The position numbers were made by a program, and so were the translations under genes. Of a stretch of 64,000 nucleotides of DNA, positions 1 to 64,000 are shown piece by piece (positions within the stretch are counted from its first letter, which is position 1; the number at the start of each line of letters is the position of its first letter). The notes under the pieces were generated by a model, which ran no database searches, was not told the DNA's origin, and saw only the letters and a list, made by a program, of their open reading frames with translations. This DNA is from Oscillospiraceae bacterium (GTDB lineage: Bacteria; Bacillota; Clostridia; Oscillospirales; Ruminococcaceae), in the NCBI GenBank assembly GCA_017468365.1, contig JAFUIS010000010.1, forward strand, positions 62,001 through 126,000, given 5' to 3'.

Positions 1-55
1 AATGCCGAAGGAGCTTCGCGCAAGAATCGACCGTATGCTGAAGGAGGCGAAATAA
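1..55 (+). CDS. Oligopeptide ABC transporter ATPase (OppD/DppD-like), C-terminal end only
   Basis: Only the last 17 codons are in the window, in the frame that starts its visible codons at base 2 and ends with TAA at 53-55. The tail is basic and helical and ends KEAK. The stop is directly abutted by the ATG of the next gene, an OppF-type ATPase, and the GGAGG ribosome site of that gene lies inside this tail. In opp/dpp operons the two ATPases are normally adjacent in the order D-F, so this is most likely the OppD-type partner. The family call rests on context, not on domains. Confidence 0.6.
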   Translation, partial: MPKELRARIDRMLKEAK

Positions 56-1000
56 ATGGAAGAAAGAGTTCCGCTTCTTAAAGTAGAAAACCTCAAACAG
101 TATTTCCCCATCAGCAAAAAGTTCACCGTAAAGGCCGTTGATGACGTTTCCTTCGAAATCTATCCCGGCGAAACTTACGGACTTGTAGGCGAATCCGGTT
201 CCGGAAAAACCACCATCGGCCGTTCCATAATCCGTCTTTATGACCCCACCGCGGGAAAAATCATCTTTGACGGAATCGATATTTCCGGAAAAATGAGCGC
301 CGCCGATGAGAAAAAACTCCGCACCGAAATGCAGATGATCTTCCAGGATCCCATGGCCTGTCTTAACCCCCGCCAGAAGGTTGCCGATATTATCGGCCAG
401 GGACTTGATATCCACCACCTTTATACCGATAAGGCTGACCGCGACGCAAAAATCGCGCGAATCCTTGCAAAGGTAGGTCTTGCTCCGGAACACGCAGAAC
501 GCTATCCCCACCAGTTTTCCGGCGGTCAGCGTCAGCGTGTAGGTATCGCAAGAGCACTTATCATGAACCCTAAGCTCATCATCGCGGACGAATGTATCTC
601 CGCCCTTGACGTTTCCATTCAGGCGCAGGTAGTAAACCTTATGCGCGACATCCAGAAGGAAACCGGTGCGGCATATCTTTTCATCGCCCACGACCTTTCA
701 ATGGTAAAATACATCTCCGACAGGATCGGCGTTCTTCACCTCGGTCACCTTGTTGAGACCGGTACCACCGAAGAAATTTTCGCAAATCCCGTTCATCCCT
801 ATACCAGAAGCCTTATTTCCGCAATTCCTCATCCGAACCCCGCGGTTGAAAGAAAACGCACTTCCATGCACTATGACTATTTCACCAGCGGAATCGACTA
901 TATGGCCGGCGAACTTCGCACCATCGAAGGAACCCATAAGGTTCTTGCCACCGAAGAGGAATTTGAAAAATGGACCAAGGCAGAAAAGAATTACCGTTAA
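56..1000 (+). CDS. Oligopeptide/dipeptide ABC transporter ATP-binding protein (OppF/DppF-like)
   Basis: A 314-residue ATPase that powers peptide import with its OppD-type partner and two permeases. Visible motifs are Walker A GESGSGKTT near residue 48, the Q-loop IFQDPMACLNPR, the signature FSGGQRQRVGIARAL near 165, Walker B LIIADECISALD and the switch His in IAHDLSMV. After the nucleotide domain comes the oligopeptide-type C-terminal region with HPYTRSLISAIPHPNP, which is characteristic of Opp/Dpp ATPases. The start ATG follows the upstream stop with no gap and has a GAAGGAGGCG ribosome site. A strong hairpin terminator follows. Substrate specificity cannot be read from the ATPase. Confidence 0.93.
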   Translation: MEERVPLLKVENLKQYFPISKKFTVKAVDDVSFEIYPGETYGLVGESGSGKTTIGRSIIRLYDPTAGKIIFDGIDISGKMSAADEKKLRTEMQMIFQDPMACLNPRQKVADIIGQGLDIHHLYTDKADRDAKIARILAKVGLAPEHAERYPHQFSGGQRQRVGIARALIMNPKLIIADECISALDVSIQAQVVNLMRDIQKETGAAYLFIAHDLSMVKYISDRIGVLHLGHLVETGTTEEIFANPVHPYTRSLISAIPHPNPAVERKRTSMHYDYFTSGIDYMAGELRTIEGTHKVLATEEEFEKWTKAEKNYR

Positions 1001-1024
1001 TTTCACCATAAACCGTTGCAAAAA

Positions 1025-1056
1025 GTCCGTGCTCAAATTTGAGCACGGGCTTTTTG
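1025..1056 (+). terminator. Intrinsic terminator after the opp operon
   Basis: A hairpin with arms AGTCCGTGCTCAAA and TTTGAGCACGGGCT is followed by a run of T. A third copy of the TTTGAGCAC half-arm lies just downstream at 1060-1068, ahead of the next promoter. Confidence 0.85.
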
Positions 1057-1077
1057 CATTTGAGCACGAAAAAATCC

Positions 1078-1106
1078 TTGACAAGGGTGGAAAAATGCGG
1101 TAATAT
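1078..1106 (+). promoter_or_regulatory. Sigma-A type promoter for the SPFH gene
   Basis: TTGACA at 1078-1083 and TAATAT at 1101-1106 are separated by 17 bases. It lies about 60 bases upstream of the start codon at 1166. Confidence 0.8.
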
Positions 1107-1165
1107 GAAGATGATATCAAAACGATATCATTTTCCCGATTCTATTCCAGAAAGGATGAAATATT

Positions 1166-2185
1166 ATGAATGCAAACGTAAAAAACGATTACAGCAAGGT
1201 CCTTAAACCGAAAAACGGTATGGCAATGCTCCTTCTTCTTATCCTTGGCGAGCTTGTTTCCGTTGCCGGATTCATCGGCGGAATCTACCTGACCTCCGAA
1301 GGAATCATTTTCCCCGTTTCCTTGATTTTTATGATTCTTTTCGGCATAGCGGCGTTTCTGGTAATTCCGATCCTTCTTTGCGGACTTCGCACTCTTCGTC
1401 CCAACGAAGCTTACGTCCTCACTCTTTTCGGTGATTATTACGGCACTCTTTACGGACCCGGATTTTTCTTTATAAATCCCTTTGCTTCCGCAATCAACCC
1501 TGCTTCCGAAAACGCACTTGAAAAAGCCGCAGCAGCTAATGCAGAAGCAGCTCTTTCCGGAAAAGCAACCACAGCAAACGTTCAGCTTTCCGCCAACAAA
1601 CGCGTTTCTCTTAAAGAGATCACCCTTACCAACGACAAACAGAAAATAAACGACCAGCTCGGTAACCCCGTTATCATCGGTACCGTTGTTATCTGGCACG
1701 TTACCGACCCGGCAAAAGCCGTTTTCAACGTCGATAACTACGTCGAATTCCTTTCCACTCAGTGTGATGCGGCTCTTCGTAATATCGTAAGGGAATACCC
1801 CTATGACGAATCCGAGGAAGGCGACGAAAAATCCCTTCGCGGTTCCAGCCTTGAAGTTGCCCAGCGCCTCAGAGAAGAGATCCAGTGCCGTGTCGAGATA
1901 GCCGGAATTGAGGTCACCGAAGCGAGAATCACCCACCTTGCTTATGCGCCCGAAATTGCCGCTGCAATGCTTCAGCGCCAGCAGGCTTCCGCTATCATTG
2001 CCGCACGCAAACTCATCGTTGACGGCGCCGTAGGCATGGTAGAAATGGCTCTTGAACGTCTTGAAGGCGACAACGTCGTAGAAATGGATGAAGAACGCAA
2101 GGCACAGATGGTTTCCAACCTTCTTGTTGTACTTTGCGGCAGCAACGATGCTCAGCCTATCGTAAACACCGGTTCCATTTATTGA
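1166..2185 (+). CDS. SPFH/Band 7 domain membrane protein
   Basis: A 339-residue protein with two N-terminal membrane segments (roughly residues 18-40 and 46-68) followed by an SPFH/Band 7 domain that begins at [19 protein letters not shown] and runs through [24 protein letters not shown] and [23 protein letters not shown]. The C-terminal third is the helical flotillin-like arm rich in Ala, Glu and Arg. SPFH proteins form membrane rings or scaffolds linked to proteases and membrane microdomains, but the role of this clade is not established. The start has an AAAGGA site. A small RHH-type gene follows by 27 bases and the two probably share a transcript. Confidence 0.88.
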
Positions 2186-2212
2186 TAAAATTTTTTGAAG
2201 GAGGCGAAAACC

Positions 2213-2389
2213 TTGGCGGAAAAAGACAAAAAACAGCTTTTGCTCAGGCTTTCGCCGACTCTTTGGGAAGAAATTTCCCGCTGGGCAGAGGACGATTTTC
2301 GCTCCGTAAACGGCCAGATAGAATACCTTCTGACCGAGGCGGTGAAGAAACGCCGCAAGGTGAAAATCGAAGAAGAAACAGAAAAATAA
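2213..2389 (+). CDS. Small Arc-type ribbon-helix-helix protein
   Basis: A 58-residue protein. The start chosen is TTG at 2213 because a strong GAAGGAGGCG ribosome site ends 6-7 bases before it; an upstream in-frame TTG at 2195 would overlap that site. The core LLLRLSPTLWEEISRWAEDD, then NGQIEYLLTEAV, fits the Arc/MetJ fold: a beta strand (LLLRL) followed by two helices with the conserved N-x-Q-I-E turn. Arc-type proteins bind DNA as dimers. It sits directly after the SPFH gene and before a strong terminator, so it may regulate or assist that gene. The link is inferred. Confidence 0.75.
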   Translation: MAEKDKKQLLLRLSPTLWEEISRWAEDDFRSVNGQIEYLLTEAVKKRRKVKIEEETEK

Positions 2390-2390
2390 A

Positions 2391-2424
2391 AAGGGAAAGC
2401 GGCGGCTGCCGCTTTCCCTTTTTT
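2391..2424. terminator. Terminator, possibly bidirectional
   Basis: Arms AAGGGAAAGCGGC and GCCGCTTTCCCTT enclose a four-base loop and are followed by T-rich sequence, with A-rich sequence on the other side. It lies between the convergent RHH gene and hsp20. Confidence 0.88.
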
Positions 2425-2437
2425 GTTTTTTTCGGTA

Positions 2438-2893
2438 TTATTCGATTTCAAGAGTTCTGCTTTCGGGAAGAACCTGTTCCTTCTTCGGAAGAACAAGCTT
2501 GAGAACACCGTTTTCATATTTTGCTTTGATTTCCTCCGCCTTAATTCCGGAGATATCAAATTCTCTGTTATAGGATCCGAAAGAACGCTCCATGCGTACA
2601 ACCTTATTTTCCTTGTCTTTTTCTTCAAAGCGGGAATGTCTTTCTGCGTGGACACGGAGAACGTCCCCGTTTACGTCAAGGCGAATATCCTTTTTTTCAA
2701 AACCGGGAAGGTCGGCCTCAAGAAGATAATGGTCGCCTTCGTCCGCAACATCGGTTTTAAATTCGGCAAGGGCAGGAGCTTCAAAAAATCCTGCAAAGGG
2801 GTTAGCAAAGAATTTCTTTTCAAATTCTTCCATTTCGCGGAAGGGGTTATAGCTTTCTACATGATGATTATTTCTGCGTGCAAGTTCAAACAT
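2438..2893 (-). CDS. hsp20: Small heat shock protein, Hsp20/alpha-crystallin family
   Basis: A 151-residue ATP-independent holdase chaperone. The N-terminal arm is aromatic-rich (NPFREMEEFEKKFF, NPFAGFF). The alpha-crystallin domain spans about residues 44-140: FKTDVADEGDHYLLEADLPGFEKKDI opens it, R-x-E-R-S-F-G-S-Y marks the central strand, and GVLKLVLPKKE is the conserved closing motif. The C-terminal tail contains the SRTLEIE segment, which gives the I-x-I/V-like dimer anchor. Transcription runs leftwards from a promoter next to a perfect CIRCE element about 195 bases upstream, so HrcA control of heat induction is expected. Confidence 0.96.
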   Translation of the reverse strand: MFELARRNNHHVESYNPFREMEEFEKKFFANPFAGFFEAPALAEFKTDVADEGDHYLLEADLPGFEKKDIRLDVNGDVLRVHAERHSRFEEKDKENKVVRMERSFGSYNREFDISGIKAEEIKAKYENGVLKLVLPKKEQVLPESRTLEIE

Positions 2894-3058
2894 AATAATG
2901 CCTCCAAAATTTTAAATAGGATTTTTGTTTTTTTAGACGGAAATGAGCTTTGATTTTTCGATGTGTTCCATCGGAGACCATCTCTTTTCTCTTTTTATTT
3001 GTATTCTATGTCATTTCCTTCTGACAATTATGTTATACCCCCGAAAATCGTATATTTT

Positions 3059-3085
3059 ATTATACTTCTTTGAACAAAATGTTAA
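3059..3085 (-). promoter_or_regulatory. Probable promoter for hsp20
   Basis: On the minus strand TTAACA (3085-3080) is followed by TATAAT (3064-3059) with a 15-base spacer, or by TAATAA with a 17-base spacer. It lies immediately downstream of the CIRCE element in the direction of hsp20. Confidence 0.55.
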
Positions 3086-3087
3086 TT

Positions 3088-3114
3088 TTAGCACTCTTTT
3101 GTTTAGAGTGCTAA
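3088..3114. promoter_or_regulatory. CIRCE operator (HrcA binding site)
   Basis: A perfect inverted repeat: TTAGCACTC, nine bases, GAGTGCTAA. This is the exact consensus of the CIRCE element bound by the HrcA repressor in Gram-positive bacteria. It sits between the divergent hsp20 and rplM-rpsI units but is adjacent to the hsp20 promoter, while rplM has its own promoter 150 bases away. Confidence 0.95.
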
Positions 3115-3264
3115 CAATTTGTATTTCGGCTGATTAAAGCCCTTTTTTCAATTGTTTTAAAAACAAAATTTAAAAATTGAAAGTTAGAAAAACGAAGAAA
3201 ACAAGAGAAAAACGAAGAAAAACAAAGCAATTAATTTGTAAATTAAATTTTCTTAAAAAACCTG

Positions 3265-3293
3265 TTGACAAAGGCCTTTGCTTTAATTATAAT
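3265..3293 (+). promoter_or_regulatory. Consensus promoter for rplM-rpsI
   Basis: TTGACA at 3265-3270, a 17-base spacer and TATAAT at 3288-3293 form an exact sigma-70/sigma-A consensus, fitting a highly expressed ribosomal operon. Confidence 0.92.
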
Positions 3294-3354
3294 AATGACT
3301 GTCGCTTTTGAACGAAAGTAATATTAAAAGGAAAATTAATCGGAGGTAAACGCT

Positions 3355-3783
3355 ATGTCCACTACTATGCCGAATGCCGCTACTATCGAGCGCAAATGGT
3401 ATGTTCTTGACGCTGCAGGCAAACCCCTCGGTCGCACTGCTGCACAGGCCGCTGTTCTTCTTCGCGGCAAACATAAAGTTGATTTTGCTCCCCATGCTGA
3501 CTGCGGCGATTACGTTGTAATCATCAACGCTGAAAAAGCAGTTCTCACCGGTAACAAACTCATCCAGAAAAAATACTATCATCACACCGGTTACGTAGGC
3601 CACCTCAAAGAGGTCAACTACAAAACCCTTATGGCTAAAAACCCCGCTTTCGCTATGAAACTTGCTGTTAAAGGCATGCTTCCCCACAACAGCGTTGGCG
3701 CAAAAAGCCTTACCCGTTGCCACATCTATGCTGGCGCAACCCACAAACACCAGGCTCAGGCTCCCGAAGCTTGGGTAAAATGA
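3355..3783 (+). CDS. rplM: Ribosomal protein L13 (uL13)
   Basis: A 142-residue L13 of the large subunit, where it binds 23S rRNA early in assembly. Family landmarks are WYVLDAAGKPLGRTAAQAA near the N terminus, the DCGDYVVIINAEKAVLTGNK segment, KKYYHHTGYVGHLKEVNYK, and the GMLPHNSVGAKSLTRCHIYAG motif with the C-terminal HKHQAQ. Length is normal. The start has a GGAGGT site. rpsI follows after 21 bases, the usual rplM-rpsI order. Confidence 0.98.
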   Translation: MSTTMPNAATIERKWYVLDAAGKPLGRTAAQAAVLLRGKHKVDFAPHADCGDYVVIINAEKAVLTGNKLIQKKYYHHTGYVGHLKEVNYKTLMAKNPAFAMKLAVKGMLPHNSVGAKSLTRCHIYAGATHKHQAQAPEAWVK

Positions 3784-3804
3784 TTCGGAAGGAGGACGTA
3801 AACC

Positions 3805-4206
3805 ATGTATGATTCTAACCCTTACTTCTACGGTACCGGTAGAAGAAAAAGCTCTGTAGCTCGTGTTCGCGTTTATCCTAACGGAACCGGCGCAATCACC
3901 ATCAACGGCCGCGACATCGACGATTATTTCGGCCTTGACACCCTTAAACTCATCGTTCGTCAGCCCATGGAACTCACCGAAACCATCGGTGCATTCGACA
4001 TCGTTTGCACTGTTGCAGGCGGCGGTGTAACCGGCCAGGCAGGCGCAATCCGTCACGGCCTTTCCCGTGCTCTTCTTCAGTACAACGAAGAGCTCAGACC
4101 TACCCTCAAAAAAGCAGGTCTTCTTACCCGTGACCCCAGAATGAAAGAACGTAAAAAATACGGTCTCAAAAAAGCACGTCGTGCACCTCAGTTCTCCAAA
4201 CGTTAA
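3805..4206 (+). CDS. rpsI: Ribosomal protein S9 (uS9)
   Basis: A 133-residue S9 whose C-terminal tail reaches the P-site tRNA in the small subunit. It shows [18 protein letters not shown] near the N terminus, the conserved [17 protein letters not shown] and the basic tail [18 protein letters not shown] ending in the invariant Lys-Arg. A GGAGG site precedes the ATG. The last codons and the terminator are duplicated about 7.6 kb downstream (4189-4260 and 11760-11832), which makes the 3' end of this gene a probable integration site. Confidence 0.98.
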
Positions 4207-4260
4207 TCGTTTTCAAGAGAATGTTCAGGAACCTCACCTTCGGGTGGGGTTCTTTTTTGT
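4189..4260. repeat. Direct repeat copy A: 3' end of rpsI plus terminator (attL-like)
   Basis: This 72-base segment covers the codons QFSKR, the stop and the rpsI terminator. It recurs at 11760-11832 with two substitutions (4202 G versus A, 4229 G versus T) and one extra T in the T-run. The two copies flank about 7.5 kb of accessory genes. The 3' end of rpsI is a known insertion site for integrative elements in Firmicutes, so the pair is best read as attL/attR remnants. No integrase is left inside. Confidence 0.8.
4229..4258 (+). terminator. rpsI terminator
   Basis: Arms GAACCTCACC and GGTGGGGTTC close a TTCG tetraloop and are followed by six T. The hairpin is part of the duplicated segment. 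Confidence 0.92.
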
Positions 4261-4284
4261 ATAAAAAGAAAATCCCCTGCAAAG

Positions 4285-4398
4285 CAGGAAGGCATAAACG
4301 AAGCACTCAAAAAGCGGGATCAGATGAAGTGGGTCGGAAGAATGAATAACATTAGGAACGGGGTAGAGGAAATAATTATTGATGAAATTATGAAATAA
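4285..4398 (+). pseudogene. tnpV: 3' fragment of tnpV (transposon-encoded protein)
   Basis: An open frame ending at TAA 4396-4398 reads ALKKRDQMKWVGRMNNIR and then NGVEEIIIDEIMK. This matches the conserved C terminus of the TnpV family (QMxWVGRMNxIRxxAEEI), a small protein carried by Clostridial Tn4451-like and other integrative elements. The N-terminal two thirds and a start codon are missing; upstream sequence is the rpsI terminator. It is a footprint of mobile DNA directly next to the left repeat. Assignment is from remembered family sequence, not a search. Confidence 0.7.
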
Positions 4399-4475
4399 TA
4401 TCAATGTGCTTTTGGAATATTTAATTTCCGTTTTTGCTGAAAGTTTTCCGATTTATAGAAACAAAATTGATGTTG

Positions 4476-4484
4476 TGATATAAT
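4476..4484 (+). promoter_or_regulatory. Extended -10 promoter for the 4490-4630 RNA
   Basis: TG-A-TATAAT lies at 4476-4484, with no good -35 hexamer. The sequence after it, TATAATCAAAAAA, is shared with the -10 region at 5673 upstream of the cobalamin riboswitch. Confidence 0.55.
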
Positions 4485-4489
4485 CAAAA

Positions 4490-4630
4490 AACAGTTTTTT
4501 CATAAACTGTGCGGTTTTGAACCGGACTTGTGCTTTCTTCGGTTCAGACCAACGTGAAAGGCACTCCTTGATGCCTTCCGGGAAAAGGCAGCCCTCTGTA
4601 AAGCGGCGTTTTGCAGGGGGCGGTTTTTTT
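4490..4630 (+). ncRNA. Structured non-coding RNA or leader, family not recognised
   Basis: After the extended -10 at 4479 come three predicted hairpins: GAACCG with CGGTTC, AAGGCA with TGCCTT, and a final long stem CCCTCTGTAAA with TTTTGCAGGGGG followed by seven T (4591-4630). The last is a strong intrinsic terminator. This is the layout of a small RNA or an attenuating leader ahead of the small gene at 4774. I could not match it to the cobalamin, FMN, TPP, SAM, preQ1, glycine, lysine or c-di-GMP consensus. The stretch 4399-4475 and 4631-4760 shows nothing else. Confidence 0.45.
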
Positions 4631-4773
4631 ATAACAAACTTTTCAGACGCATAGAAAAAATGACCATCATTGCTGTTTTTGCTTCCGAATTTGCCGTTAT
4701 GGCCGAAAAGAATTGATTAAATTTTTTCGGGAATATAAAATGAAACCGCAAAATATGTTAGGAGGCTGTTATT

Positions 4774-4929
4774 ATGGATATCAATGAAGAAAAAATTATT
4801 GAAGAAATCAAAAGAGTTTTTGCCGCAAAGGTATCTTCTTCCGATGAGCCTTGCTGCAAATGCGGAGGAAAATCTCCGATGGAAATGAGATGGAACGTTG
4901 AGGAAAAGGATAAACCTGTTGAAGCATAA
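4774..4929 (+). CDS. Small Cys-rich protein of unknown function
   Basis: A 51-residue ORF with an excellent TTAGGAGG ribosome site. The N-terminal half is a charged helix (NEEKIIEEIKRVFAAK). The second half carries a Cys cluster, CCKCGGK, followed by SPMEMRWNVEE. Three cysteines in C-C-x-C spacing suggest metal or thiol chemistry. It lies after the unassigned RNA leader and 62 bases before a cobalamin adenosyltransferase, so a role in corrinoid handling is possible but unproven. No family was recognised. Confidence 0.6.
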   Translation: MDINEEKIIEEIKRVFAAKVSSSDEPCCKCGGKSPMEMRWNVEEKDKPVEA

Positions 4930-4946
4930 TTCAGCAGTTGATTCCG

Positions 4947-4970
4947 CGGGCGGATATCCGCCCGTCTTTT
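4947..4970 (+). terminator. Short palindrome with T-tract between two genes
   Basis: CGGGCGGATATCCGCCCG is a perfect 18-base palindrome followed by TCTTTT, sitting between the small Cys-rich gene and the adenosyltransferase gene. It could terminate or attenuate read-through. Confidence 0.55.
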
Positions 4971-4991
4971 AATATATAAAGGAGAAAGCGT

Positions 4992-5510
4992 ATGTTCGGA
5001 CTTATACATATTTACTGCGGAAACGGAAAAGGAAAAACCACCGCCGCAACAGGGCTTGCAGTTCGTGCGGCAGGTTTCGGTAAAAAGGTTGTTTTTTGTC
5101 AGTTTTTCAAAAACGGAACCTCCAGCGAACTTAAATCTTTCGAAAAGCTTGAAAATATAACCGTTTTTAACTGCAGGAAAGCCTACGGACTTTACTGTAA
5201 TATGAGTGAGGAAGAAAAGGAGAATGCCGCAAAAGATTATGGGGAACTTCTGGAAAAAGCTCTTTCAGAGGCACCGGATGCCGATCTTCTTGTTCTTGAC
5301 GAAGCGATTTCTTCGTGTAACCATAAAATGATAAGCGAAGAAAGACTTTTGGATTTTCTTGAAAACAAACCAAAGGAACTTGAAGTTGTTCTTACCGGGC
5401 GAAACCCCTCCGAAAGACTTTTGAGCATGGCAGACTATGTTACCGAGATGAATAAAATAAAGCACCCTTATGACAAAGGCACTCCGGCAAGAAAGGGAAT
5501 TGAATTTTGA
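4992..5510 (+). CDS. Cob(I)alamin / cob(I)yrinic acid a,c-diamide adenosyltransferase
   Basis: A 172-residue CobA/CobO/BtuR-type enzyme that transfers the 5'-deoxyadenosyl group of ATP to cobalt(I) corrinoids, making coenzyme B12. The P-loop is at the N terminus (IYCGNGKGKTTAATGLAVRAAG), followed by VVFCQFFKNG, the Walker B-like LLVLDEAISSCNHKMI and the family motif EVVLTGRNPSERLLSMADYVTEM. The C terminus KHPYDKGTPARKGIEF is the conserved substrate-side tail. Length is normal. The start has an AAGGAG site. It lies inside the rpsI-bounded island, upstream of a cobalamin riboswitch. Confidence 0.93.
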   Translation: MFGLIHIYCGNGKGKTTAATGLAVRAAGFGKKVVFCQFFKNGTSSELKSFEKLENITVFNCRKAYGLYCNMSEEEKENAAKDYGELLEKALSEAPDADLLVLDEAISSCNHKMISEERLLDFLENKPKELEVVLTGRNPSERLLSMADYVTEMNKIKHPYDKGTPARKGIEF

Positions 5511-5526
5511 GTACCCCGTTAGGTGA

Positions 5527-5571
5527 CCAAACTTGCTGACTTTTTTCAAAAAGCAAAGTTAGCAAGTTTGG
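5527..5571. repeat. Long inverted repeat downstream of the adenosyltransferase
   Basis: Arms CCAAACTTGCT-ACTTT and AAAGT-AGCAAGTTTGG pair around a short A/T loop, with one unpaired base on each side. No T-run follows, so it is either a weak terminator, an RNA-processing site or a protein-binding palindrome. Confidence 0.6.
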
Positions 5572-5579
5572 CGGTTACA

Positions 5580-5606
5580 TTGACAGGCGAACAGTGATAA
5601 TATAAA
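5580..5606 (+). promoter_or_regulatory. Probable promoter upstream of the cobalamin riboswitch
   Basis: TTGACA at 5580-5585 is followed by TATAAA at 5601-5606 with a short 15-base spacer. A second possible -10, TATAAT, is at 5673-5678 without a clear -35. Confidence 0.45.
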
Positions 5607-5618
5607 CAAAGGAATAAG

Positions 5619-5671
5619 TACATTGTGTTCCTGTGCCTTCAGATATCAAGGCATTGGAAAAATACAATGTA
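5619..5671. repeat. Nested inverted repeat
   Basis: Three stacked complementary pairs fold into one imperfect stem: TACATTGT with ACAATGTA, TTCC with GGAA and TGCCTT with AAGGCA. It ends immediately before a TATAAT at 5673. It may be a regulator site or a structured leader element. Confidence 0.5.
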
Positions 5672-5700
5672 GTATAATCAAAAAAGAAATTGAATAAGCT

Positions 5701-5908
5701 GCATCAAGTTCCGCGTAAAGACCGGCTTTTGTCGGGCGTTGGAATAAGGAAATCCGGTTGGAGTCCGGAGCCCACCCAGGGGCTGTAAATGCAGGAGTTT
5801 TTTATCCGCGGCGCAAGCCGGCCATTGGCCAGAAGCTGAGAAGGTAGGATAAAAGACGCAGGAAAACTTTTGTTTTCCCCAATGCATAAGCCAGAAAGCC
5901 TTTGATGA
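5701..5908 (+). promoter_or_regulatory. Cobalamin (B12) riboswitch
   Basis: The P1 stem is CATCAAG (5702-) with CTTTGATG (to 5907). Conserved aptamer blocks are present in order: GGAAATCCGGTTGGAGTCCGG near 5748-5768 matching GGGAA-GGUG-AAUCC, GCTGTAA, the CCATTG...GAAGG block, and the B12 box AAGCCAGAAAGCC near 5888-5900 in place of AGCCAGGAGACCUGCC. Terminators follow directly, so ligand binding probably stops transcription of the genes from 6021 onward. Confidence 0.9.
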
Positions 5909-5913
5909 TCGAA

Positions 5914-5950
5914 CCCGAAGAACGCATTTTATGCGCGGACGGGATTTTTT
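5914..5950 (+). terminator. Riboswitch expression-platform terminator
   Basis: CCCG pairs with CGGG around an inner ACGCAT/ATGCG stem, followed by ATTTTTT. It starts six bases after the aptamer P1 stem. Confidence 0.7.
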
Positions 5951-5965
5951 GGGAACAGAAATTCG

Positions 5966-6000
5966 GCTGCAATGACCAAGGTGTCATTGCAGCTTTTTTT
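5966..6000 (+). terminator. Second terminator after the cobalamin riboswitch
   Basis: Arms GCTGCAATGA and TCATTGCAGC enclose an eight-base loop and are followed by seven T, 20 bases before the first gene of the unit. Confidence 0.85.
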
Positions 6001-6020
6001 ATTGCAAAAAGGAGAAAACA

Positions 6021-6311
6021 GTGATTTTGGAAGAAAGAATTGTTTCAAGGGAAGAAAAGCGCGGACTTAACAATGAAAGAAAGGAAATCGAAAGTAAGTT
6101 CGCAAAAGAGCATGAAAAAGACAGCGACGAAGAACTTCTCGATATAGTGCGGAACAAGGCGAATGAACTTGGAAGACCGCCTAAAAAGACCGAAACTATC
6201 GGCTTTGTTTATCTTAAAATGCGCTTTGGCCCATGGCCAAGGGTTCTTGAAAAAGCCGGACTGAAAAAGCCGAAAACAAAACGCAGTAAAACAAGGGGAG
6301 TTTTCCCATAA
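6021..6311 (+). CDS. Small protein with a homing-endonuclease-associated (HNH_repeat) module
   Basis: A 96-residue basic protein with a GTG start and an AAAGGAG site. Residues 1-35 are a charged helix. Residues about 36-84 (DEELLDIVRNKANELGRPPK, then RFGPWPRVLEKAGLKKP) match the helical repeat seen next to HNH homing endonucleases and in stand-alone DNA-binding proteins: the E-LGR-P turn and the F-G-W--L--AGL end are diagnostic. No nuclease domain is present. It is the first gene downstream of the cobalamin riboswitch, so it may be a DNA-binding regulator of the module or cargo of a mobile element. Confidence 0.7.
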   Translation: MILEERIVSREEKRGLNNERKEIESKFAKEHEKDSDEELLDIVRNKANELGRPPKKTETIGFVYLKMRFGPWPRVLEKAGLKKPKTKRSKTRGVFP

Positions 6312-6385
6312 GTTTTTAATAAGGAAAAGGAAAGAAGTGGTTCAAAAAGTTTTTGCACAAACTGAATAAAAGGAAGGAGAAAGAA

Positions 6386-7549
6386 ATGAAAAAGAAAATT
6401 TTAAGCATTTTTATGGCAGTGTTGATGGTTGTTCTTATGCTGCCCACCGTTGCCTTTGCGGACGAAACTTTGCAGGGCGACACAAACAGAAACGGAACTG
6501 TTGACGTTTATATGACCATAAGCGAAGGACAGAACGGCTTTTACGAAACCTATACCGGCGAAGCCCTTTTCCATGCGCTGCTCAAAGTTCCCTATTTCGA
6601 CCTTGCCCTTTACGGACTTGAGCATTATTATTACAACCCGGATTGCTACACCGGAACCCAGCAGCCCGGAACAAAACAGTCCGCCGAAGGCATCGTCACT
6701 TCCATGCATGTATTTATTTACGCAACGGAAAAATACATGCTCGGAGTCGAGGACAAAAATCTCGGCAAGGGAAAATATAACGACGAGCTTTTTAAATATA
6801 TAAGCTGGAGCCAGGGCGCAGGTTCTTCCTTTATGTCCTTCTGGAACGGAAGCACCAACCTCAACTATTATCTTGATTATATGTTCCCTCTCGGAAAACC
6901 CGGCTGGGGTTCCACCAGCGACCAGCAGGCTCTCCACGACGGTTCCAAAATCGATATCCATCTTATCAAGGACCAGGGTGTAATGGGTTCCAGCTACAGC
7001 TGCTTCAAAACCGAAGACGGAACTCTTGATATGGCGGAAATAACTGTTGGAGAAAGCATTACCCTTACCCTTCAGAGAACCCTTTCCGGCTATAACAGCA
7101 CTGCAACTTTCGAAGAACTTCCTGGCGTTGAAGCTTTCTATATTGCAAAGGAAGATTATTCCGTAGACCGGAACGTCGGAACCGAAGGCTGGATTTCCCT
7201 TGGAACCACCGATGAAAACGGAAAGGTAACGATCCCTTCCGATCTTGCCGCAGGAACTTATTATATTTCCTGCCTTGGCGAAGTGATCGGTTCTTCCGAA
7301 CGCGGACCGGCGGCATTTATTCTCAAAGTCAGAAAAACCGCCGCTGATATTATTATCGGCGATGCGGACGGCGACGGATTTGTAACCGCAATAGATGCTT
7401 CCTATGTTCTTCAGAAAGTTGCGGAAACGGAAGTTGAAATTGACGAAACCGCGGCCGACGTTGACGGTGACGGATTTATAACCGCAATAGATGCTTCCTA
7501 TATTCTGCAGTACGTTGCGGAAATCATTGATGAATTCCCCGTTTCCTAA
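6386..7549 (+). CDS. Secreted DUF4430 (transcobalamin-like) protein with C-terminal type I dockerin
   Basis: A 387-residue secreted protein. The start is ATG 6386 with a strong AAGGAAGGAG site; an upstream in-frame TTG at 6353 has none. A signal peptide covers residues 1-26 ending VAFADE. A short DTNRNGTVD loop follows. Residues about 38-195 resemble the DUF4430/transcobalamin C-terminal fold of gut Firmicutes surface proteins (SMHVFIYATEKYM, FMSFWNGSTNLNYYLDYMFP, GWGSTSDQQALHDGSKIDI). A beta-rich middle follows. The C terminus is a dockerin with two calcium loops, DADGDGFVTAIDASYVLQ near 325 and DVDGDGFITAIDASYILQ near 358. It lies under a B12 riboswitch and 27 bases before a cohesin protein, its likely docking partner. 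Corrinoid binding is inferred. Confidence 0.8.
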   Translation: MKKKILSIFMAVLMVVLMLPTVAFADETLQGDTNRNGTVDVYMTISEGQNGFYETYTGEALFHALLKVPYFDLALYGLEHYYYNPDCYTGTQQPGTKQSAEGIVTSMHVFIYATEKYMLGVEDKNLGKGKYNDELFKYISWSQGAGSSFMSFWNGSTNLNYYLDYMFPLGKPGWGSTSDQQALHDGSKIDIHLIKDQGVMGSSYSCFKTEDGTLDMAEITVGESITLTLQRTLSGYNSTATFEELPGVEAFYIAKEDYSVDRNVGTEGWISLGTTDENGKVTIPSDLAAGTYYISCLGEVIGSSERGPAAFILKVRKTAADIIIGDADGDGFVTAIDASYVLQKVAETEVEIDETAADVDGDGFITAIDASYILQYVAEIIDEFPVS

Positions 7550-7576
7550 AAAAACGGGCAGTAAAGGAGAATTAAA

Positions 7577-10500
7577 ATGAAAAAATTCTTGTCAATGCTT
7601 CTTGCCGTTCTTATGGTTGTGGGAATGTTTCCCATGACCGCTCTTGCGGCGGAGGTTCCGGCGGAACTCAATATTGCAGAAATTTCTGCAGGCGATGCTT
7701 TTGAAAAAGGCGAAACTCTTAAATTTTCCAAATGGGGAATGGAAGGCTATTCCGCACCCAGCTGGATTGCAACCGTTCCCGCGGGGACCGAAACCGTTAA
7801 AATCACCTATAAAAGCGACGACGTTCCCACTTACAGCGGAAAAATTTCCGGCGGCTGGCTCAGCTATAACGAAGAAGCCGGAGCTTACGATATGGGCGGC
7901 AAAGACCTTCCTTATGAAGAAGTAAGCGGCGGTTATGCAATTACCCTTGACGTAAAATCCATGATTGAAAACGGAAACTATTACGTAAAATACGACCGCA
8001 ATTATGTAGAACAATATGCTCTCGGCTTTAAATATGCTGAAGAAGTTTCCGGACCGAAAATCACTCTTTCCACCGATGCTGAATCCCTTGCGGTCGGCGA
8101 TAAATTCGCCGTTACCGCAACTCTTTCCGGCAACGAAGGATTCAACGCAATCACCCTTAAGCTCGATTGGAACGATTCCGCAGTTGAATTCACCGGATTC
8201 AACGTAATCGAGGAAGACGGCGAAAAATATCTTGATTCCGAACTTGCGGACGTAAGAAACCTTACCCTTGAATTCAACCAGGACAAAGGTATTGTTACCG
8301 CGGCAAGAACTTCCGACACCACGTTTAACGGCGTTCTTTTTGTTGCAAACTTTGAAGTTACCGGCAACGGCAAAGCGGAAATTTCCCTTAAAAAAGAATT
8401 CCCGGATTTTGTTTTTGCAAACGCAGCAGGCACCGAAACAAAAGTGAACTTTGACGAAACCGACGTTGAAGGACTTGGTCCTGTTGTTCCCGCAACCTCC
8501 GTCACTCTTAACAAAACCGAACTTTCTCTTGAAGAAGGCGGCGCAAACTATCTTCTTACCGCAACCGTTGAACCTTCCGATTCCACCGACAGCGTTGTTT
8601 TCGCTTCCAGCGATGAAAACGTTGCAACCGTTACCAAAGGCGGCAACGTTGTTTCCGTAAAACCCGGCACCGCAACCATCACCGTAACCGCAGGTTCTGT
8701 TTCCGCGGAATGTGTTGTAACCGTAACTCCGGAAGCAAACATCATCAAAAAAACGCCCAATAACTACAGCGATTATGTCGATGCAGAAATGACCGGCGTA
8801 AAATCCATCCAGTTTGGCGGCGAAACCCTTGAAGTCAGAAACATCTATAAAGTAACCCTTGCGGGTCACGAAGAATGCTATATCCAGTGCAGCAAATCCG
8901 ACATGTCCAGCTCCCATGCGGGATACACTCTTGACGGAACCCATGTTATGGGCGACGCAACCTGGGGAACCGGTTTCGGCAGCACTTATTTCAACGGCTC
9001 CTATGGTTACAAAACAAAAGATTATATCGTTTCCTATGATGATCTCAAAGCCGCAGTCGGCGAAGAGAACATGGATAAACTCGGCGTTACCGAAGAGGAT
9101 AAGCTCGCTGTTCTTGTTTTCAAAAAAGTTGGCGCATCCTTCAACTACGTTATTCTTTTCGATATTGACCCCGTTGCTCTTGAAGGAATTTCCATCGACG
9201 AAAAAACCGAAATCGATAAAGGCAGCACCAAAGAACTTAAAGTTACTTTCAATCCTTCCGGTGCGGACGAAGTTGTAACCTGGAAGTCCTCCGATGAATC
9301 CGTTGCAACCGTTGATGAAAACGGCGTTGTAACCGCTGTTAAAAACGGCAAGGCAACCATCACCGCAACAGCAGGCGAATTTTCCGATACCTGCGAAGTA
9401 ACCGTAAGAACTTCGATCAAAAACATTCCTTCCAACGGCGACTACCGCGGAAACGTTACCGGAATCTATGTTTCCGGCGTTGAAGTTGACGGATATAAAT
9501 GGGAGGATAAAACCCTTACCGTTTACGTTGACAAAACCACCAACGCAACCGCAACCGTTGTTTTCGACTGGTCCTACAGCTATTATCGGAACCAGGTTAG
9601 CACCTATGAGGTTGAAGTCAAAAACGGCGAAGGATACCTTGATGAATTCCGTGAATACGGCGATTGGGTAGTTAAATTTGCTCCCACCGTTCCCACCACC
9701 GTTCTTACCGTTGAATCCGAAGCAACCATCGTAAAGGGCTATGAAAAAACTCTTACCGCAACCCGCAACGAAGACACAACCGACAATATGAGCTGGTCCT
9801 CTTCCGATGAAAGCATTGCAACCGTTGATAAAAATGGTAAAGTAAGAGGCATTTCCGAAGGCAAGGCAACCATTACCGTAAAATCCGGCGATCTTGAAGC
9901 TTCCTGCGAAGTTACCGTAATCCTTGTTCACGCAGAATCCGTTAAAATCGTCGGCGACGGCATTGAAAACGGAAAGCTCAGAGTCCTCAAAGGCAAACAG
10001 ATTCAGCTTTCCGAAGTTACCGAACCCGAAGAACATACTGACGAAATCAAATGGAGTTCTTCCAATACCGAAGTTCTCTCCGTACTCGAATGGGCACCCG
10101 GATATTTCAACGCAATAGCTCCCGGCACCTCAACCGTTACCGTAACTGTCGGCGAAGTCAACGCTTCCATCGAAGTTGAAGTTTATGAAGCTCCCGTTGA
10201 AAAAATCACCCTTGATAAAACCGAAGTGACTATTCTTACCGTTGAAACCCTTGTTCTCAACGCAACCACCGACCCCGCTGAACACACTGACGGCAATATC
10301 GAATGGAGTTCTTCCGACGAAACCGTTGTAACCGCAGCAAGGGGAACAAAAACAAGCGGAACCGTAACCCCCGTAGGCGTCGGCGAAGCAACCGTTACCG
10401 CAAAAGTCGGCAATGCTTCCGCAACCTGCAAAGTAACCGTCAAAGAGCCGGAAGAAAACACCGTTATCTGGAAATATGACGGCAACACAATGAACGGCTG

Positions 10501-11527
10501 GCCTCAGCATATGAGCTCTTCCTACGGCATTGGCGCTCTTGTTATGAACGGCACAAAATTTGATTCCGTAGCCGAAGAAAACGGCGTTCAGATCGTAACT
10601 CTTCCCCATGCAACCGCAAAAGACGCAGAAATCAGCCTTAAAGCTTATGCCTGCGGCAGGTACCCGAACTATCTCGGTGTAAACTGGCACGAAGGCGAAG
10701 TAAACCCCCAGAGCTGGAATGACTATGCCAACGAACTTGAACATACCGTCAAACTTGTTGACGGCGAAGCAACCCTTAAAATCCGCGCATACAAAGCTTC
10801 CGGCGCCGGCGCTTCCAGAGAAGGCACCAAGACCTTCAAATTCGTAATCGACGGCGAATGCACATTCGATCAGAAAGTCGCAAGCGAAGAACATCTTGCA
10901 ACCGAAGCAACCTGCACCGAAGCCGCAACTTATTATATGAGCTGCGTTTGCGGAGCAAACGGAACCGAAACCGAACCTTTCTCTTACGGCAAGCCCCTTG
11001 ACCACGATTGGGGCGAACCTGAATATAAATGGGCGGACGACGGTTCTTCCTGCGAAGCAAAACGCGTTTGCAACAGAAACCGGCAGCATGTTGAAAACGC
11101 GAAAGCAACCGAAATAAAATCCGAAGTCGCAAAACCCGCAACCTGCTCCGCAATGGGTGACACCAGATATGAAGCAATCTTTGAGGAAAACTGGGCTCAC
11201 GATTATAAAGCAATCACCGATATCCCCGTTGATGAAGATGCTCACGAATGGGGCGAATGGAAGGTTGTAAAAGAAGCAACCTATTCCGAAGAAGGTCTTA
11301 TGACTCGCGAATGCAAACTTTGCGAAGACGGCTATGAGGAAAAAGTTATTCCGAAGATCCTTAAACCCTCTGCCGCCGAAGACCCCATCACCATCGTTCT
11401 TCCCGGCAGCAAAACCGAAGATGAATCCAACCCCAACACCGGCGCACCGGTATTTGACCTTACCGCAGCAGGAATTGTTGTTCTTGCAGCAACTTCCGCC
11501 GCTCTTGAAATCAAACGCAGAAAATAA
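7577..11527 (+). CDS. Cell-wall scaffold protein: cohesin, Ig-like (BIG2) repeats and NPNTG sorting signal
   Basis: A 1316-residue surface protein. A signal peptide covers residues 1-25. After an N-terminal beta domain comes a cohesin-type domain at about 157-300 (ITLSTDAESLAVGDKFAVTA, GFNAITLKLDWNDSAVEFTG). BIG2-type Ig-like repeats follow near 302-385, 533-613, 712-782, 785-870 and 875-960, each with SSDExVATV and a TITV core. Around 965-1130 there is a beta domain ending in TKTFKFVIDGE, then two Cys-rich segments with CxC/CxxC pairs (about 1105-1250). The end is NPNTG at 1285, a hydrophobic segment and KRRK, a sortase signal of NPxTG type. It follows the dockerin gene by 27 bases, so the pair probably assemble on the wall. 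A sortase B gene is at 34 kb. Confidence 0.82.
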   Translation: MKKFLSMLLAVLMVVGMFPMTALAAEVPAELNIAEISAGDAFEKGETLKFSKWGMEGYSAPSWIATVPAGTETVKITYKSDDVPTYSGKISGGWLSYNEEAGAYDMGGKDLPYEEVSGGYAITLDVKSMIENGNYYVKYDRNYVEQYALGFKYAEEVSGPKITLSTDAESLAVGDKFAVTATLSGNEGFNAITLKLDWNDSAVEFTGFNVIEEDGEKYLDSELADVRNLTLEFNQDKGIVTAARTSDTTFNGVLFVANFEVTGNGKAEISLKKEFPDFVFANAAGTETKVNFDETDVEGLGPVVPATSVTLNKTELSLEEGGANYLLTATVEPSDSTDSVVFASSDENVATVTKGGNVVSVKPGTATITVTAGSVSAECVVTVTPEANIIKKTPNNYSDYVDAEMTGVKSIQFGGETLEVRNIYKVTLAGHEECYIQCSKSDMSSSHAGYTLDGTHVMGDATWGTGFGSTYFNGSYGYKTKDYIVSYDDLKAAVGEENMDKLGVTEEDKLAVLVFKKVGASFNYVILFDIDPVALEGISIDEKTEIDKGSTKELKVTFNPSGADEVVTWKSSDESVATVDENGVVTAVKNGKATITATAGEFSDTCEVTVRTSIKNIPSNGDYRGNVTGIYVSGVEVDGYKWEDKTLTVYVDKTTNATATVVFDWSYSYYRNQVSTYEVEVKNGEGYLDEFREYGDWVVKFAPTVPTTVLTVESEATIVKGYEKTLTATRNEDTTDNMSWSSSDESIATVDKNGKVRGISEGKATITVKSGDLEASCEVTVILVHAESVKIVGDGIENGKLRVLKGKQIQLSEVTEPEEHTDEIKWSSSNTEVLSVLEWAPGYFNAIAPGTSTVTVTVGEVNASIEVEVYEAPVEKITLDKTEVTILTVETLVLNATTDPAEHTDGNIEWSSSDETVVTAARGTKTSGTVTPVGVGEATVTAKVGNASATCKVTVKEPEENTVIWKYDGNTMNGWPQHMSSSYGIGALVMNGTKFDSVAEENGVQIVTLPHATAKDAEISLKAYACGRYPNYLGVNWHEGEVNPQSWNDYANELEHTVKLVDGEATLKIRAYKASGAGASREGTKTFKFVIDGECTFDQKVASEEHLATEATCTEAATYYMSCVCGANGTETEPFSYGKPLDHDWGEPEYKWADDGSSCEAKRVCNRNRQHVENAKATEIKSEVAKPATCSAMGDTRYEAIFEENWAHDYKAITDIPVDEDAHEWGEWKVVKEATYSEEGLMTRECKLCEDGYEEKVIPKILKPSAAEDPITIVLPGSKTEDESNPNTGAPVFDLTAAGIVVLAATSAALEIKRRK

Positions 11528-11557
11528 AATTCCTTCCTTTTAAAATCCCGCAAAACG

Positions 11558-11592
11558 AAAAGGGGCCCTGCATTTTTGCAGGGCCCCTTTTC
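11558..11592 (+). terminator. Terminator of the surface-protein operon
   Basis: Arms AAAAGGGGCCCTGCA and TGCAGGGCCCCTTTT surround a short T-rich loop; the 3' arm ends in T. It is a very stable hairpin. Confidence 0.9.
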
Positions 11593-11617
11593 TGTTTAAA
11601 GTATTAAACTTTATCGA

Positions 11618-11734
11618 ATGCTTCATATAGGTATCACAAAGGCATCAAATACGCTTTTCCGGCAAAAACGAGGTGATTTGTACTTTGCTGAAAAGTGCGT
11701 TGTCAAGCCAAAATCCGGCTCAAAACGGAGATAA
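11618..11734 (+). other. Short open frame in the right end of the island, unassigned
   Basis: A 38-codon frame from ATG to TAA with a basic C terminus (KPKSGSKRR). No ribosome site and no recognised family. It could be the tail of a lost element gene. The remaining 11593-11759 sequence shows nothing else. Confidence 0.2.
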
Positions 11735-11759
11735 AAGTCCGGATTCGGTTCAGGCTTTT

Positions 11760-11832
11760 CAGTTCTCCAAACATTAATCGTTTTCAAGAGAATGTTCAGT
11801 AACCTCACCTTCGGGTGGGGTTCTTTTTTTGT
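11760..11832. repeat. Direct repeat copy B: rpsI 3' end plus terminator (attR-like)
   Basis: Matches 4189-4260 with two mismatches and one T insertion. It still reads QFSK-His-stop in the S9 frame and keeps the TTCG terminator hairpin (11800-11830). No other part of rpsI precedes it, so it is a displaced gene end, as expected for the far attachment site of an integrated element. 11833-11940 holds nothing recognisable. Confidence 0.8.
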
Positions 11833-11945
11833 TCTGCGCTTCGATCGGAATTTTGCTTTTTTCTTTGCTCCACGAAACACTGTACGCGATACACGTACAA
11901 AACAAGAAGTATATTACAAAACATGATAAAATAAACAAAAAGCTA

Positions 11946-11974
11946 TTGCATTATTCTGTCGAAAGAAGTATCAT
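11946..11974 (+). promoter_or_regulatory. Probable promoter for the EAL gene
   Basis: TTGCAT at 11946-11951, 17 bases, TATCAT at 11969-11974, about 70 bases before the GTG start. Confidence 0.6.
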
Positions 11975-12044
11975 GAAATAAAATACAAAAAAATAATAAA
12001 ATTATGCAAAAATATACATGTTTTTGGGAAAAGGAGGAAATTTT

Positions 12045-13967
12045 GTGATTTACGTTGGCGATTATTTCGCCCTCATTCTTGTGGCAATTTTGTTTCTCTT
12101 CTTCATCGATACAAAAACAAGTTTGCGTTATATGTCCGCCTCGAGCAAACTTTATATCTCGTCTTTGCTCATGACCGCAGCCACCGCGGTGACGGATCTT
12201 CTTTCTATTTATATGCTCAGCAAAGGCTGGTTTCCGCTTTGGCAGAACGTACTCGTGAATACTGCATATTTTATCTTCGGTGTCCTGGCGGTAACTTCCA
12301 TTGCACTTTATATGTTCACCCGAATTCTTGAGCATACCCACGAAAAACACTGTATGCGTCGGGCACACATCGGACTTGCCGCCGCGGTAAGTATTTACGT
12401 TGTTGTCGCCGTTGCAAACATTTGGACCGGCTGGATATTCAGCTTTGACGAAATCGGAAACTACGTTCGGGGACCGCTCAATTCCTTCGGTTATATAATC
12501 GCTTTGGGCGAAATGGCAATGGTCATCATCTGTTTTCTCAGGAACAAAAAGACCGCCGGCGGAACCGTGTGGAGAGTTATTTCTATGATTTGCCCGATAA
12601 TTCCGCTTTGCGTTTTGGTCAACCACCTTGCGCCGGAAATCATGATGAACAGCTTTATACTCGCGCTTGTTGACGGTGTACTTTTCATCGCTTATCAGGG
12701 CCAGCGTCACGGTGTTCATTCTCTTACAAAGCTCAACGACCGCTACCGCTTTTTCACCGAGGTGGATTACCGTATCGGAAAAGGCGAACCTTTCCAGATT
12801 TTCCTTATAAACCTCAAAAATTTTGGTACCATAAACCAAAAATTCGGAAACAACTTCGGCGACGAAATTCTTTATCACTTTGCCTTTGCCCTTGAAAGTC
12901 TTCTTCCGGGCAGCATGACCTTCCATATGAACGGAACGGTTTTCGCAATGGTAATGCGCTATACTTACCAGAGTACCTCCGAAAAACAGTGCGGTGTTGT
13001 GCTCGATTTTATGGAAAAAGGAATAGAATTTACCGGTCACCAGATAAATTTTGATTACAGCGTTGCCCATTACGTTGCCGACGGCGAAGAAAAATCCGCC
13101 AGCGACCTTTATGAAACCCTTGAATATTCCGCGGCAAAAGCCAGAAGAATGAATCACCGCTATATTCGTTGCGGAAGCGAAGACAGTGCCGAAATGGCAA
13201 GAAAACGTTATATCATCGAAAAACTTCGCAACATCGACCGCGAGCACGGTTATGAAGTTTGGTTCCAGCCCACGAAATGCCTTGCTACCGAAAAATTCTG
13301 CTCCATGGAAGCGCTTGTCCGCCTTAGGGATACCGACGGAAAACTTATCAGTCCCGGCGAATTCATTCCCATTGCGGAACAGACCGGAATGATATCCCCG
13401 GTAACCTGGTTCGTTGTGGAAGAAGTTTGCCATATCCTCAAAACCAATCCGGAATTTGACAATGTCAGCGTTTCCATAAACGTTCCACAGACCCAGTTCT
13501 TTGAAAAAGGCTTTATTCCCCGTTTTACCGGAATAGTCGACCAGGCGGGAATAGACCACAGAAGGATCTGTATTGAGTTCACCGAGCGCACCCTTCTCGA
13601 TAACTTTGGTCAGACCATGGAGATAATGACCCAGCTTACTCAGGAAGGTTTTCGCTTCTATCTGGATGACTTCGGCGTGGGTTATTCAAACTTCAACTGT
13701 CTGCTCCAGCTTCCGTTCCAGGTCATAAAACTTGACCCATGCCTTGTCCGTACCGGAAAAGACGGCAAAAAAGATTATTCCACCCTCGGAACTCTTACGG
13801 ATCTTTTCCACGGAATGGATCTTATCGTAATTGCCGAAGGCGCCGAAACCGAAGAAGAGGTAAAGCTTCTTACCGAAAACGGCGTTGACAGAATTCAGGG
13901 TTTTGCCCTTGCAAGACCTATGCCGGTGGAAAAGCTTCTTGAATTTTACGGTGAAAAAGAAAACTGA
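12045..13967 (+). CDS. Membrane-bound EAL-domain cyclic-di-GMP phosphodiesterase with degenerate GGDEF
   Basis: A 640-residue protein; the start chosen is GTG 12045, seven bases after AAGGAGG, rather than ATG 12018. Six or seven membrane helices fill residues 1-220. A GGDEF-like domain follows in which the signature is replaced by FGDEI, so cyclase activity is unlikely. The C-terminal EAL domain keeps the catalytic set: MEALVRLRD near 420, SINVPQTQF, EFTERTL, DDFGVGYSNF, VIKLD, AEGAETEEE and QGFALARPMP. It should hydrolyse c-di-GMP at the membrane, with the GGDEF remnant as a possible GTP sensor. It is monocistronic between a promoter and a terminator. Confidence 0.9.
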   Translation: MIYVGDYFALILVAILFLFFIDTKTSLRYMSASSKLYISSLLMTAATAVTDLLSIYMLSKGWFPLWQNVLVNTAYFIFGVLAVTSIALYMFTRILEHTHEKHCMRRAHIGLAAAVSIYVVVAVANIWTGWIFSFDEIGNYVRGPLNSFGYIIALGEMAMVIICFLRNKKTAGGTVWRVISMICPIIPLCVLVNHLAPEIMMNSFILALVDGVLFIAYQGQRHGVHSLTKLNDRYRFFTEVDYRIGKGEPFQIFLINLKNFGTINQKFGNNFGDEILYHFAFALESLLPGSMTFHMNGTVFAMVMRYTYQSTSEKQCGVVLDFMEKGIEFTGHQINFDYSVAHYVADGEEKSASDLYETLEYSAAKARRMNHRYIRCGSEDSAEMARKRYIIEKLRNIDREHGYEVWFQPTKCLATEKFCSMEALVRLRDTDGKLISPGEFIPIAEQTGMISPVTWFVVEEVCHILKTNPEFDNVSVSINVPQTQFFEKGFIPRFTGIVDQAGIDHRRICIEFTERTLLDNFGQTMEIMTQLTQEGFRFYLDDFGVGYSNFNCLLQLPFQVIKLDPCLVRTGKDGKKDYSTLGTLTDLFHGMDLIVIAEGAETEEEVKLLTENGVDRIQGFALARPMPVEKLLEFYGEKEN

Positions 13968-13980
13968 ATACTGAGTGAAT

Positions 13981-14019
13981 AAAAGAGGCTCCCCCTGTTT
14001 TTATCGGAGGAGCCTTTTA
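13981..14019 (+). terminator. Terminator after the EAL gene
   Basis: AAAAGAGGCTCC pairs with GGAGCCTTTT around a 15-base loop; a T-rich tail follows. Confidence 0.75.
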
Positions 14020-14089
14020 TATTAACTATACTTATTAATATTAGCAAAAAATAAATAATAAATATTCTAAATTTTGTATATATTAGCTA

Positions 14090-14118
14090 TTAACATTTTT
14101 GTTGATTTGTGATACTAT
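14090..14118 (+). promoter_or_regulatory. Probable promoter of the liv operon
   Basis: TTAACA at 14090-14095, 17 bases, TACTAT at 14113-14118, 40 bases before the start of the binding protein gene. Confidence 0.65.
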
Positions 14119-14158
14119 TTGTTTAATCACTTTAAATCGTTGAAAAGAGGTTAAAAAG

Positions 14159-15316
14159 ATGAAAACCATTACCAGAAAAATCCTTGCAGTTGCTCTGGCC
14201 CTTGTTATGGTTATGAGTTTTGCTGCCTGTTCCGGCGGCGCAAATTACACTGAGGAAAACACCGAATATATCATCGGCGTTTCCGGTCCCCTTACCGGTG
14301 CTGCAGCAGTTTACGGCGTTGCAGTTCAGAACTCCGCACAGATGGCTGTTGACGAAATCAACGCAAACGGCGGCCTTAACGGTGTTACCTTCAAATTCAT
14401 CGCAACCGATGATACTAATGATGCAACCAAAGTTACCGCAAACTATGCTTCCATGTATGAAGGCGGAATGCAGGTTTCCCTCGGCTGCGTAACTACCGCT
14501 CCCGGTCTTGAATTCAAACAGCTTTCCGTTGAAGACAATATATTCTTTCTTACTCCCTCCGCTTCCGGTGATAAGATCCCGGAATTTGAAAACGGCTATC
14601 AGATGTGCTTTGCAGACGGCAATCAGGGTAAAGTTGCAGCAGATTACGTAAACTCCCTCGGTCTTTCCGAAATCGGTATTTTCTATAAATCCGACGACGC
14701 ATATTCCAACGGCATTTTTGAACAGTTCAAAGAAAACCTTGATCCTTCTATTGCAACCGTTGAAACCGTTTTTACCGGCGAAGCTTCCGACTTTTCTTCC
14801 CAGATTTCTTCCCTTAAAGACTGCTCCTTCATCTTCATGCCCATCTATTATCAGCCTGCTTCCATCTTTATGACCCAGGCAAAAGGCATTATTGCAGATG
14901 ACGCTGTTTATTATGGCTGCGACGGCTTTGACGGTCTTGCAGGTCAGTTCGAAGACTTCTCTGTAATTCCTCAGGAAGTTTCCATGCTTTCTCACTTCGA
15001 TTCCAATGCAACCGAAGGCATGGCAGCAGAATACATCGCAAAATATACCGAAAAATTCGGAACCGATACCCTTAACCAGTTCGGTGCTTCCGCATACGAC
15101 TGCGTTTACGCAATCTACTATGCAATGGAAGAAGCAATTGCTGAAGGCGAAACCATTGACGTTACCATTTCCGCTTCCGACCTTTGCGATATTCTTAAAG
15201 CACAGTTCAACAGCGGCTTCAGCTACAGCGGCGTAACCGGCGAAAACATCACCTGGGATGAAAACGGATATGTTGCAAAAATCGCTGTAAAATACACCCT
15301 CAAAGAAGCTAACTGA
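14159..15316 (+). CDS. livJ: Branched-chain amino-acid ABC transporter substrate-binding lipoprotein
   Basis: A 385-residue periplasmic-binding-protein-like lipoprotein. The signal peptide ends in a lipobox (SFAAC, Cys at 23), so it is tethered outside the membrane. The type I fold starts IIGVSGPLTGAAAVYGVAVQNSAQMAVDEINANGG, the classic Leu/Ile/Val-binding signature, and continues with KFIATDDTNDATKVTANYASMYE and ADYVNSLGLSEIGIFYKSDDAYSNG. It is followed by two permease and two ATPase genes in the standard liv order. Ligand could be leucine, isoleucine, valine or another amide; the sequence does not decide. Confidence 0.93.
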   Translation: MKTITRKILAVALALVMVMSFAACSGGANYTEENTEYIIGVSGPLTGAAAVYGVAVQNSAQMAVDEINANGGLNGVTFKFIATDDTNDATKVTANYASMYEGGMQVSLGCVTTAPGLEFKQLSVEDNIFFLTPSASGDKIPEFENGYQMCFADGNQGKVAADYVNSLGLSEIGIFYKSDDAYSNGIFEQFKENLDPSIATVETVFTGEASDFSSQISSLKDCSFIFMPIYYQPASIFMTQAKGIIADDAVYYGCDGFDGLAGQFEDFSVIPQEVSMLSHFDSNATEGMAAEYIAKYTEKFGTDTLNQFGASAYDCVYAIYYAMEEAIAEGETIDVTISASDLCDILKAQFNSGFSYSGVTGENITWDENGYVAKIAVKYTLKEAN

Positions 15317-15360
15317 TTTTGTCGGCTTAAGAATAACAAAATAAAAGAATGAACCATATT

Positions 15361-15388
15361 TTGCCGGTGCAGGATTCTGCCCCGGCAA
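15361..15388 (+). terminator. Intercistronic hairpin between livJ and livH
   Basis: TTGCCGG-GCAG pairs with CTGC-CCGGCAA without a proper T-run. Such hairpins after a binding-protein gene commonly raise its mRNA level over the permease genes; here this is inference. Confidence 0.5.
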
Positions 15389-15419
15389 TTTATGCTAATT
15401 AAAAGTAGTAGGAATTTTT

Positions 15420-16292
15420 ATGGAATTTATTGAAACTTTGATCAATGGACTCAGCATAGGCAGTACATACGCCATGATAGCCCTCGGCTATACCATGGTT
15501 TACGGCATTGCAAAAATGCTCAACTTTGCCCATGGCGACGTCATTATGGTAGGCGGATATATGATTTTCGTCGGACTTACCGTTACCGGAAATCCTATCC
15601 TCAGCTTCATCGCTGCGGTAATTTCCTGTATCGTTCTCGGAATCACCATCGAAAAAGTCGCTTACCGTCCTCTGCGCGGAGCTTCACCTCTGGCGGTACT
15701 TATCACCGCTATCGGCGTGAGCTATCTTCTTCAGTCCTCCGCCCAGATGATTTTCGGTTCCGCACCGAAAATGGTAAATATCGCAGATCTGGGAAACATC
15801 TCTTTTGCGGGGCTTTCCATTCCGGTTTATATCATCGTTACCCTTGTCTGCTCCGTAATAATAATGACTTCCCTGAGCCTTTTTGTAAAATACACCAGAA
15901 CCGGCCGCGCAATGATTGCCGTTTCTGAAGATAAGGGCGCAGCCCAGCTTATGGGTATCAACGTAAACCGCATCATCATGATAACTTTCGCTATCGGTTC
16001 CGGACTTGCGGCATTTGCGGGACTTTTCATGCTCATGAAATCTCCCAGCCTTTCCAATACCCTCGGCGCAATGCCCGGTATCAAGGCATTCACCGCTGCG
16101 GTAATCGGCGGCGTAGGTTCCATTCCCGGAGCTATGCTCGGCGGTATCCTTATGGGCGTTGTCGAAGCGATCTCTCTTAAAATCCCGCTTATCGCACCCT
16201 ATACCGATGCTATCGAGTTCCTTATCCTTATCATCATACTTCTTGTAAGACCCACCGGTATTCTCGGCAAGAAGAGAAGGGAGAAAGTATAA
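15420..16292 (+). CDS. livH: Branched-chain amino-acid ABC transporter permease (LivH)
   Basis: A 290-residue integral membrane permease with about eight helices. The N terminus ETLINGLSIGSTYAMIALGYTMVYGIAKMLNFAHGDVIM is the LivH hallmark. EDKGAAQLMGINVNRIIM is the cytoplasmic EAA-like coupling loop and the C terminus is LVRPTGILGKKRREKV. With LivM it forms the translocation pore. The stop overlaps the livM start by one base (TAATG). Confidence 0.95.
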   Translation: MEFIETLINGLSIGSTYAMIALGYTMVYGIAKMLNFAHGDVIMVGGYMIFVGLTVTGNPILSFIAAVISCIVLGITIEKVAYRPLRGASPLAVLITAIGVSYLLQSSAQMIFGSAPKMVNIADLGNISFAGLSIPVYIIVTLVCSVIIMTSLSLFVKYTRTGRAMIAVSEDKGAAQLMGINVNRIIMITFAIGSGLAAFAGLFMLMKSPSLSNTLGAMPGIKAFTAAVIGGVGSIPGAMLGGILMGVVEAISLKIPLIAPYTDAIEFLILIIILLVRPTGILGKKRREKV

Positions 16293-17425
16293 TGGCGAAA
16301 TTAAAAGACGTTAAATGGAATCATTATATCAACTACATTGTGGTTGCAGGCCTTACCCTTCTTTTTGCAGTGCTTTCTCTCACCGGTTTTCTTGAAAGTT
16401 CCGACAAATATCTTCTTGAAAAAGTTGCGATAGCAATAACCCTTGCGGTTTCACTGAGCATGGTCGTCGGCTTCCTCGGCGAACTTTCTCTCGGTCACGC
16501 AGGTTTTATGTGCATCGGCGCATATCTCGGCGGTAAAGCCGCGGTAATCCTTGAACCGATGCTTGGCGAATGGCCCGCGCTCATCATTTCCCTTGCAGTA
16601 GGCGGAATCGTTGCCGCAGTTTTCGGTGTAATCATCGGTCTTCCGGCACTGCGCCTTCGCGGCGACTATCTTGCGATAGTCACCCTTGCATTCGGCGAGA
16701 TTGTGCGCTCCATTTTCATGAACTCCTCAAAGGAATCCTTCGGCGGTTCTCTCGGTCTTGATACCCCCCGTTTCAACAAGGATATTCTTTTCATCATCGC
16801 GTTCGTATTGGTTCTTGCATGCCTTGCCGTCACCCAGAACCTTATCCGTTCCAAACACGGCCGCGCAATCACCGCAATCCGCGATAACGAAATTGCCGCA
16901 AGAGCGACCGGCATCGACGTCACCAAATATAAACTCATCGTCTTTGCCATTTCTTCCTTCTTTGCGGGAATCGCAGGCGTTCTTTACAGCTACTCCAACT
17001 TCACAGTACAGAGCACCAAGTTCAGCTATAACTACTCCATCGAGATCCTCGTTATGGTCGTTCTCGGCGGCATGGGCAATATCAACGGCGCAATCATCGC
17101 CGCCGCTCTTATCACCTTCCTTGACGTTGAGCTCCAGACCATTCTTACCGGCAACCTTGCGGTACTTCAGGACCTCATCTATGCTCTTATCCTTATCGTC
17201 ATCGTTATTTATAACAACGCTCCGGCGCTCAGACCTTTCCGCGAAAAATATAACCTTAAAGCATTCATCGAAAAGTTCAGACCCCACGTTCCTTCCAAAC
17301 ACCGCGACGACGAAGCCAAATGGGACCGCGTTCCCACCAAGATCAAAATGGACGAAATTCTTTCCGTCGATCTTCAGGTTTCTTCTCCCTATACCCCCGA
17401 TAAACCCGAAAAGGAGGAGAAATAA
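16292..17425 (+). CDS. livM: Branched-chain amino-acid ABC transporter permease (LivM)
   Basis: A 377-residue permease with about ten helices. LivM landmarks are AITLAVSLSMVVGFLGELSLGHAGFMCIGAY near residue 50, LRLRGDYLAIVTLAFGEIVR, and the coupling loop AIRDNEIAARATGIDVTKYK. The C-terminal 60 residues are a hydrophilic tail (FRPHVPSKHRDDEAKWDRV) longer than the minimal family. Start and stop both overlap neighbours by one base, so translation is coupled. Confidence 0.95.
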   Translation: MAKLKDVKWNHYINYIVVAGLTLLFAVLSLTGFLESSDKYLLEKVAIAITLAVSLSMVVGFLGELSLGHAGFMCIGAYLGGKAAVILEPMLGEWPALIISLAVGGIVAAVFGVIIGLPALRLRGDYLAIVTLAFGEIVRSIFMNSSKESFGGSLGLDTPRFNKDILFIIAFVLVLACLAVTQNLIRSKHGRAITAIRDNEIAARATGIDVTKYKLIVFAISSFFAGIAGVLYSYSNFTVQSTKFSYNYSIEILVMVVLGGMGNINGAIIAAALITFLDVELQTILTGNLAVLQDLIYALILIVIVIYNNAPALRPFREKYNLKAFIEKFRPHVPSKHRDDEAKWDRVPTKIKMDEILSVDLQVSSPYTPDKPEKEEK

Positions 17426-18195
17426 TGTCTAAAATCGTTCTTAAAACCGAAAACCTCGGAATTTCCTTCGGCGGACTTAAAGCTGTTCAGAATCTCAATA
17501 TGGAGATAAAGGAAAAGCAGCTTTACGGTCTTGTTGGACCCAACGGCGCAGGAAAAACCACCGTTTTCAATATGATCACCGGCGTTTATAAGCCCACTAC
17601 CGGAAAATTCTGGCTTGACGGCGAAGACCTTACCGGAAAAGGTCAGGAAACCATCAACCATAAAGGTATTGCAAGGACCTTTCAGAATATCCGTCTTTTC
17701 AACAACATGACCGTTATCCGCAACGTAATGGTAGGTCTTCATAACCAGCCCGAATATAAATGCAGCATCTGGGAAAGCATCTTCCGCCTTCCCGGACATT
17801 TCAAGACCGAGCGCGCAATGCGCGACCGCGCAAAAGAAATTCTTCGCGTCGTCGGTCTTGAAGACGAGCGCAACAGCCTTTCCTGCAACCTTCCTTACGG
17901 AAAACAGAGAAAGCTCGAAATCGCCCGTGCTCTTGCCACCAATCCCAAGCTTCTTTGCCTTGACGAACCGGCGGCAGGAATGAACCCCCACGAAACCGAG
18001 GACCTTATGACAATCGTCCGCCGCATCCGCGACGAATACAATATCACCATTCTCCTCATCGAGCACGATATGAAATTCGTTTCCGGTCTTTGCGACGAAA
18101 TAACAGTTCTCAACTTCGGAACTTCGCTTGTTCAGGGACCGCCCGAGGTCGCTCTTAACGATCCCGAAGTTATCAAAGCTTATATAGGAGGATGA
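17425..18195 (+). CDS. livG: Branched-chain amino-acid ABC transporter ATPase (LivG)
   Basis: A 256-residue ATPase. Walker A GPNGAGKTT, Q-loop RTFQNIRLFNNMTVIRNVMVG, a LivG-type signature NLPYGKQRKLEIARAL in which SGGQ is replaced by PYGKQ as usual for the family, Walker B LLCLDEPAAGMNPHE and switch His IEHDMKFV. The C terminus AYIGG is typical. It pairs with LivF to drive import. The start overlaps livM by one base. Confidence 0.96.
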   Translation: MSKIVLKTENLGISFGGLKAVQNLNMEIKEKQLYGLVGPNGAGKTTVFNMITGVYKPTTGKFWLDGEDLTGKGQETINHKGIARTFQNIRLFNNMTVIRNVMVGLHNQPEYKCSIWESIFRLPGHFKTERAMRDRAKEILRVVGLEDERNSLSCNLPYGKQRKLEIARALATNPKLLCLDEPAAGMNPHETEDLMTIVRRIRDEYNITILLIEHDMKFVSGLCDEITVLNFGTSLVQGPPEVALNDPEVIKAYIGG

Positions 18196-18199
18196 GCCA

Positions 18200-18910
18200 A
18201 TGGCACTTTTGGAAGTAAAAGATCTTGAGGTTTCCTACGGCGTTATCCAGGCTCTCAAAGGCATAAGCTTTGAGGTAAACGAGGGTGAGATCGTAACCCT
18301 CATCGGCGCAAACGGCGCAGGAAAAACCACCACCATGCAAAGCATCATCGGACTTATTCCGAAAAAAGGCGGCACCGTTATCTATGACGGCCAGGAGATC
18401 ACAAAGACGCCCTGCCACAAAGTAGTACACCTTGGAATGTCCCAGGTCCCTGAAGGCAGACGAATCTTCCAGGAACTGACCGTTTATGAAAACCTTCTTA
18501 TGGGCGCATATTCCAAAAAGAAGGACGACACCTTCAAGGAAGACCTTGAAAAAGTCTATGCCCGCTTCCCCCGTCTTAAAGAAAGAAGCACCCAGATTGC
18601 CGGAACCCTTTCCGGCGGCGAACAGCAGATGCTCGCAATGGGAAGAGCTCTTATGTCCCGCCCCAAACTTCTGATGCTGGACGAGCCTTCCATGGGTCTT
18701 TCGCCCCTTCTTGTTGACGAGGTTTTCGATATCATCAAGGATATCAACAAAGACGGCACCACCATTCTTCTTGTTGAACAGAACGCAGGCAAATCCCTTG
18801 CCATTTCCGACAGGGCCTACGTTCTTGAAACCGGAAGCATCGTTCTTTCCGGTACCGGTGAGGAACTTGCCGCCAGTGAAGAAGTCAAAAAAGCCTATCT
18901 CGGCGTATGA
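18200..18910 (+). CDS. livF: Branched-chain amino-acid ABC transporter ATPase (LivF)
   Basis: A 236-residue ATPase: Walker A GANGAGKTTTMQSIIGL, Q-loop region SQVPEGRRIFQELTVYENLLMGAY, signature LSGGEQQMLAMGRALM, Walker B LLMLDEPSMGLSPLL, and VEQNAGKSLAISDRAYVLETG, the LivF-specific variant of the switch region with Gln. C terminus AYLGV. The gene begins four bases after livG and ends the operon at a strong terminator. Confidence 0.96.
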   Translation: MALLEVKDLEVSYGVIQALKGISFEVNEGEIVTLIGANGAGKTTTMQSIIGLIPKKGGTVIYDGQEITKTPCHKVVHLGMSQVPEGRRIFQELTVYENLLMGAYSKKKDDTFKEDLEKVYARFPRLKERSTQIAGTLSGGEQQMLAMGRALMSRPKLLMLDEPSMGLSPLLVDEVFDIIKDINKDGTTILLVEQNAGKSLAISDRAYVLETGSIVLSGTGEELAASEEVKKAYLGV

Positions 18911-18920
18911 TTTCAAAATA

Positions 18921-18950
18921 AAAAAGCCCTGCTTTTTGCAGGGCTTTTTT
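18921..18950. terminator. Terminator between liv operon and convergent lipoprotein gene
   Basis: AAAAAGCCCTGC pairs with GCAGGGCTTTTTT; A and T runs on both sides allow use from both strands. Confidence 0.9.
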
Positions 18951-18954
18951 GTTT

Positions 18955-19428
18955 TTATTTTTCGGCGGGCGCAAGTTTGTCAATGTACCAGACCCAGAAA
19001 TGGTTTTCCTGACTGTTATCGGGAAAAAGCTGGACGTACCAGATTTCGCCGTTCGAAAGAAGCATGAAATGAAAAAGGTCGATGGGCTGATACATTATTT
19101 TTCCGTATTCTTCGAGGGAGAAAATTTCGTGTTCAAAGAACATTGCGTTCCATTCCTCTTCGGAATAGGGGAACTCCTGCCACTCCCATTTTTCGACCGG
19201 AAATTCCTTTGAAGAACCTTCGAATTCCCCTTCGATCGCGTTTTCTTTTATGGTGTAAACAATGTTCGGGGTACCAATAACGGAATTGAGACTGCTTGAA
19301 AAAATACGCTCTTCGGTCAAAAAGACATCACCCGGAACAATGCTCGCATCGTTAGTGTTTACACAGCCGCAAAACAGCATGAGCATCAGCAAAACCGCCG
19401 TGAGCACGGCAAAATATTTTTTGAGCAT
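18955..19428 (-). CDS. Putative lipoprotein, unknown function
   Basis: A 157-residue exported protein. The start is taken at ATG 19428, after an AAAGGA site, rather than an upstream TTG. A signal peptide with lipobox (LMLFCGC) covers the first 22 residues. The mature part is acidic and aromatic (VEKWEWQEFPYSEEEWNAMF, then ENHFWVWYIDKL) with no recognised domain. It stands in tandem with another lipoprotein gene upstream on the same strand. Confidence 0.75.
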   Translation of the reverse strand: MLKKYFAVLTAVLLMLMLFCGCVNTNDASIVPGDVFLTEERIFSSSLNSVIGTPNIVYTIKENAIEGEFEGSSKEFPVEKWEWQEFPYSEEEWNAMFFEHEIFSLEEYGKIMYQPIDLFHFMLLSNGEIWYVQLFPDNSQENHFWVWYIDKLAPAEK

Positions 19429-19504
19429 GGAAAACCGCCGTCCTTTCTGTTTCAAGGATAAATCATCGAAAAAGAAAAGTCAATATTACAAAAACAGAGT
19501 CGTT

Positions 19505-20320
19505 TTAATCATTGTATTTAAACTCATCTCTGCGGACGGTTTCACCGTCGGGATCAACTTCTTCAAGATAAAGAAGGTTGCCTTTTGCGTCATACCCGTA
19601 AAAATATTTACCGCCGTAAATGCAGTCATGTTCGGTTCGCTCGGAAAGATATTTGTTTCCGTTTTCGTCAAGGGAATATTCATAAAGAAGTTCCGTTTCC
19701 ATAGTACCGTCGGCATCGAAATATAAGGTGGAAGAAACGTTTCGGCTGTCGATATATTCTTCCAAAACCGAGCTGCCGTCGGCATAGACGGTTTTTATTT
19801 TTGAAATGTAATAAAGTCCCGACGAATCCTTTTCATATTCGAATTCTGCCGTAAAAGATTCGGTCGGAAAGATTTCACCGTCGTTTCTGTATTCCGGATT
19901 GGGATAAGTTTTTTCGAATATTTTGTTTTTGTTTTCATCATATTCAAATTCGCTTATGATTTCATCATAAATCTTTCCGTCGGAATTATAAAAAGTTTTG
20001 CAAACGTAATTTCCGTGGGAGTCCGGAACATAGATAACGGGTGCTCCGTTATTTTCCGTCACCTCACAGCGGCAGAAAGAACATATTCCCAGGTCGTCAA
20101 AATCGTGTTCGCCTTCTTCAAGCTTTTCGCCGTTTTCGTTGGTTTTCCAATGCTTTTCAGGATCTCTTTCCCATGGAAGGCTTTCGGAGGGTTCGGTGAT
20201 TTCGGCGTCATTCAAAGGTGCGGAAATTTCCGGAAGGTCGGTTTCGGGTTTTTCGGCATTACAGCCTGAAAACATTAGCGCCAAAATAAGAATCATAATA
20301 AAAACAACTGCTTTTTTCAT
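19505..20320 (-). CDS. Putative lipoprotein with YD/MORN-like beta repeats
   Basis: A 271-residue exported lipoprotein: signal peptide with lipobox LMFSGC, then an acidic linker and a CSFCRCE cysteine cluster near residue 82. The C-terminal two thirds contain repeats of the form NSDGKIYDEI-SEFEYDENKNK, FDADGTMETELLYEYSLDENGNK and YDAKGNLLYLEEVDPDGET, similar to the YwqK/YD-type beta hairpin repeats. Such repeats usually mediate surface contacts; function here is unknown. The ATG has an AAGGAG site upstream. Confidence 0.75.
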   Translation of the reverse strand: MKKAVVFIMILILALMFSGCNAEKPETDLPEISAPLNDAEITEPSESLPWERDPEKHWKTNENGEKLEEGEHDFDDLGICSFCRCEVTENNGAPVIYVPDSHGNYVCKTFYNSDGKIYDEIISEFEYDENKNKIFEKTYPNPEYRNDGEIFPTESFTAEFEYEKDSSGLYYISKIKTVYADGSSVLEEYIDSRNVSSTLYFDADGTMETELLYEYSLDENGNKYLSERTEHDCIYGGKYFYGYDAKGNLLYLEEVDPDGETVRRDEFKYND

Positions 20321-20463
20321 ATTTTTTCTCCTTTTCGGGTTCTTTCACTATATCAGTAACCCCAAAATGAAAAAACGTTGCAGATTTGCGGGATATATTC
20401 CTTTTAAGAATATCGCCCCTTGACTTGCCGTGTTATTATAAGGTTATAGAAAGAGGTGACACC

Positions 20464-21432
20464 ATGGCAGAGATAAAAGAAATAAGCATCCACGATATAA
20501 AACATATCAGAATAGGCCATGCCCAGAACGAGGAACACGCCACCGGCTGCACCGTCATAGTCTGCGACAAAAAAGCCGTTTGCGGAGTTGACGTTCGCGG
20601 TGGAGGTCCCGCTTCAAGAGAAACGGAGCTTCTTGACCCCAAAATGAGCAATGACGGAATACACGCCCTTCTTTTAAGCGGCGGAAGCGCCTTCGGACTT
20701 GATGCTGCGGCGGGAGTTATGAAATACCTTGAAGAAAAAGGTCAGGGCGTAAAAGTCGGAAACGCCGTCGTTCCGATAGTGGTCGGTTCCTGCATCTTCG
20801 ACCTTGGCTGCGTTGACGGAAGCGTACGCCCTGATAAGGAAATGGGCTACGCCGCATGCCTTGACAGCGAAAACAACGTGGAGCGAAACGGAAACGTGGG
20901 TGCCGGAATGGGCGCCACCGTCGGAAAGATCCACGGCGACGGCTTTGCCATGAAATCCGGCCTTGGCTGCTACTGCGTACAAATGGGCGCCCTTAAAGTC
21001 GGCGCTATCGTTGTTGTAAACGCGGTGGGCGACGTTTTCGAAATGGATTCCGACAAACAGCTGGCGGGTCTTCTTAACAAAAACAAGGACGGAATGCTTT
21101 CCAGCGAAGTGGAAGCGGTGAAGCTTCTTCACCTTGCAAGCAAGTTCAGTTTCAACACCACCATCGGCGCAATAATAACCAACGCCGACCTTGACAAGGC
21201 AGAAATGAACAAGGTGGCCGCCATGGCTTCCAACGGAATCGCAAGGACTATCCGCCCGGTAAACACCTCTATGGACGGCGATACCGTTTATGCCCTTTGC
21301 ACCGGAAAGGTAAAGACCTGCGCGGACGTTGTGGGCACTGTGGGCGCAAGGGTCCTCGGAAAAGCCATTGAAAAGGCGGTGCTTTCCGCCGAAGAGATAA
21401 ACGGCTATAAATGCGCAAAAAGCTTTATGTAA
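20464..21432 (+). CDS. P1 family (DmpA/BapA-type, S58) aminopeptidase-like protein
   Basis: A 322-residue protein of the self-processing Ntn-hydrolase-like P1 family. The start is ATG 20464 behind GAAAGAGGTGA. Family blocks are HIRIGHAQNEEHATGCTVIV, the glycine-rich GVDVRGGGPASRETELLDP, LLLSGGSAFGLDAAAGVMKYLEE, GNVGAGMGATVGKI and FNTTIGAIITNADL. In DmpA the chain is cleaved before a catalytic Ser/Thr; the Thr in NTTIGAI is the likely equivalent here. Members act as beta-peptidyl or D-amino-acid aminopeptidases, but many have unknown substrates. Confidence 0.88.
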   Translation: MAEIKEISIHDIKHIRIGHAQNEEHATGCTVIVCDKKAVCGVDVRGGGPASRETELLDPKMSNDGIHALLLSGGSAFGLDAAAGVMKYLEEKGQGVKVGNAVVPIVVGSCIFDLGCVDGSVRPDKEMGYAACLDSENNVERNGNVGAGMGATVGKIHGDGFAMKSGLGCYCVQMGALKVGAIVVVNAVGDVFEMDSDKQLAGLLNKNKDGMLSSEVEAVKLLHLASKFSFNTTIGAIITNADLDKAEMNKVAAMASNGIARTIRPVNTSMDGDTVYALCTGKVKTCADVVGTVGARVLGKAIEKAVLSAEEINGYKCAKSFM

Positions 21433-21440
21433 AATAAAAA

Positions 21441-21467
21441 AACTCCCTGCATCAGGCGGGGAGTTTT
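21441..21467. terminator. Terminator between convergent genes
   Basis: AACTCCC-GC pairs with GC-GGGGAGTT followed by T; it overlaps the last codons of the minus-strand YgjV-like gene. Confidence 0.8.
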
Positions 21468-21976
21468 TCTTTTTCTGCTTTTCTTTCCTTGTGTATCTTC
21501 ACCATGCTTATTCCGTTGGAAACGGCGGTGAAAATACTGAACCAGACGGAAACGTAGTTGTGGTGCCAGATATCATAGACCGTCCACATAACAAGGGTTA
21601 TGATGATGACCCATTTGAACCACATGACGTCCTTGGTGTCGATATACCAGGTGAACATTCCCGCAGCGATAATGGGTATCCATGTAATGGGGTGCACGGT
21701 TACGGTGGAAACCGAAAGAGCTACCTGAACGGCGATGATGGCGATTTTTATCGCCGGGGTGCATTTCCATTTTGCGATGATGATGTTTCGCGCAGCGCTC
21801 ACAAGGCTTGCAACCGTGCCGCCAAAGCCTCCCAGAAGAAAGTGGGAAAGCGCGTTGAGAAGGAACTGCAAAGTCTGCATCACGATGTACCGGTCTTTGT
21901 TTTTAATAAAACCGATGAGCACCATTACAGTGCAGCCCATAAGAGAAACAATGTTTCCGAGAATGATGTTTTCCAT
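21452..21976 (-). CDS. YgjV-family inner membrane protein, paralogue 2
   Basis: A 174-residue protein with five or six predicted helices. NIVSLMGCTVMVLIGFIKNK, LQFLLNALSHFLLGGFGGTVASLVSAARN, VTVHPITWIPIIAAGMFTWYID and the C-terminal SNGISMVKIHKERK follow the YgjV (Imp-YgjV) pattern. The function of this family is not established. The next gene upstream on the same strand is a clear paralogue of equal length with abutting coordinates, so this is a tandem duplication kept as a pair, suggesting a hetero-oligomer. Confidence 0.8.
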   Translation of the reverse strand: MENIILGNIVSLMGCTVMVLIGFIKNKDRYIVMQTLQFLLNALSHFLLGGFGGTVASLVSAARNIIIAKWKCTPAIKIAIIAVQVALSVSTVTVHPITWIPIIAAGMFTWYIDTKDVMWFKWVIIITLVMWTVYDIWHHNYVSVWFSIFTAVSNGISMVKIHKERKAEKEKLPA

Positions 21977-22501
21977 TTAATTTTCCCCGGCTTTCTGCTC
22001 TTTTTTGATCTGCCATATGCTGTAACCGGTGGAAACAACAGTGAAAGCGTCAAAAGCGGCGGAAATGAAATTGAGATGCACCGCGTCATAAACGAACCAC
22101 ATACAAACGGTAATTATCATAACGTTTTTAAACTTTATGATATCGTCGCTGTCGATGACCCAGGTGAAAAGCGAGGTTGCAAGAATGGGAAGCCAGGTCA
22201 CAGGGTTAAGGGTCACGGTGCCCAGGGAAAGAATTACGGAAAGTGCAACAAAAACAAGTTTGAGCGGGACGGAAGGTTTGCATTTGAAGAAAACAAGGTT
22301 TCTGAGAATGCTGACGACCGTTGCAACAACGCCGCCCATTCCTCCAAGAAGGTAATGGGAAACTCCCATAAGGGTAAACTGAACGCACTGAGCGGCAAGG
22401 ATTTTGTTTTTGTTTTTAATAAGACCGATAAGCACCATCATGGTGCAGGAAACAACGGAAATTACGTTTGCGATTATAACAGCGATGTTATCCAAATTCA
22501 T
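21977..22501 (-). CDS. YgjV-family inner membrane protein, paralogue 1
   Basis: A 174-residue paralogue of the downstream gene. It shares VISVVSCTMMVLIGLIKNKN, FTLMGVSHYLLGGMGGVVATVVSILRN, TLNPVTWLPILATSLFTWVIDSDD and the Q-I-K-K-E tail. The two reading frames abut without a gap. The start follows a GGAGGTAATG-type site. Transcription begins after the mgtE terminator. Five or six hydrophobic segments are visible. Confidence 0.8.
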   Translation of the reverse strand: MNLDNIAVIIANVISVVSCTMMVLIGLIKNKNKILAAQCVQFTLMGVSHYLLGGMGGVVATVVSILRNLVFFKCKPSVPLKLVFVALSVILSLGTVTLNPVTWLPILATSLFTWVIDSDDIIKFKNVMIITVCMWFVYDAVHLNFISAAFDAFTVVSTGYSIWQIKKEQKAGEN

Positions 22502-22516
22502 TACCTCCGTAAATAA

Positions 22517-22548
22517 TAAAAAACTGTCCGGTCGTCAAGGCCGGACAG
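22517..22548 (-). terminator. Terminator of mgtE
   Basis: On the minus strand CTGTCCGG and CCGGACAG pair around nine bases and are followed by TTTTTT. Confidence 0.85.
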
Positions 22549-22612
22549 CAAAATTTCTGTAAACAGCACAACTAATTATAAAAGCGGAAAAGCCCATTGT
22601 CAAGCGGAAAAT

Positions 22613-24013
22613 TCAGATTCCCAGAAGCATGGTCGCAAAACTGAAATAAATCACAAGCGAAAGAGCATCGACAACGGTGGTGATAAAAGGCGAAGCCATT
22701 ACCGCAGGGTCGGCGCCAAGCTTTTTGGCGATAAGGGGCATGAAAGCGCCGACTATTTTGGAGCAGAAAACAGTAAGGAAAAGGGTCAGCGCGATGACTG
22801 CGGAAACAATGGGAGTGACTTCCGGATTTCCGAGGAGCATTCCGTCGAAAAGAAGAACTTTTATAAAGCTTACAACGCCGAGTGCCGCACCTGCAAGGAT
22901 TCCAACCCGGGCTTCTTTCCAGATTACACTGAAGATGTCGCGGAATTCGATTTCCTGAAGAGAAAGTCCGCGGATGACAGTTACGGAAGCCTGGGAGCTG
23001 CAGTTACCGCCGGTACCCATAAGCATGGGGATAAACGCAGTAAGAACAACGCAGGAGGCAAGGGCACCTTCAAAGCTGCTGATTATCATTCCGGTAAAGG
23101 TGGAAGAAAGCATGAGTATCATCAGCCAGGGAATGCGGGATTTCCAGATATCAAGGACCGCGGTACGAAGATAGGGACGGTCGCTCGGAGTGATTGCGGC
23201 CATCTTTTCGATATCCTCGGTAGCTTCTTCTTCGATGACGTCGATAGCGTCGTCGAAGGTGATGATTCCCACAAGGCGGTTTTCGGCATCGACCACCGGC
23301 ATGGTGTCGAAGTCATATTTACTCATTCGCTGTACTACCGATTCCTTGTCGTCGGTGGTGCAGGCGGAAATTACGTTGGGTTCCATAATGTCGCCGATAA
23401 GGGCGGAGGTGTTTTTTTCAAGAACGAGGGTTCTGATGGTGACATAGCCGATGAGGTGACGGGCTTCGTCGGTGACGTAAGAAACGTTGATGGTCTCGGA
23501 ATCGTCGCCTTTTTGGCGGATAACGTCGAAAGCACCGGCAACGGTGGTGTTTCTGCGAAGGCGGATAAACTCCGTAGTCATAAGGGAACCGGCGGAATCT
23601 TCCGGATACTGCAGAATTTTGTTTATTTCGCTTCGGGTTTCGGGGTCGGAATATTTGAGTATTCTTTTTACAACGTTTGCGGGCATTTCCTCAATGACGT
23701 CGATGGTATCATCAAGGAACATTTCATCAAGGATGGCTTCGAGTTCGGCGTTGGAAAAGCCTTTGATGAGCATCTCCTGGGAATCGCTTTCAAGCTCGAC
23801 AAAAACGTCCGCCGCCTTTTCTTTTGCAAGAAGGCGGAACATTACGGGAAGGTGGTCTTCCGGCATATCGTCAAAAAGCCATGCAATATCCGCAGGGTTC
23901 ATATCAAGAAAACGTTTTCGAAGGTCGTTGTATCGCTTTTCGTGACAAAGCTCCTCCAACTCGCCTCTAAGTTCGTCATATCTTTCTTCAAATCTTTCTT
24001 CAAAATCGGCCAT
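22613..24013 (-). CDS. mgtE: Magnesium transporter MgtE
   Basis: A 466-residue Mg2+ channel. The N domain (about 1-130) contains FLDMNPADIAWLFDDMPEDHLPVMFRLL, two CBS domains follow (DSAGSLMTTEFIRL and GDIMEPNVISACTTDDKESV mark their starts, with DFDTMPVVDAENRLVGIITFDDAIDV), and five helices fill the C terminus with the pore motif PMLMGTGGNCSSQASVTVIRGL. CBS domains close the pore when cytosolic Mg2+ is high, so control is probably at protein level; I saw no M-box riboswitch upstream. Length and architecture are normal. Confidence 0.96.
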   Translation of the reverse strand: MADFEERFEERYDELRGELEELCHEKRYNDLRKRFLDMNPADIAWLFDDMPEDHLPVMFRLLAKEKAADVFVELESDSQEMLIKGFSNAELEAILDEMFLDDTIDVIEEMPANVVKRILKYSDPETRSEINKILQYPEDSAGSLMTTEFIRLRRNTTVAGAFDVIRQKGDDSETINVSYVTDEARHLIGYVTIRTLVLEKNTSALIGDIMEPNVISACTTDDKESVVQRMSKYDFDTMPVVDAENRLVGIITFDDAIDVIEEEATEDIEKMAAITPSDRPYLRTAVLDIWKSRIPWLMILMLSSTFTGMIISSFEGALASCVVLTAFIPMLMGTGGNCSSQASVTVIRGLSLQEIEFRDIFSVIWKEARVGILAGAALGVVSFIKVLLFDGMLLGNPEVTPIVSAVIALTLFLTVFCSKIVGAFMPLIAKKLGADPAVMASPFITTVVDALSLVIYFSFATMLLGI

Positions 24014-24050
24014 GACGAATCCTCCTTTTCCGAAAACTTACCTACCATAA

Positions 24051-24079
24051 ATAATATTCCTAAAAAAACGCAAAGTCAA
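24051..24079 (-). promoter_or_regulatory. Promoter of mgtE
   Basis: On the minus strand TTGACT (24079-24074), 17 bases, TATTAT (24056-24051). Confidence 0.7.
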
Positions 24080-24113
24080 TAAATTGCCCGCTATTTTTGA
24101 TGAAAAGGTGATA

Positions 24114-24140
24114 ACAAAAAAGCACCGCTTTTGCGGTGCC
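24114..24140 (-). terminator. Terminator of the CarD-like gene
   Basis: GGCACCGC pairs with GCGGTGCT around AAAA and is followed by six T on the minus strand. Confidence 0.8.
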
Positions 24141-24146
24141 TGGGAT

Positions 24147-24644
24147 TTATCCTATGCGGTTTTTTATGAAATTTATAACTTCTTTCCGGTCAATGCCGAG
24201 TACCCAGGCGAATTCGCCGTAAAGAAGTTTTTCGGCTCTTTGCATTATTGCTTCATCGGTGCTGCGAAGCTTTTTACCCCTTTCCGCAAGCTCCTTTTTA
24301 TGAAGATAAAGGCTTCGGATGAGAACGGCAATGTCTTTTCGGACCCCGCCTTCAAGAAGATTCCGGAAGGTTTCGATTCTTTCCTTGTCGTCTCTGATCC
24401 ACTCCGCTTCGGAATTCGGAAGGGTGTCGATTATTTCAAGCACCTCCGCTTCGGAAAGAAGCTCCCTTGCGCGGGAAGCAAAAGCCGGGCTGTCAACGGG
24501 AACGGAAAGGCTGGAGCGAAGGTCAAAAACCGGCTGGAGAATATAATACTCCTTTTTGCCGCTTCCGTAATCGCGGGCGCAAATATCGTCAACGCGGCAT
24601 ACTCCGCTGGCACCGTAAACAAAAACATGACCTTTTTCCAACAT
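24147..24644 (-). CDS. CarD family transcriptional regulator
   Basis: A 165-residue protein. ATG 24644 is preferred over 24662 because AAGGAA lies eight bases before it. The N-terminal Tudor-like RNA-polymerase-interaction domain starts MLEKGHVFVYGASGVCRVDDI, with KKEYYILQPVF following. The C-terminal helical domain holds the conserved W in SEAEWIRDDKERIETFRNLLEGG and a KKELAERGKKLRSTDEAIM helix, as in CarD/CdnL proteins that stabilise open promoter complexes. It is monocistronic with an extended -10 promoter. Confidence 0.9.
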   Translation of the reverse strand: MLEKGHVFVYGASGVCRVDDICARDYGSGKKEYYILQPVFDLRSSLSVPVDSPAFASRARELLSEAEVLEIIDTLPNSEAEWIRDDKERIETFRNLLEGGVRKDIAVLIRSLYLHKKELAERGKKLRSTDEAIMQRAEKLLYGEFAWVLGIDRKEVINFIKNRIG

Positions 24645-24721
24645 CAAAATCGTTCCTTTCATTGCGGTTTTGTCAGAACTTGTGCGGCATAACGATGAAA
24701 AGCAAAACTTTTCACAATCAG

Positions 24722-24750
24722 ATTATATCACATTTAGACAAAAATTGTCA
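24722..24750 (-). promoter_or_regulatory. Promoter of the CarD-like gene
   Basis: On the minus strand TGACAA (24750-24745), 17 bases, TATAAT (24727-24722), with TG one base before the -10. Confidence 0.65.
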
Positions 24751-24793
24751 TAGCCTTTTTTCACAAAAGAAAGAAAAAATTTGATGGAAAACC

Positions 24794-25372
24794 TTATATT
24801 AAAGCCTCAAAAAGCCCGTCGCGGTTACAAAAGAAAAGAAACTTCCCTTTTCCCGAAAAACAAAAACGCACCTCGGGGTTTTGTTCAGGATAAAGCTTTT
24901 TTATCTGCACCCCGTCATAGGTGACATAAGCGGCGAAAGAGATGTAATGTTCCTTTGTCATGGGGTGCAGAAAACGGATAAAAAGGTCGCCCTCAGGGCG
25001 CTCGATTTCAAAAAGTTCCGCCTCGGCTTTTTCGGGAATAAGTGCGGGAAGATTTATTCCGCAGCAGGAAAAAGCGCCTTCGCCCATGGAAAAAACGACG
25101 TTTCCGCAAACGGGACAGACGTAAAACTTCATTTTTGCGATATTTCCGCCGCGGTTTTTGTTGACAATGTTTTCGCCGGAAAGAAGTTCCGCCACCGAAA
25201 CCCCAAGGGCTTTTGAAAGCGGCTCAAGAAGAGTTATATCCGGAAGTCCGCGCTCCGTTTCCCATTTTGAAACGGTTTTATCAGAAACGGAAATAATTTC
25301 GCCAAGCTGCTTTTGGGTAAGGTTTTTGTTTTCCCGAAGTTCCTTTATTGTTCGCCCTTTTATATACGGCAT
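24794..25372 (-). CDS. XRE-type HTH regulator fused to a desulfoferrodoxin-like domain
   Basis: A 192-residue protein starting at ATG 25372 behind AAAGGAGCTGA. Residues 1-60 are a Cro/C1 helix-turn-helix (TIKELRENKNLTQKQLGEII, SVSDKTVSKWETERGLPDI). A CPVCGNVVFSMGEGAFSCCG metal-binding knuckle follows near residue 84. The C terminus resembles superoxide reductase/neelaredoxin: HPMTKEHYISFAAYVTYDG and a final CNRDGLFEAL where SOR has CNxHGLW. The histidine of that last motif is Asp here, so enzymatic activity is doubtful and a redox- or metal-sensing role is more likely. Read as a regulator. Confidence 0.8.
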   Translation of the reverse strand: MPYIKGRTIKELRENKNLTQKQLGEIISVSDKTVSKWETERGLPDITLLEPLSKALGVSVAELLSGENIVNKNRGGNIAKMKFYVCPVCGNVVFSMGEGAFSCCGINLPALIPEKAEAELFEIERPEGDLFIRFLHPMTKEHYISFAAYVTYDGVQIKKLYPEQNPEVRFCFSGKGKFLFFCNRDGLFEALI

Positions 25373-25528
25373 AAAAATCAGCTCCTTTTCTGATTTTAAG
25401 GTTAACACGAAAAGATGAAAGCATCAACCTTCTTAAAGTAGAATCGGATTGTTTTTTGGAAAAACAAACCAAAATCCTCTTTTTTTGAAATATAAGGGTG
25501 CCAATGGGTATAATTTTATAAAAAACTA

Positions 25529-25557
25529 TTGCAAAAAAGGCAAAAATACTTTATTAT
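25529..25557 (+). promoter_or_regulatory. Promoter of efp
   Basis: TTGCAA at 25529-25534, 17 bases, TATTAT at 25552-25557, about 50 bases before the ATG. Confidence 0.65.
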
Positions 25558-25607
25558 TGATAGTGTAAAAAATGCGCTATTGCGCTTCATTTTAGGAGGT
25601 TTAACTT

Positions 25608-26165
25608 ATGGTTTCTGCAGGCGATTTCAGAAACGGTGTTACTTTTGACGATAACGGTGATGTATATCAGATCATCGAATTCCAGCACGTAAAACCCGGC
25701 AAAGGTGCTGCATTTGTACGTACCAAAATCAGAAACGTTATTTCCGGCGCAGTAGTAGAGCGCACTTTCAACCCTACCGATAAATTCCCCACCGCATTTA
25801 TCGAGAGAAAAGAAATGTCCTACAGCTACACCGACGGCGATCTTTATTACTTCATGGATCCCGAAACTTTTGAACTTATCCCGATCGAAGAAAACCTTCT
25901 CGGCGATTCCTTCAAATTCTGCAAAGAAGAAGACGTTTGCCGTATCCTTTCTTACAAAGGAAAAGTATTCGGCCTTGAAGCTCCCAACTTCGTAACCCTC
26001 GAAGTTACCGAAACCGAGCCCGGCGTAAAAGGCGATACCGCAACCAACGTTACCAAACCCGCAGTTGTTGAAACCGGCGCAAACGTAAAAGTTCCGCTCT
26101 TCATCAACGAAGGCGACAAGATCCAGATCGACACCAGAACCGGTGAATATATCGGTAGAGCATAA
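25608..26165 (+). CDS. efp: Elongation factor P
   Basis: A 185-residue translation factor that rescues ribosomes stalled on polyproline. The KOW-like N domain contains [23 protein letters not shown] with the loop Lys that is modified in some bacteria. The OB domains follow ([73 protein letters not shown]), ending in the standard signature. A GGAGGT site precedes the start. An acidic Cys-rich protein gene follows after 43 bases. Confidence 0.98.
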
Positions 26166-26208
26166 TTTAAAAACCATCGACCAGCCTAAACGGCAAAGGA
26201 GAAAAATC

Positions 26209-26634
26209 ATGACTATTGCTGAAAAAGTTGCACACCTCAAAGGCCTTATGGAAGGTCTCAACTGCGATGACAAAGTTCTCAACGCTATCGTTGACATCCT
26301 TGAAGACCTCGCATATGATGTAGAAGACGTTCAGGACGCTCTTGCAGAAGTCGGCGAACAGGTCGAACTCATCGACGAAGATCTCGAATCTCTCGAAAAC
26401 GATTACTATGAATTCGACGACGAAGATTGCGACTGCGATTGCTGCTGCGACGATGACGATTGCGACTGCGACTGCTGCTGCGATGACGACGATCTCTATG
26501 AAGTAGAGTGCCCCGCTTGCGGCGAAGTTATCTGCATTGACGGCTGCATCGTTGACGAAGGCGAAATGGATTGCCCCAACTGCGGCGAACATCTCGAATT
26601 CGACATGGACGAAGAAGAGGAAGACGAAGAATAA
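26209..26634 (+). CDS. CD1247-like acidic protein with Cys/Asp cluster and zinc ribbon
   Basis: A 141-residue very acidic protein. ATG 26209 follows AAAGGAG; an upstream in-frame start at 26143 overlaps efp and is rejected. Residues 1-65 are a conserved helical domain (VAHLKGLMEGLNCDDKVLNA, IVDILEDLAYDVEDVQDAL) known from Clostridia as the CD1247 N-terminal domain. Residues about 68-95 are two tandem units of alternating Asp and Cys (DCDCDCCCDDDD twice). The end is a zinc ribbon with CPACGEVICIDG and CPNCGEHLEF. The Cys/Asp block suggests extra metal binding. Function is unknown; it probably co-transcribes with efp. Confidence 0.78.
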   Translation: MTIAEKVAHLKGLMEGLNCDDKVLNAIVDILEDLAYDVEDVQDALAEVGEQVELIDEDLESLENDYYEFDDEDCDCDCCCDDDDCDCDCCCDDDDLYEVECPACGEVICIDGCIVDEGEMDCPNCGEHLEFDMDEEEEDEE

Positions 26635-26688
26635 TCTTCCCCGCCAAAAAAAGTTAATGGGCGCATTGCGCTTGTTATAAAAACCAAA

Positions 26689-26830
26689 TAGTTTCGGGGC
26701 AGGGTGAGATTCCCTACCGGCGGTGAAGCGGTTTTATCCGATAAGTCCGAGAGCCTTTTTGGCAGAGCGGGTCAGAATCCCGTACCGACGGTGTGTGCAT
26801 AATTTTTGCATGAGTCCGGATGGCGAAACT
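26689..26830 (+). promoter_or_regulatory. FMN riboswitch (RFN element)
   Basis: Stem P1 is GTTTC with GAAAC. The conserved arms are all present: GGGGCAGGGTGAGATTCCC, TACCGGCGGTGAA, AGTCCGAGAGCC, the CAGAATCCCGTACCGACGGT block, and AGTCCGGATGGCG. It precedes ribU, so high FMN should stop riboflavin uptake. Confidence 0.97.
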
Positions 26831-26844
26831 GCGTAAAGAAATCA

Positions 26845-26876
26845 AACCCCGTGCATGAATTTGTACGGGGTTTTTC
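26845..26876 (+). terminator. Expression-platform terminator of the FMN riboswitch
   Basis: AACCCCGTGCA pairs with TGTACGGGGTT and is followed by TTTTT. It lies 15 bases after the aptamer. Confidence 0.88.
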
Positions 26877-26941
26877 TTTTTGCGATTTTGCCTTCTTTTA
26901 AGAAACTGTTCACACTATTTTCAAAAAGAAGGGGTATCATT

Positions 26942-27505
26942 ATGAACACAAAAAAACTTACAACTCTCGGCGTACTTGCGGCTTGCTCCATCGTTCTTGT
27001 CGCATTCATCCACTTCCCGATTTTCCCGGCGGTATCTTTCCTTGAATATGACCCGGCGGATATTCCGATACTCATCGGAACCTTCCTTTTCGGACCCATC
27101 TGGGGTGCGGTACTTACCGTTATTGTTTCTGTTATTCAGGGAATGACCGTTTCTGCTCAAAGCGGTGTTTACGGAATCGTGATGCATATCATTGCAACCT
27201 GCGCTTTCACCATTGTTGCGGGCACTATCTATAAACGCAAAAAGACCAAAAAAGGCGCTCTTATCGCAATCGTTTGCGGTGTTGCCGCAATGGTAATCGT
27301 TATGTATCCCGCAAACCTTCTTCTCACCCCCATTTATCTCAACGCAATGGCGGGCATGGAAATGGAAGCGGCAAGCGGAATGGTAAAAAGCCTTATGCCG
27401 TTCATTCTTCTCTTTAACCTCACCAAAGCCGGAATCAACGGCGCGGTAACTTATCTTATCTATAAACGCATCCATAAGCTTTTCAACAAGCTCAACCTTA
27501 CTTAA
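26942..27505 (+). CDS. ribU: Riboflavin ECF transporter S component RibU
   Basis: A 187-residue, six-helix substrate-capture subunit of an ECF transporter. The start ATG 26942 follows AGAAGGGG. RibU features are the N-terminal MNTKKLTTLGVLAA, the FPIFPAVSFLEYDPADIPILIGTF signature that lines the riboflavin site, and GPIWGAVLTVIVSVIQG. It needs the shared ECF ATPases and T component, which are not in the window. The FMN riboswitch directly upstream independently supports riboflavin or FMN as substrate. Confidence 0.95.
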   Translation: MNTKKLTTLGVLAACSIVLVAFIHFPIFPAVSFLEYDPADIPILIGTFLFGPIWGAVLTVIVSVIQGMTVSAQSGVYGIVMHIIATCAFTIVAGTIYKRKKTKKGALIAIVCGVAAMVIVMYPANLLLTPIYLNAMAGMEMEAASGMVKSLMPFILLFNLTKAGINGAVTYLIYKRIHKLFNKLNLT

Positions 27506-27519
27506 AAGGCAGTGATATT

Positions 27520-29838
27520 TTGAAAATCGACCCAAGCTGGCCTTCTCTTTCATCGGAAGAAGCAAAGCGCCTTGCCGAAGAAGGCAAGGCAAACGTTTCG
27601 CCCTCTTCCGCATCAAAAAGCGTAAAACAGATCTGGCTTTCAAATCTTTTTACCTTTTATAATATGCTCAATCTGGTGCTCGCGGCTCTTGTTATAACCA
27701 CGGGCAGTTACCGCAATATGCTGTTTTTGGGCATTGTTATATCGAACTTCCTCATCGGTACCATTCAGGAACTGCGGGCAAAAAAGACTGTTGACAGTCT
27801 TTCGGTGCTCACCGCACCCACCGCAAGAGTCATCCGCGACGGAACCGAGGTGGTCCTTCCCTGCAAAGAGCTGGTTTTGGGAGATGTGGTGCTCATAGGC
27901 GCCGGCGATCAGATAACCGCCGACGCAACGGTGCTCAGCGGCGAAGCAAGACTCAACGAAAGCCTTATCACCGGTGAGTCCGACGCAGTTTTGAAGTCTT
28001 CCGGAGATAAGCTTTTCTCCGGAAGCTTTGTTATAAGCGGAGAATGTGCGGTTTTGCTTACGGCGGTCGGAGCAGAAAGCTATGCCGAGCGCCTTACTGC
28101 CGAGGCAAAAAAACTTAAAACCGCAAAGTCCGTGCTCAAAACCGCCATGATGAACATCATCAAGGGCGTTACGGTTTTTATCGTTCCCATGGGCGTGCTC
28201 ACGTTTATCAACCACTATGTTGACAGGGGTTTTCCCTACGTGGATTCGATGATCCCGACGGTTGCCGCCATGGTCGGAATGATACCCGATGGGCTTTATC
28301 TTCTCACAAGCATGAGTTTTGCGGTGGGCGTTGTGCGCCTTGCTCAAAAGCGCACCCTTACCCAGCAGCTTTATTCCCTCGAATCCCTCGCAAGAGCGGA
28401 CGTTCTTTGCCTTGACAAAACCGGCACCATTACCAGCGGCCGCATGAAAATAAAGGGTACCGTCAGCTTTGAACGCGACGATATCGGCGCCGTTGCCGCC
28501 GAAATTTATTCCGCCGTTCCGGCGGATAACGCCACAGCAAAAGCCATTGTCGAAGCCTTTGGAGAAAGAGATCCTTTCGAAAATCCGGCGCTTAATTTTC
28601 TTCCGTTTTCTTCCGCACTCAAATACGTTGCGGCAGATTTCGGCGGAGAAAACTGTTTTATGCTCGGTGCACCGGAGTTCGTTATGGACGAAAGCTTCGG
28701 TGAAGTTCGCAAAAAAGCCGCGGAATATTCCGCGGACGGAACCCGCGTTCTTGCGCTTTGCCGCGCAAAATTTGACGGAAAATTATACAAAGCGGAAAAA
28801 CCGCTTGGTTTTATACTTATTGAAGACGAAATCCGTCCGAACGTTGCAGAAACTTTTGAATATTTCCGCAAAAACGACGTTTCGATAAAAGTCATAAGCG
28901 GCGATAACCCCGCTGCGGTTTCGGCCATTGCAAAGAAAGCCGGAGTCATAGGCGCGGAAAAATTTATTGACGCTTCGGTGCTTTCGGACGAAGAACTTTC
29001 TGCCGCTGCGGAAGAAAACGTCGTTTTCGGAAGGGTAAGCCCCGAACAGAAACGCGTCATCATCAAGGCGCTTCAAAACTCTGGACACACCGTTGCCATG
29101 ACCGGCGACGGAGTCAACGACGTCCTTGCGTTAAAAGACGCGGACTGTTCCGTTGCAATGGCAAGCGGATCCCAGGCGGCAAGTCACGCTGCGCAGCTTG
29201 TGCTTCTGGATTCGGACTTTTCCGCCATGCCGGAAGTGGTGCTCGAAGGCCGCAGAGTAATAAACAATATCCAAAGGGCGGCTTCGCTTTTTCTTATGAA
29301 AACGATGTACACCTTTGCCCTTACGGCAACTCTTATCTTTGCGCCATTTGCCTATCCCTTTGCGCCCATTCAGCTTACCCTTATCGGCGCGGTGGCGTCT
29401 GGAATTCCGGGCATATTCCTTGCCCTTGAACCGAACTTCAAAAGGGTGCCGAAGCACTTTTTGAGCACCGTGCTCAAAAGAGCGCTCATCGGTGCGGCAA
29501 CTATCTTTTGCGGAATAATGGCGGTGCTCGTTTTCGGAAATGTTCTTGGACTTTCACCTGACGAATGTTCTACCATATGCACTGTCTATACCGGAACGGC
29601 AAGCCTTATGACACTGCTTTGTTCCTGTTTGCCGCTCAATAAGTTCAAGGCGGCAATAGTCCTCGCAAGCACGGTTATCTTTTTTGGCGGCGTTTCGCTT
29701 TTCAGCGGACTTTTCATGCTCGTTCCGCTCACCTCTGCGGGAAGAACGCTTTTGCTTTGTCTTGCGCCGCTTACGTTAATCCAACTTTTGATAAGGAGCG
29801 ATCAGTTACGGAAAGAAAAGATCACAGGGGAAAAATAA
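27520..29838 (+). CDS. P-type cation-transporting ATPase (P2/Exp7-like)
   Basis: A 772-residue pump with a TTG start 14 bases after ribU. Landmarks are the actuator motif ITGESD near residue 150, the TM4 motif VGMIPDGLYLLTSM, the phosphorylation site CLDKTGTITSG near residue 300, DEIRPNVAETFEYF, MTGDGVNDVLALKDADCSVAM and ten predicted helices. PDGL in place of the PEGL of calcium pumps, and no CPx motif, argue against heavy metals; the ion may be Ca2+, Mn2+ or another cation and cannot be fixed from sequence. The next gene overlaps its 3' end. Confidence 0.88.
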   Translation: MKIDPSWPSLSSEEAKRLAEEGKANVSPSSASKSVKQIWLSNLFTFYNMLNLVLAALVITTGSYRNMLFLGIVISNFLIGTIQELRAKKTVDSLSVLTAPTARVIRDGTEVVLPCKELVLGDVVLIGAGDQITADATVLSGEARLNESLITGESDAVLKSSGDKLFSGSFVISGECAVLLTAVGAESYAERLTAEAKKLKTAKSVLKTAMMNIIKGVTVFIVPMGVLTFINHYVDRGFPYVDSMIPTVAAMVGMIPDGLYLLTSMSFAVGVVRLAQKRTLTQQLYSLESLARADVLCLDKTGTITSGRMKIKGTVSFERDDIGAVAAEIYSAVPADNATAKAIVEAFGERDPFENPALNFLPFSSALKYVAADFGGENCFMLGAPEFVMDESFGEVRKKAAEYSADGTRVLALCRAKFDGKLYKAEKPLGFILIEDEIRPNVAETFEYFRKNDVSIKVISGDNPAAVSAIAKKAGVIGAEKFIDASVLSDEELSAAAEENVVFGRVSPEQKRVIIKALQNSGHTVAMTGDGVNDVLALKDADCSVAMASGSQAASHAAQLVLLDSDFSAMPEVVLEGRRVINNIQRAASLFLMKTMYTFALTATLIFAPFAYPFAPIQLTLIGAVASGIPGIFLALEPNFKRVPKHFLSTVLKRALIGAATIFCGIMAVLVFGNVLGLSPDECSTICTVYTGTASLMTLLCSCLPLNKFKAAIVLASTVIFFGGVSLFSGLFMLVPLTSAGRTLLLCLAPLTLIQLLIRSDQLRKEKITGEK

Positions 29839-30377
29839 GATTTGCAAAAGCCGAAGACGTTTCGGCAATGCTTGAAATTTACAGACCCTATGTTGAAAAT
29901 ACCCCTATAACCTTTGAATATGACGTTCCTTCGGAAAAGGAATTTTCCGAAAGGGTCGCGGATATCCAAAAGAAATATCCCTGGATAGTTTATGAAGAAG
30001 AGGGAGAGGTTCTCGGCTATGCCTACGGCGGCCCTGAACATACGAGAGCTGCTTATCAATGGACCGTTGAAACTTCGGTATATGTTTCCGAAAAAGCAAA
30101 AGGAAAAGGAATCGGCACTATTCTTTATGACAAGGTCCTCGATATCCTCAAAAAACAAAATTTCTGCATCTGCTACGTCCTTATTATCGGAAGCAACGGG
30201 GTTTCGCTTAAAATGCACGAAAAATACGGTTTTAAAACCGTCGGTATAAGAAGAAACAGCGGATATAAGCTTGGAGCATGGCACGACGTTGTGGTAATGG
30301 AAAAACAGCTGAACGAATTTTCCGTTCCGCCAAAGCCGATAATCCCGATAGGAGAACTTGATTACGAATTGGAATAA
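29757..30377 (+). CDS. GNAT acetyltransferase, phosphinothricin acetyltransferase-like
   Basis: Up to 206 residues with an uncertain start: the frame opens at TTG 29757 inside the P-type ATPase gene, while a good AAGGAG at 29792 is not followed by a standard start codon. The folded domain begins around KIRFAKAEDVSAMLEIYRPYVENTPITFEYDVPS, which is the PAT/YwnH pattern, with the acetyl-CoA loop EKAKGKGIGTILYDKVL and LIIGSNGVSLKMHEKYGFKTVGI. PAT-like enzymes acetylate amino-acid analogues and similar amines. A hairpin terminator follows. Confidence 0.82.
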   Translation: MSCAAYVNPTFDKERSVTERKDHRGKIRFAKAEDVSAMLEIYRPYVENTPITFEYDVPSEKEFSERVADIQKKYPWIVYEEEGEVLGYAYGGPEHTRAAYQWTVETSVYVSEKAKGKGIGTILYDKVLDILKKQNFCICYVLIIGSNGVSLKMHEKYGFKTVGIRRNSGYKLGAWHDVVVMEKQLNEFSVPPKPIIPIGELDYELE

Positions 30378-30406
30378 AAAAACCCGCCAAACGGCGGGTT
30401 TTTCTG
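30377..30406 (+). terminator. Terminator after the GNAT gene
   Basis: AACCCGCC and GGCGGGTT around AAAC, followed by TTTT. Confidence 0.9.
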
Positions 30407-30495
30407 TTATAATATTGTTCTTAAGAAAATGTTAATAATTTCCCCACTTTTTTCTTAATGCATTTGCTGTTATGATAATATCGGGAGGCGAGAAA

Positions 30496-31188
30496 ATGTA
30501 CAATCTTTTGATTTGCGACGACGACAGGGATATCAGAAATGCCCTTAAAATATATCTTTCCGGCGAAGGCTACCATATCTTTGAGGCGGAAAACGGAAAA
30601 GAAGCCCTTGATATAATGGCGGAAAATGAAATCCACCTTGTGCTTATGGATATAATGATGCCGAAAATGGACGGAGTTTCTGCAACGGCAAAGCTTCGCG
30701 AAAGCAGCAACGCCCCGGTAATTTTTCTTACCGCAAAAAGTGAGGACAGCGACAAAATTCTTGGTCTTACCGCCGGTGCTGACGATTACATAACAAAACC
30801 GTTTAATCCTCTTGAAGTTATTGCAAGGGTAAAAGCCCAGCTTCGCCGCTATGCATATCTTGGCGGAATGGAAAAGAAAGAGGATACCCTTTCCGTCGGC
30901 GGAATCGAACTTGACGACAGCGGAAAAAGCGTCACCCTTAACGGTGAACCGGTTTCGCTCACTCCCACGGAATACGATATCTTAAAACTTTTTATTGAAA
31001 ACCCGGGAAAAGTATTTTCATCAAAGGATATTTACCGCACTGTATGGAGCAGCGATCCTTTGGGTGCCGAAGGCACCATTGCGGTGCATATCCGCCACCT
31101 TCGTGAAAAACTTGAGATAGACCCCGCAAACCCACGGTATCTCAAGGTTGTCTGGGGAAAAGGTTATAAACTGGAGGGTAAAAAATGA
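30496..31188 (+). CDS. OmpR-family response regulator
   Basis: A 230-residue regulator starting at ATG 30496 behind GGGAGGCGAG. The receiver domain (1-115) has the acidic pocket DDD at 8-10, the phospho-acceptor Asp 52 in LMDIMMPKMDG, the switch Thr in FLTAKSED and Lys in ADDYITKPFN. The winged-helix domain includes VSLTPTEYDILKLFIENPGKVFSS and GTIAVHIRHLREKLE, RYLKVVWGKGYKL. It overlaps the histidine kinase gene by four bases (ATGA), so the two form a coupled two-component system. A weak promoter TTCTTA-16-GATAAT is at 30452-30479. Confidence 0.96.
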   Translation: MYNLLICDDDRDIRNALKIYLSGEGYHIFEAENGKEALDIMAENEIHLVLMDIMMPKMDGVSATAKLRESSNAPVIFLTAKSEDSDKILGLTAGADDYITKPFNPLEVIARVKAQLRRYAYLGGMEKKEDTLSVGGIELDDSGKSVTLNGEPVSLTPTEYDILKLFIENPGKVFSSKDIYRTVWSSDPLGAEGTIAVHIRHLREKLEIDPANPRYLKVVWGKGYKLEGKK

Positions 31189-33116
31189 AAAAAATAGCAG
31201 GAAGCCTTTTTCTTAAAATTACAGCTTTCGTTCTTGTCTGCATCCTGACCCCGATTCTTGTGGGTTCGCTTTATTATGCTTCCGAAGCCTATGATGAGGG
31301 CGCCTATTTCGGAAAAGAAGGAAGTTTTTCCACAAGTATCATCTGTCAGAATTTCGTCCAGTCAAGGATGATCGACGTAAGCGATTACGTTTATTGGGAA
31401 GATATAGCCGGACTTGAACGGGACAGATTTTATTTTGACGAAAAGAACTTTGCCTACGCAATTTATGACGAAGACGAAGACCTTGTTATGAGCACCCTTA
31501 AAAGCATCACCGGTAATATTGCCGATGCCGAAGGAAGCTATATTCCCGTAATTGAAGGCTATCCTTTGAGAGAAGTGGACGAAAACGGAAAAGTCACCGC
31601 AGAATATACCGTGACCGGATTTATCCGAAGAAACCTCACTCCCAATGCGGACGGCTATGACGAATATCTTTCGTTCAGCCTTATCAAAAAATACAGCATG
31701 TATTTCATCTATGCGGCTGTCCTTTGCTTCATTGCCTGCTCTGCTCTTTGCATCTATCTCATAGCTTCTTCCGGCTATGACAAGGAGGGAGTCCTTGATT
31801 TCCGCGGAATGAACGCCGTGGATTTTGATATAATGCTTTTCGTTTGCGCCATGGCAATAGGATTTTTGGGCGACGCCCTTATCAATATCCGCTGGGCGGA
31901 TACGGACGTTTATAAAATAGTTATCATATTCCTTCTTCTCGCAGCGCTTACCGCGGTGACCCTTTTGGGAATCATGAGCATTGCAGCCCACCTTAAAACG
32001 AAAAAATGGTGGCACCACACCTTCATCTGGCAATGCGGTTCGCTTATTGCAAAATTTGTCCGCTGGTTCTTCCGCAATATCGGAATCACCTGGAAGCTTG
32101 CCGTAATGCTCGGTGCATACAGCGTTATTATCTATTTCTTCGGAGTTTTCACAAATGCATATCACTTCGGTGTGCTTTCGCTTTTCCTTGCGGTACTTTC
32201 GACCGTTGCCGGAATCTGCATTGCTATGTGGTTCGGTGTCCAGCTTAAAAAGCTTAAACGCGGCGGCGAAGCCATTGCAAACGGCGACTTCGATTACCGT
32301 ATCAACAGCCGCGAACTCTGGCCGATGCTCAGAGGACACGCATATAACCTCAACAGCGCGGCTTTGGGAATGTCAAAGGCCGTTGATGACCGTCTTAAAA
32401 GCGAGCGTTTTAAAACCGAACTTATCACCAACGTAAGCCACGACCTTAAAACCCCGCTGACTTCGATAGTTTCCTACGTCGATCTTCTTAAAAAGGAAGA
32501 GATAGAAAACGAAAACGCAAAGGAATATATCGACGTTATAGACCGCCAGAGCGCGAAGCTCAAAAAACTTACCGAGGATCTTGTTGAAGCGTCGAAGGCT
32601 TCCAGCGGCGCCGTTGCGGTCAACCGCGAACTTCTTAACATCGGCGAGCTTATTAACCAGTCCGTGGGCGAGTTTTCGGAAAAACTCGAAGCGGCGGATA
32701 TCGTTCCGGTGGTCAATCTTCCGGAAGAGGAACTGACCGTTTTCACCGACGGAAGGCTTCTCTGGCGAGTTTTTGACAACCTTATCCAGAATATCATAAA
32801 ATATGCCCAGCCGGGAACAAGGGCCTATTTCGACCTTGCAAACGTCGAGGGAAGGGCGGTGCTCACTATGAGAAACATTTCCCGGGATCCCCTCAACATG
32901 AGCGCTGACGCGCTTATGGAAAGGTTCGTAAGAGGCGATTCTTCCCGAAACAGCGAAGGCAACGGACTTGGACTTTCCATTGCAAAATCCCTTACGGAAC
33001 TTTGCGGCGGAACGTTCGAACTCCGCCTTGACGGCGACCTTTATAAAGTCATCATAACCGTTCCCTGCACGGCGGAAGCTCCTTTGGAAGAAGAACCCGC
33101 CGAAAAAACCGAATAA
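31185..33116 (+). CDS. Sensor histidine kinase
   Basis: A 643-residue kinase. Residues 10-33 form a first helix, then a 140-residue extracellular domain, then about six helices (roughly 170-355), a HAMP-like segment KKLKRGGEAIANGDFDYRIN, a HisKA domain with the phospho-accepting His in TNVSHDLKTPLTSIVSYVDLL near residue 418, and a HATPase with N-box LLWRVFDNLIQNIIKYA and G2 box GNGLGLSIAKSL. The multi-helix membrane part suggests sensing within or at the membrane. Partner is the regulator directly upstream. Signal unknown. Confidence 0.94.
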   Translation: MKKIAGSLFLKITAFVLVCILTPILVGSLYYASEAYDEGAYFGKEGSFSTSIICQNFVQSRMIDVSDYVYWEDIAGLERDRFYFDEKNFAYAIYDEDEDLVMSTLKSITGNIADAEGSYIPVIEGYPLREVDENGKVTAEYTVTGFIRRNLTPNADGYDEYLSFSLIKKYSMYFIYAAVLCFIACSALCIYLIASSGYDKEGVLDFRGMNAVDFDIMLFVCAMAIGFLGDALINIRWADTDVYKIVIIFLLLAALTAVTLLGIMSIAAHLKTKKWWHHTFIWQCGSLIAKFVRWFFRNIGITWKLAVMLGAYSVIIYFFGVFTNAYHFGVLSLFLAVLSTVAGICIAMWFGVQLKKLKRGGEAIANGDFDYRINSRELWPMLRGHAYNLNSAALGMSKAVDDRLKSERFKTELITNVSHDLKTPLTSIVSYVDLLKKEEIENENAKEYIDVIDRQSAKLKKLTEDLVEASKASSGAVAVNRELLNIGELINQSVGEFSEKLEAADIVPVVNLPEEELTVFTDGRLLWRVFDNLIQNIIKYAQPGTRAYFDLANVEGRAVLTMRNISRDPLNMSADALMERFVRGDSSRNSEGNGLGLSIAKSLTELCGGTFELRLDGDLYKVIITVPCTAEAPLEEEPAEKTE

Positions 33117-33121
33117 ACCCC

Positions 33122-33157
33122 CAAAATGCCGCCTTTACCAAAAAGGCGGCATTTTTT
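33122..33157 (+). terminator. Terminator of the two-component operon
   Basis: AAATGCCGCCTTT pairs with AAAGGCGGCATTT followed by a T-run. Confidence 0.92.
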
Positions 33158-33160
33158 TGC

Positions 33161-33189
33161 TTGTTTTCATCTGTGAGGGGGGATATAAT
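33161..33189 (+). promoter_or_regulatory. Promoter of the CBS-domain gene
   Basis: TTGTTT at 33161-33166, 17 bases, TATAAT at 33184-33189. Confidence 0.7.
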
Positions 33190-33225
33190 ATTTTTATAGA
33201 TTTTTGGAAAGGGGAATTTTCAAAA

Positions 33226-33930
33226 ATGTCCAACGCAGAGGAATATATCCAGAAGTTCAAGGAACTTGAAGCGGTGGTAAAAGAGACCTTCGGTCTTAAC
33301 GATTGGGATTCCGTAACGAATTTTCTTTCAAAGCGCGACGAATACCGTCCCTACCGCGAAGAGATAAAATATTGCCAGGAGGTTCGAAACCTTCTTCAGC
33401 ATAAACAAAAAATCGGCGGGGAATATCCGGTTGAGCCCACGGCCCAGATGCTGGAATTTCTTAACAAAACGGTGGATTCCCTTAAAAACCGCAAAAAATG
33501 CGAAGAAATAATGGTCCCCATAAGCCGCCTTTTTTACCGCAAAACCGAAGATTCGGTTTTTGCAACGGTGTCAAGAATGAAAGAGATACCTTCCGGGCAC
33601 GTTCCGGTCCTTGACGACGGAAAAGTGGTCGGCGTTTTCACCGCAGTTTCTTTTCTCAACATCATGGCGGACAAAAGAGGCGAGCCTATTGAAAAAAATA
33701 TGACCTTTGAGGAAGTGAAAGAATATATCGGCTTTGATTCACACGACAGCGAGGTTTATCGCTTTGTGAAAAAGAACCTTTATGTCGATGAGCTGAAAAA
33801 CGTTTTTGAACAGACCTATTCCGGCGGAAAACGCCTTGCGATGGTGTTCATCACCACCAACGGAAAAGCCGACGGAAACCTTATCGGAACCATTTCACCC
33901 TGGGACGTTTTGGGAAAAGACGAAAACTGA
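33226..33930 (+). CDS. CBS-domain protein
   Basis: A 234-residue cytosolic protein from ATG 33226 (AAAGGGG site). Residues 1-85 are helical and include an RPYREEIKYCQEVRNLLQH segment found in proteins related to abortive-infection or HEPN-like folds. Residues about 95-230 hold a CBS pair: EIMVPISRLFYRKTEDSVFATVSRMKE, HVPVLDDGKVVGVFTAVSFLNIM and GKADGNLIGTISPWDVLG. CBS pairs sense adenine nucleotides or similar ligands. There is no enzyme domain, and it is monocistronic. The role is unknown. Confidence 0.78.
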   Translation: MSNAEEYIQKFKELEAVVKETFGLNDWDSVTNFLSKRDEYRPYREEIKYCQEVRNLLQHKQKIGGEYPVEPTAQMLEFLNKTVDSLKNRKKCEEIMVPISRLFYRKTEDSVFATVSRMKEIPSGHVPVLDDGKVVGVFTAVSFLNIMADKRGEPIEKNMTFEEVKEYIGFDSHDSEVYRFVKKNLYVDELKNVFEQTYSGGKRLAMVFITTNGKADGNLIGTISPWDVLGKDEN

Positions 33931-33938
33931 AAAAATCT

Positions 33939-33973
33939 ATCCCGAAGGAATAAAAAAGCCTTCGGGATTTTTT
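33939..33973 (+). terminator. Terminator of the CBS-domain gene
   Basis: ATCCCGAAGG pairs with CCTTCGGGAT followed by TTTTT. Confidence 0.88.
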
Positions 33974-34061
33974 ATTAAAAAACGGCATATTTTTTAAAAA
34001 AACCTGCAACAAAAAGCCGCCCAAAAGACACTTATTTAATAGGTTTTTAATAATTACCGAC

Positions 34062-34090
34062 TTGTTTTTGAAACATAATAATGTTATTAT
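34062..34090 (+). promoter_or_regulatory. Promoter of the sortase gene
   Basis: TTGTTT at 34062-34067, 17 bases, TATTAT at 34085-34090, about 40 bases before the start. 33974-34061 holds nothing else recognisable. Confidence 0.65.
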
Positions 34091-34132
34091 GTATATGTAG
34101 AAGATTGCCCCAAGAAAGGAATGAATCAGTTA

Positions 34133-35680
34133 ATGTCCGAAGAATTTAAAAATTCCGAGAACCTCGGCGAAGAAATGCCGAAAAAACGTCCTTTTTCCGT
34201 TAACATAAGCGACGAAGATTTTGCAAACGATATTCCTGCCCCCGAAGGCGACGTTCCCGCAAATCAGAAACCCCATAAAGTGGTTCGCTATGTTGACAAT
34301 ACCCCCAAAACCGAAGCACCCAAAAAACCTGCAAAGAAAGAGAAAAAAAGCTTTGTGGGCGAATTTCTTGCCGGTGCCGCCGCAGGTGCAAAATCCGTTG
34401 GCGAGGGTATTTCCGCAGGCGTAAAAACCGTTTCCGAAAAGAAACCCAAAACCGAAAAACCCGTAAAAGAAGCTCCCAAAAAAGAAGCTGCTCCCGTTAA
34501 AGAAGCCGCTCCCAAAAAAGCTTCCAAACCCGTCAAAGAGGATGAGACCCAGTTCCCCAAAGACGAAAAGAAAAAATCCGCAGCAGCCGGCGGCTTTATG
34601 AGCAAACTCAACGCTCTTCCCGTTGGTGCGGTTATCGGCGGCGCAGCACTTATCCTTGTGGTTCTTGTCGCAATAATCCTTATCTGCGCAACCAGCTGCA
34701 GCCCTTCTGAAGACAACCCTGATACTCCCGATGCTCCCGGCAGCAACATCGTGATCGGACCTTCCGCCGATGAAGAAGAGCCGGAAGAATTCGATCCCAA
34801 GCTTGACGTTCCCACCAGAAAAGATAAATTTGTCGAAGCCTTCAACGCAAACAACGACGTTATGGCATGGCTCTATATCCCCGGTCTTGAGGACGTTGAT
34901 GCAGGCGTTTGCTTCAGCTACGATAAATCCTATCCTTATGACAAACGTGATATCCTTGGCAATAAAGTTGCAAAAACCTATTGGATCGACGGCGCTTATT
35001 ACAGCCACTTCCGTAACATCAAAGGCGAGACCGCCGAAGAACTTTCCACCAACACCGTAATCTTCGGTCACAGCGACCTTGGTCTTACCAATCTTTCCTA
35101 TGCAAACGACGACCCCACCGGTCCTCTTTTCTCCCAGCTTTTCAACTTCAAGGATCCTTCCTTTGCTGAAAAAACTCCTTACGTCTATCTTACTCTTCCT
35201 GAAGAAGACACCGTTTGGGAAGTTTTTGCAGTATTCTATAACGACGCAAAAGCCGAGAACAAGACTTTCTCCCAGTGGTACAAGAAAAACGGCGGTTCCC
35301 TCTGGTATATCGAACCCAGCCCCGTTGAAGCCGAATATGAAGCAATGCTCGAAGCAGTTCAGAGACGTTCCATCTATGATTATGACGTAGAGGTCACCAA
35401 GGACGACAAGATCCTTACCCTTTCCACCTGCACCGTTGCATATGGCCTCAACGCAAGATCCAACTACCGTTTCGTAGTTGTTGCAAAACTTGTTGAAGAC
35501 CTTGAAAACGAGCATATCGCCAAAAATGCTTCCTTCACCATCAAGGCTGACGCACCGATCCCGGATACTTATAAGGCCGAGTTCGAAAAATATCTTGCCG
35601 AGTGGAAACCTTCCGAAGAAATTCTTTACACCGCTGAAGACATCGATTTCGGAACCAAAGCACCCGAATCCGAAGGCTGA
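34133..35680 (+). CDS. Class B sortase with long N-terminal cytoplasmic region
   Basis: A 515-residue membrane transpeptidase. ATG 34133 is preferred; ATG 34121 directly abuts the AAAGGA site. Residues 1-160 are a low-complexity Lys/Pro/Ala/Glu region (KEAPKKEAAPVKEAAPKKAS), much longer than in ordinary SrtB. A membrane segment (GGAALILVVLVAIILICA) follows, then the SrtB barrel. The catalytic triad is visible: His near 313 in VIFGHSDL, Cys near 433 in LTLSTCTV and Arg near 446 in RSNYRFVVVAKL. It cleaves NPxT[N/G]-type or related sorting signals and is a candidate to anchor the NPNTG protein at 7.6-11.5 kb. Confidence 0.9.
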   Translation: MSEEFKNSENLGEEMPKKRPFSVNISDEDFANDIPAPEGDVPANQKPHKVVRYVDNTPKTEAPKKPAKKEKKSFVGEFLAGAAAGAKSVGEGISAGVKTVSEKKPKTEKPVKEAPKKEAAPVKEAAPKKASKPVKEDETQFPKDEKKKSAAAGGFMSKLNALPVGAVIGGAALILVVLVAIILICATSCSPSEDNPDTPDAPGSNIVIGPSADEEEPEEFDPKLDVPTRKDKFVEAFNANNDVMAWLYIPGLEDVDAGVCFSYDKSYPYDKRDILGNKVAKTYWIDGAYYSHFRNIKGETAEELSTNTVIFGHSDLGLTNLSYANDDPTGPLFSQLFNFKDPSFAEKTPYVYLTLPEEDTVWEVFAVFYNDAKAENKTFSQWYKKNGGSLWYIEPSPVEAEYEAMLEAVQRRSIYDYDVEVTKDDKILTLSTCTVAYGLNARSNYRFVVVAKLVEDLENEHIAKNASFTIKADAPIPDTYKAEFEKYLAEWKPSEEILYTAEDIDFGTKAPESEG

Positions 35681-35690
35681 TAAAAAACTT

Positions 35691-35720
35691 AAAACGGACG
35701 GCTCTGCCGTCCGTTTTTTT
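35691..35720 (+). terminator. Terminator of the sortase gene
   Basis: AAAACGGACGGC pairs with GCCGTCCGTTTT around TCT with a T-run. Confidence 0.92.
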
Positions 35721-35721
35721 G

Positions 35722-35750
35722 TTGCAAAAACAGAGAAAAGGTGATATAAT
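35722..35750 (+). promoter_or_regulatory. Promoter of queT
   Basis: TTGCAA at 35722-35727, 17 bases, TATAAT at 35745-35750, with a TG extension one base before the -10. Confidence 0.75.
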
Positions 35751-35756
35751 ACCGGC

Positions 35757-35802
35757 TTAGTGAGTTCGAAACCTTCCTCACTTAAAACAAAACTAAAGGA
35801 GA
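35757..35802 (+). promoter_or_regulatory. PreQ1-I riboswitch
   Basis: A compact H-type pseudoknot layout: stem AGTGAG with CTCACT, loop TTCGAAACCTTC, then an A-rich tail TTAAAACAAAACTAAAGGAG that contains the ribosome site. This matches the type I preQ1 aptamer plan and it directly precedes the queuosine-precursor transporter gene. Control is probably by hiding the GGAG site. Confidence 0.85.
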
Positions 35803-35809
35803 ATAAAAA

Positions 35810-36298
35810 ATGAATAACAGAAAATCAAAAACCGCTTTTCTTACGAAAAGTGCCGTTATTGCCGCCCTTTACGTTGTTCTTACCGAACTTTCCGCGCTTC
35901 TCGGAATTGCCAGCGGAGTTATCCAGTTCCGTCTTTCCGAAATGTTTGCGGTGCTTCCGCTTTTTACTCCGGCGGCAATTCCCGGACTTTTCATCGGCTG
36001 CTTCATTTCGAACATAATGGCCGGCGGAGTTATCTGGGACGTGGTCTTCGGAAGTCTTGCAACCCTTCTTGGTGCGGTCGGAACATGGCTTTTGCGCAAA
36101 AAAAGCGTTTATCTTGCCCCTGTTCCCACCATTGCGGCGAATATGCTGATAGTGCCATTTGTTTTGCGCTATGCTTACGGAGCCGAAGGCAGCATTCCGT
36201 TTTTCATGCTGACGGTCGGAATCGGCGAAATCGTAACAGCCGGTATCCTCGGCGTGTTCCTTGCAAAGACCCTCAAAAAACATAAGATCGAATTTTAA
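35810..36298 (+). CDS. queT: Queuosine precursor ECF transporter S component QueT
   Basis: A 162-residue, five- or six-helix membrane protein. The pattern VIAALYVVLTELSALLGIASGVIQFRLSEMFAVLPLFTPAAIPGLFIGCFISN is the QueT family core (RxSEx..LP...P.ai.GlfiGc). It takes up preQ1 or related 7-deazaguanines when coupled to the general ECF module. The preQ1 riboswitch that overlaps its ribosome site supports the substrate. Confidence 0.94.
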   Translation: MNNRKSKTAFLTKSAVIAALYVVLTELSALLGIASGVIQFRLSEMFAVLPLFTPAAIPGLFIGCFISNIMAGGVIWDVVFGSLATLLGAVGTWLLRKKSVYLAPVPTIAANMLIVPFVLRYAYGAEGSIPFFMLTVGIGEIVTAGILGVFLAKTLKKHKIEF

Positions 36299-36334
36299 AA
36301 AATACCCCGCTTTTTAAAAGCGGGGTATTTTTTT
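36299..36334 (+). terminator. Terminator of queT
   Basis: AATACCCCGCTTTT pairs with AAAAGCGGGGTATT followed by T. Confidence 0.92.
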
Positions 36335-36445
36335 GCTGGAAAATTTTTAAAGGTGCGTTTTTGTCCTTGACACCGATGCATTAAAGGGTATAGAATATAG
36401 TTCTAAAAAGAACATTTGTTCGTTTTTTTTGAGGAGGAAACCGCT

Positions 36446-37750
36446 GTGGATATGTACGAAAAGCTTGCAATACTTGCAGAAGCGGCAAAATTCGACGCTT
36501 CGTGTTCTTCAAGCGGAAGCGGAAGATCCAGCGGAGAAGGAAGGATAGGAGCGGCGCTTCCTTCGGGCTGCTGCCATTCCTTTACCGCGGACGGAAGATG
36601 CGTCAGCCTTTTAAAGGTGCTTATGTCGAACGCCTGCGTCTATGATTGCAAATATTGCATCAGCCGCCGAAGCAACGATTTTCCCCGCGCTACGTTCACT
36701 CCCAGAGAGCTTGCGGAGCTCACTATTGAGTTTTACCGAAGAAACTATATAGAGGGGCTCTTTCTTTCTTCTGCGGTCGTGGGAACTCCTGACTGGACCA
36801 TGGAGCATATGATAGAGGCACTTCGCATTTTGCGCGAGGAATACGGCTTTGCGGGATATATCCACGCAAAAGCCATTCCCGGTGCGGACCCGGTTCTTAC
36901 CCACCGTCTGGGACTTCTTGCGGACAGAGTGAGCGTAAACATCGAACTTCCGTCGGAGCGTTCACTGATAAGCCTTGCGCCGGATAAAACGAAGCACAAC
37001 GTTCTTGAACCCATGAAACTCATAAAAACCGGAATAATGGAAAACCGCGAAGACCTTGTAAAATATCAGCACACGCCGAAATTTGTTCCCGCGGGTCAAA
37101 GCACCCAGATGATAGTGGGCGCTTCGCCCGAAACGGATTATCATATCCTTCACCTGACCGAGGGGCTTTATAATAAATACGGACTCAAGCGCGTTTATTA
37201 TTCCGCCTATATCCCGCTTCAGGAAGACGCGCTTTTGCCGAGCCTTGATACAAGGCCGCCGCTTCTTCGTGAGCACCGGCTTTATCAGGCGGACTGGCTT
37301 TTAAGATTTTACGGCTTTAAGGCGGCGGAAATAATAGACCCCGAAAAGCCCATGCTTCACCCGGAAGTGGATCCCAAATGCTCGTGGGCGGTAAGCCACC
37401 TTGATGATTTTCCCGTTGAGGTCAACACCGCCGATTACGAAATGCTTTTAAGGGTGCCGGGAATCGGAGTTACCGGAGCAAAAAGGATAGTGAAAGCGCG
37501 CAGAAGCCAAAAGCTCGACTTTGAAATGCTCAAACGGCTGGGCGTCGTGCTCAAAAGAGCAAAGTGGTTCATAACATGCGGCGGAAAGACACTTCAAAGA
37601 ATTCCGGAAACCCCGGAAATGATGATATGGTCACTGGTTTCACCCAACAGAATGGGCGGTTTTACCGATTACGGAATGGAACAGCTTTCGCTGTTTGAAC
37701 CGGTGCTCACGGGAGAGGATATGAGAGAATGTCTGACGGGGGAGTTTTGA
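36446..37750 (+). CDS. Putative DNA modification/repair radical SAM protein (TIGR03916-like)
   Basis: A 434-residue radical SAM enzyme. GTG 36446 sits eight bases after GAGGAGG. The [4Fe-4S]/SAM motif is NACVYDCKYCISRR (C-x3-C-x2-C) near residue 65. A conserved SSSGSGRSS segment lies before it and ALPSGCCHSFTADGRCVSLLKVLM leads into it. The C terminus carries a helix-hairpin-helix DNA-binding motif (LLRVPGIGVTGAKRIVKARR). This family is always next to a TIGR03915 partner and often linked to uracil-DNA-glycosylase-like domains. The partner gene overlaps its 3' end by 22 bases. The reaction is unknown. Confidence 0.9.
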   Translation: MDMYEKLAILAEAAKFDASCSSSGSGRSSGEGRIGAALPSGCCHSFTADGRCVSLLKVLMSNACVYDCKYCISRRSNDFPRATFTPRELAELTIEFYRRNYIEGLFLSSAVVGTPDWTMEHMIEALRILREEYGFAGYIHAKAIPGADPVLTHRLGLLADRVSVNIELPSERSLISLAPDKTKHNVLEPMKLIKTGIMENREDLVKYQHTPKFVPAGQSTQMIVGASPETDYHILHLTEGLYNKYGLKRVYYSAYIPLQEDALLPSLDTRPPLLREHRLYQADWLLRFYGFKAAEIIDPEKPMLHPEVDPKCSWAVSHLDDFPVEVNTADYEMLLRVPGIGVTGAKRIVKARRSQKLDFEMLKRLGVVLKRAKWFITCGGKTLQRIPETPEMMIWSLVSPNRMGGFTDYGMEQLSLFEPVLTGEDMRECLTGEF

Positions 37751-38568
37751 TTTTTGCTTATGACGGAAGTTTTGACGGCTTTCTTTCGGCGGTTTTTGAT
37801 GCTTTTGTTCTCAAGACCCTGCCTGCGGATATCGTTGTTTTCAGCGATATGGAACCGAGCCTTCTTAAAATCCATTACGTTGCCACCGACCGTGAGCACG
37901 CAAAAAGGGTGAGCATCGGCATAGCAAAAAAACTCGGAGGCACCGGTTATAACATGGTCGAAAAGGCTTTTCTTTTTGATTCCGAAGATAAAGAAAACGC
38001 AATAATGCGCTTTATCTGGCGCGGATTTCACGGCGGAAACATCAAAGGAACGAGCATAGGAGACGAAGACGTCAGCCGTGTTTTCAAAATGAGCACCGCG
38101 GTGAATTATGAGGCGGAACGCCTTAGACAGTTCACCCGTTTTTCGGATTCAAACGGCGCTCTTGTGGCGGTGATCCATCCAAAACATTTCGTTCTTCCGC
38201 TTATAAAAACCTATTTCTGCAATCGCATCAAGAACGAGCATTTTATGATTTTTGATGCCGAGCACGGTGCGGCACTTATTCATTCGCCGGGAAAAACCGC
38301 CATAATTCCGGTGGAAAGTCTTGAGCTTCCTTCGGACACCGAAGATAAGTTTTACTGCGAACTATGGAAAAGCTATTACCGCCATATTGCCATTGAAAGC
38401 CGTTATAACCCCACATGCCGCCGCGCACATATGCCGAAGCGGTTCTGGCAGTATCTTCCTGAGGTGGCGGAAGAGGTGGAAAGCAATTTTACTCAAAAGC
38501 TTTCCCTCGGAACTTCCGTCGAAATCGCCCAAAAGCTTAAAAGTGAAAAAGTTCTTCGGCTTGAATGA
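37729..38568 (+). CDS. TIGR03915-family putative DNA metabolism protein (DUF4130)
   Basis: A 279-residue protein overlapping the radical SAM gene by 22 bases. The family opening YDGSFDGFLSAVFDAF is present, and the body matches DUF4130 (FLFDSEDKENAIMRFIWRGF, AVNYEAERLRQFTRFSDSNGALVAVIHPKHFVLPLI, HFMIFDAEHGAALIHSPG). The C-terminal YYRHIAIESRYNPTCRRAHMPKRFWQYLPE is the most conserved block. Known only as the partner of TIGR03916 radical SAM proteins; in other bacteria the pair is fused to a UDG-like domain, suggesting DNA repair or modification. Confidence 0.9.
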   Translation: MSDGGVLIFAYDGSFDGFLSAVFDAFVLKTLPADIVVFSDMEPSLLKIHYVATDREHAKRVSIGIAKKLGGTGYNMVEKAFLFDSEDKENAIMRFIWRGFHGGNIKGTSIGDEDVSRVFKMSTAVNYEAERLRQFTRFSDSNGALVAVIHPKHFVLPLIKTYFCNRIKNEHFMIFDAEHGAALIHSPGKTAIIPVESLELPSDTEDKFYCELWKSYYRHIAIESRYNPTCRRAHMPKRFWQYLPEVAEEVESNFTQKLSLGTSVEIAQKLKSEKVLRLE

Positions 38569-38569
38569 T

Positions 38570-38725
38570 TGCCGAAAAGGCAAAAAACGTTTTTACCTTT
38601 GCTGTCACCCCCAAAACGAAAAAGCCCTCGGTTTTTATGACGCAATGGGCGGCGTTATAACCGAAAGGGACGAAGGCCACGAAAACAACAGAGAGAACAA
38701 TATCAGAATTGAATTTGACACATAA
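38570..38725 (+). pseudogene. C-terminal remnant of a GNAT acetyltransferase
   Basis: The frame ending at TAA 38723-38725 reads FYLCCHPQNEKALGFYDAMG, then GVITERDEGHENN and IRIEFDT, the typical C terminus of a GNAT enzyme (HPxNxKALxFYxxMG...RDxGHEN). The N-terminal half, including the acetyl-CoA loop, is missing; the frame upstream runs into the preceding gene. It is a decayed or truncated gene. Confidence 0.65.
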
Positions 38726-38762
38726 AAATTTTGTGTGATCGGTTATAAGGAGGGCTTTTTGT

Positions 38763-39167
38763 ATGTGGATATGCCCGAAATGTAAAAGAGAATTTAAAAA
38801 TATAAATCAGGGACATTATTGCGGAAAAGCGCCGGAAACCGTGGACGAATATGTTGAGTCTCAGCTTCCGGATATACAGGCGCACATTATTGAACTGATA
38901 AACATTATTCGGCACTATGTTCCGCAGATAAAGGAAAGGATAGCCTGGAGCATGCCGAGATATGAAAAAGACGGACGTTCCGTTTCTTTTGCCGCGTGTA
39001 AAGACTGCATAAGTTTTTATGCGGGGGAAGAGGTGTTGAAAAAGATCGAAACAAAGACGGAAGGATTTGAAGTCAGAAAAAACACTATCTATTTTCCGTA
39101 TGGCAAAGATTTGCCGAAGGAAGTTATTGAAGACATTTTAAAACAATGCTTTGAAACAGAGGAATAA
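38763..39167 (+). CDS. DUF1801-type protein with N-terminal zinc ribbon
   Basis: A 134-residue protein with an AGGAGGG site. The N terminus WICPKCKREFKNINQGHYCG is a CxxC...HxxC metal knuckle. The rest matches the DUF1801/YdhG fold: VDEYVESQLPDIQAHIIELI, HYVPQIKERIAWSMPRYEKDG, SFAACKDCISFYAGEEVL and NTIYFPYGKDLPKEVIEDILKQ. DUF1801 proteins resemble the iron chaperone frataxin-like fold; a cellular role is not known. Monocistronic. Confidence 0.82.
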   Translation: MWICPKCKREFKNINQGHYCGKAPETVDEYVESQLPDIQAHIIELINIIRHYVPQIKERIAWSMPRYEKDGRSVSFAACKDCISFYAGEEVLKKIETKTEGFEVRKNTIYFPYGKDLPKEVIEDILKQCFETEE

Positions 39168-39172
39168 TGTTT

Positions 39173-39200
39173 AAAATCCGCAGTTTTCTGCGGATTTTTC
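39173..39200 (+). terminator. Terminator after the DUF1801 gene
   Basis: AAATCCGCAG pairs with CTGCGGATTT around TTTT and is followed by T. Confidence 0.88.
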
Positions 39201-39202
39201 TT

Positions 39203-39231
39203 TTGACATAATCCGTGTAAGGCTATATAAT
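39203..39231 (+). promoter_or_regulatory. Consensus promoter for the DUF1508 gene
   Basis: TTGACA at 39203-39208, 17 bases, TATAAT at 39226-39231: an exact sigma-A consensus, so high expression is likely. Confidence 0.9.
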
Positions 39232-39261
39232 AATTCCATAGACCTATAAGGAGGCGTTTTT

Positions 39262-40104
39262 ATGGAATACGATAAAAAATCTTTTAAAACAGCCGCAAAA
39301 ATAACCGCCGCATCCCTTTCTGAAAGCTGCGACCTTGAAAAAGAAGACGCGGTAAAAGCCGCAGAATTCCTTAAAGAAGTTTATGAAGGAATCGCAGAGC
39401 TTCGTGAAGATTGCGTAAAAGACGCTTTTAAAGCCGCCGGAAAAATTACCGCCGCCGCCTGCGAAGAAATGGAAGACCCCGAAGCAGAGGTTGCTGTCGA
39501 ATTTTTCAAAACCGTTTATGAGGGCATCGCACCCATTGCGGAAGAAGAGGATTTTGATGAGGATATCTTCAAATATGCCGCAAAAATAACTGCCGCGGCT
39601 TGCGAAGAAATGAAAGAACCGGATAAAGAAAAAGCCGAAAAGGCTGCCGAATTCCTTAAAACTCTTTATTGCGAACTTACCGCAGAACCTTGTGAAGAAG
39701 AGAAAGAAGACAAAGTCTGCGAATGTGAATGTGCCGCAGTAAACGGAAAATACGTCGTAAAAGAAACCGCATCCGGAGTAAGCTTCCGCCTTGTTGCCGG
39801 AAACGGCCAGGCAATCGGCGTTTCCGAAGTTTATTCTTCCCGTGCCGCACTTGAAAAAGGAATCGAATCCGTCCGCAAAAACGCTCCCATTGCAAACGTA
39901 GAAGACCAGACCGAAGAAAACTTTGAAAAAGCGGTCAATCCCAAATTTGAAATTTATAATGACAAAGCCGGCGAATTCCGCTTCCGCCTTAAAGCAAGAA
40001 ACGGCGAAATAATCCTCGCTTCTGAAGGATATAAGACCAAAGCTTCCTGCGAAAACGGAATCGCTTCCGTTTGCAAAAACGCACCCGCTGAAATCAAGGA
40101 GTGA
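39262..40104 (+). CDS. Protein with three helical repeats and two DUF1508 (YegP) domains
   Basis: A 280-residue acidic protein. Residues 1-135 contain three copies of a roughly 45-residue helical unit with the core F-x-x-A-x-KITAA-[SA]-x-x-E followed by AxEFxKxVYEGIA (DKKSFKTAAKITAASLSESC, CVKDAFKAAGKITAAACEEM, EDIFKYAAKITAAACEEMKE). After a CECEC cluster, residues 158-210 and 232-276 are two DUF1508 domains: KYVVKETASGVSFRLVAGNG with VSEVYSSRAALEKGIESVRK, and KFEIYNDKAGEFRFRLKARN with EGYKTKASCENGIASVCKNA. The helical unit is not one I recognise. It is followed four bases later by a dCMP deaminase gene, and a consensus promoter drives both. Confidence 0.82.
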   Translation: MEYDKKSFKTAAKITAASLSESCDLEKEDAVKAAEFLKEVYEGIAELREDCVKDAFKAAGKITAAACEEMEDPEAEVAVEFFKTVYEGIAPIAEEEDFDEDIFKYAAKITAAACEEMKEPDKEKAEKAAEFLKTLYCELTAEPCEEEKEDKVCECECAAVNGKYVVKETASGVSFRLVAGNGQAIGVSEVYSSRAALEKGIESVRKNAPIANVEDQTEENFEKAVNPKFEIYNDKAGEFRFRLKARNGEIILASEGYKTKASCENGIASVCKNAPAEIKE

Positions 40105-40108
40105 TACC

Positions 40109-40603
40109 ATGGCAGAAGAAAGAAGAGACAAACACAATTATTACCTCGACATCGCCGAAGCTGTTCTTGAACGCGGAACCTGCCTTCGCAGGAAATACGG
40201 TGCAATAATCGTAAAAAACGACCAGATAATCTCCACCGGTTATGCCGGTGCACCCCGCGGCAGAAAGAACTGCAGCGACCTTGGCTGGTGCAGAAGAGAA
40301 AAACTCAATGTTCCCCGGGGCGAAAGATATGAACTTTGCCGCAGCGTTCATGCCGAAGCAAACGCAATCATCAGCGCCGCAAGAGAAAACATGATAGGCG
40401 CCACCCTTTATCTTGTGGGAAAAGAATGTTCCACCGGCGACTATGTCAAAAACGGAAGCTGCTGCAGCATGTGCAAGCGCATGGTAATCAACGCCGGCAT
40501 CGATACCGTCGTTGTTCGCGACGACAGCCGCAAATTCCGTATCGTCAACGTAAACGACTGGATATATAACGACGATTCCCTTGACGACACCCTCGGTTAC
40601 TGA
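40109..40603 (+). CDS. Deoxycytidylate deaminase-like protein
   Basis: A 164-residue zinc-dependent deaminase of the dCMP deaminase/ComEB family that converts dCMP to dUMP for thymidylate synthesis. The zinc and catalytic residues are in SVHAEANAI (His and Glu) and SCCSMCKRMV (Cys pair). NYYLDIAEAVLERGTCLRRKYGAIIVKNDQIISTGYAGAPRG is the family N terminus. The AAGGAGTGATACC site overlaps the end of the DUF1508 gene four bases upstream. Confidence 0.92.
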   Translation: MAEERRDKHNYYLDIAEAVLERGTCLRRKYGAIIVKNDQIISTGYAGAPRGRKNCSDLGWCRREKLNVPRGERYELCRSVHAEANAIISAARENMIGATLYLVGKECSTGDYVKNGSCCSMCKRMVINAGIDTVVVRDDSRKFRIVNVNDWIYNDDSLDDTLGY

Positions 40604-40634
40604 TAAAAAAAGCACCGCAAAGCGGTGCTTTTTT
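40604..40634. terminator. Bidirectional terminator
   Basis: AAAAAGCACCGC pairs with GCGGTGCTTTTTTT around AAA, between convergent genes. Confidence 0.92.
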
Positions 40635-41092
40635 TATTTTTTAAGATATTCAAGAATTTCGGCGGCGTTGGTATCCGGTTTTGCGTTGGGAACAACTTTT
40701 TCGATGACCCCGTTTTCGTCGATGACGAAAGTGGAACGCACCGTTCCGAAATAAACTTTTCCGTAATTTTTCTTTTCCTGCCAGGCGCCGAATGCTTCGA
40801 TGACCTTATGTTCCGGGTCCGCAAGAAGAATGAACGGAAGACCGAATTTTTCCGCAAATTTTACGTGGGAAGAAACGGAATCCTTGCTGATTCCGATAAC
40901 GGCGGCATCAAGCTTTTTGAATTCCTCAAAATTTTCGGCAAAGGCGCAGGCCTGTCTTGTGCAGCCGGGGGTGTCATCTTTGGGGTAAAAATAAAGAACG
41001 ACTTTTTTGCCGAAAAAATCCGAAAGTTTAACGGCGTTTCCGTCTTTATCAAAAAGCTCAAACTCCGGAGCTTTTGTTCCTTTTTCAAGCAT
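40634..41092 (-). CDS. bcp: Peroxiredoxin, Bcp/PrxQ type (thioredoxin-dependent thiol peroxidase)
   Basis: A 152-residue peroxiredoxin starting at ATG 41092 behind AGAGG; the frame is open further upstream but without a ribosome site or conservation. The peroxidatic Cys is in YFYPKDDTPGCTRQACAFAENF near residue 44; the second Cys five residues later is the resolving cysteine of PrxQ. AVIGISKDSVSSHVKFAEKFGLPFILLADPEHKV and RSTFVIDENGVI are family blocks. It reduces peroxides with thioredoxin electrons in the cytoplasm. Confidence 0.95.
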   Translation of the reverse strand: MLEKGTKAPEFELFDKDGNAVKLSDFFGKKVVLYFYPKDDTPGCTRQACAFAENFEEFKKLDAAVIGISKDSVSSHVKFAEKFGLPFILLADPEHKVIEAFGAWQEKKNYGKVYFGTVRSTFVIDENGVIEKVVPNAKPDTNAAEILEYLKK

Positions 41093-41158
41093 TTTTAAAA
41101 ACCTCTTTTCGTGAAGATACCTAAACTTTATCACAAAACCGAAAAAACCGCAACAAAA

Positions 41159-41187
41159 AAAGCGAAGCCTTTTTGGCTTCGCTTTTT
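41159..41187 (-). terminator. Terminator of the GLUG-repeat lipoprotein gene
   Basis: On the minus strand AAGCGAAGCC pairs with GGCTTCGCTT around a 5-base loop and is followed by T. Confidence 0.85.
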
Positions 41188-41189
41188 TA

Positions 41190-42791
41190 TCAGTCATAAA
41201 CTTTCATGGTAACGCCGCTTCCAAGTTCCTCAAGAACAAAATCTTCCGGTTCTTCGTACCAGTCTTCTTTTTTGATATCAATGGTGCGGCCTTTATACCA
41301 CTGCATTCCCACAAGATACCAGCCTTCGTGAAGACAGTTGGGGTCGATTATGCAGCCGGTGATGTCGTTTTGTCCAAGTTCGCCCGCAAAGTTTCCCATG
41401 CGGTTCGGCTCTTTATATTCATATTCAAGCCTTACGGCGCTTTTGCAGTCAACAATGTTTGCGCCAACATCGCCCACAAAACCGCCTATACCGCTGGGAA
41501 GAACGCCTTTGTTGGTGATTTTAAGGGTTCCGGTGGCTTCGCAGTCCCTAAGTTCGCTTCGGACCATTCCTGCAAAACCGCCGCTGTAAATGTTCGCGAT
41601 AACGACAGCGTCGGAAGAACAGCCGGTGACTTTTGCGCTTTCTTCTTCAAGGCTTTCGCCTATCTGTCCTGCAAAACCGCCGACGTAGGAATATCCGTCA
41701 ACGGTGCCTTCAAAACGGCAATTTTCAACAAAGGCGCCGCTGCAGATTTTTCCTGCAAAACCGCCGACTCTTCCGTTCTGGGTCTCGCCCATTTTTCCAC
41801 CGTCGGAAACCGAGCCGCAGACCGTAAGATTCTGAATATAAGCCTTGTGGCCTATCTGTCCGAAAAATCCGGTGTTGCTTCCGTAAGGATCGTTTTCAGA
41901 AAATACGATGTCAACGTTATAAATTTTAAAGCCCTGACCGTCAAAAATTCCGTTGAAGCCGCCGGGCGCTTTTGCATATTTGAGCGCGTCGTCGAACCAT
42001 TCGTTTCCGTAAGCGTGTCCTATGGGATCGATGGAAACGCCTGTCATATCGATGTCGTTTTTAAGAACGTAATGTCCGTTGACCGCTTCGGGGTCATGGG
42101 CGTTCACCTTTTCGCAAAATTCAACAATGTCCTCGGGGGTGGAAAGATAGGTGACGGTTTCGCTGACGTCCATAGCGAAAGGTTCGACGCTTTCGTAGCG
42201 CCAGTAATATCCGCCGAGGGTGAGGGAAGAAGCTTCGCTCGAAAGAATCTCTTCGTCCGCTTCCTCTCTTACAAAGACGTATTTGCTGTCCACAAGGTCA
42301 ACGCCGTCTCTTATCCTTTCGACGGTGAGCGAAACTTTTTCGTCGCTTATCTCATAGCCTTTTATTTCAATCTCAAGGTCGGCATCCGCGGGACTTACGT
42401 AACTGAAATAATCCGCCTGAAAAATCCCCATCCATTTGTCGTACATAAGTCTTATAAGCGGCTGACGGCGTCCGCTGTCATCGTCGGTGGCTCCGATATC
42501 ATCGGAAAAAGCCGCCGCAAACTGCCAGCTTACGTAATCGCTTCGGTCAAGAGGACGACCGTAGTTTCCGCGCTCATAAAGTATTACCTGGTATTCAAGA
42601 AGGCTGAGAAGCTCATCGTCCGAAGGCATTTTGCGAACTACTTCCTTCGGTTCTTCCGGCTCGGAAGGTTCTTCCACAGGTTCTTCAACGATTTCGGAAG
42701 GCTCTTCCGCCGGTTCCTGCGGTGCTTCGGAAGAACATCCGCAAAGGAACAAAAGAACAAGGGCAAGCATCAAAAGAAAAACTTTTTTCAT
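41190..42791 (-). CDS. Putative lipoprotein with GLUG-type repeats
   Basis: A 533-residue lipoprotein from ATG 42791 (AAGGAG site); the longer open frame covers tRNA and repeat DNA and is rejected. The signal peptide ends in the lipobox LFLCGC near residue 20. An acidic Glu/Pro linker follows (EPAEEPSEIVEEPVEEPSEP). A mixed alpha/beta domain spans about 60-250, and the C-terminal half carries repeats GFFGQIGHKAYIQNLTVCGS, GGFAGKICSGAFVENCRFEG, GGFAGQIGE, GGFAGMV and GGFVGDVGANIVDCKSAV, the GLUG repeat pattern that builds beta solenoids. Probably a surface adhesin or polysaccharide-binding protein; ligand unknown. Confidence 0.82.
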   Translation of the reverse strand: MKKVFLLMLALVLLFLCGCSSEAPQEPAEEPSEIVEEPVEEPSEPEEPKEVVRKMPSDDELLSLLEYQVILYERGNYGRPLDRSDYVSWQFAAAFSDDIGATDDDSGRRQPLIRLMYDKWMGIFQADYFSYVSPADADLEIEIKGYEISDEKVSLTVERIRDGVDLVDSKYVFVREEADEEILSSEASSLTLGGYYWRYESVEPFAMDVSETVTYLSTPEDIVEFCEKVNAHDPEAVNGHYVLKNDIDMTGVSIDPIGHAYGNEWFDDALKYAKAPGGFNGIFDGQGFKIYNVDIVFSENDPYGSNTGFFGQIGHKAYIQNLTVCGSVSDGGKMGETQNGRVGGFAGKICSGAFVENCRFEGTVDGYSYVGGFAGQIGESLEEESAKVTGCSSDAVVIANIYSGGFAGMVRSELRDCEATGTLKITNKGVLPSGIGGFVGDVGANIVDCKSAVRLEYEYKEPNRMGNFAGELGQNDITGCIIDPNCLHEGWYLVGMQWYKGRTIDIKKEDWYEEPEDFVLEELGSGVTMKVYD

Positions 42792-42916
42792 TCTATCAAC
42801 TCCTTTTTTGAAAAGGGAAAAAGGATTCTTACACCTATATAGTGTATCAACTCCCGGAAAATGTTGCAACTTTTCTTTATAAAAAAGATAAAATGTTTTA
42901 AAAATATTTATCCAAA

Positions 42917-42999
42917 GGTTCTTCGTCCCTCTGGATAAAAGAAAAAGCAACAGACAAAAGTCTGTTGCTTTTTCTTTGGCGGAGAAGGAGGGACTCGAA
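42917..42999. repeat. Direct repeat copy 1 (terminator plus tRNA-Ser 3' end)
   Basis: An 83-base segment identical to 43165-43247. It contains the hairpin AAAAAGCAACAGAC/GTCTGTTGCTTTTT and the last 22-25 bases of the tRNA-Ser(GCU) gene on the minus strand. The rest of the tRNA is absent here. Together with copy 2 it brackets 165 bases of non-coding DNA (43000-43164) in which I see no gene. Confidence 0.85.
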
Positions 43000-43164
43000 T
43001 AAGCTTTTGCCTTCGGCAAAATCTTACCGATTTGTTCGGCACTCGCGCATTTTTGTTTTTTGTGCCGCCGAAAAAGTTTTCGGTCGCTTCGTTTACACTC
43101 ACAAATCTCTCCGGCTGAAAAGGATTCACAGAATCCTTTTCTTAACGCCGTCGTCTTTTCCAAG

Positions 43165-43247
43165 GGTTCTTCGTCCCTCTGGATAAAAGAAAAAGCAACA
43201 GACAAAAGTCTGTTGCTTTTTCTTTGGCGGAGAAGGAGGGACTCGAA
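43165..43247. repeat. Direct repeat copy 2 (terminator plus tRNA-Ser 3' end)
   Basis: Identical to 42917-42999 over 83 bases. This copy is joined to the complete tRNA-Ser(GCU) gene. The hairpin in the repeat is the terminator of the tRNA unit on the minus strand. Confidence 0.85.
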
Positions 43248-43317
43248 CCCTCGCGCCAGTTTTGAGCCAGCCTACGCCCTTAGCAGGGGCGCCTCGTCAC
43301 CACTTGAGTACTTCTCC
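43225..43317 (-). tRNA. tRNA-Ser (anticodon GCU)
   Basis: Minus strand: acceptor GGAGAAG pairs with CTTCTCC, discriminator G and an encoded CCA. The D arm is followed by CCTGCTAAGG with anticodon GCT, a long serine-type variable arm and the T arm GAGGGTTCGAGTCCCTC. The total is 93 bases. Confidence 0.95.
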
Positions 43318-43365
43318 ATGGCAGCGTTCTCGCTTAAATATTCAGTTGCCTTTTTGGTAAGGTGT

Positions 43366-43452
43366 TGGCGGAGAGGATGGGATTCGAACCCATGGCTCTT
43401 TCGAGTCACCGGTTTTCAAGACCGGCTCCTTAAACCGCTCGGACACCTCTCC
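43366..43452 (-). tRNA. tRNA-Ser (anticodon UGA)
   Basis: Minus strand: acceptor GGAGAGG pairs with CCTCTCC, discriminator G and encoded CCA. The anticodon loop CGGTCTTGAAAACCGG gives UGA. There is a long variable arm and T arm ATGGGTTCGAATCCCAT. It is 48 bases upstream of the other tRNA-Ser in the same transcript. Confidence 0.96.
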
Positions 43453-43465
43453 ACGGCTGAATTAT

Positions 43466-43495
43466 AATATATCATAAAAAAAGCCCCTCTGTCAA
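43466..43495 (-). promoter_or_regulatory. Promoter of the tRNA-Ser pair
   Basis: On the minus strand TTGACA (43495-43490), 18 bases, TATATT (43471-43466), 13 bases before the tRNA. Confidence 0.75.
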
Positions 43496-43619
43496 CACTA
43501 TTTTTCTATTTTTAAGGATTAATCATTCGACGAAAGTTTTCAAAAACCGCTTTCTAATTGTATTATGCCCGATATTATGCTATATTTAAACCGTATCCGA
43601 CAAAAAAGGAGGCGCCGCC

Positions 43620-44525
43620 ATGAAAACTTTTGCCCTGGATTTTTATAAGGATTTTCACTGCATTATGGGCGACTGCAAGCACAGCTGCTGCATCGGCTGG
43701 GAAATCGATATCGACCCCGAAACCGCGGAATATTACAAAAATACCCCCGGTGATTTTGGAAAAAGGCTCTGCGAAAATATCGATTTTCACGAAGAGGGCG
43801 GAACTTTTTGCCTTTGTGAAAACGAGCGCTGTCCGTTCCTTAACGAAAAAGGCCTTTGCGACATTATCATAAATCTCGGCGAAGAAGCCCTTTCACAGGT
43901 TTGCGACGACCACCCCCGCTTTCGGAATTTTTTTGAAAGCCGTACAGAAATCGGCATTGGACTTTGCTGCGAAGCGGCGGCAAAACTCCTTATCGATAAA
44001 AAATCTCCGGCAACCCTTGAGGTTATCGATGATGACGGCGAAGAAACCGAACTCTCCGAAGAAGCCGAGTTTTTCGCCCTTCGGAAAAAAGTTTTTTCTG
44101 CTCTTCAAAACCGCGAAAAACCTTTCGGTGACCGCATTTCGGAGATTCTTAAAACTTGTTCTGCAAGGCTTCCCGAAAAGGATTTTTCTGTTTGGGCAAA
44201 GATTTATAAAAAACTTGAAAGACTTGACGAAAGCTGGACGGATGTCCTTGAAAAAATCGAAAACTCCCCGGAGCTGCCGAAAGATTTTGATGAAACTTCC
44301 GCGGAGCAGCTTCTTTGGTACTTTCTTTTCCGCCACCTTTCCGAGGCACCTTTTGACGGAAGGCTGAGCGAAAGAGCGGCTTTTGCCGTACTGAGTTTTT
44401 ATATGACCGAAAAAGCCGCCGAACAGGTTGGAATTTATGAAGCGGCGAGGCTTTATTCTTCCGAAATCGAATATTCTGACGAAAATATCGAAATACTGCT
44501 GGATATCATCAGCGAAGAGGTGTAA
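43620..44525 (+). CDS. FliB-type protein-lysine N-methylase family
   Basis: A 301-residue protein with the Cys-rich FliB opening DFYKDFHCIMGDCKHSCCIGWEIDIDPETAEYY, then FCLCENERCPFLNEKGLCDIII and QVCDDHPRFRNFF with a late CC pair (IGLCCEAAAKLL). These cysteines likely bind an iron-sulfur cluster. FliB methylates flagellin lysines in Salmonella and in motile Clostridia. No flagellar gene is near here, so the substrate may be another surface protein. The start follows GGAGGCGCC. A MazG gene follows after two bases. Confidence 0.87.
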   Translation: MKTFALDFYKDFHCIMGDCKHSCCIGWEIDIDPETAEYYKNTPGDFGKRLCENIDFHEEGGTFCLCENERCPFLNEKGLCDIIINLGEEALSQVCDDHPRFRNFFESRTEIGIGLCCEAAAKLLIDKKSPATLEVIDDDGEETELSEEAEFFALRKKVFSALQNREKPFGDRISEILKTCSARLPEKDFSVWAKIYKKLERLDESWTDVLEKIENSPELPKDFDETSAEQLLWYFLFRHLSEAPFDGRLSERAAFAVLSFYMTEKAAEQVGIYEAARLYSSEIEYSDENIEILLDIISEEV

Positions 44526-44527
44526 AA

Positions 44528-44878
44528 ATGAAACAGGAAACTATCGATATGGTCCTCAAATTCCGCGACGACCGCAACTGGCGCCAGTTCCATAATCCCA
44601 AAGATCTTGCGATTTCCGTTTCGCTCGAAGCGGCGGAACTTCTCGAGGTTTTTCAGTGGAGCGCCGGCGACCTTGTTTGCGAAGAGAAAAAGGACAAAAT
44701 AAAAGAGGAACTTGCGGACGTTCTCAACTACTGCATCCTTATGGCGGATGCCTGCGGACTCGACCTTGACGAGATAATTCAGGCGAAGGTAAAACGCAAC
44801 TGCGAAAAATACCCCGTCGAACTCGCCTACGGAAGCAAGGAAAAATACACCGAACTGAAAAAAGAGGCAAAAAAATGA
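44528..44878 (+). CDS. MazG-like nucleotide pyrophosphohydrolase
   Basis: A 116-residue single-domain all-alpha NTP-PPase. The Mg2+-binding pattern is visible as SLEAAELLEVFQW (E-x2-E-type helix) and KIKEELADVLNYCILMADACG (EE-xx-D). Small MazG-like enzymes hydrolyse non-canonical or excess dNTPs. The gene begins two bases after fliB and overlaps the following GNAT gene by four bases, so three genes form one operon. Confidence 0.9.
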   Translation: MKQETIDMVLKFRDDRNWRQFHNPKDLAISVSLEAAELLEVFQWSAGDLVCEEKKDKIKEELADVLNYCILMADACGLDLDEIIQAKVKRNCEKYPVELAYGSKEKYTELKKEAKK

Positions 44879-45348
44879 TGATAAGAGATTTGACCGCCGA
44901 AGATTTTTCCGCGGTGGATATGCTTATGGACGAACTGCATGCTCTGCATGCTGAAAAAAGACCGGATATTTACGTTCCCGCAAAGCAAATATATTCGAAA
45001 GAGCAGTTTGAAGAAATGCTCCAAAGCGAAAAAAACTTTGCCATCGGAGCGGAAATCGACGGCAAACTTGCAGGGATATGCTTTTTCGAAGTTCGCCAAA
45101 GCGGCGGAAACGGCAAAAAAGGCGTGGCGCAAAACCGCATCGCTTTTGTAAATGATATCGTGGTGGCGGAAAAATTCCGCAGAAGAGGAATTGCAAAAGA
45201 GCTTTTTGCCGCTGCGGAAAAAACCGCAAAAGAAAAAGGCGCTGTGCGCATTGACCTTATGGTCTGGAACTTCAACGAAGACGCCCTTGGGTTTTATAAA
45301 GCCATGGGAATGGACGTTCAGAGATTCGTTCTTGAAAAACAGTTATAA
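44875..45348 (+). CDS. GNAT-family N-acetyltransferase
   Basis: A 157-residue acetyltransferase. MIRDLTAEDFSAVDMLMDELHALHAEKRPDIYVP, FVNDIVVAEKFRRRGIAKELFAAAEKTAKEKGAVRIDLMVWNFNEDALGFYKAMGM shows the acetyl-CoA P-loop-like RRRGIA and the C-terminal ALxFYxxxGM signature. The substrate is unknown. It overlaps mazG-like by four bases and ends at a terminator. Confidence 0.9.
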   Translation: MMIRDLTAEDFSAVDMLMDELHALHAEKRPDIYVPAKQIYSKEQFEEMLQSEKNFAIGAEIDGKLAGICFFEVRQSGGNGKKGVAQNRIAFVNDIVVAEKFRRRGIAKELFAAAEKTAKEKGAVRIDLMVWNFNEDALGFYKAMGMDVQRFVLEKQL

Positions 45349-45380
45349 AAAAAGCACCCGCAGAAGCGGGTGCTTTTCTT
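45349..45380. terminator. Bidirectional terminator
   Basis: AAAAGCACCCGC pairs with GCGGGTGCTTTT around AGAA, between convergent genes. Confidence 0.9.
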
Positions 45381-45392
45381 TTTTTAAAAAAA

Positions 45393-47348
45393 TCATACTT
45401 TTGCGCGAAGAAGGCGGAGCGACCAGAGAACGGTAAGAAGGCAAACGCCCACGTCCGCAAAAACCGCAAGCCAGATAGGTGCGTAGCCGAGAGCTCCGAG
45501 AATGAGCACCGCAACCTTTACAGCCATAATGAAAATGACATTCTGGCGAACGCATTCCATTATCTTTTTCGAAATGGCAACGGCCTTTGCAAGGGCGGAA
45601 ATTCCGCCTTTCATAAGAACGATGTCGGCGGATTCTATTGCCGCGTCGGTTCCCATGCCCATGGCGGCACCGATATCAGCAGCTGCGAGCACCGGAGCAT
45701 CGTTGATGCCGTCGCCGGTGAAAACGGTGATGCCGGACTTCTTGATTTCTTCTATCCTGTCAACTTTGTCTTCCGGCATAAGGGAGGCAAAATATCCGTC
45801 GATGCCGCATTCCGATGCGGTTTTTGATGCCGCGTGCTCATTATCTCCGGTGAGCATAAAGCAATGCTCAACTCCGAGCGTGCGAAGCTTTTGGGCGGTT
45901 TCAAAAGAATCTTCGCGAACGGTATCTTCAAGAAAAATCGCGCCCGCATAAGTTCCGTTAACGGCGATATAAAGGTTTGCACCCCTTTCTTCGGGAAGAA
46001 CGATGCTCATATGCTCAAAAAGTTTTTTGTTGCCGCAGACTATGTTTTTTCCTTCGGCAAAAACGCTCATTCCCTTGCCGGCAATCTCATTTGTTTCATC
46101 GGCGGCGGGGAAGGAAAGACCGCTTTCTTCGGCTTTTGCAGCCACGCATTTTGCAATGGGGTGGTCCGAAAGGGCTTCTGCGGAAGCGGCAAAGCGAAGG
46201 ACATCCTTTTCGGAAAAACCTTCCGCCGTGCGGATTTCGGAAACGTGAAGTTTTCCGGAAGTAAGGGTGCCGGTCTTGTCAAAAACCGCGTTTTTAACTT
46301 TTGCAAGGCGCTCGCAATGTTCAGAACCTTTTATGATAACTCCCATTTTCGAAGCGGAACCGATTCCTGCAAAATAGGCAAGAGGAATTGAAAGAACAAG
46401 GGCACAGGGACAGCTTGAAACAAGGAAGACTAACGCTCTGTGTGCGCTTTCAGAAACCGGAAGCCAGCCAAAAATCCAGGGAACAAGGAAAACCAGCGCC
46501 GCAAGAACGATTACGATAGGGGTATAAATTTCGGAAAAACGGGTGATGAATTTTTCGGTGACGCCTTTTTTTGCGGAAGCGCCTTCGACCATTTCGATTA
46601 TTCTGGCGGCAGCGGAATCTCCGTAATCGCTGACGGTCTCACCGTGAACGGTGGTTCCGAGAACGACACATCCCGCCTTGAGGATTCCGCCTTTTTCTAT
46701 CTGTACCGGAAGGCTTTCGCCGGTAAGAGCGGATGCATCGGCGGTGGCGCTTTCGGAAAGAACACGGCAGTCAAGAGGAACTCTTTCGCCGACTTTGATC
46801 ACAATTTCGCTGCCGACTTCAACTTCTTCGGCGGGAACTTCTTCGATGTCGCCGTCGTTGGGACAAATTATATTGGCAGTGTCCGGGCGGATATCCGCAA
46901 GGGCGGCAATGTTCTTTTTGGAACGGTCAACGGCGAGTCCTTCAAGGTTTTCACCAAAAGTGAAAAGAAGCGCGACCATGGTGCCTTCGACGTATTCGCC
47001 GATGATAAAAGCGGCCGCAACGGCAATGGACATAAGGGTCTCTTCGCCGAAATGAAGATGCATAAGATCTTCAAAGCCTTCTTTAAGAACCTCTCTTCCG
47101 GCAACAAGAGTTACCGCAAGGCAGATGAAAAGCGCAAAAGGCTTAAAAAGCGGAATGAACGAAAGTGCAAAGACAAAGGCGCAGATTCCGATGAGGATAA
47201 GTTCCTTTTTGATTTCATCGCTGTCTTTTCCGCCGTGACAGGCACAGCCGTGTTTGTGACATTCGCAGTGGTCGTTGTGGCATCCGCAGTGGTCATCGTG
47301 GCAGTGATGATGTTCGTGTTCGCAATGGTCGTGACAATGATCAGCCAT
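45393..47348 (-). CDS. cadA: Zinc/cadmium/lead-exporting P1B-type ATPase
   Basis: A 651-residue metal exporter. The first 42 residues are a His/Cys-rich metal-binding tail (HCHDHCEHEHHHCHDDHCGC) in place of the usual HMA ferredoxin-like domain. The TGES actuator motif, the TM CPx motif SSCPCALVLSIPLA, the DKTGTLTSG phosphorylation site, the HP dipeptide (ALSDHPIAKC) and GDGINDAPVLAAADIGAAM are all present. CPC plus a C-terminal KxGD-type helix fits Zn/Cd/Pb transport. It is preceded three bases upstream by its ArsR-type repressor gene. Confidence 0.95.
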   Translation of the reverse strand: MADHCHDHCEHEHHHCHDDHCGCHNDHCECHKHGCACHGGKDSDEIKKELILIGICAFVFALSFIPLFKPFALFICLAVTLVAGREVLKEGFEDLMHLHFGEETLMSIAVAAAFIIGEYVEGTMVALLFTFGENLEGLAVDRSKKNIAALADIRPDTANIICPNDGDIEEVPAEEVEVGSEIVIKVGERVPLDCRVLSESATADASALTGESLPVQIEKGGILKAGCVVLGTTVHGETVSDYGDSAAARIIEMVEGASAKKGVTEKFITRFSEIYTPIVIVLAALVFLVPWIFGWLPVSESAHRALVFLVSSCPCALVLSIPLAYFAGIGSASKMGVIIKGSEHCERLAKVKNAVFDKTGTLTSGKLHVSEIRTAEGFSEKDVLRFAASAEALSDHPIAKCVAAKAEESGLSFPAADETNEIAGKGMSVFAEGKNIVCGNKKLFEHMSIVLPEERGANLYIAVNGTYAGAIFLEDTVREDSFETAQKLRTLGVEHCFMLTGDNEHAASKTASECGIDGYFASLMPEDKVDRIEEIKKSGITVFTGDGINDAPVLAAADIGAAMGMGTDAAIESADIVLMKGGISALAKAVAISKKIMECVRQNVIFIMAVKVAVLILGALGYAPIWLAVFADVGVCLLTVLWSLRLLRAKV

Positions 47349-47351
47349 GGT

Positions 47352-47693
47352 TCAGTCCTCCTCTGCGTGGGAAATTCCGGTATAAAGAATTGCGCCGATA
47401 TGGGCGTCGTCAAGGGAATAATATATCTGTTTTCCTTCGCGGCGGCTTTTGATAAGCCTTGCGGATTTCAGCACCGCAAGCTGGTGCGAAACCGCCGACT
47501 GGTTCATTTCAAGAAGATCGCAAAGACAGCAAACGCACATTTCGCCTTCAGAAAGGGCGGAAAGAATGCGTATCCTTGTTTTATCACCGAAAACCTTGAA
47601 GACCTCGGCGGTTTTTTCAAGAATTTCTTCCGAAGGCATATTCGCTTTCGTCTGTTCTATTATATGGGCGTGTTCGGGGTGAATATCAGCCAA
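47352..47693 (-). CDS. ArsR/SmtB-family metal-sensing repressor
   Basis: A 113-residue winged-helix repressor. The start is TTG 47693, seven bases after AAAGGAG; the upstream ATG frame is less well placed. EVFKVFGDKTRIRILSALSEGEMCVCCLCDLLEMNQSAVSHQLAVLKSARLIKSRREGKQIYYSL is the HTH with a CVCCLC metal site in helix alpha-3, as in CadC/SmtB. A His/Asp pair at the end (DDAHIGAILYTGISHAEE) matches the alpha-5 zinc site. It sits in one operon with cadA and a perfect palindrome upstream is its likely operator. Confidence 0.95.
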   Translation of the reverse strand: MADIHPEHAHIIEQTKANMPSEEILEKTAEVFKVFGDKTRIRILSALSEGEMCVCCLCDLLEMNQSAVSHQLAVLKSARLIKSRREGKQIYYSLDDAHIGAILYTGISHAEED

Positions 47694-47720
47694 AAAACTT
47701 CGCTCCTTTTTGTGAGATAT

Positions 47721-47748
47721 GAACATATGAACAATTGTTCATATGTTC
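47721..47748. promoter_or_regulatory. Operator palindrome of the ArsR-cadA operon
   Basis: A perfect 28-base palindrome whose halves are GAACATATGAACAA and TTGTTCATATGTTC. It is of the imperfect 12-2-12 type bound by SmtB/CadC regulators and lies just downstream of the promoter, so a bound repressor would block transcription. Confidence 0.88.
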
Positions 47749-47757
47749 TCTGCTTTG

Positions 47758-47786
47758 AGTATATTCCTCCGGCAAACAAAAGTCAA
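47758..47786 (-). promoter_or_regulatory. Promoter of the ArsR-cadA operon
   Basis: On the minus strand TTGACT (47786-47781), 17 bases, TATACT (47763-47758); the operator follows ten bases later. Confidence 0.82.
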
Positions 47787-47880
47787 CACGTTATTCCAAA
47801 AAATTTACAAATGTACTGTTTCTTTATAAGGTTTTTTGTGGTATTGTAAAGCAAGAAGAATCCCCAAAGGAGACGGAAAA

Positions 47881-48921
47881 ATGCCTTATTATGATCAAAG
47901 GGAACAAAGAGAGACCGTTTACCATGCCGGAAACGGTTTTTACAGCCCATATATCGAGCCTGAATGGAAAAAAGAAAGGCGAAAGATTCGCGGAGCCGGA
48001 AACGGAATCGGCCTTGCTTCTCTCGGCTATCTTGCCTTTACTTTCGGAATTGCGGTCGTTTTCATGCTGATTTTTGAAGTTTACGGAATGCTTACCGGAG
48101 TGAAAATCGATTTTCTTGAAAACGAAATCATTTTCTGGAGCTATACCATATTCACTTCGATAGTTTCGCTTCTCGTTCCGTTTGCAATATATGCCCTTTT
48201 TGTAAAAATCCCCGTTTCCGTTGCGCTGCCTTTCAGAAAAATGCCTGCAGATCTTGCCATAGGCGGAATCCTTGTGGGACTCGGCGTAACGGTCATCGCT
48301 TCTTATGCAACCGAATATCTTGCGCTTGTGCTTGAAACCGTCGGTATCGGAATCACCGCGCCCGAAATCGAAACGCCCGTCAGCGTTGCCGGAAAAATTC
48401 TTTACGCCGCTGCGCTCACGGTTACTCCGGCTTTTGTTGAGGAAATATGCTTCCGCGGAATCGTGATGCAAAGCCTTCGCCGCTTCGGCGATATTTTTGC
48501 ACTGGTTGCCTCCGCGCTTATTTTCGGAATTTTCCACCTCAACCTTGTCCAGATGCCTTATGCATTTATAATGGGCCTTTGCATCGGCTATTTTGTAATG
48601 CGCACTGGTTCTCTCTGGGTGGGAATCCTTATCCATTTTATCAACAACAGCATGGTCGTTCTTCTTGAATTCTTTGTTTTTGACAAAAGCTATGAAGTCC
48701 AGACTGCCGTCAACCTTGTGATAAATATCATAAGTGTCATCGTCGCAATCGGCGCCGTAGTCTTTTTGCTCAGGCGATATAAGGATATGTTCCGCTTCGG
48801 AAAAGCTCCCGGCGTTCTTTCCCCCGGAAAAAAGACGGTTTATTTCATTTTTGCGCCGGTGCTCGTTGTGGCACTTATCGGTGCGTTTGTCATGACCCTC
48901 GAATACGTTTATATCATCTGA
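47881..48921 (+). CDS. CPBP (Abi/CAAX-like) intramembrane metalloprotease
   Basis: A 346-residue membrane protein with about eight helices starting at ATG 47881 behind AAAGGAG. The conserved glutamate pair and Arg are in PAFVEEICFRGIVMQSL, the first His in FGIFHLNLVQMPYAF and the second His in GILIHFINNS, the CPBP active-site triad. The soluble N terminus (residues 1-40) is tyrosine-rich. Related proteins act in prenyl-type processing or in immunity to bacteriocins; the substrate is unknown. tadA follows after 18 bases. Confidence 0.88.
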   Translation: MPYYDQREQRETVYHAGNGFYSPYIEPEWKKERRKIRGAGNGIGLASLGYLAFTFGIAVVFMLIFEVYGMLTGVKIDFLENEIIFWSYTIFTSIVSLLVPFAIYALFVKIPVSVALPFRKMPADLAIGGILVGLGVTVIASYATEYLALVLETVGIGITAPEIETPVSVAGKILYAAALTVTPAFVEEICFRGIVMQSLRRFGDIFALVASALIFGIFHLNLVQMPYAFIMGLCIGYFVMRTGSLWVGILIHFINNSMVVLLEFFVFDKSYEVQTAVNLVINIISVIVAIGAVVFLLRRYKDMFRFGKAPGVLSPGKKTVYFIFAPVLVVALIGAFVMTLEYVYII

Positions 48922-48939
48922 CGGAAGGGGAAATTTTTT

Positions 48940-49413
48940 GTGACCGACGAAGAATATATGCGCGAAGCTCTTGCCCTTGCAAAAAAGGCTTTTGAATTGG
49001 GCGAAGTGCCCGTCGGTGCGGTGGCTGTCTGGGACGGAAAGATAGTCGGAAGGGGAATGAACCTTCGCGAAACCGACAAAAACGCCCTGCGCCATGCCGA
49101 AATAACGGCAATAGATGAAGCCTGCAAAAACCTTGGCGGCTGGCGGCTTTGGAAATGCGACCTTTACGTAACGCTGGAACCCTGTCCCATGTGTGCCGGT
49201 GCAATAATCAATTCCCGAGTAAAAAGAGTTATCTACGGCGCTTCCGATCCGAAGGCGGGTTCCTGCGGTTCCCTGACTAACCTTTTCGAAATGCCTTATA
49301 ACCACAAACCCGAGGTGGTTTCGGGAGTGCTTGAAGAAGAGTGTTCCGCACTTTTAAGCGAGTTTTTTGCAAAGTTAAGAGAAAAAAGAAAAAAAGAAAA
49401 TCCGTCCGAATAA
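48940..49413 (+). CDS. tadA: tRNA-specific adenosine deaminase
   Basis: A 157-residue deaminase that converts A34 to inosine in tRNA-Arg(ACG). A GTG start is used, with GGAAGGGG upstream. Motifs are MREALALAKKAFELGEVPVGAV, the zinc and catalytic site ALRHAEITAIDEA, and YVTLEPCPMCAGAIINSRVKRV with the Cys pair. The ACG-anticodon tRNA-Arg in this window is its natural substrate. Confidence 0.96.
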   Translation: MTDEEYMREALALAKKAFELGEVPVGAVAVWDGKIVGRGMNLRETDKNALRHAEITAIDEACKNLGGWRLWKCDLYVTLEPCPMCAGAIINSRVKRVIYGASDPKAGSCGSLTNLFEMPYNHKPEVVSGVLEEECSALLSEFFAKLREKRKKENPSE

Positions 49414-49428
49414 AGGACGGATTTTTTT
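49397..49428 (+). terminator. Terminator after tadA
   Basis: AATCCGTCC pairs with GGACGGATT followed by a T-run; it overlaps the last codons. Confidence 0.85.
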
Positions 49429-49503
49429 AAAAAGATGAGTTCTCTTCTTTTCGTACCGGCGAAAAAACCTTCGCATAAAATATATTGCGCTTTAAAAAGC
49501 GCT

Positions 49504-50406
49504 TTATATAGCGGGGGCGTTTTCAGCCGTTTTAGGTTTCGCCTCCGCAGTTTTTTCGAACATGGTCTGCGAAGCGATTTTGATATAGTGCCTTTTTGAG
49601 GAATTGAGAGTTTTTGTGCTCGAAATTATATCCGAAGCTTCGATGATTTCTTTCGCTTCCGAAGGGCTTACAAGAACGGAGAGAAGTCCTTTTTTGTCAA
49701 AAAACCACCGCAGCGCCCATTCTTTCATCGAAAGAGAAGGGTCGCATTTTTTTAGGATATCCGCAATTTCTTCCGGCGGATCAAGAATAACGCCGCCCAT
49801 AAAAGGATCCGAAGCGATGAACGGAATATTCTTTTTTCTAAGTTCGTGATAAATTTTATCCGCGCCCAGGTGATCCCAGTTATAAAAATTGAGATCAAGC
49901 CTTGCGTAATCCCAGGAATAGTCGTTTATTACAGCGTTCCACTCCTCTTCCGTTCCGGAAAAGGAAAAACCGAGGTGCCTTATTTTTCCGCGGTTTTTAA
50001 GGTTTAAGAAAATTTCGTGAACGTTATTTTTCACAAAAAACGAAAAATTTTCGTTTCCGATGCAGCTGATTTCGTAATAATCAAAATATCCGTTTTTAAG
50101 ATGCAAAAGCTGGTCCGAAAAAATATTTTCGATGTCGGAATCTTCCGAAAGTGAAGAAAGTGAAATTCCGCCGGAAAGAAGATATTCCCCGCGGGTTTTT
50201 TTATTAAGATTTTCGCCGAAAACTTTTTCGACCGTTTTGCCGGATTTCGGATCAACGAAGAAAAAGGTTATTCCGTTTTCAAAAGCGGCGGAAAAAATGT
50301 CGGAATATTTTTCGGGGTCGGGACCGCCGTTTTCAACAAGACTTTCGGAACAAAGACCGAGAAGGCTGAGATTTTCTTCATAAAAGCCGCTGGAGTTATA
50401 TCTCAA
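49504..50406 (-). CDS. Aldo/keto reductase-like protein, probably catalytically degenerate
   Basis: A 300-residue protein of AKR fold. The TTG start at 50406 is chosen because GGGGAGGCG ends seven bases before it. AKR landmarks remain: NGITFFFVDPKSGKTVEKVFGENL, the substrate-loop segment NRGKIRHLGFSFSGTEEEWN, DYARLDLNFYNWDHLGADKIYHELRKKNIPFIASDPFMGG and a late LSVLVSPSEAKEIIEA. The catalytic Tyr of the usual D-Y-K-H tetrad (Y in the G-x-x-x-x-x-Y-G context) and the Lys and His are not in their expected positions. Likely inactive or altered; function unknown. Confidence 0.65.
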   Translation of the reverse strand: MRYNSSGFYEENLSLLGLCSESLVENGGPDPEKYSDIFSAAFENGITFFFVDPKSGKTVEKVFGENLNKKTRGEYLLSGGISLSSLSEDSDIENIFSDQLLHLKNGYFDYYEISCIGNENFSFFVKNNVHEIFLNLKNRGKIRHLGFSFSGTEEEWNAVINDYSWDYARLDLNFYNWDHLGADKIYHELRKKNIPFIASDPFMGGVILDPPEEIADILKKCDPSLSMKEWALRWFFDKKGLLSVLVSPSEAKEIIEASDIISSTKTLNSSKRHYIKIASQTMFEKTAEAKPKTAENAPAI

Positions 50407-50551
50407 AAAAATTCGCCTCCCCAACGAGATTTTTTGTCATTGTAACATTTTTTTCGCCGCAAAAGAACAAAAAACAGCCGCTGCAAATGAAAAGTTTTTG
50501 TAAACAAAAGTGACAACCTATTCTTTTTCGGAATCGAAAACCCCGCCGAGG

Positions 50552-50580
50552 TTGACCTTTTATTTTGTTTTTGATAAAAT
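50552..50580 (+). promoter_or_regulatory. Promoter of the rpe-rnf-like operon
   Basis: TTGACC at 50552-50557, 17 bases, TAAAAT at 50575-50580. No strong terminator is seen between here and 56858. Confidence 0.7.
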
Positions 50581-50669
50581 AAACTGTAAAACTGTATTTT
50601 TATATATAGAGAGATATTATAAAGCTAAAACGGCAGATTATTTTTCCGAAAGTAAGGAGATGTTTTTAT

Positions 50670-51329
50670 ATGAAAGAGATCCTGATAGCGCCCTCTATTC
50701 TTTCCGCTGACTTTGCAAAACTCGGCGAAGAGTGTGCAGCAATGGAAAAAGCCGGTGCGGACCAGCTTCATATCGACGTTATGGACGGCCATTTCGTTCC
50801 CAACATCAGCTACGGCGCACCGATAATGAAAAGCCTTCGCAAGGTGAACAAAATGTTCTTTGACACCCATCTTATGATCTCCCACCCCCTTGATTACGTG
50901 GAAGATTTCGTAAAAAGCGGCGCCGACAGAATCACTTTCCACCTTGAATGTGAAGATGACACCATGGCGGTCATCGAAAAAATAAAATCTCTCGGAGCGC
51001 TTCCGGCAATTGCAATAAAACCCGGCACTCCTTATGAAAAAGTAGTACCCTATCTTCCTTTCATCGAAATGGTGCTTGTAATGACCGTTGAGCCCGGTTT
51101 CGGCGGCCAAAGCTTTATGGCGGATATGATGCCCAAAGTAAAGGCCCTTCGCGAGATCGTTTCGAAAGAAGGACTTTCCGTAAACATTCAGGTTGACGGC
51201 GGAATCGATAAAAACACCATAAAATTCGCCGCAGACGCGGGCGCAAACATTTTTGTTGCTGGCTCCGCACTTTTCAAACAGGATGATTATGACAAAGCCG
51301 TTGCCGAACTTCGTGCCGCGGCAATCTAA
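50670..51329 (+). CDS. rpe: Ribulose-phosphate 3-epimerase
   Basis: A 219-residue TIM-barrel enzyme interconverting ribulose-5-phosphate and xylulose-5-phosphate. Catalytic and metal residues sit in IAPSILSADFAKL, LHIDVMDGHFVPNISYGAPI, THLMISHP, VMTVEPGFGGQSF and IQVDGGIDKNTI. Length is normal. It has an AAGGAG site and precedes the Rnf-like genes by 21 bases, an unusual operon partner. Confidence 0.97.
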   Translation: MKEILIAPSILSADFAKLGEECAAMEKAGADQLHIDVMDGHFVPNISYGAPIMKSLRKVNKMFFDTHLMISHPLDYVEDFVKSGADRITFHLECEDDTMAVIEKIKSLGALPAIAIKPGTPYEKVVPYLPFIEMVLVMTVEPGFGGQSFMADMMPKVKALREIVSKEGLSVNIQVDGGIDKNTIKFAADAGANIFVAGSALFKQDDYDKAVAELRAAAI

Positions 51330-51350
51330 ATCCAACATTGGAGGAAAACA

Positions 51351-52397
51351 ATGTCTTTTTTTGTAAAGGGTATCGTTCTTGAACAAAAGAAAGAGCCGAT
51401 GCTCACAAGAAACACCCTGGTCATGCGCCAGGAATTCGAATATTTCGACTGCGATTTTCCGGATACCGCCCTTGAAGATCTTTCGAAAGAACAGATAATC
51501 GAGCTTGCGCGCCTTGCCGAGATCGTTGACGAAAGCGACGGAAAAATGCTTTGGGAAAAGCTTGAAAAAGCTTCCCTCGGCGAAAACGCAACGCTTATCA
51601 TCGACGCCATTGACGACGAACCTTATATTTCCAGCCAGATGAGCATTGGCGTTCACCAGCCGGAAAAACTCGCCCTCGGAATCGAACTTTGCGAAAGGGT
51701 CCTTTCGCCCGAAAAAACCTATATCGCGATGTACAAGCATATTTTCGACGTCAACTTCAGCCTTCCGCACCGCGTCGGAAAATATAAAGTCGAAAAAATC
51801 GGCGGACTTTATCCCGCCGAAAGCCGCGCTTACCGCCACCTTCCCAAGGGCAAAAACTCCGTTATCGTCGGCTCCTGCGCAATGCTCCATCTTGCAAGAG
51901 CGGCGGAAGAGGGAAGAAAAATGACCAGCTGCTTCATAACCGTTGCCGGCGATGCGGTCAAAAATCCCAGAAACGTCGAAGTGCCCATAGGCACCACCGT
52001 CGAAAAAATTCTTGAGCTTTGCGGTCTTACCGAAGAACCGGAAGTTATTGTTGCCGGCGGTTCCATGACCGGACGAGCCGTTTTTGAACCCGAAAACGAA
52101 CTTGTGGGCCCCACCACCCGCGGCGTTATCGCTCTTTGCAAAAGCTTCAGTTCCAAAACCTATAACTGCATCGGCTGCGGAAGATGCGACCACGCATGTC
52201 CCAAGGCTCTTTCCGTTTCGATGATGAGAAAGCTTGCCGAACTTGAAAAATTCGACGAACTTCGCGAATACGATGCGGCGCTTTGTATCGGCTGCGGAGC
52301 TTGTTCCTACGTCTGCCCTGCAAGGATAGACGTTGCCGCAACCATCATCAAAGCGAAAAAACAGATGGAACTTGCAAGAAAGGAGGGCGTCAGATGA
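51351..52397 (+). CDS. RnfC-like electron transfer protein, short form
   Basis: A 348-residue protein related to RnfC. It lacks the N-terminal RnfC domain and the glycine-rich flavin/NADH segment seen in full-length (about 440-residue) RnfC, starting instead with a unique MSFFVKGIVLEQKK region. The middle matches RnfC (ENATLIIDAIDDEPYISSQM, FITVAGDAVKNPRNVEVPIGTTVEKILELCG, VIVAGGSMTGRAVFEP). Two ferredoxin-type [4Fe-4S] motifs are intact: CIGCGRCDHACPKAL near 273 and CIGCGACSYVCPARI near 312. It overlaps the rnfD-like start by four bases (ATGA). Confidence 0.85.
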   Translation: MSFFVKGIVLEQKKEPMLTRNTLVMRQEFEYFDCDFPDTALEDLSKEQIIELARLAEIVDESDGKMLWEKLEKASLGENATLIIDAIDDEPYISSQMSIGVHQPEKLALGIELCERVLSPEKTYIAMYKHIFDVNFSLPHRVGKYKVEKIGGLYPAESRAYRHLPKGKNSVIVGSCAMLHLARAAEEGRKMTSCFITVAGDAVKNPRNVEVPIGTTVEKILELCGLTEEPEVIVAGGSMTGRAVFEPENELVGPTTRGVIALCKSFSSKTYNCIGCGRCDHACPKALSVSMMRKLAELEKFDELREYDAALCIGCGACSYVCPARIDVAATIIKAKKQMELARKEGVR

Positions 52398-54190
52398 AAG
52401 AAAAACTGATGTTCCAAAACGCCCCCCATGTTCGTCAGAGCGAATCCGTCGTCACCATGATGAGTGACGTTATCGTGGCGCTTCTTCCAATCTATCTGAT
52501 GAGCTTTTTCTATTACGGCGCGAGAAGCCTTGTTCTCGGAATAGTCGGCGCTGTTTCCTGCGCGGTTTTCGCATTTATCGGAAGCATTGTGCTCAAAGAA
52601 AAACTTTCGGTAGATCTTACGCCCGTAATAACCGGACTTATCCTTCCGCTTCTTATGCCGGCGGATATCCCCTATTACATACTCATTGCGGCCTGTTCCG
52701 TTGCTATTCTTGTTGTAAAAGTGCCCTTTGGCGGCACCGGCAACAACCTTTTCAACCCCGCCGCGGTAGGCTTTGCTTCCGTTGCCCTTTGCTGGCCTGA
52801 ACTTGTTTTCAGATATCCCGCGCCCATGCAGGTGATCGAGATTTTTGGCGAAAGCACCGCCGCTGCTGCACAAAGCCCCGCATACAGTCTTGCCATAGGC
52901 GCCGTTCCGGATTACGAGGTGCTTGATATGATCCTCGGAAGCGTTCCGGGACCCATGGGCGCGACCAACATCTTTGTTGTTGTCGCATGCGGAATCTTTC
53001 TTATTGTAAAAAAGGCGGTAAACTGGATGTCCCCGGTTTCCTTCCTTGTTCCTTACGCAGTGCTTTCGATGATCTTCCCGAGGATCGGCGGATCTTCCTT
53101 CGAAGCGCTTTGCTATGAACTTTTCAGCGGCACCGTGATTTTCGGCGCGTTCTTCATGCTCACCGAACCGGTAACTTCGCCTAAGCGCGACTTCGGAAAG
53201 CTTATGGCGGGAATCACTTCCGCCGTGGCGGTATTCCTTTTCCGTTATTTCGGCGAACTCGAAATGGGCTTTGCAAACGCCCTTATCCTGATGAACGTTT
53301 TCTCGCCGCTTTTTGATACCGCCTGTGAAAAAATACTCCGCGTTTACCGCAATAAGGAACTTCTTCTTAAAAAGCTTGGGGGCAAAAAAGCTGAGCCCAA
53401 GGAAGAACCAAAACCCGTCGTGCGCGTTCTTGAAAAGAAAGAAGCCGTCGTTCGCGAAACCGTTCCGGCTCTTGAAGTGACCGACGACGCTGTCGAAATC
53501 GACCTTTCCGCAGCCGATGAAGCACCGGAAGAGGAACTGGCTTACGAAGAACTCGTCGAAAACGAAGATTTGGAAGAAGAAATTCCCACCGAATCCGAAG
53601 AGGAGACTCTTGAAGTCGAAGAAATTTTTGAAGAGGTAATCGAAGAAGAGCCGGTTTCCGAAGAAACCGCCGACGAAGTCGCAACCGAAGAAATTTCCGA
53701 AGAACTCGTTGAAAACGAAGATTTGGTCGAAGAAATCTCTGTCGAATCCGAAGAGGAGACTCTTGAAGTCGAAGAAATCATCGACGAAGTCGCAACCGAA
53801 GAAGAAACCTCTGACGAAGAACTCGTTGAAAATGAAGATTTGGTCGAAGAAATCTCTGCCGAATCTGAAGAGGAGACTCTTGAAGTCGAAGAAATATCGG
53901 AAGAGGTAATCGAAGAAGAGCCGGTTTCCGAAGAAACCGCCGACGAAGTCGCAACCGAAGAAGAAACCTCTGACGAAGAACTCGTTGAAAACGAAGATTT
54001 GGTCGAAGAAATCTCTGCCGAATCCGAAGAGGAAACTCTTGAAGTCGAAGAAATTCCGGAAGAACCTGTTCACAAAAAACATTCCGGAAAGAAGAAAAAT
54101 CCCTCCCTCGTAGATATCCTTCTCGCCGGAGTTTCTAAAAAATACGTCAAAAAATCCCACAAAACCGAAGATGAGGAGGCTGCCGAATGA
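52394..54190 (+). CDS. RnfD-like membrane subunit with long acidic repeat tail
   Basis: A 598-residue protein, nearly twice the usual 310-350. Residues 1-330 are the RnfD/NqrB-type membrane domain with about ten helices (PHVRQSESVVTMMSDVIVALLP, GTGNNLFNPAAVGFASVA, PVSFLVPYAVLSMIFPR, LMNVFSPLFDTACEKIL); GPMGATNIF carries the S/G-AT motif to which FMN is bound in RnfD. Residues 330-598 are acidic: repeats of ELVENEDLVEEISAESEEET with LEVEEI and EEEPVSEETADEVATEE recur three to four times before a basic end (KKHSGKKKNPSL). The tail looks recently amplified. It begins inside rnfC and overlaps rnfE by four bases. Confidence 0.88.
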   Translation: MKEKLMFQNAPHVRQSESVVTMMSDVIVALLPIYLMSFFYYGARSLVLGIVGAVSCAVFAFIGSIVLKEKLSVDLTPVITGLILPLLMPADIPYYILIAACSVAILVVKVPFGGTGNNLFNPAAVGFASVALCWPELVFRYPAPMQVIEIFGESTAAAAQSPAYSLAIGAVPDYEVLDMILGSVPGPMGATNIFVVVACGIFLIVKKAVNWMSPVSFLVPYAVLSMIFPRIGGSSFEALCYELFSGTVIFGAFFMLTEPVTSPKRDFGKLMAGITSAVAVFLFRYFGELEMGFANALILMNVFSPLFDTACEKILRVYRNKELLLKKLGGKKAEPKEEPKPVVRVLEKKEAVVRETVPALEVTDDAVEIDLSAADEAPEEELAYEELVENEDLEEEIPTESEEETLEVEEIFEEVIEEEPVSEETADEVATEEISEELVENEDLVEEISVESEEETLEVEEIIDEVATEEETSDEELVENEDLVEEISAESEEETLEVEEISEEVIEEEPVSEETADEVATEEETSDEELVENEDLVEEISAESEEETLEVEEIPEEPVHKKHSGKKKNPSLVDILLAGVSKKYVKKSHKTEDEEAAE

Positions 54191-54837
54191 GTGAAAAAGC
54201 AAAAAACCTCTCTGCGGAGATAAAAGACAGCCTTGGCTATCTTTTCTTTAAAAACCCCGTTCTCGTTGCGGGACTTGTAATCGGTCAGCTTGCGGCAGGC
54301 TGCACCACAATGCAAAACGGTGCGGCTCTTTCCGTCACCTATTTCTTCATCGTAGTGCCGGTGCTTGTTTTTGCCGCCGCCGTCGGAAAAAACCTTCCCG
54401 CATGGGCAAGAGTGATCGCGTATATGATCCTTTCTTCGCTGATGCTTCTGCCCTCCTATTACATCTGCGGAGGTTTTTCCGCAACCATTTTCGACTCTGT
54501 GGGAATTTATCCTGCGCTTCTTGCGGTTTCCACCGTTCCGGTAGTATATTCCGAAAAAGTTGCCGAAAGGTTCAGCCTTTCAAAAGCTTTCTTTAACGGA
54601 ATTTTTCTTGCTCTCGGTTTTGCGCTTACCGCAATGATACTCGGCACCGCAAGAGAATTTTTTGGAAACGGAAGCCTTTGGGGTTATAAACTTGCCGAAG
54701 CTTCTTTCCCTGCGGTAAAACTTCCCTTCTGGGGATTCATCCTTCTCGGTTTCATGGCTGCGGGAGTTAACGGAGTTCGCGAAATAATGAAAAAACCGGA
54801 ATATGAAATTCCGAAAGAAGAGGAGGCGGAAGAATGA
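54187..54837 (+). CDS. RnfE-like membrane protein (divergent)
   Basis: A 216-residue six-helix protein. LGYLFFKNPVLVAGLVIGQLAAGCTT, VGIYPALLAVSTVPVVYSEKVAERFSLSKAF and GTAREFFGNGSLWGYKL match RnfE/NqrD. In canonical RnfE a membrane Cys lies in TNCxxxGRAEAF; here the corresponding stretch is STVPVVYSEKV, so that Cys is absent. Cys at about 39 may or may not correspond to the other ligand. The protein probably cannot help hold the intramembrane [2Fe-2S] cluster in the normal way. It overlaps its neighbours by four bases on both sides. Confidence 0.82.
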   Translation: MSEKAKNLSAEIKDSLGYLFFKNPVLVAGLVIGQLAAGCTTMQNGAALSVTYFFIVVPVLVFAAAVGKNLPAWARVIAYMILSSLMLLPSYYICGGFSATIFDSVGIYPALLAVSTVPVVYSEKVAERFSLSKAFFNGIFLALGFALTAMILGTAREFFGNGSLWGYKLAEASFPAVKLPFWGFILLGFMAAGVNGVREIMKKPEYEIPKEEEAEE

Positions 54838-55427
54838 CTTTTATCGCACAGTTTTTTATCATGATGTTCACCGCCCTCTTCATTGAAAATATCATTTTCA
54901 CAAGAGCCCTTGGAACAAGCTGGATGTTCTATCTTGTAAAGCGTCCCAAAGAGATAGTAAGATATACCCTCATGCTCATGGCAGTGGTAACTCTTTCCGG
55001 CGCAATAGGCTATCCGCTTCGCAGCCTTGTTCACGAAAACGAATTTCGCCATGTGCTGGTCCCGATGATCTATATCGCCGTAATGGCGGTGGTATATGCC
55101 GGAGTTTATTTCTTCGTGAAAAAATTCCTTCCCGATGAATTCGAACATTTCGGAAGCACCCTTGGCGTTGCGGTTTTCAACTGCGCCGCCCTCGGAAGCC
55201 TTCTTGTTCCTGCCGGTGAAAGGCTCGACTTTTTGAGCACCATCGGTTACGGGATCGGAATGAGCATCGGTTTCGGAATCGCAGTAGTTATTGTCGGTTA
55301 CGGACTTTCGCGCCTTGAATATTGCCGCGTTCCGAAGATTTTCAAAGGCGTTCCCATCGCTCTTATCTATCTGGGACTTCTTTCCCTTGCATTCTATGGC
55401 CTTGTCGGCCACCAGCTTCCCACATAA
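54834..55427 (+). CDS. RnfA-like membrane protein (divergent)
   Basis: A 197-residue six-helix protein related to RnfA/NqrE. The first conserved region LGLCPFMG is ALGTSWMFY here, so the first cluster Cys is replaced (Ser at 29). The second, NCAxLG, is kept as FNCAALGSLL with Cys 117. GYGIGMSIGFGIAVVIVG and the C-terminal VPIALIYLGLLSLAFYGLVG are family blocks. It starts four bases inside rnfE. RnfB and RnfG genes do not follow; the next gene is a glycosyl-hydrolase-like protein. Confidence 0.85.
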   Translation: MTFIAQFFIMMFTALFIENIIFTRALGTSWMFYLVKRPKEIVRYTLMLMAVVTLSGAIGYPLRSLVHENEFRHVLVPMIYIAVMAVVYAGVYFFVKKFLPDEFEHFGSTLGVAVFNCAALGSLLVPAGERLDFLSTIGYGIGMSIGFGIAVVIVGYGLSRLEYCRVPKIFKGVPIALIYLGLLSLAFYGLVGHQLPT

Positions 55428-55439
55428 AGGTGTTTTGTT

Positions 55440-56858
55440 ATGAACAAAAGATATAAAGTAAGACATTACCGCTCCAGGATATATAATCCCATCAAGGGAA
55501 AAATAATAAAAGCCGTGGCGATAACCCTTGCCGCCGCAGCTCTTTTTGCCGTGGGCTGGTTTGCCTATGAACCTTTGATGGAAGCGGTAAACGAAAAAAA
55601 CAAAGAGATTATCCAGAACGATCCGCCGCCGGAAAAACCCCAGGAACCCGCTTATGAGCCGGAACCCGTGGAATTTCTTGAAAAAGAGACCCTTGCGGTG
55701 ACCGTTCCGGAAGAAAATCTTTACAGCTCCATAAATTTCTATACCTTCCTCAAATCCCTTGACGAAGACGTTACCGCCGTCGTCATCGATATGAAAACAA
55801 GGGAAGGCACCGTTACCTATGATTCAAAACAGGTGAGCGTAATAAATGCCGGCGCCGTTCATGAAGAGGCCATGGATATCGAAAAACGCATCAAAACCGC
55901 AAAAGACCTCGGTCTTGACGTTGTGGTGCGCATCTTCGCTTTCGAAGACAGCACCGCGCCTTATAATGCCGACGATATGGCTATCCGCTATGAATCCGAG
56001 GACGGAGTTCTTTGGCTGGATGACAGCGTTGACAACGGCGGAAAACCCTGGCTCAACCCCTATTCCGATACCGCCCAGAAATACGTTCTCGATATCGTTT
56101 TCGATGCCATAGATTTCGGCGCGGACGCAATAATCCTTGACGGAATGCGCTTTCCGGAAAACGAAGGCATGGACTATGCCTATTTCGGAACTTCCGCCGA
56201 AAACGTTGCAAAAGGCGATATCCTTTCCCAGTTTGCCCAAAGGATATATTCTTCCGCGGTTCTCACCGATACGGATATAATCATCGCTTATGACGCTTTT
56301 GCTGCCGCCACCGAAAGTGATATTTACGGCGCAGATCCTCTCAGTTTCATCGCCGACGGTTACGCACCCTATGTCGACCTTGAAAGATTTATCGGCGAAA
56401 ACTTCGGCGACGGTCACCGCTTCAGAAATATGCCGGACGATATAACCGAACTTTTCGATGCGGTCTATTCCTCCGTCGGAAACATAGCCGGACTTGAAAT
56501 GATGCCGGTACTGAAATGCGAAGGATTTGAAAAATCCGATTTTTCGCCGCTTTACCAGTATCTTGACGGAAAAGGTGCCTGCGGAAAAGTTCTTGAATAT
56601 AACGAAGCTTTCTTCACCGGAATTCCGGAAGAAGAACCTCTTCCCGAAGAAGAACCTCCCGCACCGGTAACCCCTTCCGCACCGGTCGTTCCTCAAACTC
56701 CGACCCAGCCTCAGGCACCTGCCGAAGAACCTGAGGAAGAAACCCCTTCGGAAGAACCTGAAGAAGAAACTCCTTCCAAAGATACCGGCGAGGAATATGC
56801 CCCCGGCGTCAACGTAAAGGATTATACAAGCAACAATCAGCCCGAAGATGAAGGTTAA
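55440..56858 (+). CDS. Membrane-anchored putative glycosyl hydrolase (DUF4015-like)
   Basis: A 472-residue exported protein. Residues 20-45 form an N-terminal membrane anchor. The DUF4015 TIM-barrel core runs from about 85 to 385: ITAVVIDMKTREGTVTYDSK-like TAVVIDMKTREGTVTY, AKDLGLDVVVRIFAFEDS, WLNPYSDTAQKYVLDIVFDAIDFGADAIILDGMRFPEN and the catalytic-region ADPLSFIADGYAPYVDLERF. The C-terminal 75 residues are Pro/Glu-rich (PEEEPPAPVTPSAPVVPQTP). These proteins are proposed polysaccharide hydrolases, but activity is untested. It follows rnfA-like by 12 bases, the last gene of the operon. Confidence 0.8.
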   Translation: MNKRYKVRHYRSRIYNPIKGKIIKAVAITLAAAALFAVGWFAYEPLMEAVNEKNKEIIQNDPPPEKPQEPAYEPEPVEFLEKETLAVTVPEENLYSSINFYTFLKSLDEDVTAVVIDMKTREGTVTYDSKQVSVINAGAVHEEAMDIEKRIKTAKDLGLDVVVRIFAFEDSTAPYNADDMAIRYESEDGVLWLDDSVDNGGKPWLNPYSDTAQKYVLDIVFDAIDFGADAIILDGMRFPENEGMDYAYFGTSAENVAKGDILSQFAQRIYSSAVLTDTDIIIAYDAFAAATESDIYGADPLSFIADGYAPYVDLERFIGENFGDGHRFRNMPDDITELFDAVYSSVGNIAGLEMMPVLKCEGFEKSDFSPLYQYLDGKGACGKVLEYNEAFFTGIPEEEPLPEEEPPAPVTPSAPVVPQTPTQPQAPAEEPEEETPSEEPEEETPSKDTGEEYAPGVNVKDYTSNNQPEDEG

Positions 56859-56859
56859 C

Positions 56860-56895
56860 AAAAAAGCCGACCCGCAAAAGCGGATCGGCTTTTTT
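56860..56895. terminator. Bidirectional terminator
   Basis: AAAAAGCCGA-CCGC pairs with GCGG-TCGGCTTTTTTT around AAAA, between convergent genes. Confidence 0.88.
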
Positions 56896-57425
56896 TATTT
56901 CATAATTTCTTTTCCCCGAAGGATAAGTATCTGGGTCTTGGCGTCCGGGATCTTTCCTTCCGCAAGGCGGCTGTAAGCCTCTTCAAGGGGCATTTTTATG
57001 ATATCGAGGAATTCATCTTCATCCGGATTCGGAGCGGACTGTGAAAGTTCTTCCGCCGCAAAAAGGTATATAACCTCGTCGCAGAAACCGGGAGAGGAAT
57101 ACATGGGTCCAAGCTCCGTCCATTTTTTTGCGGTGAGCCCGCATTCTTCAAAAAGCTCCCTTTTTGCACATTCAAGAGGAGTTTCGCCCGGGTCGATTTT
57201 TCCTGCGGGCGCTTCAAAAAGCGCTTTTCCCACGGGGTAGCGGAACTGCTCCACGAAAAATGCGTTGCCTTCGCCGTCAAGAGCAAGAACCGCAGCGGCA
57301 CCCTGGTGTCTTACCACTTCTCTTACAGCTTTTTTGTTTTCAAGCGAAACTTCGTCCTTAAAAACCTTTATGATGTGTCCGTTATAAATTTCGGCGGAAT
57401 TTATTCTTTCTTCTTTTACTACCAT
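56895..57425 (-). CDS. Nudix hydrolase, ADP-ribose pyrophosphatase-like
   Basis: A 176-residue hydrolase. The Nudix box GKIDPGETPLECAKRELFEECGL is complete (G-x5-E-x7-RE-x2-EE-x-G). The upstream segment AVREVVRHQGAAAVLALDGEGNAFFVEQFRYPVGKALFEAPA is the ADP-ribose pyrophosphatase/NudF pattern, with F-E-P-A before the box. It probably hydrolyses ADP-ribose or related nucleotide sugars. It shares the terminator with the convergent operon. Confidence 0.9.
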   Translation of the reverse strand: MVVKEERINSAEIYNGHIIKVFKDEVSLENKKAVREVVRHQGAAAVLALDGEGNAFFVEQFRYPVGKALFEAPAGKIDPGETPLECAKRELFEECGLTAKKWTELGPMYSSPGFCDEVIYLFAAEELSQSAPNPDEDEFLDIIKMPLEEAYSRLAEGKIPDAKTQILILRGKEIMK

Positions 57426-57556
57426 ATCAAAACCTCACAGGCTTTTTTTTCTTATTTTATCACAAAAGCAAAAATAAATGAATATCCCGCCGAAAAAAAC
57501 ATTTTTGAGCACGGTGCTCAAAATATAAAAATACCCGTGCTCAAAAAAGCACCGCG

Positions 57557-58234
57557 CTATTGCGCGGTGCTTTTTTGTCTGTCCCTTTTTCCAAAAAAGA
57601 AAGGATAGGCGGCAAAACAGAGGATAAATGCCGCCAGAACGTCGATTATCGAATGCTGTTTAAGAAAAACGGTGGACATACATATAAGGATCGCCACTGT
57701 AAAGATAAGAAATTTTCTTTTCGGCGAATCCAGTCCCTTGGTCTTTGCCGCGGTAAATGCCGCCGCAAGCGATCCGATGACGTGGATGGAAGGACAGACG
57801 TTCGTGTTCGTGTCGAATTCATAGAACCCTTTAAGGAATTCGGTAAAAAGGTTCTGTCTTTCAAAAACTGCCGGTCTCAGTTCCTGACAGGTAGGGAAAA
57901 CGAGGTAAACCAGAATGGAAAAGGAATAGGTGAAAATAATGTATTTCATCAATTTCTTAAAGGATTCAACGTCATACAAAAGCGTATAAAGATGGATTCC
58001 GATAAGAAACACGAACCAGAAAAGGTAGGGAATAAGAAAAAACTCGCAAAAGGGGATATAATCATCTAAAAAGCAGTGAACGGAATAATAGTTTTCGACC
58101 TTATAAAATCTTTCCACAAAAAGAAAAGCCGCGCCGAAAAACGGCCAAAATAAAAGATATTTAAGGTGCGAAAATTCCGGGTCAGTCAGTTTTTTAAGGC
58201 GAAATCTTCGATAATCTCTTTCGGGCAAAAGCAA
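57557..58234 (-). CDS. PAP2-family membrane phosphatase
   Basis: A 225-residue membrane enzyme with about six helices. PAP2 motifs are NVCPSIHVIGSL (C2, PSxH) and CMSTVFLKQHSIIDVLAA (C3, S-x-x-F-x-x-x-H-x-x-x-D); the C1 region is in the Tyr-rich loops before residue 130. Such enzymes dephosphorylate lipid phosphates such as phosphatidate or undecaprenyl diphosphate. The start is TTG 58234 after GGAGGTGAGGAG (TTG 58228 is possible). The gene overlaps the glycosyltransferase upstream by 49 bases, pointing to a shared glycolipid pathway. Confidence 0.82.
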   Translation of the reverse strand: MLLPERDYRRFRLKKLTDPEFSHLKYLLFWPFFGAAFLFVERFYKVENYYSVHCFLDDYIPFCEFFLIPYLFWFVFLIGIHLYTLLYDVESFKKLMKYIIFTYSFSILVYLVFPTCQELRPAVFERQNLFTEFLKGFYEFDTNTNVCPSIHVIGSLAAAFTAAKTKGLDSPKRKFLIFTVAILICMSTVFLKQHSIIDVLAAFILCFAAYPFFFGKRDRQKSTAQ

Positions 58235-59349
58235 TTCTCCTCACCTCCGAGAGTTTTGAAAATTTCGGCGGCGGCGTGTTTTTTGCGGCGTCTCAAAAGA
58301 TTTGCGGAAAGAAGGCTCAGCCTTTCGGGGCTGTCAAGAAGAAAAAGACATTTTTCCGCAAGCTCCTTACAGGAATCTGCGGTTTCGCCGCCGCCCGCTT
58401 CAAGGAAAAATTCAAGGTTGTGTTTTTCGCAGCCGGAGACCGCATCGATGAAAACCATCGGAACGCCTTTTGAAAAAGCTTCGGTGGAAGAAAGACCGCC
58501 GGGCTTTGTAAGATAAAGGTCGGCGCTGTCCAGAAGGAGCGAAACATCGCTCACATAGCTCATTATGTGTATATTTTCAGTGGTTTTATACTTTTCGTAT
58601 AGATTGTTAAAGAGCTTTTGATTGGTTCCGCAAACAACGCTTATTTCCACGTCGCTTTCTGCGGTTTTTGAAAGGATGTCGGTTATCTCCTCAACTGGGC
58701 CGCAGCCCATACTTCCGCACATTATAACAAGGTGGCGGTGAGCGGGAGAAATCGAGAAAGAAAGTTTGGCCCGGTTTTTCGGTATGTTTTCATAAAACCT
58801 TTCGTTAACGGGGATTCCTACCGGGAAAATCTTTTCAAAAGGTATTCCTTTTGAGACGAATTCCTTTGTGACGGTTTCATCCGGAATAAAATAATAATCA
58901 TAATCAAAAGCACAAACACCGGGACTGCAGGTATAGTCCGTTGCCACAAAGGCGGTTTTTACGTCCGAAAATTCTCCGTCGGAAAAAGCTTTTTTAAGCA
59001 TGATTCCCGGAAAAACGTGGACGGATATGACCGTGTCGTATCTGCCGCTTTTTATAAGGTTTGAAAGTTCTTTCGCGCCTTTTTCAAAAATCACGGAAAG
59101 GGCGGATTCTTTTTCAAAAGCACCGGGACGCTTTTCGGCAACCTCATATCCCACCGAAAAGACCTTCGGAAACTTTCGGTACATGAGCGAATGTCCTTCG
59201 GACATCATCTTCGTAAAATTTTTCGAAACGAACGAAAGCGAATCGGCAATGTCGCAAACGTCACCGTTTTGTTCAAAACACTTCTGAATTGCTTTGGCGC
59301 AGGAATTATGACCGCCGCCGGTGTTGCAGCTGAGTATCAGAACACGCAT
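58186..59349 (-). CDS. MGDG-synthase-type glycosyltransferase (diacylglycerol glucosyltransferase-like)
   Basis: A 387-residue GT-B enzyme starting at ATG 59349 behind AAAGGAGGG. RVLILSCNTGGGHNSCAKAI opens the MGDG synthase domain with the glycine-rich acceptor site; FVATDYTCSPGVCAFDYDYYF, PVGIPVNERFYE and VIMCGSMGCGPVEEITDIL follow; DLYLTKPGGLSSTEAFSKGVPMVFIDAVSGCEKHNLEFF is the donor-sugar C-terminal motif. It resembles UgtP and plant MGDG synthases that put glucose or galactose on diacylglycerol. Neighbours (PAP2 phosphatase and CrtO-like acyltransferase) support membrane glycolipid synthesis. Confidence 0.9.
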   Translation of the reverse strand: MRVLILSCNTGGGHNSCAKAIQKCFEQNGDVCDIADSLSFVSKNFTKMMSEGHSLMYRKFPKVFSVGYEVAEKRPGAFEKESALSVIFEKGAKELSNLIKSGRYDTVISVHVFPGIMLKKAFSDGEFSDVKTAFVATDYTCSPGVCAFDYDYYFIPDETVTKEFVSKGIPFEKIFPVGIPVNERFYENIPKNRAKLSFSISPAHRHLVIMCGSMGCGPVEEITDILSKTAESDVEISVVCGTNQKLFNNLYEKYKTTENIHIMSYVSDVSLLLDSADLYLTKPGGLSSTEAFSKGVPMVFIDAVSGCEKHNLEFFLEAGGGETADSCKELAEKCLFLLDSPERLSLLSANLLRRRKKHAAAEIFKTLGGEENCFCPKEIIEDFALKN

Positions 59350-59374
59350 CTGACGCCCTCCTTTTCTCAAAAAA

Positions 59375-59845
59375 TCATTTTGCCGCAGGGCATTTTCTTT
59401 TATAGACGGAAACAAGCCTCGGACGGTTGTAACGCTGAATAACAATAAAAACAAAGTTTATGAAAACGCTCAGAAAAAAGCAGATAACGCCGCCGGCACC
59501 CGGCCAGATAAAAAAATATCCAGCGCCGAAAACAATAAGCCAAAAATGCACCGCCTCGGCAACGCAGGTTTCTTTTATCATTATGAGAAGGCTTTCTTCG
59601 TCCGGGGTTCCAAAAAGTTTTTTCGGCGGCATGATATTTTTAAAAATGCGGCTCATATCGGGAACGTGGCTTTGCCACTTAGCAATGCCGATTTTTCTAT
59701 AGATCTTACCGTTTTTCTCAAAGTCGAAAGGCAAAAACGGAAGCCTGTCAAAATGAAAGATCTTTTTTGGAACGAGTCTTCCTACAAAAAACGAGAGGAA
59801 TCCGAGCAGTAAAAAATAGACTGAACTTCGGATAAAATATTTCAT
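59375..59845 (-). CDS. CrtO-like acyltransferase family membrane protein
   Basis: A 156-residue protein starting at ATG 59845 with AAAGAGTGA ahead. Two or three helices and the motif YRKIGIAKWQSHVPDMSRIF, with MIKETCVAEAVHFWLIVFGAGYF, match the glycosyl-4,4'-diaponeurosporenoate acyltransferase (CrtO) family of staphylococci, whose members esterify glycolipid sugars. It is the first gene of a minus-strand cluster with a glycosyltransferase and a PAP2 phosphatase. In this species carotenoid synthesis is unproven, so the target is more likely another glycolipid. 59846-59940 holds nothing else seen. Confidence 0.68.
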   Translation of the reverse strand: MKYFIRSSVYFLLLGFLSFFVGRLVPKKIFHFDRLPFLPFDFEKNGKIYRKIGIAKWQSHVPDMSRIFKNIMPPKKLFGTPDEESLLIMIKETCVAEAVHFWLIVFGAGYFFIWPGAGGVICFFLSVFINFVFIVIQRYNRPRLVSVYKRKCPAAK

Positions 59846-59940
59846 ACCATCACTCTTTATTATCATTTGTTCCATAGTAATAATAGCTCGAAATTTGTAA
59901 CATAATTTAAACTGGATATCAATTTTTGTTGACCAAACAA

Positions 59941-60012
59941 AAAAACGGGCGGAAGATCCGCCCGTTTTATTGCCGTCGTCCCATACGGTGGTTCGAGTCC
60001 CCGGTTTTCGTA
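59941..60012 (+). other. Terminator-like hairpin plus isolated tRNA T-arm-like fragment
   Basis: ACGGGCGG pairs with CCGCCCGT (59945-59966), then comes a plus-strand stretch CGGTGGTTCGAGTCCCCGG (59985-60003) that looks like a tRNA T-stem and loop with no D arm, anticodon or acceptor. It is probably a fragment left from a lost tRNA. Confidence 0.4.
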
Positions 60013-60018
60013 TAAACA

Positions 60019-60050
60019 AAAAACGACAGACAAAAAGTCTGTCGTTTTTT
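60019..60050 (-). terminator. Terminator of the tRNA-Arg gene
   Basis: Arms AAAACGACAGAC and GTCTGTCGTTTT around a short A-rich loop. It is the same type as the hairpin next to the tRNA-Ser genes. Confidence 0.85.
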
Positions 60051-60052
60051 CT

Positions 60053-60129
60053 TGGTGCGCTGCAAGGGACTCGAACCCCTGGCCTACTGATTCGTAGTCA
60101 GTCACTCTATCCAACTGAGCTAGCAACGC
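60053..60129 (-). tRNA. tRNA-Arg (anticodon ACG)
   Basis: Minus strand: acceptor GCGTTGC pairs with GCAGCGC, discriminator A and encoded CCA. The anticodon loop GACTACGAATC gives ACG, read with inosine after TadA action. The T arm is CAGGGGTTCGAGTCCCTTG. Length 77 bases. Confidence 0.96.
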
Positions 60130-60157
60130 AAACCGCGGTTTTTTTACCGCGTTTGAT

Positions 60158-60186
60158 ATAATAACATAATTTATTGAAGTTGTCAA
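60158..60186 (-). promoter_or_regulatory. Promoter of the tRNA-Arg gene
   Basis: On the minus strand TTGACA (60186-60181), 17 bases, TATTAT (60163-60158). A hairpin GCGGTAAAA/ACCGC lies between it and the tRNA. Confidence 0.85.
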
Positions 60187-60209
60187 CCTTAATTTTGAAA
60201 AAAGTTTTT

Positions 60210-61481
60210 TTAGAAGAGGTTTCTGCGGAATTTGTTCCAGCGGCGGCGGGAAAAAACAACCGTCACAGCCGCAACAGCAGAAAGAACAAGCCAGACTGTC
60301 ATAACGATTCCCCAGCCGGCAGTATCAACAAGAACGCCCGTGACCCAGCTCATTATTGCGGTGCTTAAATTGGCTATGGCGTTAAGCGTACCGGTGATCA
60401 TGGAAACCTTGCCCACGTTGTGAAAATACATCGGTATTGTGCCGACGATGAACATATTTTGTCCAAGGCTGCAGGCATAGGTCACCGCAAGGGCAACAAT
60501 TGAAACGACGATGGAAAATCTTCCGAAAAGCGCAAGCAAAGAAAGTGCCGCAGAGGAAATGATAAACAGAATGAAAAGGGAAGAAAGTTCGTCCCTTGTT
60601 TTCACCATGATGCGGTTTGCAAGATAAGGTCCGAAAAGTCCGAAAACCGGAAGAAGCGTTCCCGTAAGGATAGAAACGACGGAATTCATCTCGAACATAT
60701 CGCTGATAAAGGTAGGCACCCAGGTGGACATGCAGTCCTTGAGGATTCCCTGAACGCCGGAAGCCACCGCAAGGGTCATAAGACCGGAAACCATAAGAAG
60801 CTTTATAAAGTTGCTCGGGATTTCATCGTGGGGAACGGCTTCGCCATCGTCGCTCACGAAAACGGGTCTTTCTTCGATGACGCCGTTTTTATCTGTGTTC
60901 TTTTCTATTCTGGTGGTAACGATTATCCAGACCACCGCTGCCAGCATCGTGCAGATGCTTCCGCTGATGAACGAAGCTCTCCAACCACTCATACTGATAA
61001 GAAGCGCGGAAAGAATATATGCAAAAAGAGTTCCGCCCGCCATGGTGGTGGCAAGAGCGGTGCAGGCTTTCTGGCGCCTTTCGGTAAGAACTCTGTCAGA
61101 AACTATTCTGCAAATGGGTGCCCACAAAAGCGCCTGAGAAAGGCCGTTCATGCTCCAAAGGGCGACCATAAGGATAAATGGCGGCTCGAAGCTTATGGCA
61201 AGGTTTATAAGCGAAGAGCAGGCAAGTCCCGTAAAAACAAGATAGCGCGGCGGAACTTTGTCACCAAGCCAGCCGCTCAAAAACTGGCCCAGACCGTAAC
61301 AAATAAAAAAGCCGGTGGTAACGGCACCGGCTTCGGATTTGAGAAGTATTCCCGAATTTGTCATTTCCGCCATGGAAGCGGAAAAGTTCAGCCTGCCGAT
61401 ATATGAAAAACTGTATGCTATCCAGCAAACAGCAACAAAAAGTGCGGTTATGTTGCCGCTTGCGATTTTTTTCTTTACCAT
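60210..61481 (-). CDS. MFS transporter, OPA/UhpC-like
   Basis: A 423-residue protein with twelve predicted helices; ATG 61481 is preferred because GAAAGGCGGTG lies upstream (61502 is the other option). AYSFSYIGRLNFSASMAEM resembles the start of the organophosphate:Pi antiporter group (UhpC/GlpT-like), and GFFICYGLGQFLSGWLGDKVPPRYLVFTGL is MFS motif A. RRQKACTALATTMAGGTLFAYILSALLISM follows. The C terminus is basic (SRRRWNKFRRNLF). The substrate is unknown. Confidence 0.85.
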   Translation of the reverse strand: MVKKKIASGNITALFVAVCWIAYSFSYIGRLNFSASMAEMTNSGILLKSEAGAVTTGFFICYGLGQFLSGWLGDKVPPRYLVFTGLACSSLINLAISFEPPFILMVALWSMNGLSQALLWAPICRIVSDRVLTERRQKACTALATTMAGGTLFAYILSALLISMSGWRASFISGSICTMLAAVVWIIVTTRIEKNTDKNGVIEERPVFVSDDGEAVPHDEIPSNFIKLLMVSGLMTLAVASGVQGILKDCMSTWVPTFISDMFEMNSVVSILTGTLLPVFGLFGPYLANRIMVKTRDELSSLFILFIISSAALSLLALFGRFSIVVSIVALAVTYACSLGQNMFIVGTIPMYFHNVGKVSMITGTLNAIANLSTAIMSWVTGVLVDTAGWGIVMTVWLVLSAVAAVTVVFSRRRWNKFRRNLF

Positions 61482-61640
61482 AAGGGCAACACCGCCTTTC
61501 ATAATATCAACAGTTTTATTAAATAATTATATCATTAAACTTTATTCAATACAATATCGCGAAGTTCATAAAATAAAAGCGCGTTTTTTGTAAGCGAAGC
61601 ATTATAAAAAATTTTTTTGAAAATAATTACCGAAAATATA

Positions 61641-61669
61641 TTGACAAATATATGCAAAAATGCTAATAT
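61641..61669 (+). promoter_or_regulatory. Promoter of the feo operon
   Basis: TTGACA at 61641-61646, 17 bases, TAATAT at 61664-61669. The first operator starts nine bases later. Confidence 0.85.
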
Positions 61670-61677
61670 GATATCTG

Positions 61678-61693
61678 GTTAGGGAGGCCTAAC
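61678..61693. promoter_or_regulatory. Iron-regulator operator 1 upstream of feoA
   Basis: GTTAGG-GAGG-CCTAAC, a palindrome of the DtxR/IdeR/MntR-type half sites (TTAGG...CCTAA), directly downstream of the promoter. Confidence 0.65.
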
Positions 61694-61710
61694 TTTTATT
61701 TAAGTTTTTA

Positions 61711-61728
61711 AGTTAGTCAGGACTAACT
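61711..61728. promoter_or_regulatory. Iron-regulator operator 2 upstream of feoA
   Basis: AGTTAGTC-AG-GACTAACT, a second related palindrome 33 bases after the first. Confidence 0.6.
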
Positions 61729-61759
61729 CCCTTATTATTCAGTAAGCAAGGTGATACAC

Positions 61760-61975
61760 GTGAATCTAATGTCTGCAGAAGAGGGCAAAGAATATATCAT
61801 CAAATCCATCGAAACCGACGATGAAGAACTTGATGCTTTTCTTTTCTCTCTCGGATGTTACAGCGGCGAACCTATAACGGTCGTTTCCCGTCTTAAAAAA
61901 ATGTGTACCGTTTCAATCAAAGACGGAAGATACAGCATCGATAACCAGCTGGCAGAAGCGATCACGGTGGAATGA
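61760..61975 (+). CDS. feoA: FeoA family protein (ferrous iron transport accessory)
   Basis: A 71-residue SH3-like protein. GTG 61760 sits five bases after AAGGTGA; GTG 61751 is also open. GKEYIIKSIETDDEELDAFLFSLGCYSGEPITVVSRLKKMCTVSIKDGRYSIDNQLAEAI is the FeoA pattern (LxxLGxxxGexIxvvxr ... l.vrvrgxrxal...lA). FeoA assists the FeoB channel. An inverted repeat at 61989-62015 and a third operator-like palindrome lie between it and feoB. Confidence 0.92.
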   Translation: MNLMSAEEGKEYIIKSIETDDEELDAFLFSLGCYSGEPITVVSRLKKMCTVSIKDGRYSIDNQLAEAITVE

Positions 61976-61988
61976 CCCCACCCACTTG

Positions 61989-62036
61989 TTCGGAAAGCAA
62001 ACGCCGCTTTCCGAATAACAGTTAGTGTATCCTAAC
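61989..62036. promoter_or_regulatory. Intergenic hairpin and third operator-like palindrome between feoA and feoB
   Basis: TTCGGAAAGC pairs with GCTTTCCGAA (61989-62015) without a T-run; then GTTAG-TGTATC-CTAAC (62021-62036) repeats the half sites of the two operators in front of feoA. This suggests an internal regulated start for feoB or RNA processing. Confidence 0.5.
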
Positions 62037-62083
62037 CCAAAACGGTTTTTAATTTACTTTTTACATAAAGGAGCATCACGTTA

Positions 62084-64000
62084 ATGAGAATTGCGCTTGC
62101 GGGCAACCCAAACAGCGGAAAAACCACAATGTATAACGCCATAACCGGACGAAACGAAAAAGTCGGCAACTGGGCCGGCGTTACCGTCGAGAAAAAAGAA
62201 CACCCCATAAAGAAAGCCTTTTATGACGGAGCGGAAGAACTTATTGCCGTCGACCTTCCCGGCGCATATTCCATGTCCCCCTTCACTTCCGAAGAGAGCA
62301 TAACAAGTTCCTATGTAAAAAACGAAAACCCCGACGTTATTATCAACATCGTTGACGCCACCAACCTTTCCAGAAGCCTTTTCTTCACCACCCAGCTTCT
62401 TGAACTCGGTGTTCCGGTGGTCGTTGCGCTCAACAAAGCAGACATCAACGAAAAGAAAGAGACCGTCATCGATTCCAAACTTCTTTCCGAAAAACTCGGC
62501 TGCCCGGTCGTAAATACCGTTTCCACAGAAGCCGAAGGCCTTAAAGAAGTTGTAAAAACCGCAGTGGAACAAGTTGGAAAAGACCAGAAAGCACCTTATG
62601 AAGAGGGCGACGTTGACCTTACCGATAAAGAAGCCGTCGTTGCCGCGGACAGAAAACGTTTCGAGTTCGTAAACGGCATCGTAAAAGCCGTCGAATCCAG
62701 AAAAGTTCTTACCAGCCAGAGAAACACCGGCGATAAGATTGACGCCGTTCTCACCAATAAATGGCTCGGAATCCCGATCTTTGCGGTGGTAATGACCCTC
62801 GTATTCCTTATCTCTCAGCACGAAAACGGAATCGGCGTAATGATCGCCGATCTTCTTGTTGGCTGGATCGAAACCTTCCAGGGCTGGGCAGGTGAGATGC
62901 TTTCCGGCGCAAGCCCCATTCTTACCGCACTTCTCGTTGATGGCATTATCGGAGGCGTAGGCGCCGTTGTCGGATTCCTTCCCCTCGTAATGGTAATGTA
63001 TTTCCTTATCGCCCTTCTTGAAGATTGCGGATATATGGCAAGAGCCGCCGTTGTTCTTGACCCGATCTTCAAAAAAGTCGGTCTTTCCGGAAAATCCGTC
63101 ATTCCCTTCGTAATCACCATCGGCTGTGCCGTTCCCGGCGTCATGGCAAGCCGTACCATTCGTAACGAGCGCGAACGACGCGCCACCGCAATGCTTGCAC
63201 CTTTCATGCCCTGCGGTGCAAAAATTCCGGTAATTTCCCTTTTTGCCGGCGCGTTCTTTGAAAACGCGGGTTGGGTAAGCGCCCTTATGTATTTTGCGGG
63301 AATCGTACTCATCTTCCTTGGCGCTCTTCTCATTAACGCCATCACCGGCTATAAAGCAAAAAAATCCTTCTTCATCATCGAGCTTCCGGAATATAAAATT
63401 CCAAGTCTCGGAAGAGCTTTCAAATCCATGTGCAGCCGCGGCTGGTCCTATATCGTAAAAGCCGCGACCATAATTCTTCTTTGCAACACTGCCGTTCAGA
63501 TAATGCAGACCTTCGACTGGTCCTTCGGCGTTGCCGAAAGCGCGGATTCTTCTATCCTCGCTTCCATCGCAGGCCCCTTCGCATATCTTCTTGTTCCCAT
63601 TGTCGGCGTTCTTTCCTGGGAATTCGCCGCAGCGGCTATCACCGGCTTTATCGCAAAAGAAAACGTTGTCGGCACCCTTGCCGTCTGCTTTGTCGGACTT
63701 GACCACCTTATCAATACCGAAGAGCTTGAAATGATGGAAGGCGCAGGCGCAGAGATTGCCGGAGTTATGGCTATCACCAAAGCCGCCGCTCTTGCATACC
63801 TTATGTTCAACCTTTATACCCCGCCTTGCTTTGCGACTATCGGTGCAATGAATGCCGAAATGAAGAGCGCAAAATGGCTTTGGGGCGGAATCGCTCTTCA
63901 GCTCGGCGTAGGCTATACCGTTGCGTTCCTTGTATATCAGATCGGAACTCTTATTACCGAAGGCACCTTCGGAACCGGCTTTGTTCCCGGACTCATCGCA
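62084..64000 (+). CDS. feoB: Ferrous iron transporter FeoB, 3' end beyond the window
   Basis: The first 639 residues are visible, all in one frame from ATG 62084 (AAAGGAG site) to the window end. The N-terminal G domain has G1 AGNPNSGKTTMYN, G3 VDLPGAYSM, G4 NKAD and G5 VNTVSTEA-like. The GDI-type helices follow, then the membrane part with the conserved gate segments PFMPCGAKIPVISLFAG and LTALLVDGIIGGVGAVVGFLPLVMVMYFLIALLEDCGYMARAA and the later FNLYTPPCFATIGAM. It imports Fe2+. The remaining tail is not in the window. Confidence 0.97.
   Translation, partial: MRIALAGNPNSGKTTMYNAITGRNEKVGNWAGVTVEKKEHPIKKAFYDGAEELIAVDLPGAYSMSPFTSEESITSSYVKNENPDVIINIVDATNLSRSLFFTTQLLELGVPVVVALNKADINEKKETVIDSKLLSEKLGCPVVNTVSTEAEGLKEVVKTAVEQVGKDQKAPYEEGDVDLTDKEAVVAADRKRFEFVNGIVKAVESRKVLTSQRNTGDKIDAVLTNKWLGIPIFAVVMTLVFLISQHENGIGVMIADLLVGWIETFQGWAGEMLSGASPILTALLVDGIIGGVGAVVGFLPLVMVMYFLIALLEDCGYMARAAVVLDPIFKKVGLSGKSVIPFVITIGCAVPGVMASRTIRNERERRATAMLAPFMPCGAKIPVISLFAGAFFENAGWVSALMYFAGIVLIFLGALLINAITGYKAKKSFFIIELPEYKIPSLGRAFKSMCSRGWSYIVKAATIILLCNTAVQIMQTFDWSFGVAESADSSILASIAGPFAYLLVPIVGVLSWEFAAAAITGFIAKENVVGTLAVCFVGLDHLINTEELEMMEGAGAEIAGVMAITKAAALAYLMFNLYTPPCFATIGAMNAEMKSAKWLWGGIALQLGVGYTVAFLVYQIGTLITEGTFGTGFVPGLIA

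Follow-up and report, generated by a model that had tools for sequence, protein, structure and literature searches.

A cobalamin riboswitch upstream of an adjacent dockerin-cohesin gene pair in an Oscillospiraceae genome: a candidate surface device for corrinoid capture

A cobalamin-riboswitch unit within the window (the whole 64,000-nucleotide stretch of DNA analysed) probably encodes a two-part surface complex, in which a secreted, dockerin-bearing head protein docks to a wall-anchored partner carrying a cohesin and so displays a likely corrinoid-binding head. The core of this idea, proposed in a preliminary description of the same DNA, is well supported by the genome's single dockerin and single cohesin-like domain, by riboswitches and ECF or DUF4430 neighbors that recur in related loci, and by parallel divergence of dockerin and cohesin. 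We strongly infer both the regulation of the unit by B12 and the dockerin-cohesin pairing. Those relatives supply the strongest evidence for a putative B12-repressed surface device that would display the head domain, here termed TCLN, on the wall. Overall, the preliminary observation was confirmed in part and its interpretation gained partial support.

The riboswitch and the genes around it

The cobalamin aptamer reported earlier was recovered on the forward strand at 5689-5919 (all window features described here are on this strand), scoring 41.0 bits against the RF00174 covariance model, above the curated gathering score of 31.5 bits. It is followed by a 12-pair, terminator-like hairpin at 5965-5994 and a T run (together 5965-6001), likely the expression platform; folding of 5915-6003 gave -32 kcal/mol (z -4.7). 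Of the two terminators initially proposed, this one is strong, while the second is just a weaker hairpin. The riboswitch likely controls a unit that starts with an HNH-repeat gene and includes the head and partner genes, which are separated by 27 bases (7550-7576), as first described. At low internal B12, the terminator at 5965-5994 would not form, allowing expression of the unit, as expected from the riboswitch family. The HNH-repeat gene (6021-6311; 96 aa; Pfam PF18780, E 7.8e-15), the first gene 3' of the riboswitch, had been overlooked; relatives of its product are present in 12 of 27 related loci.

Two genes upstream of the riboswitch were correctly recognized in the preliminary description. 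The first (4774-4929) encodes a 51-aa CCKCGG protein with no match in Pfam or NCBIfam searches, which recurs in L014, L026, L027, L084, and L086 with 47-51 of 51 residues identical. The second (4992-5510) encodes a CobA/CobO/BtuR-type corrinoid adenosyltransferase (PF02572, E 9.6e-57): its score against that profile was 192.4 bits (cut-off 25.7), and against the NCBIfam cobA equivalog 138.5 bits, under the cut-off of 167.75. Because cobA lies upstream of the riboswitch, it is not under cis control of this element, and its membership in the riboswitch unit was ruled out. A long inverted repeat without a T run (5527-5571) possibly marks the end of the cobA unit; folding of 5505-5590 gave -29.8 kcal/mol (z -4.3). 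In L071 (G148), the riboswitch region follows rpsI, without cobA. The genes for CobA and the CCKCGG protein recur beside the riboswitch unit in congeners, but they lie outside its transcription unit.

The head protein and its relatives

The head protein (6386-7549) is predicted to be secreted and comprises a signal-like N-terminus (judged by reading the sequence, not by a predictor), the TCLN head, an Ig-like domain, and a type I dockerin. TCLN (residues 30-200; 6473-6985) is conserved across an 83-row alignment, is associated with riboswitches, and represents a family without a name, comprising at least 140 protein clusters; where members are named in their sources, they carry the label "dockerin type I repeat-containing protein" or are listed as hypothetical. 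A DUF4430, transcobalamin-like fold had been claimed for this protein, but the claim failed on sequence: DUF4430 (PF14478) gave no Pfam match at E<=1 in the protein itself and was not one of the 25 most often matched among 54 Pfam families over 83 TCLN sequences, while hhalign returned a non-significant 15% probability (4.7% with larger alignments). The best local stretch was short, around Y-x-x-N...L-x-D-G-D, and was not significant either (P 0.0017 and 0.0085; controls 0.075-0.79); the DUF4430 label was dropped. No B12 binder or transcobalamin was among the fold matches listed for the head protein, in which TCLN was modelled together with the other domains; dockerin and Ig parts filled that list, so that the head may yet have a transcobalamin-type fold.

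We nevertheless propose TCLN as a corrinoid binder, based on the company it keeps. Of the 27 TCLN loci fetched, 15 contain a cobalamin riboswitch (26 matches, all on the strand of the TCLN gene), as do all five further congeneric loci. The chance of at least 15 of 27 is ~1.6e-24 at the density in the source genome and 5e-9 at a 10% background, for loci that are not fully independent. In the remaining twelve of the 27, nothing reached the gathering score: for six (L019, L025, L029, L030, L031, and L033) the fetched DNA starts in or near the same operon, L034 has a sub-threshold match, and L016, L017, L032, L036, and L037 have none in ~8 kb upstream. TCLN recurrently has cohesins, dockerins, alpha-toroid proteins, and true DUF4430 proteins as neighbors, and also genes for ECF transporters (L020, L034, and L040). 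Seven of the 27 loci have no dockerin on any TCLN protein. L034 comes from Blautia sp. Marseille-P3087, whose TCLN protein likewise carries no dockerin. TCLN is not widespread within the GTDB family: three of 148 sampled genomes matched, one being the source genome and the other two matching over short N-terminal stretches (query residues 3-44 and 3-66). Within the genus, 10 of 15 genomes matched, one of them over 31 residues only.

The source genome itself encodes a second, divergent TCLN protein on another contig, directly after a cobalamin riboswitch. It has no dockerin and stops at NPNTGAPIF with no hydrophobic tail behind the motif, as do its two relatives (L079 and L087); its candidacy as a head fused to a wall anchor was dropped on this account. 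A DUF4430 and alpha-toroid gene pair follows, and the LPATG of that DUF4430 protein is likewise not followed by a hydrophobic tail. The idea that the alpha-toroid and DUF4430 proteins of this genome are related to transcobalamin was also rejected: PDB profile searches returned no transcobalamin, the best solved relatives of the alpha-toroid being squalene-cyclase-type chains, and the DUF4430 protein matching only weak, unrelated chains. Elsewhere in the genome, a cobalamin riboswitch precedes genes for a DUF4430 protein, a CbiQ/EcfT-family protein, an ECF ATPase, and an ECF S component, the last not named as cobalamin-specific by Pfam or NCBIfam. CbiD was not found in this genome, which, with CobA present, is as expected for a corrinoid salvager.

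Alternatively, the head may not bind corrinoids at all and could be an adhesin or enzyme displayed by a B12-starved cell. It might, for example, attach the cell to B12-producing organisms or host glycoproteins, or release cobamides bound to carrier proteins; riboswitch control and the pairing of cohesin with dockerin would stand in either case. Dockerins in known systems mostly carry enzymes, adhesins often contain Big_2 and Ig-like domains, and TCLN, a putative corrinoid binder, has no DUF4430 match, all of which would suit such a head. However, TCLN lies close to ECF transporter genes or true DUF4430 proteins in L020, L034, L036, and L040, which fits capture for uptake, and it is the constant element across many architectures (in loci that were fetched by TCLN). 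We regard an adhesin or enzyme as the less likely reading.

Dockerin, cohesin, and genomic setting

The type I dockerin noted earlier at the C-terminus of the head protein (residues 321-387; 7346-7546) was confirmed by Pfam (PF00404, E 2.9e-12), and its two near-identical, calcium-binding F-hand repeats are evident by both profile and fold. The neighboring gene (7577-11527) encodes a predicted wall-anchored partner of 1316 aa with an N-terminal domain, a cohesin-fold domain (residues 156-306; 8042-8494), Big_2 repeats, and an NPNTG wall-sorting motif. The Ig-like repeats and NPNTG anchor agree with the preliminary description: Pfam finds Big_2 in five stretches, and the motif (11429-11443) is followed by a hydrophobic stretch and a basic tail. 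Three sortase genes are present in the genome.

The proposed cohesin proved harder to place. Direct sequence searches failed, with no Pfam match at E<=1 and none by PDB sequence search, and identification required fold and relatives. The best-ranked 47 fold matches were all cohesins or cohesin-like modules, identifying the predicted fold as the cohesin jelly roll (PF00963), albeit from a model of moderate confidence (mean pLDDT 68). An HMM derived from the window's cohesin matches a 240-aa protein in L015 at 9e-44, and the same region of that protein scores 32.9 bits against Pfam Cohesin (cut-off 24.1). The adjoining partner in L027 scores 46.4 bits, neighboring cohesins exceed the Pfam cut-off in L015, L020, and L027, and the A3 profile matches PDB cohesins. 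The earlier cohesin claim thus stands on fold and on sequence kinship through relatives, but not on a Pfam match of the domain itself.

The dockerin and the neighboring cohesin diverge together beyond the head. Across 13 loci with a dockerin-bearing TCLN protein and a cohesin in a downstream gene (not the immediately next gene in L016 and L020), dockerin and partner-cohesin divergence were correlated (r 0.78, p 2e-4, n = 13), and remained so given head divergence (partial Mantel 0.64, p 4e-4, n = 13). The pairing correlation drops to 0.39 (p 0.019, n = 9) without close relatives and the two cohesins (L084 and L027) whose stretches were delimited by hand. The set of 13 excluded L019 (truncated head), L023 (distant cohesin), and L086 (contig end). 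The two domains could still fail to pair: the dockerin might bind a protein of a different cell, or the cohesin domain might be a plain Ig-like spacer, as its divergence beyond Pfam recognition and its moderate model might hint. This we consider improbable given the parallel divergence just described, the recognizable cohesins beside relatives, and the fact that exactly one dockerin and one cohesin-like domain occur genome-wide, in adjacent genes (draft assembly, 97.8% completeness).

A 71-nt repeat of the rpsI 3' end (rpsI end plus terminator), with 97% identical copies at 4188-4258 and 11759-11829 and nowhere else in the genome, brackets the whole region, and the site varies among congeners. 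An insertion hotspot behind rpsI could in principle have gathered unrelated surface genes and a riboswitch by chance, but this is very improbable, as a riboswitch followed by TCLN is also seen at other sites, in divergent relatives, and on another contig of the same genome.

Proposed mechanism and comparison with known systems

In the favored reading, a B12-controlled dockerin-cohesin complex, the exported head protein's dockerin would plug into the single cohesin of the neighboring NPNTG protein, itself presumably fixed to peptidoglycan by a sortase. The TCLN head would catch cobamides outside the wall and may pass them to the ECF-type importer that lies, with a DUF4430 lipoprotein, behind another B12 riboswitch. 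CobA, adjoining but outside the riboswitch unit, would then adenosylate the imported corrinoid.

Cobamide competition shapes gut communities, and the source organism is likely a gut bacterium. We see a roughly even chance that gut Oscillospiraceae and their kin possess a broader "corrinosome": a modular cohesin-dockerin scaffold under B12 riboswitches that holds one or several corrinoid-binding heads outside the wall and feeds ECF transporters, the heads being the new TCLN family together with DUF4430 and alpha-toroid proteins, and the plug-and-socket specificities varying by strain. Such a corrinosome would be a first example of cohesin-dockerin machinery devoted to capturing a vitamin. A B12 catcher displayed on the wall by a plug-and-socket pair would also mean that cohesin-dockerin assembly serves vitamin uptake as well as fiber digestion, and would give the TCLN family, with its 140 or more protein clusters, a function. 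Among open-licence papers, we found none joining cohesin or dockerin with cobalamin, a riboswitch, or DUF4430 in such a way.

Among the closest known systems are cellulosome and amylosome assemblies, such as C. thermocellum CipA and the R. bromii amylosome, to which PDB matches also point. These share a type I dockerin on the cargo, a cohesin whose protein bears a wall-sorting motif, and adaptor-like proteins with both cohesin and dockerin (here in L015, L021, L023, and L024). A cellulosome carries dockerin-borne plant-polysaccharide enzymes on a scaffoldin, whereas Pfam found no enzyme domain in the window's dockerin protein or its partner, and the window system has one plug and one socket in the genome and a B12 riboswitch. 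In ANME archaea, substrate-binding proteins also bear dockerins, proposed to link them to an outer layer (PMC9012536); those solute-capturing proteins, however, are archaeal nickel, peptide, and metal ABC binders, and the relevant passages of that paper mention no vitamin or riboswitch.

Transcobalamin and intrinsic factor share the proposed job of extracellular B12 capture, and the DUF4430 and alpha-toroid pair behind the genome's other TCLN gene recalls them, but the window's head is not DUF4430, and by profile the best solved relatives of the toroid are squalene-cyclase-type chains rather than transcobalamin. ECF-type cobalamin importers such as CbrT resemble the riboswitch-preceded DUF4430, CbiQ/EcfT, ECF ATPase, and S-component set of the same genome, whereas the window unit contains no transporter. 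To our knowledge, most detailed accounts of cobamide capture at the cell surface concern Bacteroides, in which BtuG is a surface B12 binder. BtuH, too, is a surface B12 binder of Bacteroides, as described in PMC8941943. The window's head, like BtuG and BtuH, would be an accessory binding protein for B12 acquisition in a gut bacterium, and the complex could represent a Gram-positive answer to them, with a wall signal of the Gram-positive type in place of an outer-membrane lipoprotein, other domains, and a head held in place by cohesin and dockerin.

The riboswitch-led unit and its relatives

The preliminary description placed a B12 riboswitch ahead of a unit of surface-protein genes, and the cobalamin aptamer at 5689-5919 (+) indeed exceeds its cut-off (41.0 versus 31.5 bits). 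A strong terminator-like hairpin with a T run lies 3' of it (5965-5994, +), followed on the same strand by genes for an HNH-repeat protein (6021-6311), a dockerin protein (6386-7549) carrying the TCLN head, and a 1316-aa partner protein (7577-11527) that starts 27 bases after the dockerin gene. The CobA-type adenosyltransferase gene (4992-5510) and the gene for a 51-aa CCKCGG protein (4774-4929) had been counted in the same module; both are present, but because they lie upstream of the aptamer, it cannot control them in cis.

Searching the species-genome collection with an alignment of the head yielded 27 related TCLN loci (L014-L040), 15 of which carry cobalamin riboswitches (Rfam). All 26 matches are on the gene's strand, one of them (in L018) sitting after the first TCLN gene and before the second. 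If riboswitches occurred at the genome's own density (4 in 1.86 Mb), at least 15 of 27 loci would have one within 8 kb upstream on the same strand with a probability of about 1.6e-24; assuming a generous background of 10% gives 5e-9. These loci are not independent, several being pairs from one genome. A riboswitch on the gene's strand is also present in five of five further congeneric loci. Among the 12 remaining loci, L034 shows an AdoCbl riboswitch match below threshold just 5' of the gene (31 bits versus a cut-off of 50), and the fetched DNA of six (L019, L025, L029, L030, L031 and L033) starts inside or near the same operon; L032 and L037 have no riboswitch at the gathering score, and L016, L017 and L036 have none even at a permissive setting.

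The CCKCGG protein keeps 47-51 of its 51 residues in L014, L026, L027, L084 and L086, though the neighboring TCLN proteins diverge, and its gene precedes cobA in the window, L014, L084 and L086. Relatives of the small HNH-repeat protein (96 aa in the window, where its gene comes first after the riboswitch) occur in 12 of the 27 TCLN loci; in L021, L023, L024, L028 and L083 its gene is flanked by two cobalamin riboswitches, as though B12 controlled it independently. The genome's fourth cobalamin riboswitch (in L011, region 6382-7690) has a second cobA just upstream, and a 105-aa open reading frame downstream of it resembles, by eye, an AraC-type helix-turn-helix protein. The window also contains an FMN riboswitch (26686-26834, 76.3 bits).

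The genome is a draft of 1.86 Mb in 33 contigs (97.8% complete). The closest named relative of the head protein (95% identical) is from an Oscillospiraceae assembly from water-deer rectum, and the other TCLN loci are mostly from ruminant-gut assemblies. A 71-nt repeat that comprises the 3' end of rpsI with its terminator flanks 4259-11758 on both sides (copies at 4188-4258 and 11759-11829) and is absent elsewhere in the genome. Congeners have 0-4 copies behind rpsI with differing contents (including L076, L073, L071 and L070): in G160 the island is 94% identical, G148 keeps its riboswitch part but has no cobA, and a single repeat copy and no island are present in G157 and G150. The site behind rpsI is an insertion hotspot. 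No recombinase was found among the five island genes scanned with Pfam.

Proposed docking and wall anchoring

The proposed cohesin-type domain in the 7577-11527 product is borne out through its relatives. A profile built from this domain matches a 240-aa cohesin-plus-dockerin protein adjoining the L015 head protein (9e-44), and Pfam Cohesin exceeds its cut-off on the same L015 region (32.9 versus 24.1 bits) as well as on the partners in L020 (30.0 bits) and L027 (46.4 bits); at E<=0.01 it leaves the L021, L084 and L085 partners unmatched. The PDB matches of A3, a profile of 12 such domains, are scaffoldin cohesins and R. bromii Amy4 (7 sequences, E<=0.01). In the whole genome there is a single dockerin, and the A3 profile detects a single cohesin-like domain; both are encoded by the neighboring genes of the window. 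The description of the partner as a wall protein also fits its sequence: after NPNTG (11429-11443) come a hydrophobic stretch and then a basic tail, and the genome has three sortase genes. A sortase-domain gene lies at 35039-35494 of the window.

Dockerins occur on a TCLN protein in 20 of the 27 loci, and cohesin domains were found in neighbors at 11 of 27 by the window-derived profile and additionally at L027 by Pfam. In L026 (2339-5965) and L027 (4346-7972), a gene encoding a 1208-aa dockerin protein separates the HNH-repeat gene from the TCLN-dockerin gene. Across 13 loci, dockerin distances correlate with partner-cohesin distances (r 0.78, permutation p 2e-4), and allowing for head divergence leaves 0.64 (p 4e-4). 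This partial value is 0.63 without two hand-assigned cohesins (n = 11) and 0.39 when close relatives are also removed (p 0.019, n = 9). The two repeats within each dockerin share a nearly identical motif in the contact region that varies by locus (TAIDASY, TSMDASY, NPVDIVL, EAFDASL). Such likeness within a dockerin and difference between loci would be expected of specificity pairs. At the level of genetic design, there is good support for a two-part dockerin/cohesin surface complex under B12 control, as first suggested.

The TCLN head and its company

None of the sequence tests used identified the head as DUF4430, its earlier assignment, and the fold matches listed, which were taken up by the dockerin and Ig parts, include no solved B12 binder. 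We therefore infer putative corrinoid binding by TCLN solely from its company, namely the riboswitch, an importer and real DUF4430 proteins. In L020 the order is two riboswitches, DUF4430, a 1270-aa protein, TCLN-dockerin, a dockerin protein, a cohesin protein, a 365-aa protein, EcfT-like and EcfA-like; in L040 it is riboswitch, TCLN, DUF4430-like, EcfT-like and EcfA-EcfS-like, the Ecf names in both being given by similarity to proteins of the own-genome locus L010. In L034 (Blautia), EcfT, EcfA and EcfS precede TCLN. The L010 and L034 T components exceed the Pfam CbiQ cut-off, while Pfam does not name that of L020 or L040. Elsewhere in the genome (C9), a riboswitch is followed by genes for a DUF4430 lipoprotein, a CbiQ/EcfT-family protein, an ECF ATPase and an ECF S component. 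The genome has no CbiD match and one B12-binding-domain protein over the cut-off, as in a corrinoid salvager, although this is a single-marker argument.

At C24, a third riboswitch is followed, in this order, by genes for a 1635-aa protein (divergent TCLN head, Big_2 and the C-terminus NPNTGAPIF), a DUF4430 protein and an alpha-toroid protein, so each of the genome's two TCLN genes lies behind a cobalamin riboswitch. The 1635-aa protein lacks a dockerin. NPNTGAPIF is the exact C-terminal end of three related TCLN proteins, this one (L012 9084-13991 (-)) and its relatives in L079 (11222-16126) and L087 (4674-9596); in all three, the sortase-like motif lacks the hydrophobic tail that a sortase substrate has. 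P0057, a TCLN protein without a dockerin from another locus, seems to carry its own membrane anchor, which fits, without proving, the idea that docking in the window replaces a direct anchor. A DUF4430 gene and then an alpha-toroid (prenyltransferase-like) gene follow riboswitch and TCLN gene in L012 (6290-9065 (-)) and L087 (9614-12378), with Pfam Prenyltrans over its cut-off on the alpha-toroid protein in L012 and just below in L087. The pair could possibly be a two-gene counterpart of both transcobalamin domains. Corrinoid capture is the most likely reading of the TCLN head, as a putative function.

Comparison with known systems

Descriptions of a cohesin-dockerin device for B12 were not found in the open-licence literature searched, an absence that is no proof. 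The parts are mostly of known kinds; no description of their combination or of the TCLN family turned up in the same literature. Among known systems, PMC9012536 reports ABC substrate binders of ANME archaea that carry dockerins, and PMC8941943 describes BtuH in Bacteroidetes.
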